Of a DNA stretch of 23,962 nucleotides, positions 1 through 23,962 are shown in pieces. A program made the position numbers and the translations under genes. Under the pieces are notes generated by a model. That model did no database searches, was not told where the DNA came from, and saw only the letters and a program-made list of their open reading frames with translations. Positions within the stretch are counted from its first letter, which is position 1, and every line of letters starts with the position of its first letter. The DNA is from a virus. The stretch covers positions 1 to 23,962 of the IMG/VR virus record IMGVR_UViG_3300036766_000122; one strand, given 5' to 3'.

Positions 1-2
1 AA

Positions 3-152
3 CGCTGGGAAGCGGTGGCCAGAAACGAAGCCACGATCCTGAGCCTGCTCGCGCAGGACGAACGGCTCGACAGCGACACCCGAGACGCCTGCGCCGGCGC
101 GTTTTTGAGGCAGTGTAATGCTCATGGCATTGTTCTGCCCAACGACGACTGA
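3..152 (+). CDS. C-terminal end of an unidentified protein (partial)
   Basis: An open frame enters from the left edge and ends at TGA 150-152, giving 49 residues ending in ...NAHGIVLPNDD. The other two forward frames either stop early or read as arginine/proline-rich shadow sequence, so this is the likely coding frame. The visible part is helical and acidic. No family is recognised from so short a tail, and the start lies outside the window. Confidence 0.6.
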   Translation, partial: RWEAVARNEATILSLLAQDERLDSDTRDACAGAFLRQCNAHGIVLPNDD

Positions 153-163
153 CACGCAAGATG

Positions 164-197
164 CCCCGCCGTCCGGGAGCCAACCGGAGCGACGGGG
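164..197 (+). terminator. Imperfect GC-rich hairpin after the first gene
   Basis: Arms 164-176 and 184-197 pair over about 12 bp with one mismatch and one bulged base, around the 7-nt loop GAGCCAA. It begins 12 nt after the stop of the partial first gene and precedes the next start. There is no T-run, so it is either a weak or Rho-assisted terminator or a structured leader for the next gene. Confidence 0.3.
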
Positions 198-237
198 CGA
201 GAACCGCAGGATGAACCTACCTCAACGGAGAACCGCA

Positions 238-453
238 ATGCAACAGGACCAGCACCAGTTCCGGCCCGGCGATCATGTGCTCGCGTGGCGAGGCCCGAAG
301 GGCCAACAGCCGGCGACCGTCGTGCAGCGCAACGGCCACAACGGCGGCAAGGGGTCGCGCACGGACATTACGATCCGCTTCGACAACGACGGCGCGCTCT
401 ACTGCGCGTGGTCGCGCGGGTTGGTGCCGGTGACGGCCACGGAGACCGCATGA
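238..453 (+). CDS. Small SH3/KOW-like hypothetical protein
   Basis: This 71-residue protein is predicted to be mostly beta strand. It has a FRPGDHVLAW opening, a middle PATVVQRN strand and a late ITIRFDNDG / AWSRGLVPV pair, which is the pattern of a small SH3/KOW/Tudor-type barrel (inference from pattern only). I chose ATG 238 because ACGGAG lies about 8 nt upstream. ATG 211 in the same frame would add nine basic residues and overlaps the stop of a 17-codon ORF (161-214), so it cannot be excluded. The stop overlaps the next start (ATGA at 450-453), indicating an operon. Function is unknown. Confidence 0.65.
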   Translation: MQQDQHQFRPGDHVLAWRGPKGQQPATVVQRNGHNGGKGSRTDITIRFDNDGALYCAWSRGLVPVTATETA

Positions 454-1418
454 CGACCGCCAAGACGCCCGCCGCGGTGGCCACGCCCGCCAGCGCGCCC
501 GTGAAGGATGCCGACACCCTCGCGATCGAGAACGCCAGCGTCGGCATGACCAAGCAGGAGATCGTCGCGGCCATCAAGGCCGCCCCGAAGCGCGGCGAGT
601 TGCCGGAGAACGTCAAGACGGCGCTCGCCGAGCGGAAGAATCTCCATCTCGTCGCGGCGAAGATGAGCGAAATGAATTGGGGTCGCGGCCTTGATGAACT
701 CACTCGACGCGCCGTTGCGGCCTACCTCGAACGGAACCGACTCGATTTGACGGAGATTGATGTCCTCGGCGGCAACCTCTACCGGAACTCGCGTTACTAC
801 AAGCGGCGGCTCGCGGAGAAGGTCGAGGACGGGATGATCGACTACCTCAAGTCCGATTGGGTCCATCCGGACCCGCGCCTCGCGTCGATGGCGGCGCAGG
901 GCGACGAATGGGCGAGGGCCGAGCAGACGCGGCGCGCCCGCGTGCGCATCGAGTACGGCATCCCGGACGCGGCCATCGGGGCGTGCGTCTTCCGCATCAA
1001 GGTCAAGGGGATGGACGTCGAGATCACCGCGGCGAAGTGGTGCGGCGGCGGTACACAGAAGAAGCGGGCCTCGGGCGGTGCCATCGTGGACGGCGATCCG
1101 ATTGGCGATCTGTTCCCGGTAGAAACCTCGGAGACGCGGGCCTGCCGGCGTGCGGCCATCCTTGTCGCATCCAGCATCCCAGCGCTCAAGTGGCAGGAAA
1201 CGGAACTTGATGAACAGGGCGTTGCCGTCGCGTCGATCATCAAAGAAGGCAAGAGCCGCGAAGTGTTTGCCGAGCCCCCGCGCCGTCACGCGCTCGCAGA
1301 GGGCGACTACGCCACGCCGGACCCGTTGGCCGCCGCGGAGATGAAGCCCATCCCGGTCGAGGAGACGGAAGCCGAGCGACTGGCGTTCGACCGCGCGATT
1401 GTGGAGCGTGACGGGTGA
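450..1418 (+). CDS. Conserved phage protein, possible recombination (annealing-like) protein
   Basis: This is a 322-residue protein starting at the ATGA overlap, with a CGGAG ribosome site. After an alanine/proline-rich N-terminal tail of about 25 residues it has a helical region, then GGNLYRNSRYYKRRL, then a core with RIEYGIPDAAIGACVFRIK, the cysteine-containing AAKWCGGGTQKK, GDPIGDLFPVETSETRACRR and an acidic C-terminal tail. The ETSETRACRRA helix near the end of the core resembles the TRA-x-x-R-A helix seen in several phage single-strand annealing proteins, so a recombination role is possible but weak. The position in an early gene train would suit that role. I regard it as a real conserved phage gene of uncertain function. 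Confidence 0.75.
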   Translation: MTTAKTPAAVATPASAPVKDADTLAIENASVGMTKQEIVAAIKAAPKRGELPENVKTALAERKNLHLVAAKMSEMNWGRGLDELTRRAVAAYLERNRLDLTEIDVLGGNLYRNSRYYKRRLAEKVEDGMIDYLKSDWVHPDPRLASMAAQGDEWARAEQTRRARVRIEYGIPDAAIGACVFRIKVKGMDVEITAAKWCGGGTQKKRASGGAIVDGDPIGDLFPVETSETRACRRAAILVASSIPALKWQETELDEQGVAVASIIKEGKSREVFAEPPRRHALAEGDYATPDPLAAAEMKPIPVEETEAERLAFDRAIVERDG

Positions 1419-1684
1419 GCAAGGCCGTCACGAACACCGACCCTCGGGCCTCCGACCTCGAACGGAAGCCCGAGAAGGGCTTCGTACTTCGCCACAAGAC
1501 GAGCCTCCGCTACCTTTCGGCGCATCCTGACCTCGGCGTCCACGCGGAAGACCCGGACGAGGCGGCGGCTGTCGTCTGGAAATCGGTGGCGATCGCAGAG
1601 CTGTACCGCCTCGGTTTGGAGCCGTACGCCGGCGCGTGGGAGATTGTGCTGGTCCTGCGTGATCCGGAAGCGGGGCGCCCATGA
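1415..1684 (+). CDS. Hypothetical phage protein, 89 aa
   Basis: GTG start overlapping the preceding stop (GTGA 1415-1418); its own stop overlaps the next ATG (1681). The N-terminal third is charged, followed by a helix with EDPDEAAAVVWKSVAIAELYRLG and a beta strand ending WEIVLVLRD. No recognised domain. Tight coupling on both sides makes it a convincing gene, and the context is an early or accessory operon. Confidence 0.65.
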   Translation: MSKAVTNTDPRASDLERKPEKGFVLRHKTSLRYLSAHPDLGVHAEDPDEAAAVVWKSVAIAELYRLGLEPYAGAWEIVLVLRDPEAGRP

Positions 1685-2085
1685 TCCGCCGCAAGCGTCC
1701 CAAGCGGGCGAACCTCAAACCGCGCAAGCCGGTGAAGCGCCGCAACCCCGCACACCGAGCCGCGAACCACGAACGGGCGTACGGCGAGAAGGCGGCCTGG
1801 ATTCGGGGCTTCCCATGTGTCGGCTGCGGGATTGGTGGACCCATTGAAGCGGCGCACACCACGACGGGCGGGATGGGACGGAAGGCGGACGCCTCAACGC
1901 TCGTCCCGCTCTGTGGGCCGCATGTCCTGCCGCCCTACAGCTTGTATCGCTTCGTAGAAAGCTGCCACCGCGAGCTACACCGCGTCGGCATCAAGACGTT
2001 CGAGGCGCGGCACGAAGTCAACCTGAAGGCGCTCGCCGCCAAGTACGAAGCCGAGTGGCAGACCCACACCGGAGACGCGACATGA
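1681..2085 (+). CDS. HNH-type endonuclease (DUF968/Ref-like)
   Basis: This 134-residue protein has a very basic N-terminus (about 30 residues rich in K, R and P) followed by a zinc/HNH-type core: C46-x2-C49, H59 within EAAH, D70, C78 in LVPLC, H81, then C95-H96 and H100 in ESCHRELH. The C-x-x-C ... AAH ... D-x-x-LVPLC ... CH-x-x-x-H layout matches the phage HNH nucleases related to DUF968 and P1 Ref. Such enzymes cut or nick DNA with a single metal ion and serve in recombination, replication or packaging. It is far from the terminase genes here, so a recombination role is at least as likely as a packaging role. The assignment rests on motif spacing. Confidence 0.75.
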   Translation: MIRRKRPKRANLKPRKPVKRRNPAHRAANHERAYGEKAAWIRGFPCVGCGIGGPIEAAHTTTGGMGRKADASTLVPLCGPHVLPPYSLYRFVESCHRELHRVGIKTFEARHEVNLKALAAKYEAEWQTHTGDAT

Positions 2086-2690
2086 CGCACCCCGAACCGA
2101 ACCCCCCGACGCCCACCCCGAGCGACCGCGAGACGCTGATGGACCGACTCTCTGACAACGGTATCATCGAGGAATGGGTGGACTTGACGCACCCGAAACA
2201 TCACATCGAGCGTCGGATCGAGATTTTTGAAGAGACATTAGGCCGGTTCGCCGACGCGATCCTCGCTGCCGGGTTCGTCCGTCCGTGTCCGTGGCGGGAG
2301 GATGACCGCGTACAGATCGAGCGGCAGGAGCTTGCTCACTACGTGCTGAATCTCATCCGCGAGAGAGTGGACATCGAGGGCGATCCCATCGTGGCCGAGC
2401 TGACGGGCCGGGGAGTGTATGACCGGCTCAACGCCCTGTGTGACCGTGCCGCCGCCTGCGGCGCGGGGAGCGAGGATACCGCGCGGCTGGACTGGCTGGC
2501 CGAGAATGGGAACGACTGGACGTTGCGCGGGATGATGGAGCATCAGGCCGGTGTTTGGCGGCGAATGTGGTTCGTAGATCACGACGGCGGCGCGCCCAAG
2601 GGACACGCCGTGCATACCGACGGGAAGATCGCACTCCGTGAAGCGCTTGACGCCGCCCGTCACCCCGCACCGCAGGAGGAACGACCGTGA
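2082..2690 (+). CDS. Hypothetical phage protein, 202 aa
   Basis: I chose the ATGA overlap at 2082 over an in-frame upstream ATG at 2055, which lies inside the preceding gene. The protein has a proline-rich first 20 residues, a long charged helical middle, and a C-terminal section with DTARLDWLAENG followed by WFVDHDG and a histidine-rich end. A TARLDWLA segment is frequent in small phage proteins of unknown role. The stop overlaps the next start (GTGA 2687). No catalytic motif is visible. Confidence 0.7.
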   Translation: MTHPEPNPPTPTPSDRETLMDRLSDNGIIEEWVDLTHPKHHIERRIEIFEETLGRFADAILAAGFVRPCPWREDDRVQIERQELAHYVLNLIRERVDIEGDPIVAELTGRGVYDRLNALCDRAAACGAGSEDTARLDWLAENGNDWTLRGMMEHQAGVWRRMWFVDHDGGAPKGHAVHTDGKIALREALDAARHPAPQEERP

Positions 2691-2812
2691 GCCGCAACAT
2701 TGCGTTTTCCCCGCCGCGTCCGAAGTGCCAACATGTGTGGCAGGTGGCCGCGACGAACTCGAATCAGAGCGGGACGATTGTCGTCTGCGCGCTTTGTGGA
2801 ACCCCCCGATGA
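2687..2812 (+). CDS. Tiny zinc-ribbon-like protein, 41 aa
   Basis: GTG start 2687 overlaps the stop of the previous gene and TGA 2810-2812 overlaps ATG 2809 of the next, so it fits the operon exactly. The 41-residue product contains C14-x-H16 and C34-x-x-C37, which could bind one zinc ion, with a short beta-rich spacer between (HVWQVAATNSNQSGTIVVCALCG). This is the pattern of small phage zinc ribbons. Function is unknown. Confidence 0.6.
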   Translation: MSRNIAFSPPRPKCQHVWQVAATNSNQSGTIVVCALCGTPR

Positions 2813-3534
2813 CGCCCTCCCCCGCAGGGCCGTGGACGCCGGACCAGCCGCCGAGGGCTGATGCTACGATAGTCGAGATGATCGCGCGAGAAGATTATCT
2901 CAGTGAACAACTCGCACAGCACCGGGAGAAAACGGACACGGTCGTCGCAGAGTCGTGGGAACTGGACGAGCCCGATGACCGTCAGGTGATCTGGTCGCAG
3001 ATCGTCCGCGAGTTTGCCGCTGCGTGTGTCGCCGAGCGGGACCGCCTCGCGCGGGAGGCGGGAGCGGGAGGTGGGAACCCCGCTATACAGGAGGCTATCG
3101 AGGAGTTGGAACGGCTGCGTCTGTTTGCGCTGGGCGAGGGGTACACAATGCGCTACGACGCGCTCGCGGCCCTCTGTACAGCGTGGCCGGATGATCCACG
3201 GGCGTCGGCGGGAGAGCCGGTGGCGTGGCTCGTAGAAGGGCATCAGTCGGACGGAACGCCGTTGGGCGAGAAGCCGTGGCGAGCGATTGTGCTGACCATA
3301 GACGAGGCTGAACAAGTCGCGCACGATGTCGCTGGGGGCTACGTCCCGCTCTACCGTGCTGCGCCGTCCCGAGCGGGCGGGGTGGAAATACGGGAGGCCG
3401 TGCGCGAGGCACTAACGCGGCTGATCGTGCAGGCTGGCCGTCTTACGTGGGGGCCGTATGACGTACTCGGCCACGTAGAACAGTTCCGCGACCGCGAGTA
3501 TCCGATTCTCCCCACCCCCGGAGCAACCCCATGA
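2809..3534 (+). CDS. Hypothetical phage protein, 241 aa
   Basis: Starts at the ATGA overlap 2809, not at an in-frame ATG at 2638 that lies inside the 202-residue gene upstream. The product has a helical N-terminal half (REDYLSEQLAQHREKT, then repeated acidic helices) and a compact beta-containing segment EPVAWLVEG ... GGYVPLYRAAP around residues 140-190. This 'PVAW...PLYR' segment recurs in phage accessory proteins of unknown role, and a related PLYRHP string appears in the gene at 4493. The stop overlaps the next start at 3531. Confidence 0.7.
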   Translation: MTPSPAGPWTPDQPPRADATIVEMIAREDYLSEQLAQHREKTDTVVAESWELDEPDDRQVIWSQIVREFAAACVAERDRLAREAGAGGGNPAIQEAIEELERLRLFALGEGYTMRYDALAALCTAWPDDPRASAGEPVAWLVEGHQSDGTPLGEKPWRAIVLTIDEAEQVAHDVAGGYVPLYRAAPSRAGGVEIREAVREALTRLIVQAGRLTWGPYDVLGHVEQFRDREYPILPTPGATP

Positions 3535-4496
3535 CTGACCGCGAGCAGGACATTCCGCGCCGCATCCGCCAAGACCTATTCTCGCCCGCAGAACGCGCAA
3601 TCTGGGACGCGGCGCAGGTGGTCGAGGAAATGGCGCCATCGGTACACCTGACCGACGCCGTGATTTTCCTCGCCAAAGCTCGTGCGAAGGTGGCGGATTT
3701 TGTGGACGGCGTACCCACGGAGGCGCACGACTGGAATCGCCTTGTGTGGTTGCTCGGTGATGTGGCTGAACGCTTGCCATTCACGGACGTGGGCCGGGAA
3801 CGCTACGGCGAACTGCTCGGGTGGAAGGCGGTCGTCGAAGCACTCGGGGACCATCCCCACCGCCTCCAACCGCCCGCCGCCGGAGCAGGAGAGGGCACGG
3901 AGGATGTGCTGGCGGGGCACGGATGCGGTGACGGATACTGCGACATCACGGGCCCAGCGACGGGAATGCATACCAATGGCGGATGCAAGTGCTTGGCTCC
4001 ATTGCCCATGTCGCGTCGCACGCATGTGCGAGTAGCACTGCAACGGTACCGCGAGGCGCTCCGTGCCGCGCTCGCGGTCCCCCGTGAGCAGGAGCCGGCG
4101 AGTGAAGCGCGCAGGCAGTGCGACACGATCATGGCCGAGATGTCGTTGTCAGCGTGCATACACGGCGTGCCGCACGTTCGGGCGGAGGCGTGTCCTGACT
4201 GCGCAGCCTCGACGGAATCTGAACCCGCCTACGTGCTGGAGTTTTGCAAGAGCGTGATTCAGGACGCCATCGGCCTTGACGATGGCCTTGACGGTGAGGC
4301 GGGAACGGCTGTCCTCGCGATGATTCGGAACGCACTGGCCCGTGGCGCGGTCCCCCGTGGCGAGGGGGAGCGGGTAGCATGGGCAGTTGTGCAAAACGGG
4401 GTGGTGGTGTTGCCGTGCCTAAGCGAGGAGGATGCAACCCGGAAAGCATCGTTGCTTCCCGACACCTCCGTGGTTGGATTGGGGATTCTACGATGA
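3531..4496 (+). CDS. Hypothetical phage protein, 321 aa
   Basis: ATGA start overlap. The N-terminal part is helical (FSPAERAIWDAAQVVEEM ... LAKARAKVADFVDG). A cysteine/histidine-rich middle (GHGCGDGYCDITG, then GGCKCL) and a second cluster (CIHGVPH ... CPDCA) could bind metal. The C-terminal part has an acidic helix and ends in a short strand. Its length and patchwork of short modules suggest several small phage domains joined together. No known family is recognised. Coupled to the gene at 4493. Confidence 0.7.
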   Translation: MTDREQDIPRRIRQDLFSPAERAIWDAAQVVEEMAPSVHLTDAVIFLAKARAKVADFVDGVPTEAHDWNRLVWLLGDVAERLPFTDVGRERYGELLGWKAVVEALGDHPHRLQPPAAGAGEGTEDVLAGHGCGDGYCDITGPATGMHTNGGCKCLAPLPMSRRTHVRVALQRYREALRAALAVPREQEPASEARRQCDTIMAEMSLSACIHGVPHVRAEACPDCAASTESEPAYVLEFCKSVIQDAIGLDDGLDGEAGTAVLAMIRNALARGAVPRGEGERVAWAVVQNGVVVLPCLSEEDATRKASLLPDTSVVGLGILR

Positions 4497-5023
4497 GCGA
4501 ACTGGCCGAGCGTGACAGAGCATTCGTGAGCCACTTTATGCGCCAACAATCAGTCGATGCTGGCTACGCACGGATGTCTCGCACGACTCGCGGAAGGCCG
4601 ATTGGGCAAGGTGATGTGACGCGAATCGTGGCTGAATTGCGCGACTGGGAACTCCGAGACAGGGCAACTGGCGAGGTTGTCCCGCTCTACCGCCACCCCG
4701 CCCCCGCCAGCGCGGACAGGGAGCGGTCAGCGGGGGCGACGGAGGATCGACGATTCCCTGTCCAGGGCGAGTCGTTTAGCTCTTACGATGGCGAAAGGAT
4801 GGTGTACGTCCCGCGCAGCAAAGTTCCGTGGAGTGTTGCAGAAGCGGCCTACGCCGTGTACGCGGCCAAGTATGGGACCGGGCAATCACTCGAAACGTTG
4901 GCCCAGCGTGGTGGCTTCGGGCGTGGAGAGTTGCTCTGGCTACTCGACGGCGGGACTAACGACAAGTTGTGCACGAAAGTTGCGGCCGCCCCCGCGCAGC
5001 CAGCGGGAGGGGAGGCGGTATGA
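4493..5023 (+). CDS. Hypothetical phage protein, 176 aa
   Basis: Starts at ATGA 4493, overlapping the previous stop; an in-frame ATG at 4379 would overlap the upstream gene by over 100 nt and is rejected. It carries a VVPLYRHPAP segment near residue 65 like the PLYR segment of the gene at 2809, a beta segment ERMVYVPRSKVPWSVAEAAY, and a helix-turn-like LETLAQRGGFGRGELLWLL that could be a DNA-binding helix pair (speculative). The end is alanine/proline-rich. The stop overlaps ATG 5020. Confidence 0.65.
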   Translation: MSELAERDRAFVSHFMRQQSVDAGYARMSRTTRGRPIGQGDVTRIVAELRDWELRDRATGEVVPLYRHPAPASADRERSAGATEDRRFPVQGESFSSYDGERMVYVPRSKVPWSVAEAAYAVYAAKYGTGQSLETLAQRGGFGRGELLWLLDGGTNDKLCTKVAAAPAQPAGGEAV

Positions 5024-5331
5024 GCGTTGATCCGCGCACGATTCAGCGCGAGGTGCGCCGCGTGATGTTCGCCCGTCGCCTGACCTGCACGTTCCGCGTC
5101 TTCCGAAAGAACGTCATGATGCAAACGGGCGAGGCGTGGGAGGGCCGCGAGCGCTGCGGCACAACCGCGCACTACGCCACCGTGCGACGGGGGCGCGTCT
5201 CGCCGCGCTGTGAGGAACACGCGAGGGCGGATGCCGAGAAGATGGGGATTTTTGTCAACGAGAACACGGCGATTGAGTATCGTGCGCGCCGTTCAACTGC
5301 CCCCACCCCGCCTACCGGAGAGCCGAAGTGA
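5020..5331 (+). CDS. Small basic cysteine-containing protein, 103 aa
   Basis: Starts at ATGA 5020 with a GGAGG-type ribosome site directly upstream. The protein is basic, with C23, C46, C64 and H67 (SPRCEEHA) spaced as in small zinc-binding phage proteins. No family is recognised. The C-terminal PTPPTGEPK tail resembles the APPTGELR tail of the next product, which may reflect shared low-complexity sequence around the coupled stop-start sites. Confidence 0.65.
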   Translation: MSVDPRTIQREVRRVMFARRLTCTFRVFRKNVMMQTGEAWEGRERCGTTAHYATVRRGRVSPRCEEHARADAEKMGIFVNENTAIEYRARRSTAPTPPTGEPK

Positions 5332-5540
5332 AACTCTCCATCCGAGCAGCGCAGAACGTGTGCGAGGCGGCCGGCGCTCGACAGGTCATCGTGCTGGCGT
5401 TCGACGGGAGCGAGTTCTCGGTGGTCAGCTACGGCGCGACGAAGCGGGAATGTGCTGCCGTGCGACCCCTGTGCGACGAGATCGCCAACAGTATCGAAGC
5501 GGGAACCTTGCGCGCACCCCCGACCGGAGAGCTCCGATGA
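5328..5540 (+). CDS. Hypothetical phage protein, 70 aa
   Basis: GTG start in a GTGA overlap with the previous gene. The 70-residue alpha/beta product alternates a helix (AAQNVCEAAGA), two strands (QVIVLAFDG, EFSVVSYG) and a second helix with two cysteines (RECAAVRPLCDEIANSIEAG). It looks like a small folded domain of a type common in phage accessory regions. The role is unknown. The stop overlaps ATG 5537. Confidence 0.65.
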   Translation: MKLSIRAAQNVCEAAGARQVIVLAFDGSEFSVVSYGATKRECAAVRPLCDEIANSIEAGTLRAPPTGELR

Positions 5541-5761
5541 CGCCCCAGCGGAGGCCGCGCGGAACGGCCGAGACGGCGGGATGGGCGCTGCTCATAGCCG
5601 GGCTCGCCGTCATCGTCGCTGGGCGCTGCGTGCATTTCTTCGCGCATCCCGAATGGACGGAACTACACGCATTGCGGGCACTCTGGAAATTGTGGAGCGT
5701 CGGCGCCGCGCTCTTGCTGGCCGGCTACCGCGTGGTCCGGCTCCACGTCAGGGAGGGGTGA
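5537..5761 (+). CDS. Small two-helix membrane protein, 74 aa
   Basis: Starts at ATGA 5537. It has two hydrophobic stretches of membrane-spanning length, about residues 14-31 (AGWALLIAGLAVIVAG) and 48-65 (ALWKLWSVGAALLLAGY), with basic residues at both ends, which suggests both termini face the cytoplasm. The size and topology would suit a holin-like or accessory inner-membrane protein, but no endolysin lies nearby, so I leave the function open. Confidence 0.6.
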   Translation: MTPQRRPRGTAETAGWALLIAGLAVIVAGRCVHFFAHPEWTELHALRALWKLWSVGAALLLAGYRVVRLHVREG

Positions 5762-5762
5762 A

Positions 5763-6266
5763 ATGGGCTTCGTGAAATCAGCTTCCACCTCGACGCCCGT
5801 CGTGAACTCGAAGGGCGAGGTTGAGCGCATCCTGCGGCGCTACGGCGCAGACGGACTCGCGGTCGCGCAGAACTATGGCGAGGGCACAATCCTGGTGTCG
5901 TTCATCGTGCCGAACTCGCTCGACCATGGCGCGCCACTCGTGCCGGTGAAACTCCCGGTGGATGTGGTGCGGGTGTTCAACGCGCTCTTCCCGCGCAAGA
6001 CGCCGTGGACGCTCGAACTGGCACGGTCGAAGCAGAACGAAAAGGCGTGGGCGCAGGCCGAGCGGGTCGCGTGGCGCAATCTTGTCCTCTGGATTGATGC
6101 CGCGCTGTCCGCCGTGCAATGCGGACTCCAGACGATCACGGAGGCGTTCTTCGCACACGCGGTCCTCTCAGGCGACGGGCGGCGCGTCATCGACGTGGCT
6201 AAGGCAGGCGAGCCGATCTACCGGCAGTTGTCCGCAGGGGCCGCCCCACCGGAGGGCACGCCATGA
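5763..6266 (+). CDS. Conserved phage hypothetical protein, 167 aa
   Basis: ATG 5763 follows the previous stop by one base, with GGGAGGGG as a strong ribosome site inside the upstream gene's end. The N-terminal half is alpha/beta (RRYGADGLAVAQNYGEGTILVSFIVP). The C-terminal half has a long helix pair, VAWRNLVLWIDAALSAVQCG (about 102-121) then TITEAFFAHAVLSGDGR. I recall this WR-x-L-x-L-x-I-K/D-A-x-L-x-A-V-x-x-G plus T-x-x-E-x-F-x-A pattern in many phage and prophage proteins of unknown function. It is usually in early regions. Confidence 0.75.
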   Translation: MGFVKSASTSTPVVNSKGEVERILRRYGADGLAVAQNYGEGTILVSFIVPNSLDHGAPLVPVKLPVDVVRVFNALFPRKTPWTLELARSKQNEKAWAQAERVAWRNLVLWIDAALSAVQCGLQTITEAFFAHAVLSGDGRRVIDVAKAGEPIYRQLSAGAAPPEGTP

Positions 6267-6292
6267 GCCCGATTGACGCTGAACTGATCTGA
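6263..6292 (+). other. Nine-codon ORF linking two genes
   Basis: ATG 6263 overlaps the stop of the 167-residue gene, and nine codons (MSPIDAELI) end at TGA 6290-6292, just before the GAGG ribosome site of the next gene. It is too short to call a protein gene. It may be the truncated head of a lost gene or a translational-coupling bridge. Confidence 0.25.
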
Positions 6293-6303
6293 GGATGGGC
6301 GCG

Positions 6304-7050
6304 ATGGTGAAGCCAACTACAACGACGGAGCGCACGATGGACGGGTATTGGAACGACGGGGAACGCGAGGACGGGACGGTTGAGCGTGTCGAGCCCTACG
6401 CGGACGGGAGTAATTGGTCTGTCACGTCAAGCAACGGCTGGTCGTGTGATGTGAGCGCCGAGTATGGCGTGGTGCCAAGGGTCGGAGATCGTTTTACGAC
6501 GTGGGGCAGCATCGGTCGTCCGATTCGCGGCCAAGCCATCAACGACACCGTGCTCTATTACCGGACGCCAGCCGAGCAGGGGGTGGAGGACGCCAAGCAG
6601 GCGGACGCGATCCGTGCGGAGCGTGTCGCAGGGTACGAGGGAAAACGAAGTGATTTCGAGGCCCGCGTCACCGCGCTGCCGGCGAAACTACGGGAACGCA
6701 TCGAGGGATTCCGCGCCTTCAAGGGCGACGGCTGGCGCCACGAGTTCGAGCCGTATGAAGTGTTCTGCTGCGAAGAGGCGGTGAAGATTCACGCTGTGTT
6801 CCCGACGGGCGAACAGGTCAAGGCGTTCTCGACGATGGGGCACGACGAACAGAGGGCCGCGTTTCCCGCGATGAGCACCGAGCACAGCGGCAACACGTTC
6901 GGCGTGTCGGTGCGGCTGGCCTACCATCTCGGCGCGAACCCCGACCTACTGCCGAAAGATCACGGCGCGCTCTGTGGACTGGTCGGATGCGAGGACTACG
7001 GATGCTTTACCTCGCGTCCCGAAGCTGATTCCGCCGCTGTCTCTGTTTAA
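6304..7050 (+). CDS. Conserved phage hypothetical protein, 248 aa
   Basis: ATG 6304 is chosen because GAGG (6291-6294) lies 9 nt upstream; in-frame ATGs at 6295 and 6337 are alternatives. The N-terminal part is beta-rich (NWSVTSSNGWSCDVSAEYG ... VGDRFTTWG, then RGQAINDTVLYY). The C-terminal two thirds is helical, with RHEFEPYEVFCCEEAVKIH, a STEHSGNTFGVSVRLAYHL segment and GALCGLVGCEDYGC at the end. The FCCEEAVKI and HSGNTFG strings look like a domain I know from other phage proteins of unknown function. Several cysteines could bind metal. No enzymatic role is assigned. Confidence 0.7.
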   Translation: MVKPTTTTERTMDGYWNDGEREDGTVERVEPYADGSNWSVTSSNGWSCDVSAEYGVVPRVGDRFTTWGSIGRPIRGQAINDTVLYYRTPAEQGVEDAKQADAIRAERVAGYEGKRSDFEARVTALPAKLRERIEGFRAFKGDGWRHEFEPYEVFCCEEAVKIHAVFPTGEQVKAFSTMGHDEQRAAFPAMSTEHSGNTFGVSVRLAYHLGANPDLLPKDHGALCGLVGCEDYGCFTSRPEADSAAVSV

Positions 7051-7070
7051 CCATCGCACCCAACCCTCAG

Positions 7071-7322
7071 ATGCCGACCTTCGCCGACCTCCGCGCCTTG
7101 CTCCCCGTGAAGGGCATCACGTCACGCGGGCTCTACGCGGGCGTCGCAGGCACAGGGCCGGTCGGCAAGACGTGCCACGATTGCGGCTGGCTGACATACA
7201 CGGGACAGCGCATCCGCTCGCAGCATCCGAAGTGCGGCAAGACCGCGTACACGCACGGCTCGGCGACAACGATCCGCACCTCCACCGCTGCCTGCCAGCA
7301 CTTCACGGAGCCGACCCCGTGA
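7071..7322 (+). CDS. Zinc-ribbon-like protein, 83 aa
   Basis: The product carries C35-x-x-C38 (CHDCGW), H52-x-x-C55 (HPKCG) and C75-x-H77 (CQHF), a spacing typical of small phage zinc-ribbon proteins with a KTCHDC ... KCGKT ... T-x-AC layout. No ribosome site is obvious before ATG 7071, so the start is uncertain. The end overlaps the next gene (GTGA 7319). The likely role is nucleic-acid or protein binding; function is unknown. Confidence 0.65.
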   Translation: MPTFADLRALLPVKGITSRGLYAGVAGTGPVGKTCHDCGWLTYTGQRIRSQHPKCGKTAYTHGSATTIRTSTAACQHFTEPTP

Positions 7323-7717
7323 CCTACACCGATGACGGGCTCTGGCCGGCGTGGACGGGCCGCAAGCAGCCCACCGGCGTGCGCCGCAACGAAGCCCAAA
7401 TGGATCTCGCGTTCACGGCGCCAGCGCTTCGGATGCCGACTCGCGAGATTGCCGACATGGTGAGAGGGTCCGACCGAATCGAAAGCCAGGTTGCCGCGGC
7501 GAAGGCGCACCTGACCCGGAAGGCGTTGCAGCGGCGGATCAAGGAGATCATCGCCACGGAAGGGCCGCAGGAGCCCTACTCACTGGCCGCGCGGGTCGAG
7601 TTCGAGGGGTACAGCGAGAATAATCTCCGGAAACGGCTGAGTGAGTTGCACATCGCCAAGGAACTCGTCCAGGTCGGGCGGCGGAACAACTGCGCCTTGC
7701 TGGACCTTGCCCCATGA
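7319..7717 (+). CDS. Putative winged-helix DNA-binding protein, 132 aa
   Basis: GTG 7319 overlaps the previous stop; a far-upstream in-frame start at 6974 would read through the preceding gene and is rejected. The C-terminal 60 residues (KALQRRIKEIIATEGPQEPYSLAARVEFEGYSENNLRKRLSELHIAKELVQVGRR, about 70-125) have the helix, helix, recognition helix, wing order of a winged helix that parses a DNA site, with NNLRKRLSEL as the likely recognition helix. It may be a small regulator of the phage. The first 50 residues are unfamiliar. Coupled to the next gene at 7714. Confidence 0.6.
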   Translation: MTYTDDGLWPAWTGRKQPTGVRRNEAQMDLAFTAPALRMPTREIADMVRGSDRIESQVAAAKAHLTRKALQRRIKEIIATEGPQEPYSLAARVEFEGYSENNLRKRLSELHIAKELVQVGRRNNCALLDLAP

Positions 7718-7878
7718 CGTCAACGCAGAAGCCGTCCCACGGCACCGGCCTGACCTCGACGTGGACGCTGGAACCGAAGCCCTGCACGGCGTGCGGCTGG
7801 CGGTTGGAGAGCCGCCCGATTCCCGAGTCAACCGACCGTGAAGTTTACTGCCCGATGGGGTGTGAGGAGCCGGTATGA
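7714..7878 (+). CDS. Zinc-ribbon-like protein, 54 aa
   Basis: ATG 7714 overlaps the previous stop and TGA 7876-7878 overlaps ATG 7875, so it is an exact operon fit. The product has C24-x-x-C27 (PCTACGW) and C46-x-x-x-C50 (YCPMGC), a plausible four-cysteine zinc site. Function unknown. It is the third very small cysteine-rich protein in this gene train. Confidence 0.6.
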   Translation: MTSTQKPSHGTGLTSTWTLEPKPCTACGWRLESRPIPESTDREVYCPMGCEEPV

Positions 7879-8228
7879 GCGCCCAGATTGAGGACGACTG
7901 CGATGCGCTGATCCGCGGGCTGGACGGGGATGTGGTCGCGTTCTCGGTCCGAGGCACGGCCCCGCTGCAGCACGTCGGGCTCCCGGATCGGCGCTACCGC
8001 GTACGTGGGGTCGGATTCTGGGCGGAACTCAAGTCGGGCCGGGATAAGCTGAGCATGGCGCAGTGGAGATTTCTCGAAGCCGAGCACAAGGTAGGGAGCA
8101 TCGTCTTTGCCGGTGACGCGCCAGCCTTGAAGGCGATGGTCTACGGCTCGGTGCCGTCGAAGTGGTACGAGATCGGCTGGGCGAACGTGACCGTGATTCT
8201 AGCCCGTGGCTTCAGAAAGGAGCGGTGA
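7875..8228 (+). CDS. VRR-NUC-like nuclease, 117 aa
   Basis: The core reads GLPDRRYRVRGVGFWAELKSG then DKLSMAQWRFL: D38 in a G-x-PD element, E51-x-K53 in the WAELKSG strand and Q63 in the following helix. That order is the PD-(D/E)xK active site of the VRR-NUC family, a restriction-endonuclease-fold nuclease found as small stand-alone proteins in phages. Eukaryotic relatives (FAN1) act on flaps and junctions. It probably cuts branched or flapped DNA during phage replication or recombination. The length suits the stand-alone type. The start is set by the ATGA overlap. Confidence 0.75.
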   Translation: MSAQIEDDCDALIRGLDGDVVAFSVRGTAPLQHVGLPDRRYRVRGVGFWAELKSGRDKLSMAQWRFLEAEHKVGSIVFAGDAPALKAMVYGSVPSKWYEIGWANVTVILARGFRKER

Positions 8229-8229
8229 A

Positions 8230-8424
8230 ATGGAGACGATGGAGAGGATTGCAGCGGACGCGCAGATCGCCGCGCTGGTGCACGAGGCCGAGGCTACGCT
8301 CAATATGGCCTTGCGCGCGGCGTCCGATTATGGTCTCGATGCCGAGGCAACGACGACCGAGGTGAGCGTGATCGGTCGCGGGCGCTGTGTGCTGGTGCAG
8401 GCCAGTGTCCGGCGGCGCATATGA
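8230..8424 (+). CDS. Hypothetical phage protein, 64 aa
   Basis: ATG 8230 follows an AGGAG ribosome site with good spacing (AAAGGAGCGGTGAA). The product is one long acidic amphipathic helix (residues 1-40, alanine-rich) followed by two strands (TTTEVSVIG, RCVLVQASV). It ends in an ATGA overlap with the next gene. No family recognised. Confidence 0.6.
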   Translation: METMERIAADAQIAALVHEAEATLNMALRAASDYGLDAEATTTEVSVIGRGRCVLVQASVRRRI

Positions 8425-8759
8425 CGGACGCAATCGCACCTGCGCTGACGCCGGAACAATGGGCCGATGTTGCGAAATACGGCGTTAGCTACCTGCGCGC
8501 CGAAGTGGGTCCGGTGGTGCTGTGGAACGGCGACGATGGCCCCTCGGTGATCCTTGCCCTCGCCAACGCGGCCCTGCCCGACACCGACCCGCGAAAGATC
8601 ACATGGGCGATGGTGGATGCGCTACTCTGCGTTGTGCAGCAAGATACGGACGCGCAGAGGTGGGGGCCGTTCGACGGCGAGATAGAGGGCGCAGCGGGAT
8701 GCCAACGCCTCGCCGACGCCCTCGCCAGCTACCTACCGCCACGGGAGGCCAAGCCGTGA
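8421..8759 (+). CDS. Hypothetical phage protein, 112 aa
   Basis: Starts at ATGA 8421. An LTPEQWADVAKYG opening and a helical, acidic body with RLADALASYLPP at the end. The L-T-P-E-x-W start and the L-A-x-A-L-x-x-Y-L-P tail are common in short phage proteins of unknown function. The end overlaps GTG 8756. Confidence 0.6.
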   Translation: MTDAIAPALTPEQWADVAKYGVSYLRAEVGPVVLWNGDDGPSVILALANAALPDTDPRKITWAMVDALLCVVQQDTDAQRWGPFDGEIEGAAGCQRLADALASYLPPREAKP

Positions 8760-8893
8760 CATTCAACGCCATCTGGGGGGATGACCTCCCGGAACCCCCG
8801 GAGCCGTGGACGCCGCGGTTTGTCGTATGCACGATACTGCTCGTCGCGCTTGTGACGACGCTCGTTTACCTACTCAACACCTGCTGCGAGTAA
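8756..8893 (+). CDS. Single-span membrane protein, 45 aa
   Basis: GTG start in a GTGA overlap. A proline-rich, acidic N-terminal 20 residues is followed by one strongly hydrophobic segment (VVCTILLVALVTTLVYLL, about 24-41) and a short CCE end. The shape is that of a small inner-membrane protein. Two terminal cysteines could be lipid-modified or paired; this is speculation. Confidence 0.5.
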   Translation: MTFNAIWGDDLPEPPEPWTPRFVVCTILLVALVTTLVYLLNTCCE

Positions 8894-8896
8894 GCC

Positions 8897-9041
8897 GTGA
8901 CCGCCCGCGAGCGGTTGACGCGTCGCCGTGCTCCTCCGGCTCGCCAACGCGCTGGAACGGGCCGGGTAGCGACCGCATAACCCGTCCGTCCCTTGCGCTT
9001 GCGGCCCGCGTGGGGCATCCTACGGGCGGAGGGATGCCGCC
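8897..9041 (+). other. Gene-poor gap, possible decayed small gene
   Basis: Nothing in this 145-nt stretch reads as a convincing gene. A GTG at 8897 opens a 27-codon arginine-rich frame (to 8980). A one-base shift near 8927 would instead read VTARERLTRR followed by VLLRLANALERAG and stop at TAG 8967-8969, which looks more like real protein. The stretch ends with a GGAGGG ribosome site (9028-9033) for the ParB-like gene. Confidence 0.3.
9028..9033 (+). promoter_or_regulatory. Strong ribosome binding site before a CTG codon
   Basis: GGAGGG lies 8 nt upstream of CTG 9042-9044, the best-placed initiator for the ParB-like gene. No ATG, GTG or TTG occurs in that frame between the upstream stop (8967) and GTG 9156. 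Confidence 0.5.
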
Positions 9042-9761
9042 CTGACGACAAGCGCCGCAATCAAAGGGAATCAAAACAATCATTCCGGGCGGGGCGGAAA
9101 ACGCCCCGGTGCCGGGCGGAAGCCGAAGGCCACGGTCGCTCCGAGCGCGCTGGTTGTGATCGAGCGGCCGATTGCGGACGTGCTCCCCTACGCCGGCAAC
9201 CCGCGCAAAAACGACACGGCCGTCGCCAAGGTTGCCGCATCGCTCCGGGAGTTCGGCTGGCGCCAGCCGATTGTCGTGGACGAAACCCTGACCGTGATTG
9301 CCGGCCACACGCGGCTACTGGCGGCCCGATCCCTCGGCATGACGACCGTTCCCGTCCATGTGGCCAAGGGGCTCACCGCGGCCCAGGTGCGGGCCTACCG
9401 GCTCGCGGACAACCGGACGGCGCAAGAGGCCGAGTGGGATAATGACCTGCTCGCCCTCGAACTCGGCGCGCTCGCCGACCAGAAGTTCGACCTCTCCCTC
9501 ACCGGCTTCGATACTGGTGAGCTGGCGCGGATGTTGGGTGAGGGCATTGACCCGACCGCAGAATGGGTTGGGATGCCGGAGTTCGCGCACGAGGATCAAC
9601 GCCCGTTCCGCAGCCTTCACGTACACTTCGCGGATGCCGTGACCGTTGAGGATTTCAAGCGCCGGATCAGGCAAGAGTTTTCAGATAAGGCGAAGTATAT
9701 CTGGCACCCGAAGCTGTTGCGTGAAGACTTCGCATCGGAAGGGTACGCCAGTGAACCCTAA
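9042..9761 (+). CDS. ParB/Srx-fold protein with extra C-terminal domain
   Basis: From CTG 9042 the frame gives 239 residues: a basic tail (MTTSAAIKGNQ, then GGKRPGAGRKPK about 18-29), a ParB/sulfiredoxin-fold domain about 38-130 with N53-P54-R55-K and the phosphate-binding G88-H89-T90-R91 element, then a helical stretch, and a distinct C-terminal domain about 185-225 (RSLHVHFADAVTVEDF ... YIWHP). Phage ParB-fold proteins of this kind bind nucleotides, and some are nucleases; they commonly neighbour methylases, terminases and DNA-modifying glycosyltransferases. It overlaps the TAGT gene by 11 bp, so the two probably act together, perhaps choosing sites or handling modified DNA (inference). GTG 9156 is the first standard start but has no ribosome site and would lose the GRKPK tail. 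Confidence 0.8.
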   Translation: MTTSAAIKGNQNNHSGRGGKRPGAGRKPKATVAPSALVVIERPIADVLPYAGNPRKNDTAVAKVAASLREFGWRQPIVVDETLTVIAGHTRLLAARSLGMTTVPVHVAKGLTAAQVRAYRLADNRTAQEAEWDNDLLALELGALADQKFDLSLTGFDTGELARMLGEGIDPTAEWVGMPEFAHEDQRPFRSLHVHFADAVTVEDFKRRIRQEFSDKAKYIWHPKLLREDFASEGYASEP

Positions 9762-10602
9762 ATATCCGATCTACGTTATTTCCAAGGGTCGCGCAGACAA
9801 GAGCCTAACGGCGAGAGCATTGGCCCGTATGAGCGTCCCGTTCCGCGTGGTAGTTGAACCACAGGAGCGGGACGCATACGCGGCCGCCATTGGCCCGGCT
9901 AGAGTCCTAACACTTCCGTTCTCGAACCTCAGGCAGGGTTCAATCCCGGCGCGCAACTGGGTATGGGAGCACTCGGTGGGTGAGGGGCATGAGCGTCACT
10001 GGATCATGGATGACAATATCGTGCGCTTCTACCGCTTCAATCGAAACGCCAAGAACCCCCTAGAGGACGGCGCCGGGTTCGCCATCATGGAGCGGTTTGT
10101 GGACCGCTACGAGAACGTGCCAATGGCCGGGCCAAACTACGAGCATTTTGCGCCGAGGCGATCCGCAATCAAGGCACCGTTTCACGCCAACACCCGCGTC
10201 TACTCTTGCATCCTACTGGCGAACAACGTGCCGCACCGCTGGCGTGGTCGCTATAACGAGGACACGGACCTTTCTCTGCGTTTCCTGAAGGATGGCTATT
10301 GCACGATTCTATTCAGCGCATTTCTTGCCAACAAAGTAGCGACGATGCGGATGAAGGGCGGAAATACTGACGAACTCTACCGACAGGACAGCGCCTTTGA
10401 CGGACGCCTAGAAATGGCGAAGTCGCTCCAGCAACAGCACCCTGACGTTGTGAAGATCGCGCACAAGTGGGGGCGCTATCAGCATCACGTTGACTATCGC
10501 CCGTTCAAGCGAAACGCACTCATCCGGCGCGCGGGCGTTGTGATTCCGAGTAGCGTAGATAACTTCGGGATGCAACTGCGCCAGAAGGCCGTGCGCCCAT
10601 GA
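9751..10602 (+). CDS. TET-associated glycosyltransferase (TAGT) family, DNA modification
   Basis: The 283-residue product begins YPIYVISKGRAD, a GT-A type nucleotide-sugar fold. It has M86-D87-D88-N89-I90 followed by FYRFNRNAK, the metal/sugar-nucleotide site in place of a DxD motif. N169-E170-D171-T172-D173-LSLR is the acceptor or catalytic-side motif, and K202-G203-G204-N205 lies near the end. These motifs in this order mark the TAGT family described by Iyer, Aravind and colleagues, which adds sugars to hydroxymethylated pyrimidines in phage DNA, usually to block restriction. The start is GTG 9751 with GAAGGG upstream, overlapping the ParB-like stop. The sequence is visibly less GC-rich than its neighbours, suggesting separate acquisition. 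No TET oxygenase is in the window, so the acceptor base is unknown. Confidence 0.82.
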   Translation: MNPKYPIYVISKGRADKSLTARALARMSVPFRVVVEPQERDAYAAAIGPARVLTLPFSNLRQGSIPARNWVWEHSVGEGHERHWIMDDNIVRFYRFNRNAKNPLEDGAGFAIMERFVDRYENVPMAGPNYEHFAPRRSAIKAPFHANTRVYSCILLANNVPHRWRGRYNEDTDLSLRFLKDGYCTILFSAFLANKVATMRMKGGNTDELYRQDSAFDGRLEMAKSLQQQHPDVVKIAHKWGRYQHHVDYRPFKRNALIRRAGVVIPSSVDNFGMQLRQKAVRP

Positions 10603-10958
10603 CCGCCAAGGCCAGGGCCCGCAAGACCGGGCGCAAGCTCCTCCCGATTGACCCGAAGATCGTCGAGGGCATGGCCGGGGTCGGGGCGACCGATGGGGAA
10701 ATCGCCGACTTTGTCGGCTGCGAACGCTCCACGATCACCAAGCGTTTTTCACAACTACTAACAAAAGCCCGGTCGGGGATGCGCACGCGCCTCCGGCAGG
10801 CGCAGTACAAGCTCGCCCTCGGCGGAAACGCGACCATGTGCATTTGGCTCGGCAAGCAGGTGCTTGACCAGCAGGATAAGCAGGAGGTCGAGCACTCCGG
10901 GGAAGGGGGCGGCCCCATTCTCGTGACGGTTACGCGGCGACTCGTTAGGGCTGGATGA
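10599..10958 (+). CDS. terS: Terminase small subunit
   Basis: A 119-residue protein with a basic N-terminus and a helix-turn-helix about residues 31-52 (TDGEIADFVGCERSTITKRF), then a helical RTRLRQAQYKLALGGNATMCIWLGKQVLDQQDK segment and an acidic tail. The G-x-x-x-M-x-I-W-x-G-K-x-x-L-x-Q-x-D pattern is typical of small terminase subunits that recognise the packaging site and recruit the large subunit. It overlaps both the TAGT gene (ATGA 10599) and the large terminase (ATGA 10955). The length is within the family range. Confidence 0.85.
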   Translation: MTAKARARKTGRKLLPIDPKIVEGMAGVGATDGEIADFVGCERSTITKRFSQLLTKARSGMRTRLRQAQYKLALGGNATMCIWLGKQVLDQQDKQEVEHSGEGGGPILVTVTRRLVRAG

Positions 10959-12244
10959 CCGCGATCGAGCTTGACATTGCAACGCCGGAATGGGCTGAGC
11001 CACTTCTGGTGCCGGCCCGGTACAAGGGTGCCTCCGGCGGACGCGCCTCCGGTAAATCGCATTTCTTCGCTGAGGCCGCCGTTGAGGAGATGGTGTGCGA
11101 CCCGGCGCTCCGCGTGGTCTGTATTCGTGAGGTTCAGCGGAGCCTCCGGTATTCGGCCAAGTCCCTGATCGAGGCGAAGATCCAGTCCCTCGGCGTCGGG
11201 CACCTCTTCGACGTGCAACGTCCGGAGATTCATCGTCGGGGCGGCGACGGTGTGATGATCTTCGAGGGGATGCAGGACCACACGGCGGACAGTATCAAGT
11301 CCCTTGAAGGCTTCGGGCGCGCGTGGGTCGAAGAGGCGCAGAACATCAGCAAGCGTTCGCTCGACCTCCTCCTCCCCACGATTCGCGCGCCGGGTTCAGA
11401 AATCTGGTTCAGTTGGAACCCGGAGAACATGACCGATCCGGTGGACAAGTTCTTCGCCAGCGGCCAGCACGTCCGCGTCCACTCGACGTACCTCGACAAC
11501 CCGTTCTGCCCGGCAGAAATGCTGACCGAGGCGGCGCGGCTCCGCGCGGAAGATGGCGACGCCTACGAGCATATCTGGATGGGCGGCTACTTCCTCGGCG
11601 GCCACGGCCGCGTCTACTCATCGTTCCTCAACAAACCGTTCCCGGGAGGGAACATCGACGAATCCGTCCGGGACACGGGCGGCGACCTCTACGTCGGCCA
11701 GGATTTCAATGTGAACCCGATGGCCTCGGTCATTGCCGTGCGCGCGGTGGACGAGTGTCACGTGATTGACGCGCTGGAGATTGCCACGTCGAACACGCAA
11801 GAGGTCGCGGACGAAATCAAACGCCGCTACCCGAAACGGCGGATCATCTTCTGCCCGGACCCGGCGGGCAACTCCCGGCACACGAACGCGCCAGTCGGCC
11901 AAACCGACTTTACGATCCTCAAGGCGGCCGGCTTCGAGGTGCGCGCGCCCGCTACGCACGCGGCCGTGGTGGACCGGATCAACAACGCGCAGGCGATGTA
12001 TCATACGGTCACGCTCGCCAAGGATAACACGCCGACGACGCGCCGTCGGGTCCGCATCTCGCCGAAGGCTGCCCCGCTGATCCTCGCGCTCTCGAACCTG
12101 ACCTACAAAGAGGGCACGTCACTACGCGACAACAAAAAGGGCGGCGGCGCGTTCTTCCATATTTGCGACGCGATAGACTACCTTCTCTGGCAGGAGTTCA
12201 ACGTCCTGACGCCAGCGTGGTCGCAAGCGCGTGTAGCTTTCTGA
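10955..12244 (+). CDS. terL: Terminase large subunit (PBSX/Terminase_3 type)
   Basis: The 429-residue packaging motor and nuclease has a Walker A element at G28-G-R-A-S-G-K-S35, a Walker B/catalytic pair at W124-V-E-E-A-Q129, and a C-terminal RNase H-like nuclease that begins GQD250FNVNPM with further acidic residues in VIDALEI and FCPDPAGNSRH. The domain order and length match the PBSX-type large subunits (Terminase_3 with its C-terminal nuclease domain). It drives ATP-dependent DNA translocation into the prohead through the portal and makes the packaging cuts. It is coupled to terS and followed by the portal after 18 nt. Confidence 0.95.
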   Translation: MTAIELDIATPEWAEPLLVPARYKGASGGRASGKSHFFAEAAVEEMVCDPALRVVCIREVQRSLRYSAKSLIEAKIQSLGVGHLFDVQRPEIHRRGGDGVMIFEGMQDHTADSIKSLEGFGRAWVEEAQNISKRSLDLLLPTIRAPGSEIWFSWNPENMTDPVDKFFASGQHVRVHSTYLDNPFCPAEMLTEAARLRAEDGDAYEHIWMGGYFLGGHGRVYSSFLNKPFPGGNIDESVRDTGGDLYVGQDFNVNPMASVIAVRAVDECHVIDALEIATSNTQEVADEIKRRYPKRRIIFCPDPAGNSRHTNAPVGQTDFTILKAAGFEVRAPATHAAVVDRINNAQAMYHTVTLAKDNTPTTRRRVRISPKAAPLILALSNLTYKEGTSLRDNKKGGGAFFHICDAIDYLLWQEFNVLTPAWSQARVAF

Positions 12245-12262
12245 TAACCGGGACCTTTCCTC

Positions 12263-13813
12263 ATGCCGATCGACCTCCTCAGTAGCACGGACAGCGGCGG
12301 ATACTCCAGCGATCCGAGTCGCCCTGATTACGCCTGTCCCGCCTACCGCGAAATGGCGCCGCGCTGGGCCATCGTGGACGACGTGCGCGCCGGCACGGAG
12401 GCTATCCGCGCGAAGCGGACCACGTACCTCCCGAAGTTCGAGGCCGAGACGCCGAAGGATTGGGACACGCGCGTGCTCATGACGTTCACCGAGGACCACT
12501 ACGCGACGACGCTCACCGAGCATGTCGGGCTCGTGATGGCCGAGCCGATCGCGCTGGGTGACGATGTACTGCCCGCGATCGAAGAGTTGTGCGAGGATAT
12601 CGACGGCGAGGGGAATCATCTCGATGTCTTTGCGCACACGGCGTTTGATGCGGCGCTCCACTACGGTCACGTCGTGCTTGTCACGGACTACCCGGAAGCC
12701 ACCAACATCAAGACCAAACGGGACGCGAAGGTCGCGCACGTGCGGCCGTATGTGCAGCTCTACCCAGCGCCCGACGTACTCTGCCCAGAAGGGGTGTCCA
12801 TCGGCGGGGTCAAGGTGCTGACCCGAATCATGCTCCGGGAACACGACACGGCACCAGCCGGCGAGTTCGGCCTTGCGGACGTGACGCGCTACCGCGAACT
12901 ACGGCAAGCGGTGGAATACGACGAGTTCACTGGCCGTGCGCGCTCGCTCGGCGCGATCACCTGGCGGACGTGGCGGGCGGACCCGGACGCGGCGGCGGGC
13001 ACCGGATTCACGCCGACCGGAGAGGGCACCATCATTGGGCCGGCCCGCATTCCCGCGCGCGTCGTCTACGGCGGCGAGAAGCTCGGGTTCGTGCATACGA
13101 AGCCGCATCTCTACGGGCTGGCGCTGGCGAACTTGGAAGAGACGCAAGTCAAGTCCGACTACGCGAACGTCATGCACAAGACGAACGTACCGACGCCGAT
13201 CTTCATCGGACGGAACACCTCGGCCACGCAGGGCCAGACGCTGCAGATGGGTCAGGGGATCGACATCCCCATTGGCGGCGACGCGAAGATGCTGGAGCCC
13301 TCCGGCGCGGCCATCGGGGAGACGCGGCTCCGGCTCGCCGCGCTCCGCACCGACATGCAGCGACAGGGGGCATCGACTGCACAAGGCGAGGGCGGGAAAA
13401 CGCTGACCGCCACCGAAGCGGCACAATACGCGAAGGCGCGGAACGCCAAGCTCCGCCGGTCCGCGAGATCGTTACAGGATGCTCTGGAGGGCGTGCTCGC
13501 GGACATGGCGGCGTTCCTCGGCATCGCCACTACGGGCGCCGTCAAGTCGGGCGGGTCACTGTCCGTCTGCCAGGACTTCACGGGCGAAGCGATTGACCCG
13601 GCGTACCTCACGGTGCTGGTGGCCGCGTACAAGGAAGGCACACTGAGCATGGAGGAGTTGCGCGCGGCGATCCATACCGGGAAGCTCCCGGACGACTTCA
13701 AGGCGGACGATACCGGGGCGCTGATTGCGGTAGAAATCGCGCGGCAAGATCAGGCGGCAGCGGACGCGGCCGCACAAGCCGCACGGGCCGCGCCGCCGCC
13801 GACCGCGGCATGA
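12263..13813 (+). CDS. Portal protein (DUF4055-type)
   Basis: The 516-residue protein directly follows the large terminase. Its early YREMAPRWAIVDDVRAGTEAIRAK and KDWDTRVLMTFTEDHYATTLTEHVGLV segments, the middle GFVHTKPHLYGLALANLEETQVKSDY and the late TLTATEAAQYAKARNAKLRRSARSL helix are typical of DUF4055 portal-like proteins. It forms the ring at one capsid vertex through which DNA enters and to which the tail connects. The last 30 residues are alanine/proline-rich low complexity. The stop overlaps the next ATG (13810). Confidence 0.9.
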   Translation: MPIDLLSSTDSGGYSSDPSRPDYACPAYREMAPRWAIVDDVRAGTEAIRAKRTTYLPKFEAETPKDWDTRVLMTFTEDHYATTLTEHVGLVMAEPIALGDDVLPAIEELCEDIDGEGNHLDVFAHTAFDAALHYGHVVLVTDYPEATNIKTKRDAKVAHVRPYVQLYPAPDVLCPEGVSIGGVKVLTRIMLREHDTAPAGEFGLADVTRYRELRQAVEYDEFTGRARSLGAITWRTWRADPDAAAGTGFTPTGEGTIIGPARIPARVVYGGEKLGFVHTKPHLYGLALANLEETQVKSDYANVMHKTNVPTPIFIGRNTSATQGQTLQMGQGIDIPIGGDAKMLEPSGAAIGETRLRLAALRTDMQRQGASTAQGEGGKTLTATEAAQYAKARNAKLRRSARSLQDALEGVLADMAAFLGIATTGAVKSGGSLSVCQDFTGEAIDPAYLTVLVAAYKEGTLSMEELRAAIHTGKLPDDFKADDTGALIAVEIARQDQAAADAAAQAARAAPPPTAA

Positions 13814-14058
13814 CGCCACCCGCCACCCTCCCCCGTCGGGCGTCGGGCATTCGCTCGATGGCGGCCCAGATGGGGGCGAGCCTCGCCACGCAGACGCTTG
13901 CGCGCCAGCTCGTGAGCGACAAGATCGGCTACGTCGTCGCCGTGGGGCTCGGGGCCGGCGCGTTGCGGCTCGGCGACTGGTGGGCCGTTGGCGCGTTGGC
14001 CGCGCTCTACGCGGTCAGTGCGTGGTCGGCATACCGACGCTGGCGGGGGGCGGCGTGA
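13810..14058 (+). CDS. Small membrane protein, 82 aa
   Basis: ATGA overlap with the portal. A basic, amphipathic first 35 residues is followed by two closely spaced hydrophobic stretches (IGYVVAVGLGAGALRLG and WWAVGALAALYAVSAW). The protein ends in a basic patch. It could insert in the inner membrane. It sits where some phages carry small genes between portal and head protease or MuF, with no assigned role. Confidence 0.55.
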   Translation: MTPPATLPRRASGIRSMAAQMGASLATQTLARQLVSDKIGYVVAVGLGAGALRLGDWWAVGALAALYAVSAWSAYRRWRGAA

Positions 14059-14068
14059 CGGCGCCTCG

Positions 14069-14206
14069 ATGACCCACAACGTCATTCTCCCGCCTGATCC
14101 GTGGTGGCTCCTCCGGCTCAGTGTAAAGCGAGGTGAGGCAGTGCCGTTCGGGTGCTGGGTGCTCTGGGCGTGGCAGTTCACGGTTGCGCCAAGGATCGTT
14201 ACGTGA
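14069..14206 (+). CDS. Hypothetical small protein, 45 aa
   Basis: ATG 14069 opens 45 codons rich in tryptophan (DPWWLLRLSVKRGE ... CWVLWAWQF) ending at TGA 14204-14206. No ribosome site is strong, and it has no recognised family. It may be a real tiny membrane-associated protein or chance coding at the border of the cargo insertion. Confidence is low. Confidence 0.35.
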   Translation: MTHNVILPPDPWWLLRLSVKRGEAVPFGCWVLWAWQFTVAPRIVT

Positions 14207-14234
14207 CGGGTTATGTTTCGATAGTGAAAAGCGC

Positions 14235-14252
14235 GGACGGCGCACCCCGTCC
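14235..14252 (+). promoter_or_regulatory. Leader hairpin upstream of the first cargo gene
   Basis: GGACGG (14235-14240) pairs perfectly with CCGTCC (14247-14252) around the loop CGCACC, ending 8 nt before the GGAGGGG ribosome site of the gene at 14271. There is no T-run. It could modulate translation of the cargo gene or stop read-through from the portal operon. Confidence 0.3.
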
Positions 14253-14270
14253 AACCTTTGGAGGGGAACG

Positions 14271-14891
14271 ATGAGAGACGAACACGACACACAGACAATC
14301 GTCGAGATAGAGAAGTGCTCGCGTGCGCTTCATGCGGCGTGTGCGGGCTACCGGTGGCTGTCACGTGACAGCCACCGCGTGCTCTCAGCTATCCGTTCTG
14401 CTCCGATGCCGGCGTGCCATACCTTCAGGACGAGCTATGATAGAACTGGCGGCGATTGGTACTGTGAGCACGAGTTTGGTTACGGAGAACTGGCCTGCCC
14501 TCAGTGCGGGAGGTCTCTAACAATCAATGATCTCGGAGACTTGTCATATACCGTTCGTCAAACGCTCCTTCCCCTTCTCGGTATCACGACGAATACGACG
14601 GTGAGCGACGCCGTGCTCAAGATCGGCAAACTCCAACTGTCTGATGTGTTGATGACATGCCGAGCGATTCGTTACGTCGGACCAAAGACGGCAACTGCTC
14701 TCGTCGAACAGATTCTCAAGGCATTGAAGCCCTATGGGCTTCGCAAACATCGCGGCTGGAGCCAGTCTCCTTCCCGGATTCTCGCAAAGAAGGCGGCTGC
14801 CACGCTGCGACAATGCGTCCGGATGCACCAGCGGCGAGCGAAGGAAGCCATACGCAAGCTCGACGCTCTTGAGGCGGCTGAGAGTTGTTAA
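14271..14891 (+). CDS. Zinc-binding, RNA polymerase alpha-CTD-like cargo protein
   Basis: ATG 14271 is preceded by a strong GGAGGGGAACG ribosome site. The 206-residue product has a helical N-terminus, a metal-binding candidate (C49, C65-x-H67, C76-x-x-C79 in ACPQCG) and a segment of about 90-163 that reads like the helix-hairpin-helix C-terminal domain of RNA polymerase alpha: TVRQ helix, LLGITT, TVSDAVLKI, then CRAIRYVGPKTATALVEQILKALKPYGL, where YVGPKT takes the place of the alpha-CTD hairpin (LGKKS). A basic C-terminal helix follows. This suggests a DNA-contacting or transcription-associated protein (inference). It is inserted between portal and MuF and is less GC-rich than its neighbours, so it is probably acquired cargo. 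It contains a 26-bp perfect palindrome. Confidence 0.65.
   Translation: MRDEHDTQTIVEIEKCSRALHAACAGYRWLSRDSHRVLSAIRSAPMPACHTFRTSYDRTGGDWYCEHEFGYGELACPQCGRSLTINDLGDLSYTVRQTLLPLLGITTNTTVSDAVLKIGKLQLSDVLMTCRAIRYVGPKTATALVEQILKALKPYGLRKHRGWSQSPSRILAKKAAATLRQCVRMHQRRAKEAIRKLDALEAAESC
14352..14377. repeat. 26-bp perfect palindrome inside the cargo gene
   Basis: The left half CGGTGGCTGTCAC (14352-14364) is the exact reverse complement of the right half (14365-14377), centred on CACGTG. It lies within codons about 28-36 of the gene at 14271. Confidence 0.9.
14726..14742. repeat. 7-bp perfect hairpin inside the cargo gene
   Basis: GAAGCCC (14726-14732) pairs with GGGCTTC (14736-14742) around the loop TAT. 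It is in the coding region for the hairpin-helix segment of the alpha-CTD-like protein. Confidence 0.7.
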
Positions 14892-15773
14892 GTGACGGCG
14901 GTATCCACGGTGCTGGAATGGAAATCTCGGCTAGCCGAGACGTACAGGCTTTCGCGTCTCGGCAAATACGACAAGGCGATGCATGAATCAATGGCCGGAT
15001 CGCTGGGTATCGCGACGCAGGCCCATATGAGCGCGCCGGAGCACGTCGCAACGTCTGAATTGCTATGGGTGAGCGCCGAGATGATCGACGTTGTGCATCA
15101 CGCCGCCCGCTCGTTGCCGCTTTACAACTGGTCGCCCGAACTTCTGCCGTGGCCGAAGGCGATTTGCGTAGGAGAGAAGCCGCTCGTTGTTCTGCCGCAT
15201 GAGCGGCGCGCCGATGGGATTCCGCACTTCGTTCTGCAATGGTCAAACCTGCTGGCCCCGTCCTATGACTGTACCGTTCTGCTGTGGCACTATGAGAAGG
15301 GTTTTCACTGGTCGCCAGTGGCAAGTCTGATCTTCAACCTCACCTCGGGCCATGCATGGCCCGAGGTGAGCGACGGCATGAAGCTGTCAGGTGCGCGCGA
15401 TATCGGCGCGGCGGCGGTTGAAGAAACGACCCGGTTCGTTTCCACGCTGTGGCTGTTGCTGCAACAGAAGGTGGCCGTCAAGCGCGTCACCATCGCCAAT
15501 CGAGCCACGAGACGACGGGCAGAGAAGGCCGGTGACTCCGTTTTGCCAACTGTCACGGTTATTGAACTCCGGCGACCGATAAGCCAGCAGGAGAGCGAAG
15601 GATCGGGCGGGCCAGTTGAATGGTCACACCGCTGGATGGTCGGCGGGCATTGGCGCAACCAATATTATCCGTCAACCGGCGGGCACCTGCCCATGTGGAT
15701 CGCGCCTTATGTGAAAGGACCGGAAGACAAGCCACTGGTAGTAAAGGACCGTGTTTATGCGTGGGTTCGATGA
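14892..15773 (+). CDS. Cargo protein with C-terminal HWR domain, 293 aa
   Basis: GTG 14892 directly abuts the previous stop. Most of the protein is mixed alpha/beta without a known catalytic motif (helical N-terminus, ICVGEKPLVVLPHERR, then FVLQWSNLL and CTVLLWHYEKG strands). A basic NRATRRRAEK stretch about 203-212 leads to a striking C-terminal segment of about 243-292: SHRWMVGGHWRNQYYPS, then MWIAPYVKGPEDKPLVV. I recall this RW-V-x-GHWR-x-Q ... W-I-x-PY-x-KGP-x-D-x-P ending from many actinobacterial and phage hypothetical proteins; its function is not established to my knowledge. It forms a pair with the gene at 14271 and ends in an ATGA overlap with the MuF gene, so it is integrated into the late operon. 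The gene is unusually rich in inverted repeats. Confidence 0.7.
   Translation: MTAVSTVLEWKSRLAETYRLSRLGKYDKAMHESMAGSLGIATQAHMSAPEHVATSELLWVSAEMIDVVHHAARSLPLYNWSPELLPWPKAICVGEKPLVVLPHERRADGIPHFVLQWSNLLAPSYDCTVLLWHYEKGFHWSPVASLIFNLTSGHAWPEVSDGMKLSGARDIGAAAVEETTRFVSTLWLLLQQKVAVKRVTIANRATRRRAEKAGDSVLPTVTVIELRRPISQQESEGSGGPVEWSHRWMVGGHWRNQYYPSTGGHLPMWIAPYVKGPEDKPLVVKDRVYAWVR
14925..14962. repeat. 16-bp palindrome with a third matching arm
   Basis: TCTCGGCTAGCCGAGA (14925-14940) is a perfect palindrome. Its right part, CCGAGACG (14935-14942), also pairs with CGTCTCGG at 14955-14962, so two mutually exclusive hairpins are possible 30-70 nt after the GTG start. Confidence 0.85.
15306..15320. repeat. 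6-bp hairpin in cargo gene
   Basis: CACTGG (15306-15311) and CCAGTG (15315-15320) flank the loop TCG, 18 nt before the 32-bp palindrome. Confidence 0.6.
15339..15370. repeat. 32-bp perfect palindrome inside the cargo gene
   Basis: The left half CTCACCTCGGGCCATG (15339-15354) is the exact reverse complement of 15355-15370, with no mismatch and ATGCAT at the centre. It encodes about residues 150-160 (LTSGHAWPEVS), and the opposite strand encodes nearly the same peptide. A perfect 32-bp palindrome in coding DNA is very unlikely by chance. Confidence 0.95.
15423..15467. repeat. Two adjacent hairpins in cargo gene
   Basis: GAAACGA (15423-15429) pairs with TCGTTTC (15436-15442), and CTGTTG (15453-15458) pairs with CAACAG (15462-15467). 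They continue the cluster of inverted repeats in the 293-residue gene. Confidence 0.6.
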
Positions 15774-16729
15774 CCCCCGCCGAACGCTTCTGGCTCAAGG
15801 TCCGGAGACGCACGGCCACGCTGCAGCCCGAGGTCGCGGCCTCGCTTCTGCGCGCGTTTGCCATCCTCCGGGAATCCCTCCCGCCGCGCGACCTCGCCAG
15901 TTTGATCGCGCGTGGGGATGTCGAGGGCGCGATCCGGTTGGCCCTCTCCGATGCAATCCTCGACCGGGCGTTCATCCCCTTCCGCACTGAACTGCGCCGG
16001 ACCGTTGAGCAGGGCTTCCGCACCACACTGGCGGACGTGCCGAAAGCGGGGAAGATCGACGGCGTGCTGGCCGTCACGTTCGACTACCTCGCGCCCAACG
16101 TCGTGACGGCTGTCCGCGCGCTCGATACCCGGGTGATGACGGCGCTGAAAGATGACGTACGGGAGACGGTGCGCGCGTTCATCGAAAACGGCCTCCGGGA
16201 CGGGCGCGCCTCGCTCTCGGTCGCGCGGGAAATCCGCGGCATGATCGGGCTGGGGGAAACACAACTCGGTTACGTCGCGAATCTGCGTGCGGAGTTGGAG
16301 ACCGGGAAGTACGCGGATGCCGCACGCCGTGCGCTGATCGACCGCCGATTCAATCTCGCGAAACTCGACGCACTGTCGCCGGCAGAGCGTGCGGGGCGGA
16401 TCGACACGATTGTTGAAGCCTACCGCAAGGCGTGGATCACGCAGAACGCCGCGACGATCAGCCACACCGCGACGATGGATGCGTATCGGGCCGGGCAGCA
16501 CTTGTCATGGAAAGAGGCGCAGGCCAACGGCGTCATCCCGGAGGGGTTCCGGCTGATGAAAACATGGGAGCAAATCGACCGACCGACGAAGCGCGACGAA
16601 CACGTCCCACTACAAGGGGAGACAGTGCCGTTCGATGAGCCCTACTCGAATGGCCAGATGATTCCCGGCGAAACCGATTACAACTGTGGCTGCTTGTCGC
16701 GCGTATTTGTCGCACGGACGGCGGCCTGA
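15770..16729 (+). CDS. Head morphogenesis protein, MuF-like
   Basis: ATGA overlap start; 319 residues. The N-terminal two thirds is long helices (RTATLQPEVAASLLRAFAIL ... FDYLAPNVVTAVRALDTRV ... LSVAREIRGMIGLG). The C-terminal 55 residues carry the MuF signature: W266-EQID270-x4-R-D-EH278-x-PLQGE, PF288, and PG300-x4-N305-C306-x-C308. In the SPP1 gp7/Mu gpF family this part binds metal, and the protein sits inside the capsid near the portal as a minor head protein. The position between portal and scaffold is typical except for the cargo genes inserted before it. Confidence 0.9.
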   Translation: MTPAERFWLKVRRRTATLQPEVAASLLRAFAILRESLPPRDLASLIARGDVEGAIRLALSDAILDRAFIPFRTELRRTVEQGFRTTLADVPKAGKIDGVLAVTFDYLAPNVVTAVRALDTRVMTALKDDVRETVRAFIENGLRDGRASLSVAREIRGMIGLGETQLGYVANLRAELETGKYADAARRALIDRRFNLAKLDALSPAERAGRIDTIVEAYRKAWITQNAATISHTATMDAYRAGQHLSWKEAQANGVIPEGFRLMKTWEQIDRPTKRDEHVPLQGETVPFDEPYSNGQMIPGETDYNCGCLSRVFVARTAA

Positions 16730-16845
16730 TGCCTGACGGACGTATCCACCCTTGCGCGCGTCCACGGCCGACACTACCGTACATCTACGGAAGTCGCACG
16801 CACTTCCACCACGAGGGACTCGATGCCGCTACCCCTGCTTGCTGA
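16729..16845 (+). CDS. Possible 38-aa ORF between MuF and scaffold
   Basis: ATG 16729 overlaps the MuF stop (TGATG) and runs 38 codons, overlapping the scaffold start by 23 nt. Proline-, arginine- and histidine-rich, without a recognised motif. It may be only the untranslated gap read in one frame. Otherwise the 93-nt gap 16730-16822 contains nothing but the scaffold ribosome site ACGAGGGA. Confidence 0.25.
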   Translation: MPDGRIHPCARPRPTLPYIYGSRTHFHHEGLDAATPAC

Positions 16846-17548
16846 CAATCTGGACGCCATCCCCGAAGCCGCACGCGGGGCGTTCGTCAAAGGCGCCGAC
16901 GGCAAGTTCCGCCTCGACGCCGAGATCGAAGACACGGCGGGCCTCAAGGCGAACAACGCGGCGCTGAAGAAAGAGAAAGACGCGCTCGCCAAGCGCGCTG
17001 CCGTGCTCGGCGACCGGACGGCGGAACAGGTGATCGCCGACTTCGAGTTCGCGGCCAAGGCGCGCGAAGATGCCGCGAAAGCATCGGGCAACTACGAGGA
17101 GCTGAAGCGCCTGCAGGCCGAGGAACTGAAGAAGCGCGACGCCATGATCTTCGACTTGACCGCGCGCACGGCGGCCGATGACGCCATCACGGCGGCCGGC
17201 GGCAAGGTGAAGAAGCTCCGCGACATCGTGCTCAAGCACGTCACGGTGCAACTCGTGAACGGCACCCCGACCGCCACGGTGGTGGATGGCAAGGGCCAGC
17301 CGCGGATCAAGGACGGGCAAGGCACCGCGTTCACCGTGGCGGACCTCGTCGAGGAACTGAAGGCGGACGACGATTACGCGAACGACTTCGCGGCCTCGGG
17401 GGCCTCGGGGTCGGGCGGGCGGAACGATAGTAGCGGGGGCGGTCGCGGGGGCATGGTGATCATCCCGAAGGACGCGAGCACGCAGGAATACCGCCGGCTC
17501 AAGGCCGAAGCCGAGAAGGCGGGCCGCCCGTACAAGGTCGCCAGCTAG
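16823..17548 (+). CDS. Capsid scaffold protein
   Basis: A 241-residue acidic protein with a GAGGGA ribosome site. After a short LADNLDAIPEAARGAFVK opening it has a long charged coiled-coil region of about 40-110 (ALKKEKDALAKRAAVLGD ... NYEELKRLQAEELKKRDAM), a beta/helix middle, a glycine/serine-rich linker about 193-210 and a basic C-terminal helix (TQEYRRLKAEAEKAGRPY). This is the layout of phage scaffolds, whose basic C-terminal helix binds the coat protein during prohead assembly. The place just before the coat gene supports the call. Confidence 0.85.
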   Translation: MPLPLLADNLDAIPEAARGAFVKGADGKFRLDAEIEDTAGLKANNAALKKEKDALAKRAAVLGDRTAEQVIADFEFAAKAREDAAKASGNYEELKRLQAEELKKRDAMIFDLTARTAADDAITAAGGKVKKLRDIVLKHVTVQLVNGTPTATVVDGKGQPRIKDGQGTAFTVADLVEELKADDDYANDFAASGASGSGGRNDSSGGGRGGMVIIPKDASTQEYRRLKAEAEKAGRPYKVAS

Positions 17549-17606
17549 GGCGCTCTCGCTGGGCGGGAGTGCGTCGGGTAGGAGACAATCGAAGGGCAGG
17601 ACACAC

Positions 17607-17625
17607 GGGGCGGCTGGGCCGCCCC
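17607..17625 (+). terminator. 8-bp GC hairpin between scaffold and capsid genes
   Basis: GGGGCGGC (17607-17614) pairs with GCCGCCCC (17618-17625) around the loop TGG, without a T-run. It stands 16 nt upstream of the true terminator and may form an RNA-stabilising structure for the upstream message. Confidence 0.5.
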
Positions 17626-17640
17626 ACCAGTACGCCAGGG

Positions 17641-17684
17641 GCGCGCTGCGGTGAGTAGACAATCACTCGCGGCGCGCTCTTTTT
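17641..17684 (+). terminator. Intrinsic terminator before the major capsid gene
   Basis: GCGCGCTGCG (17641-17650) pairs with 17668-17677 (nine Watson-Crick pairs and one G-T pair). After a bulged T at 17667, GTGA (17651-17654) pairs with TCAC (17663-17666), closing an 8-nt loop. TCTTTTT follows at 17678-17684. This is a textbook Rho-independent terminator placed 35 nt before the capsid start, so the capsid gene needs read-through or its own promoter. No clear promoter fits in the remaining gap. Confidence 0.85.
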
Positions 17685-17718
17685 GCGTGGCCGCTCAACG
17701 CCTTGAGGGCACACGCAA

Positions 17719-18879
17719 ATGGCTACGAATACGCTCGGCAACTACGACGAAACCTTTTTCGTCCAGGAAGCGCTGATCCAGCTTGAGAAGGTGCTGGGGA
17801 TGGCGGGCCGCGTGCACCGCGACGCGACCGCCGAATCACAAGTGAAGGGCGCCACGGTGGCGATGCGCCGTCCGGCCAGTTTCACCGCCACCGAGATGCC
17901 AGTCTCTGACTCCAACGTCCCGACGGAGAGCGTCAACCTGACGTTCAACAAGTGGTGGGGCGTCCAGTTCGGCCTGACCGACAAGGACCTCACGCTGTCG
18001 GCGCCGCAGATCATCCAGAACCACATCCGCCCGGCTGCCGTGGCGGTCGCGGACAAGATCGACCAGACGCTCGCCGCGCTCTACCTCGACATCCCGTGGA
18101 TCTCCGCGCAGACCGCGACGCCGGCGCTCGCCGACATCGCCGCGATCCGGAAGATCATGCGGGATAACAAGGTGCCGCTCGACGACAACACGAAGCTGCA
18201 TTACATGATCGACAGCGCGACGGAACTGGCGTACATCAACGCTCTCGCCGCCGCCGGCCAGCAGGCCAACACGCAGGACCCGGCACTGCGCTCGGGTTCG
18301 ATGGGTCGCCTCTACGGCTACGACACCTGGGCGAACCAGAACACGCCGACGCACACCTCGGGCGTCGCGGCGGATGCGGCCGGTGCCATCGACTTCGGTT
18401 CCGGGAGCACGGCGGTCTACGCGGCCGGGACCACGACGATTCACGTGGACGGCCTGACGTCCGGCGCGACACTCAAGACCGGCGACACATTCCTCATCAC
18501 CGGCGATGCGCAGCGCTACGTCCTGACGGCTGATGGCGCGAACGAATCCACGGGCGACATTGACGTCACCTTTGCGCCCGCGCTCAAGCAGGCGGTGGAC
18601 GAGAACACGGTCGTGACGTTCGTCATCACCGGCTCGGCCAAGGTGCAGTGTTTGGCCTTCCATTCGAACGCCTTTATGCTCGGCATGGCGCCGCTGTCCA
18701 CCCTCGGCGACGGCCTCGGCGCGCGCATGGCGACCAAGGCGGACCCGACCACCGGCCTCTCGCTCCGCTCGACCCTCTGGTACGACGCGCCGAACGCCGT
18801 GGTGAAGGTGCGTCTCGACGCGCTCTGGGGCGTGAAGACGCTGGACTGCAACCTCGCCGTCCGCGGCTACGACGCCTAA
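17719..18879 (+). CDS. Major capsid protein, P22 coat-like
   Basis: A 386-residue protein with a TTGAGGG ribosome site. The N-terminal ETFFVQEALIQLEKVLGMAGRVHRD, then ATVAMRRPASF and NLTFNKWWGVQFGLTDKDLTLS, follow the P22 gp5-type coat family, which has the HK97 fold. A beta-rich stretch of about 212-305 (TTIHVDGLTSGATLKTGDTFLITGD ... IDVTFAPALKQAVDENTVVTFV) has the position of the inserted I-domain of that family, and SAKVQCLAFHSNAFMLG resumes the shell fold. It builds the capsid with the scaffold encoded upstream. Flanked by a terminator before it and a stable hairpin after it. Confidence 0.92.
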   Translation: MATNTLGNYDETFFVQEALIQLEKVLGMAGRVHRDATAESQVKGATVAMRRPASFTATEMPVSDSNVPTESVNLTFNKWWGVQFGLTDKDLTLSAPQIIQNHIRPAAVAVADKIDQTLAALYLDIPWISAQTATPALADIAAIRKIMRDNKVPLDDNTKLHYMIDSATELAYINALAAAGQQANTQDPALRSGSMGRLYGYDTWANQNTPTHTSGVAADAAGAIDFGSGSTAVYAAGTTTIHVDGLTSGATLKTGDTFLITGDAQRYVLTADGANESTGDIDVTFAPALKQAVDENTVVTFVITGSAKVQCLAFHSNAFMLGMAPLSTLGDGLGARMATKADPTTGLSLRSTLWYDAPNAVVKVRLDALWGVKTLDCNLAVRGYDA

Positions 18880-18885
18880 CCCGAT

Positions 18886-18923
18886 GGGTGCGGGGCCGGG
18901 CACTTCCGCCCGGCCCCGCACCT
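18886..18923 (+). terminator. Very stable hairpin after the capsid gene
   Basis: GTGCGGGGCCGGGC (18888-18901) is perfectly complementary to 18908-18921 around the loop ACTTCC; a G-C and a G-T pair extend it outward. It starts 6 nt after the capsid stop. There is no T-run (CTCTGGGCT follows), so it may act as an mRNA 3'-end stabiliser or a partial terminator that sets a high capsid-to-tail ratio. Confidence 0.75.
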
Positions 18924-18956
18924 CTGGGCTCACGCTCGTACCTGAGGATTGCCGAC

Positions 18957-19778
18957 ATGTCCACATCCGACACGAAGATCGTTCCGAACGGCAGCGACCG
19001 GTTCGACATTGATGTCAACCAGTCCTCTGGCCTGTCGCTCCGGGTGCGGGGCGGCGTGCTGCTGACCGGGCTCGGCTACAGCAACGTTCCGAACAAGACC
19101 CTGACGCTCACGGCGTCCACGGCGAACTACGTCGAGATGGATGACGCCGGCGTCATCAGCACGAACACCACAAGTTTCACGGCCGGGTACACCACGCTGT
19201 ATGTCGTGACCACGAACGCCACGCAGGTGACGGGCATCGTGGACGCGCGCGGCGGGGCGACCGTATTCCCGCTCGCGGAGTACCCGATCGCGCCCTACAA
19301 CGTGCGCGGCCCCACGGGGCTGGCGATCACGGCGACCGAACTGGCCGGCGGATTCAACTTCAACCTCGCCTCGAACGTCCTGCTCCTACAGGGCGAGGTC
19401 ACGAACAACGAGACGGAAGCGTCCGTTGGGAACTTCCAGTTTGTGTTGCCGAAGGAGTACGTGGCGGGCGGCGCGATCAAGTTCCGCGTGAAGGCCGCCA
19501 ACCTCGGCGCCGGCACGCAGACCTCGTGCACGATCACCGTGACGGCGTACAAGTCGGACGGCAACGGCGCGGTCGGCTCCAATCTCGGGCCGGCGGCGCA
19601 GACCCATGCCGCGAAAACGACTTGGTACACGAAGGATTTCATCATCACGGCGACCGGGCTCGCGGCGGGCGACGCGCTGAACATCGTGCTCACCGTGTCG
19701 AACATCGAGTCGGCGTCCTCCAACCTCGTCTGGACGGCCGAAGGGCTCTCGATGTTGCTGGACGTGGCGGCGCGGTAA
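18957..19778 (+). CDS. Putative virion decoration or head-fibre protein
   Basis: A 273-residue, almost all-beta protein starting at ATG 18957 (CTGAGG ribosome site). A TLTLTASTANYVEMDDAG / GYTTLYVVTTNATQVTGIVDAR segment (about 45-100) resembles the fibre-type module that ends in a V-D-x-R turn. A C-terminal beta sandwich (AIKFRVKAANLGAGT ... TITVTAYKSDGNG ... LNIVLTVSNIES) follows. It lies between the coat and the connectors, where decoration or head-fibre proteins are found. No cleavage or enzymatic motif is visible. The in-frame start at 18648 lies inside the capsid gene and is rejected. Confidence 0.6.
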   Translation: MSTSDTKIVPNGSDRFDIDVNQSSGLSLRVRGGVLLTGLGYSNVPNKTLTLTASTANYVEMDDAGVISTNTTSFTAGYTTLYVVTTNATQVTGIVDARGGATVFPLAEYPIAPYNVRGPTGLAITATELAGGFNFNLASNVLLLQGEVTNNETEASVGNFQFVLPKEYVAGGAIKFRVKAANLGAGTQTSCTITVTAYKSDGNGAVGSNLGPAAQTHAAKTTWYTKDFIITATGLAAGDALNIVLTVSNIESASSNLVWTAEGLSMLLDVAAR

Positions 19779-19779
19779 C

Positions 19780-19974
19780 ATGGCCGCGGTCTGGATGAAG
19801 ATCGCGAAGTTTGGGGATGCGCCCGTGCTCATTGACGCGGCGCATCCCCTCGCGGTCGCGCAGCGCGCACGGGACGCGGCGGCACCAGCGGACACGCCGT
19901 CGGCCTCCGCGCCAGCCGCTCAGGATGCCCCTGCGTCCGTCGCCCGGCGCGACCAGAAGAAGGGGCGCCGGTAG
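19780..19974 (+). CDS. Hypothetical small protein, 64 aa
   Basis: ATG 19780 one base after the previous stop. A short hydrophobic/beta opening (VWMKIAKFGDAPVLIDAAHP) is followed by an alanine/proline-rich linker and a basic end (RRDQKKGRR). Small proteins of this shape are common between the head protein and the first connector in siphovirus late operons. The role is unknown. Confidence 0.6.
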   Translation: MAAVWMKIAKFGDAPVLIDAAHPLAVAQRARDAAAPADTPSASAPAAQDAPASVARRDQKKGRR

Positions 19975-20490
19975 ATGCCGCTCAGCGTCGATGCCACGGT
20001 CGGCGGCGCGGCCAGTACGTCGTTCGTGACGGTGACTGAGGCCGACACGTACCTGTCCTTTCGCCTGAACTCCGCGGCGTGGACGGGCGCGGACCCGAAG
20101 TGCCAGGCGCTCGTCGAGGCCACCCGGGAACTCTCCGCGCTCGGCTGGCAGGGCTCCCGCGTGGATGACACGCAGGCGCTCGCATGGCCGCGCGCCAACG
20201 CGCCCGACCCGGACGGCACGTCGGCGTACGCCCTGTTTGACACTACCGAGATTCCGCAGCGCATCAAAGACGCGACGTGCGAGCTGGCGCTGGAGTTCCT
20301 ACGAGCCGGGACGACGGACGTCGCGGCGCTGGACTCGAAAGCGGGCGTGATTGAAAAGACCGTTGGTCCGCTGACGACGCGCTGGCAGGCGGGGCAGCGG
20401 CCGACCGGACTGGCGCGCTACCCGCGCGTCATGCAGCTCATTGCGCCGCTACTCGGGATTGGCAGCGGGCAGGTACGGCTCATCCGATGA
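19975..20490 (+). CDS. Head-tail connector (DnaT-like/gp6-type adaptor)
   Basis: A 171-residue protein starting right after the previous stop. It has the sequence order SFVTVTEADTYLSFRL, KCQALVEATRELSALGWQGSR, then ALAWPRANAPDPDGT and IPQRIKDATCELALEFLR. These match the 'putative DnaT-like ssDNA-binding' phage domain, which despite its name is a head-tail adaptor below the portal. The C-terminal part (RYPRVMQLIAPLLG) is typical. Its place after the coat supports the adaptor role. It overlaps the next gene by ATGA. Confidence 0.85.
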   Translation: MPLSVDATVGGAASTSFVTVTEADTYLSFRLNSAAWTGADPKCQALVEATRELSALGWQGSRVDDTQALAWPRANAPDPDGTSAYALFDTTEIPQRIKDATCELALEFLRAGTTDVAALDSKAGVIEKTVGPLTTRWQAGQRPTGLARYPRVMQLIAPLLGIGSGQVRLIR

Positions 20491-20873
20491 CGACGAAATA
20501 CGCGGACGAACTCGCTGACGCACTGGCCGACATCACCGAGGCGGGCGCGGTGGTCACGTTTCCCGGTGCCGTCCCCGGCACGGCGGGCACGTACGATCCC
20601 GCGACGGATACGCGGGGCGGTGGAACAGCGGCCACGGACGCCACGGGCCGGGGGATCGAAATCCCGGGCGACCCGGACACGTACCGCACGCTCTCGCTCA
20701 TCCAGTCGAATCCCGTGACGCTACTGCTCGCGGCGTCGGGCGTGACGATCACGCCGCGCGCCGGGATGCCGTTCGTCTGGCCCGTCGGCGGCACGCCGTA
20801 CACGATCCGCCTCGCCACCCCGATGGGGCCGGATGGGACGCCGATCCTCTGGACGCTTGTGGGGTCCGGATGA
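20487..20873 (+). CDS. Head-tail stopper/connector-like protein, 128 aa
   Basis: ATGA overlap. A short N-terminal helix (DELADALADITEAG) and a beta barrel-like body with TFPGAVPGTAGTYDPATD and VTLLLAASGVTITPRAGMPFVWPVGGTPYTIRL suit the small stopper or connector proteins that close the head after packaging. Assigned mostly by size, fold pattern and order of genes. Confidence 0.65.
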   Translation: MTTKYADELADALADITEAGAVVTFPGAVPGTAGTYDPATDTRGGGTAATDATGRGIEIPGDPDTYRTLSLIQSNPVTLLLAASGVTITPRAGMPFVWPVGGTPYTIRLATPMGPDGTPILWTLVGSG

Positions 20874-21244
20874 CCGCCTTTGCGGACCAACTCCACAACT
20901 TCACGGCCAAAGTGCCGCGCGTGACGCAGGCGGCCTTTGTCGGTACAGTAACGGCTGCGTGGCATTCCATTCAGTTCGGCTCGCCGATCACCGGGGCGCC
21001 GGGGCAACCTGTGGCTAGGGGCGAGCTGCGTGATTCGTGGCAAATCTCCGAGCAGACGCGGACGAGCGCGCTGATCTCGACGGACAAGAAGTACGCGCTC
21101 TCGAACGAGGATGGCATCGCCCGGCCCGGCAGGGGTCCGTACAAACAAGTAAACCCCGCCATCGGGGGGCGCTGGAGCGTGGCCTTGACCCGTGCGGGAA
21201 TCCAAGCGCTGCTCGACAGCGAAGTGGCGAGGCTCAATGCCTGA
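20870..21244 (+). CDS. Neck/tail completion protein (HK97 gp10-like)
   Basis: A 124-residue protein with a helical N-terminus and the segment SPITGAPGQPVARGELRDSWQI, where a G-x-L-R-x-S-W element followed by strands (SALISTDKKYALSNEDG) is typical of neck or tail-completion proteins. The end is a helix (ALTRAGIQALLDSEVARL). Order after the stopper and before the terminator fits. Coupled to both neighbours. Confidence 0.75.
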   Translation: MTAFADQLHNFTAKVPRVTQAAFVGTVTAAWHSIQFGSPITGAPGQPVARGELRDSWQISEQTRTSALISTDKKYALSNEDGIARPGRGPYKQVNPAIGGRWSVALTRAGIQALLDSEVARLNA

Positions 21245-21401
21245 TCTCAATGCGCTGGCGATTCATGTGCGTGTGACCGTCCTCGAGGCGGCAGTGCTGA
21301 TCGAAGTCGCCCCGGACAGCCGTAACGGCGTCTCATGCATCATCCCGCTCGACGATCTACCGGGCGAAGGCGACGAGTGGAAGCGTGGAGAGTCCGCGTG
21401 A
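21237..21401 (+). CDS. Hypothetical small protein, 54 aa
   Basis: ATG 21237 overlaps the previous gene by 8 nt, and the stop overlaps GTG 21398. A short alternating beta pattern (LAIHVRVTVLEAAVLIEVAPDS, then VSCIIPLDDLPG). No family recognised. The exact stop-start coupling on both sides supports it being real. Confidence 0.55.
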   Translation: MPDLNALAIHVRVTVLEAAVLIEVAPDSRNGVSCIIPLDDLPGEGDEWKRGESA

Positions 21402-22132
21402 TCTCGAATCTCGCGGCAACCCTCGCGCTCCGGAACCGCGCCCTCAGCCTCACCGTCTGCACCACAGGGAGCGCCACGCTCTCAGTGACGACGACGGGCT
21501 ACGCGCGCGCCGATGGCGGGTCGTTCGTGACCGACGGATTTGTGCTTGGTGATGAGATCCTCGCATCGGGCTATGCCGCGCCCGGCGACAACGGCAACGG
21601 CATCATCACGGCCCTGACCGCTACGGCGATGGCCGTGGACGCCTACACCGTGACGCTGGGGCCGACCGGCTACACCGTGGCCGCGCGGACGCTCGTCACC
21701 GAAGCGGCGGCGGCGGCCCGGACGATCAGCGTCAAGCTGCCCGCGCTTCGCGCATTCGAGAACGTGGCACTCACCCCCGTCGCGGGGCGCCCGTACATCA
21801 CGGAAGAGTTCATCCCCGCGACCGCGGAGCTGGTCACCTTCCCCGCGCAGGGCGGGCGCATGGCCGAAACGGGGCTCTACGTGCTCACCTGGTATGGCCT
21901 CGTCGCCGTGGCCGGGATTCCGGGCATCGGGGTCTCGTCGCTCCGGAAATCCGTCGATGCGCTCAAACTGCTCTACGCGCCCGGCACCACACTGACGGTC
22001 GGCTCCGACACCCTGCATGTCCGCGGGGATACCGCGGTGCGTACGGGGCAGATCATCCCGCTCGCCGGATGGGCGGCGCTCCAACTGACCGTGCCGTGGC
22101 GCGCGCGCTCGGTCAACACGATTGCCGCCTAA
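21398..22132 (+). CDS. Tail terminator with inserted beta domain
   Basis: GTG 21398 in a GTGA overlap. The C-terminal half (about 110-244) has RPYITEEFIPATAELVTFPAQ, TGLYVLTWYG, the LKLLYAPGTTLTVGSDTLHVRGD stretch and the terminal PWRARSVNTIAA, which matches DUF4128-type tail-terminator proteins that cap the tail tube at the head end. The N-terminal helix is separated from this core by a beta insertion of about 22-105 (GSFVTDGFVLGDEILASGYA ... IITALTATAMAVD) that makes it longer than usual. A similar domain occurs in the next gene, which suggests domain exchange within the tail module. Confidence 0.8.
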   Translation: MISNLAATLALRNRALSLTVCTTGSATLSVTTTGYARADGGSFVTDGFVLGDEILASGYAAPGDNGNGIITALTATAMAVDAYTVTLGPTGYTVAARTLVTEAAAAARTISVKLPALRAFENVALTPVAGRPYITEEFIPATAELVTFPAQGGRMAETGLYVLTWYGLVAVAGIPGIGVSSLRKSVDALKLLYAPGTTLTVGSDTLHVRGDTAVRTGQIIPLAGWAALQLTVPWRARSVNTIAA

Positions 22133-22168
22133 CGCTGTTCCCGCTCCACTTCTCCCGAGGGTTTCCCC

Positions 22169-23371
22169 ATGACCGACATTCAGGACCTCACTTCCATCCG
22201 CCTGGCCTTCAAGGTGCAGAGCGCCCTCGGCTCGCCATCCTCCGGCGCGAGCGGCAAGGGTATTGAAGTCCTGCCCTCGGGCGGGATGGCCGCGCAGATC
22301 GCCGCCATCGAGTCCGCCATGCTCACGCGGAGCCGCATGAAGCGGCGCCCGCGCCACGGCATGAAGACCGTGACGGCGAGCTACGAGACGGAACTCTCGA
22401 CCGGGCCGCTGGACCCGATCTTCGAGGCCGTGCTCGGCGGGACGTACGTCGCCGCGCAGAACTTCAGCAACACCGATTGGGGCACCTGCACGATCACGGG
22501 CACCGGCGTCACGGCGACGTTCGGCTCGGGCACGCTGCTCACGGATGGCATCGTGGCCGGCAACTTCATCAAGTTCACGAGCCTTTCCGTGAGCGGGAAT
22601 AACGCCGTGTGGGTGCCGATCTTGGCCGTCGCGGAAGGCGTGGCGACGCTCGCCCCCGGCTACATCCAGGACAACAGCGTTGACGCCGCGTGGACCGCGG
22701 TGATCGCCAAGTCGCTCTTCACCGCGACGCCGTACACGGAGCGCTACTGGTCGGTCGAAGAGAACATGCCGGACGCGGCCGTGGATATGTCGAAGTACGC
22801 CACGGATGCCGTCTGGAACTCCCTCAACGTCACCTTCGCCCCGACAGCCTACGTCAAGGTGGGGTTCGGCTTCGGTGCCCGCGACATGGCCATGAAGACG
22901 GTCGGCGACGCGCCGGTGTTCACGAGCCCGACGTACATCGAGGCCGACTCGCTGATCCTGCTCGACGGCGGCATCTACGTGAACGGCACCAAGCGCACGG
23001 ACCTGACGGGCTTCAAGTTCGGGCTCGCCGCGCCGGTGAGCGGCGTGCCGGTCATCGGCACCAACGTCTCGCCCGACGTCTTCCTCGGCCAGTTCGCCTT
23101 CACGGGCGAGTTCACGGGCGTGGTCGCGGATTCGACGGATTTCGCGGCCTTCGACGCCGAGACGGACATCGCCGTGCTGATCCACTGCAAGGAAAAGGCG
23201 ACGCAGGAGTTCGTGTCGTTCTACATCGGCAACCTGAGCTTCGCCGGCTATTCGAGCCCCGCCGGTGGCGAGGGCGCGCTCATCCAGACCATCCCGCTGT
23301 TCGGCGGGGCGGACGTGGCGGGCGGCGACCGGGCAGCGACCACGGTACTGATTTCGACGAGCGCAGCATAG
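22169..23371 (+). CDS. Tail tube protein
   Basis: A 400-residue protein with an ACTTCTCCCGAGGG ribosome region. The N-terminal 95 residues (SIRLAFKVQSALGSPSSG ... SRMKRRPRHGMKTVTASYETELS) and the C-terminal half (MAMKTVGDAPVFTSPTYIEAD ... LIHCKEKATQEFVSFYIGN) follow the siphovirus tail tube family (Phage_tube_2 type). A beta insertion of about 105-165 (LLTDGIVAGNFIKFTSL ... WVPILAVAEG) resembles the one in the tail terminator. It polymerises into the tube through which DNA passes. Placed between the terminator and the chaperone, as usual. Confidence 0.88.
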   Translation: MTDIQDLTSIRLAFKVQSALGSPSSGASGKGIEVLPSGGMAAQIAAIESAMLTRSRMKRRPRHGMKTVTASYETELSTGPLDPIFEAVLGGTYVAAQNFSNTDWGTCTITGTGVTATFGSGTLLTDGIVAGNFIKFTSLSVSGNNAVWVPILAVAEGVATLAPGYIQDNSVDAAWTAVIAKSLFTATPYTERYWSVEENMPDAAVDMSKYATDAVWNSLNVTFAPTAYVKVGFGFGARDMAMKTVGDAPVFTSPTYIEADSLILLDGGIYVNGTKRTDLTGFKFGLAAPVSGVPVIGTNVSPDVFLGQFAFTGEFTGVVADSTDFAAFDAETDIAVLIHCKEKATQEFVSFYIGNLSFAGYSSPAGGEGALIQTIPLFGGADVAGGDRAATTVLISTSAA

Positions 23372-23525
23372 CAGGACCGCAGGGCTTCATCCCGGCCGCC
23401 GCACGCGCGTTCCGGGTCGCACGCAGGATGCATCGTTCTCCGTTCCCGTCGTGACCCGAAGGCTTCGGCTGGAAGGGGATGCGTGCCACGGCGGGGGCGG
23501 AGAACCTCAGAGACGGAGCACGCAC
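23372..23525. other. Gap before the tail chaperone gene
   Basis: The 154-nt gap has a small hairpin, CCGAA/TTCGG with loop GGC (23456-23468), and the CGGAG ribosome site for ATG 23526. No clear promoter or T-run is visible. A GTG at 23451 in the chaperone frame would extend it by 25 low-complexity residues and is not preferred. Confidence 0.5.
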
Positions 23526-23936
23526 ATGGCGGACATCAATCGCATCAAGGACGAGATCGCGCAGGATGAAGTGGCGCAGGCGGTCCCGATCAACCAGAAG
23601 AACGGCGAGCCGTACCTCGCGCCCGACGGCGAGCCCTGTACGGTGAGCGTGCTCGGCTCGGACGCCAAGCGGGTGCAGGCCGCGCGGGACACCATCCAGC
23701 GCCGGATGCTGCGCGCGCGTCGCGTCAAGCTGGACCCGGCCGACCTCCGGGCGAACCGGATCGATCTGGCGGCGGCCGCCGTGACGGGCTGGTACGGCTG
23801 GACGGCGGGCGACGTGGAGTTCCCGTGCACGCCGGAGAACATCCGCGCGCTCCTCTCGTCGGAGCACGTCCTCGAACAGGTCGAGACGGGGATCACGGGG
23901 CACGCCGATTTTTTCGTGACTGCCTCGCCCAGCTAA
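23526..23936 (+). CDS. Tail assembly chaperone (lambda G-like)
   Basis: A 136-residue protein with acidic, helical N-terminus (INRIKDEIAQDEVAQ), a beta middle (EPYLAPDGEPCTVSVLGSDAKRVQAAR), a basic helix (MLRARRVKLDPADLRANRID) and a C-terminal part with AAVTGWYGW, PCTPENIRALL and EQVETGITGHADFF. Size, place after the tail tube and the late slippery T TTT TTC suit the chaperone that coats the tape measure during tail assembly, as lambda G does. The main frame ends after VTASPS at TAA 23934-23936. A -1 shifted extension runs past the window end (see the slippery site). Confidence 0.8.
   Translation: MADINRIKDEIAQDEVAQAVPINQKNGEPYLAPDGEPCTVSVLGSDAKRVQAARDTIQRRMLRARRVKLDPADLRANRIDLAAAAVTGWYGWTAGDVEFPCTPENIRALLSSEHVLEQVETGITGHADFFVTASPS
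23909..23915 (+). promoter_or_regulatory. -1 frameshift slippery site in the chaperone gene
   Basis: T TTT TTC in the gene's own frame (GAT TTT TTC GTG) is an X-XXY-YYZ heptamer that lets both Phe tRNAs slip back one base. The shifted frame continues CGT GAC TGC and stays open to the last base of the window (FFRDCLAQLIEALRHDTR), while the unshifted frame stops 6 codons later. This is the classical G/GT arrangement of siphovirus chaperones. Confidence 0.75.
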
Positions 23937-23962
23937 TCGAGGCGCTGCGCCATGATACCCGC

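Follow-up and report, generated by a model that had tools for sequence, protein, structure and literature searches.

Comparison of related viral loci shows that the last part of the ParB-like protein encoded in the DNA analysed here, a domain we call GMPEF, is a dedicated partner domain of the clade of TAGT glycosyltransferases encoded beside it, and that it is swapped together with the enzyme. This is our main result. The stretch studied (the window) is 23,962 nucleotides long and is a 24-kb IMG/VR fragment. The best explanation of the locus, and one which we consider probable, is that it encodes a late-expressed cassette of two proteins which would glycosylate DNA. The features are, by window position:

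9042-9155, plus strand: basic N-terminal tail, GGKRPGAGRKPK, of the ParB-core protein; the start is probably CTG 9042, with Shine-Dalgarno sequence GGAGG at 9028-9032 and GTG 9156 as alternative start.
9156-9511, plus strand: ParB core (ParB_N fold, nucleotide-binding motif AGHTR).
9512-9761, plus strand: swappable tail of the ParB-core protein, ending in TAA 9759-9761.
About 9561-9713, plus strand: GMPEF domain (EWVGMPEF...SLHVHF...KYIWHPK) within the tail, the dedicated TAGT partner domain.
9751-10602, plus strand: TAGT glycosyltransferase, predicted GT-A fold, 283 amino acids, start GTG 9751, stop TGA 10600-10602.
10599-10958, plus strand: terS, small terminase subunit, start ATG 10599 (phrog_309, 2.4e-12).
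10955-12244, plus strand: terL, large terminase subunit, start ATG 10955 (PF04466, 6.4e-31).

The ParB-core gene (9042-9761) and the TAGT gene share 11 bp, and ATGA overlaps connect TAGT to terS and terS to terL. The gene coordinates, the 11-bp overlap and the TAGT-terS overlap had been given in an earlier note on this DNA and are all found in the sequence. A portal protein is also recognised in the window by profile search (phrog_145, 8e-85). The frame of the ParB-core gene contains no ATG, GTG or TTG before 9156 and is open from CTG 9042, and this CTG, which lies behind the strong Shine-Dalgarno sequence GGAGG, is the probable start of the gene. The Shine-Dalgarno sequence and the CTG (window 9028-9044) are identical in contig L321; between the two the N-terminal tail differs in 2 of 38 codons, and the codon differences in the ParB core are 11 synonymous and 2 non-synonymous.

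The TAGT family membership proposed in the earlier note is borne out by profile search and motifs. PF20691 matches 9751-10602 over 205 of 205 model positions (E 1.3e-46, 159.5 bits against a cut-off of 27.5), and the protein also matches phrog_842 (2e-39). The motifs MDDNI, NEDTDLSLR and KGGN are all present; in an alignment with 31 relatives the key residues vary little or not at all, and the DDN, YNED and GGN positions are invariant in the 31 TAGT sequences. A PDB search with the TAGT sequence gave no match. The fold was approached through a relative, the triple fusion L048, in which ParB, tail and TAGT form one chain. In its AlphaFold2 model (mean pLDDT 88, pTM 0.64) the ParB core, the TAGT and most of the tail are predicted with confidence, and Foldseek retrieved GT-A glycosyltransferases with it, the nearest PDB folds including COLGALT1 and TarP. 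Profile, motifs and the modelled fold of the relative thus show the window TAGT to be a GT-A glycosyltransferase with intact conserved motifs. At least 598 viral stretches encode relatives of this enzyme, as found by scanning; a scan with the TAGT of Nonlabens phage P12024L as query gave 3 loci only. The TAGTs with a GMPEF partner form one group in the tree (support 92), apart from the TET-linked and jlb1-type TAGTs, and at least 24 changes of architecture have to be placed on the tree.

The ParB-fold assignment of the neighbouring protein also stands: it is matched by ParB_N (PF02195, 3.7e-6, 27.3 bits, cut-off 26.3) and by the phage families phrog_620 (5e-50) and phrog_498 (DNA methyltransferase, 1e-44), and the GRKPK tail pointed out earlier is present. 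The nucleotide-binding GHxR motif occurs as AGHTR, and the ParB part of the L048 model matches nucleotide-bound ParB structures, including CDP-bound ones (Foldseek). When a library of defence systems was searched, the ParB core alone matched, to the model of a ParB-containing methyltransferase. The ParB_N match would also fit an ordinary plasmid-type partition gene with an unrelated glycosyltransferase as neighbour. We regard this as extremely improbable: the canonical partition model TIGR00180 scores 26 bits against a cut-off of 58.45, no parA-like gene was recognised among the scanned window proteins, dozens of loci show the same operon arrangement, and the tail of the protein co-varies and is exchanged with the TAGT.

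When 80 related viral loci were compared, the element which recurs beside the TAGT turned out to be the C-terminal part of the ParB protein and not the ParB core. The GMPEF domain has about 50 residues with the consensus EWxGMPEF...IxVHFxxxEDxxxFAxLIxQxITxKTKxIWxP. It is found as a ParB tail, as a standalone protein of 80-100 amino acids upstream or downstream of the TAGT, as an N-terminal fusion to the TAGT, and as the middle part of a triple fusion of ParB, GMPEF and TAGT. No Pfam or NCBIfam model matches it, PHROGs gives just a weak family without assigned function, and a fold search with the lone domain, for which the query model was moderately confident, found no PDB match. In the literature searched, mostly outside subscription papers, neither this partner domain nor the ParB slot treated below is described.

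An IMG/VR search with the GMPEF domain alone gave 77 new loci, 74 of them with a TAGT on the same strand no more than about 3 kb away; matches were ranked by their similarity to a single GMPEF copy, so this figure describes the GMPEF clade and not all possible copies. Two of the three loci without a TAGT are at contig ends, and L100 is a real exception. Conversely, the domain is present at 49 of 55 TAGT loci in bacterial genomes, most of the exceptions being at contig ends. Nearly all TAGTs examined have the partner domain. The bacterial loci include some from sequenced isolates of Erwinia, Pantoea, Chryseobacterium and Xenophilus. Two GMPEF-TAGT fusions (L031:9647-11284 and L034:9286-11019) have an extra C-terminal domain, which in L034 gives a weak match to uracil-DNA glycosylase (0.0094) and a strong one to phrog_12275; that of L031 is similar by eye.

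Two observations indicate that tail and enzyme move together. In 47 non-redundant operons with a ParB tail and a TAGT, the distances between tails are correlated with the distances between TAGTs (rho 0.38, Mantel p 0.001), whereas those between ParB cores are not (rho 0.00, p 0.49), even though core and tail are part of one polypeptide. The other observation is contig L321, which is 90.6% identical to the window in DNA over 8744-9511, i.e. to the end of the ParB core. Past 9511 it has another tail, an ABC-ATPase plus a GNAT enzyme, and another terS and terL, and identity returns at 12230, at the end of terL. As read from this alignment, L321 is a direct case of natural exchange of tail plus enzyme on a ParB core. 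The earlier guess that the C-terminal part of the ParB protein (about residues 185-225) is a partner-specific domain was therefore right, as judged by proximity to the TAGT, co-variation and the exchange in L321.

What else may stand next to the ParB core was surveyed at 160 loci. These are the matches closest to two queries, and the numbers are no census. An N6/N4 methyltransferase is found at 116 loci (fused to ParB in 115), Mom at 9 and a TAGT at 14, six of these with a GMPEF tail; 3 loci are cut off and 18 are unassigned. The scanned members of the unassigned group have C5 methyltransferase, TET/JBP, ABC-GNAT or FkbM methyltransferase neighbours, and, as read from sequence alone, others appear to have C5 methyltransferases and two to adjoin S-adenosylmethionine decarboxylase. 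Named examples are Streptococcus phage Javan117, with a fusion of ParB and N6/N4 methyltransferase upstream of the terminase; Methanoculleus virus Blf4, with a ParB-domain DNA modification methylase upstream of terL; Psychrobacter phage Y8A, with the order ParB, Mom (PF25680, 1.8e-55), terS, terL; and Lactobacillus phage jlb1, with the order ParB, TAGT (1e-32), terS, terL and the same 11-bp ParB-TAGT overlap as in the window. L262 has the series ParB, TAGT, a protein that looks like the TET proteins of its neighbours, terS, terL; this TAGT is of another lineage, without the GMPEF tail. The ParB core is the constant part, common to ParB-methyltransferase, ParB-Mom and ParB-TET operons. The comparison shows it as a chassis, with an adjacent slot just upstream of terS-terL which usually holds a predicted DNA-modifying enzyme, and the gene order of the window fits this arrangement. 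The idea of a modification module coupled to the packaging genes, put forward in the earlier note, gains support from the survey; the action of the module on DNA would follow by analogy.

Some contents of the slot deserve mention for their own sake. An ABC-ATPase with a GNAT protein occupies it in L321:1157-2311, L330:1154-2278 and L250:2550-3617; this pair may be an undescribed DNA-modification enzyme, since a GNAT fold has also been proposed for Mom. S-adenosylmethionine decarboxylase-like sequence follows the ParB-core gene in L287:5280-5618 and ends it in L390, where it forms the ParB tail (both by eye), a possible link to base modification of the polyamine type. PAPS-reductase-like genes lie in the same phage regions (L198:8307-9029 and L203:7019-7939 by eye; Y8A 1959-2720 annotated).

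DNA glycosylation is the best reading of the window locus because the enzymes found in this slot in relatives (methyltransferases of the N6/N4 or C5 type, Mom, TET, TET plus TAGT) all belong to DNA modification. GT-A enzymes also act on proteins and glycans, and a TAGT with this fold might instead glycosylate a protein or surface glycan (of the virion, the ParB tail or the host envelope), the link to ParB being one of regulation or localisation. In Vibrio phage 1.076.O the TAGT gene lies between portal and head genes, in the Erwinia locus L190:7196-9253 sialyltransferase-like, GT9-like and SAM methyltransferase genes are directly upstream of ParB-tail-TAGT, UDP-sugar enzymes are near the TAGT in some loci, and some relatives are found among sugar-nucleotide or surface-glycan-like genes. 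Against this, the other occupants of the ParB slot are mostly DNA-modification enzymes, one GMPEF-TAGT fusion bears a domain which resembles uracil-DNA glycosylase (weak match), and an obvious acceptor such as an invariant Ser, Thr, Asn or Tyr is missing from the GMPEF alignment. Taken together we find a protein or glycan target quite improbable. It should be noted that the sugar-type genes of the Erwinia locus come after genes resembling a lysis cassette. At about nine loci (L064, L071 and similar) sequences like UDP-glucose dehydrogenase and UDP-sugar epimerase/decarboxylase were seen by eye a few kb from the TAGT, and these may hint at the donor sugar.

If DNA is the target, the source of the acceptor base has to be considered. 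The earlier note stated that known TAGTs glycosylate hydroxymethylated bases in phage DNA, often with TET oxygenases. TET plus TAGT does occur in a ParB slot, in other lineages; the note's statement on the bases is too narrow even for known members, since the presumed reaction of the T6-type TAGT is the addition of a second glucose to glucosyl-hmC (PMC13390438). The note also stated that no oxygenase, cytosine methylase or hydroxymethylase is visible in the 24 kb, and this holds: Pfam recognises none of the three among the ten other window proteins scanned, and profiles for TET/JBP, the thymidylate-synthase family and C5 methylases have no match in the whole fragment record, which, being a fragment, by itself says nothing on absence from the whole phage. 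The thymidylate-synthase family includes dCMP hydroxymethylase. The searches covered 44 IMG/VR records with a GMPEF-clade TAGT, window included. TET/JBP and the thymidylate-synthase family are each found in 0 of 44 and C5 methylase in 3 of 44; many of these records being fragments, the lack of TET and hydroxymethylase in them is no more than suggestive. TET/JBP was likewise found in none of 16 whole bacterial host-plus-prophage genomes carrying a GMPEF-TAGT locus.

Ten named phage genomes were also searched, eight with a GMPEF-clade TAGT and P12024L and T4 as positive controls; the TET of P12024L and the T4 thymidylate-synthase-family gene were both found, and TET was seen in the control only. 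The Vibrio phages 1.124.O and 1.076.O (about 48 kb, nearly complete, labelled partial) have neither TET/JBP nor a thymidylate-synthase-family gene, and no annotated oxygenase. Such a family gene is present in 6 of the 8 named carriers, often among the larger ones, where it is probably thymidylate synthase itself; PTm1 has a second, weaker match which may be a hydroxymethylase. These genes and the second PTm1 match make a hydroxymethyl route possible in some carriers. The base source expected earlier (TET/JBP or hydroxymethylase) is thus not supported, with none in the 44 records or in the two nearly complete Vibrio phages.

The TAGT of the window could still act on a hydroxymethylated pyrimidine as in known systems, if the hydroxylating or hydroxymethylating enzyme came from the host or from another part of the phage genome. 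In favour of this, the window is only part of its phage, TET and TAGT share one ParB slot in L262, TET adjoins TAGT in P12024L, and PTm1 carries a GMPEF-clade TAGT together with its hydroxymethylase-like match. We nevertheless think this route unlikely in view of the searches above, with both controls found. Furthermore, gene 42 is missing from Aeromonas phages Aeh1 and 65 (PMC2993671, Table 4). A point against DNA glycosylation itself comes from Petrov et al. (PMC2993671), according to whom the genomes of T4 relatives without the whole modification network are probably without major dCMP modifications.

In the DNA-glycosylation cassette which we favour, the ParB core, likely a nucleotide-dependent DNA clamp, would hold the complex on the phage DNA, the tail would dock or activate the TAGT, and the TAGT would transfer a sugar from a nucleotide-sugar donor to a DNA base after replication, around packaging. 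The sugar on virion DNA could then shield it against nucleases. Decoration of DNA with sugar is probable because the enzyme and its swappable adaptor sit in the slot of DNA-modifying enzymes, before the packaging genes; we infer DNA as target, ParB as clamp and late action before packaging. The acceptor would not come from a TET/JBP or thymidylate-synthase-family hydroxymethylase encoded nearby, and might be an unmodified base or a base prepared by an enzyme which was not recognised. Extended to the whole clade, our more tentative proposal, possible and still short of probable, is that GMPEF-TAGTs glycosylate DNA without TET/JBP or dNMP hydroxymethylase, on such an ordinary or otherwise prepared base, as one of several cassettes exchanged on the common ParB chassis. 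If DNA is glycosylated with no hydroxymethyl base required, this would be a new way for phages to hypermodify their DNA and to evade restriction and CRISPR. Cultured carriers of GMPEF-clade TAGTs exist, so that this can be tested directly. The ParB slot may also serve as a finder: anything between this ParB core and terS is a candidate DNA-modification enzyme.

Compared with known systems, the enzyme family is known and the apparently TET-independent variant would be new. TET-linked TAGTs (e.g. P12024L gp27) belong to the same family, PF20691, and some also lie in the ParB slot (L262); they differ from the window TAGT in being about 24% identical to it, on a separate branch, without GMPEF domain and adjoining TET/JBP. 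The T-even beta-1,6-glucosyl-alpha-glucosyltransferases (T2, T6, CC31) also match PF20691 (29-39 bits), but they have no GMPEF domain, their genomes encode the gene 42 hydroxymethylase, and their presumed reaction is the addition of a second sugar to glucosyl-hmC (PMC13390438, PMC2993671). The fused GMPEF-TAGTs, among them those of Aeromonas 65 and Aeh1, Vibrio 1.124.O and Pectobacterium POP12, share clade and partner domain with the window and, unlike it, form a single chain without ParB; the Aeh1 enzyme is listed as acting on an unknown base (PMC8056088). ParB-N6/N4 methyltransferase fusions, described in PMC12704722, and the ParB-then-Mom operons have a different ParB tail and a methyltransferase or Mom as enzyme, and they share with the window the ParB core and the slot upstream of terS-terL.
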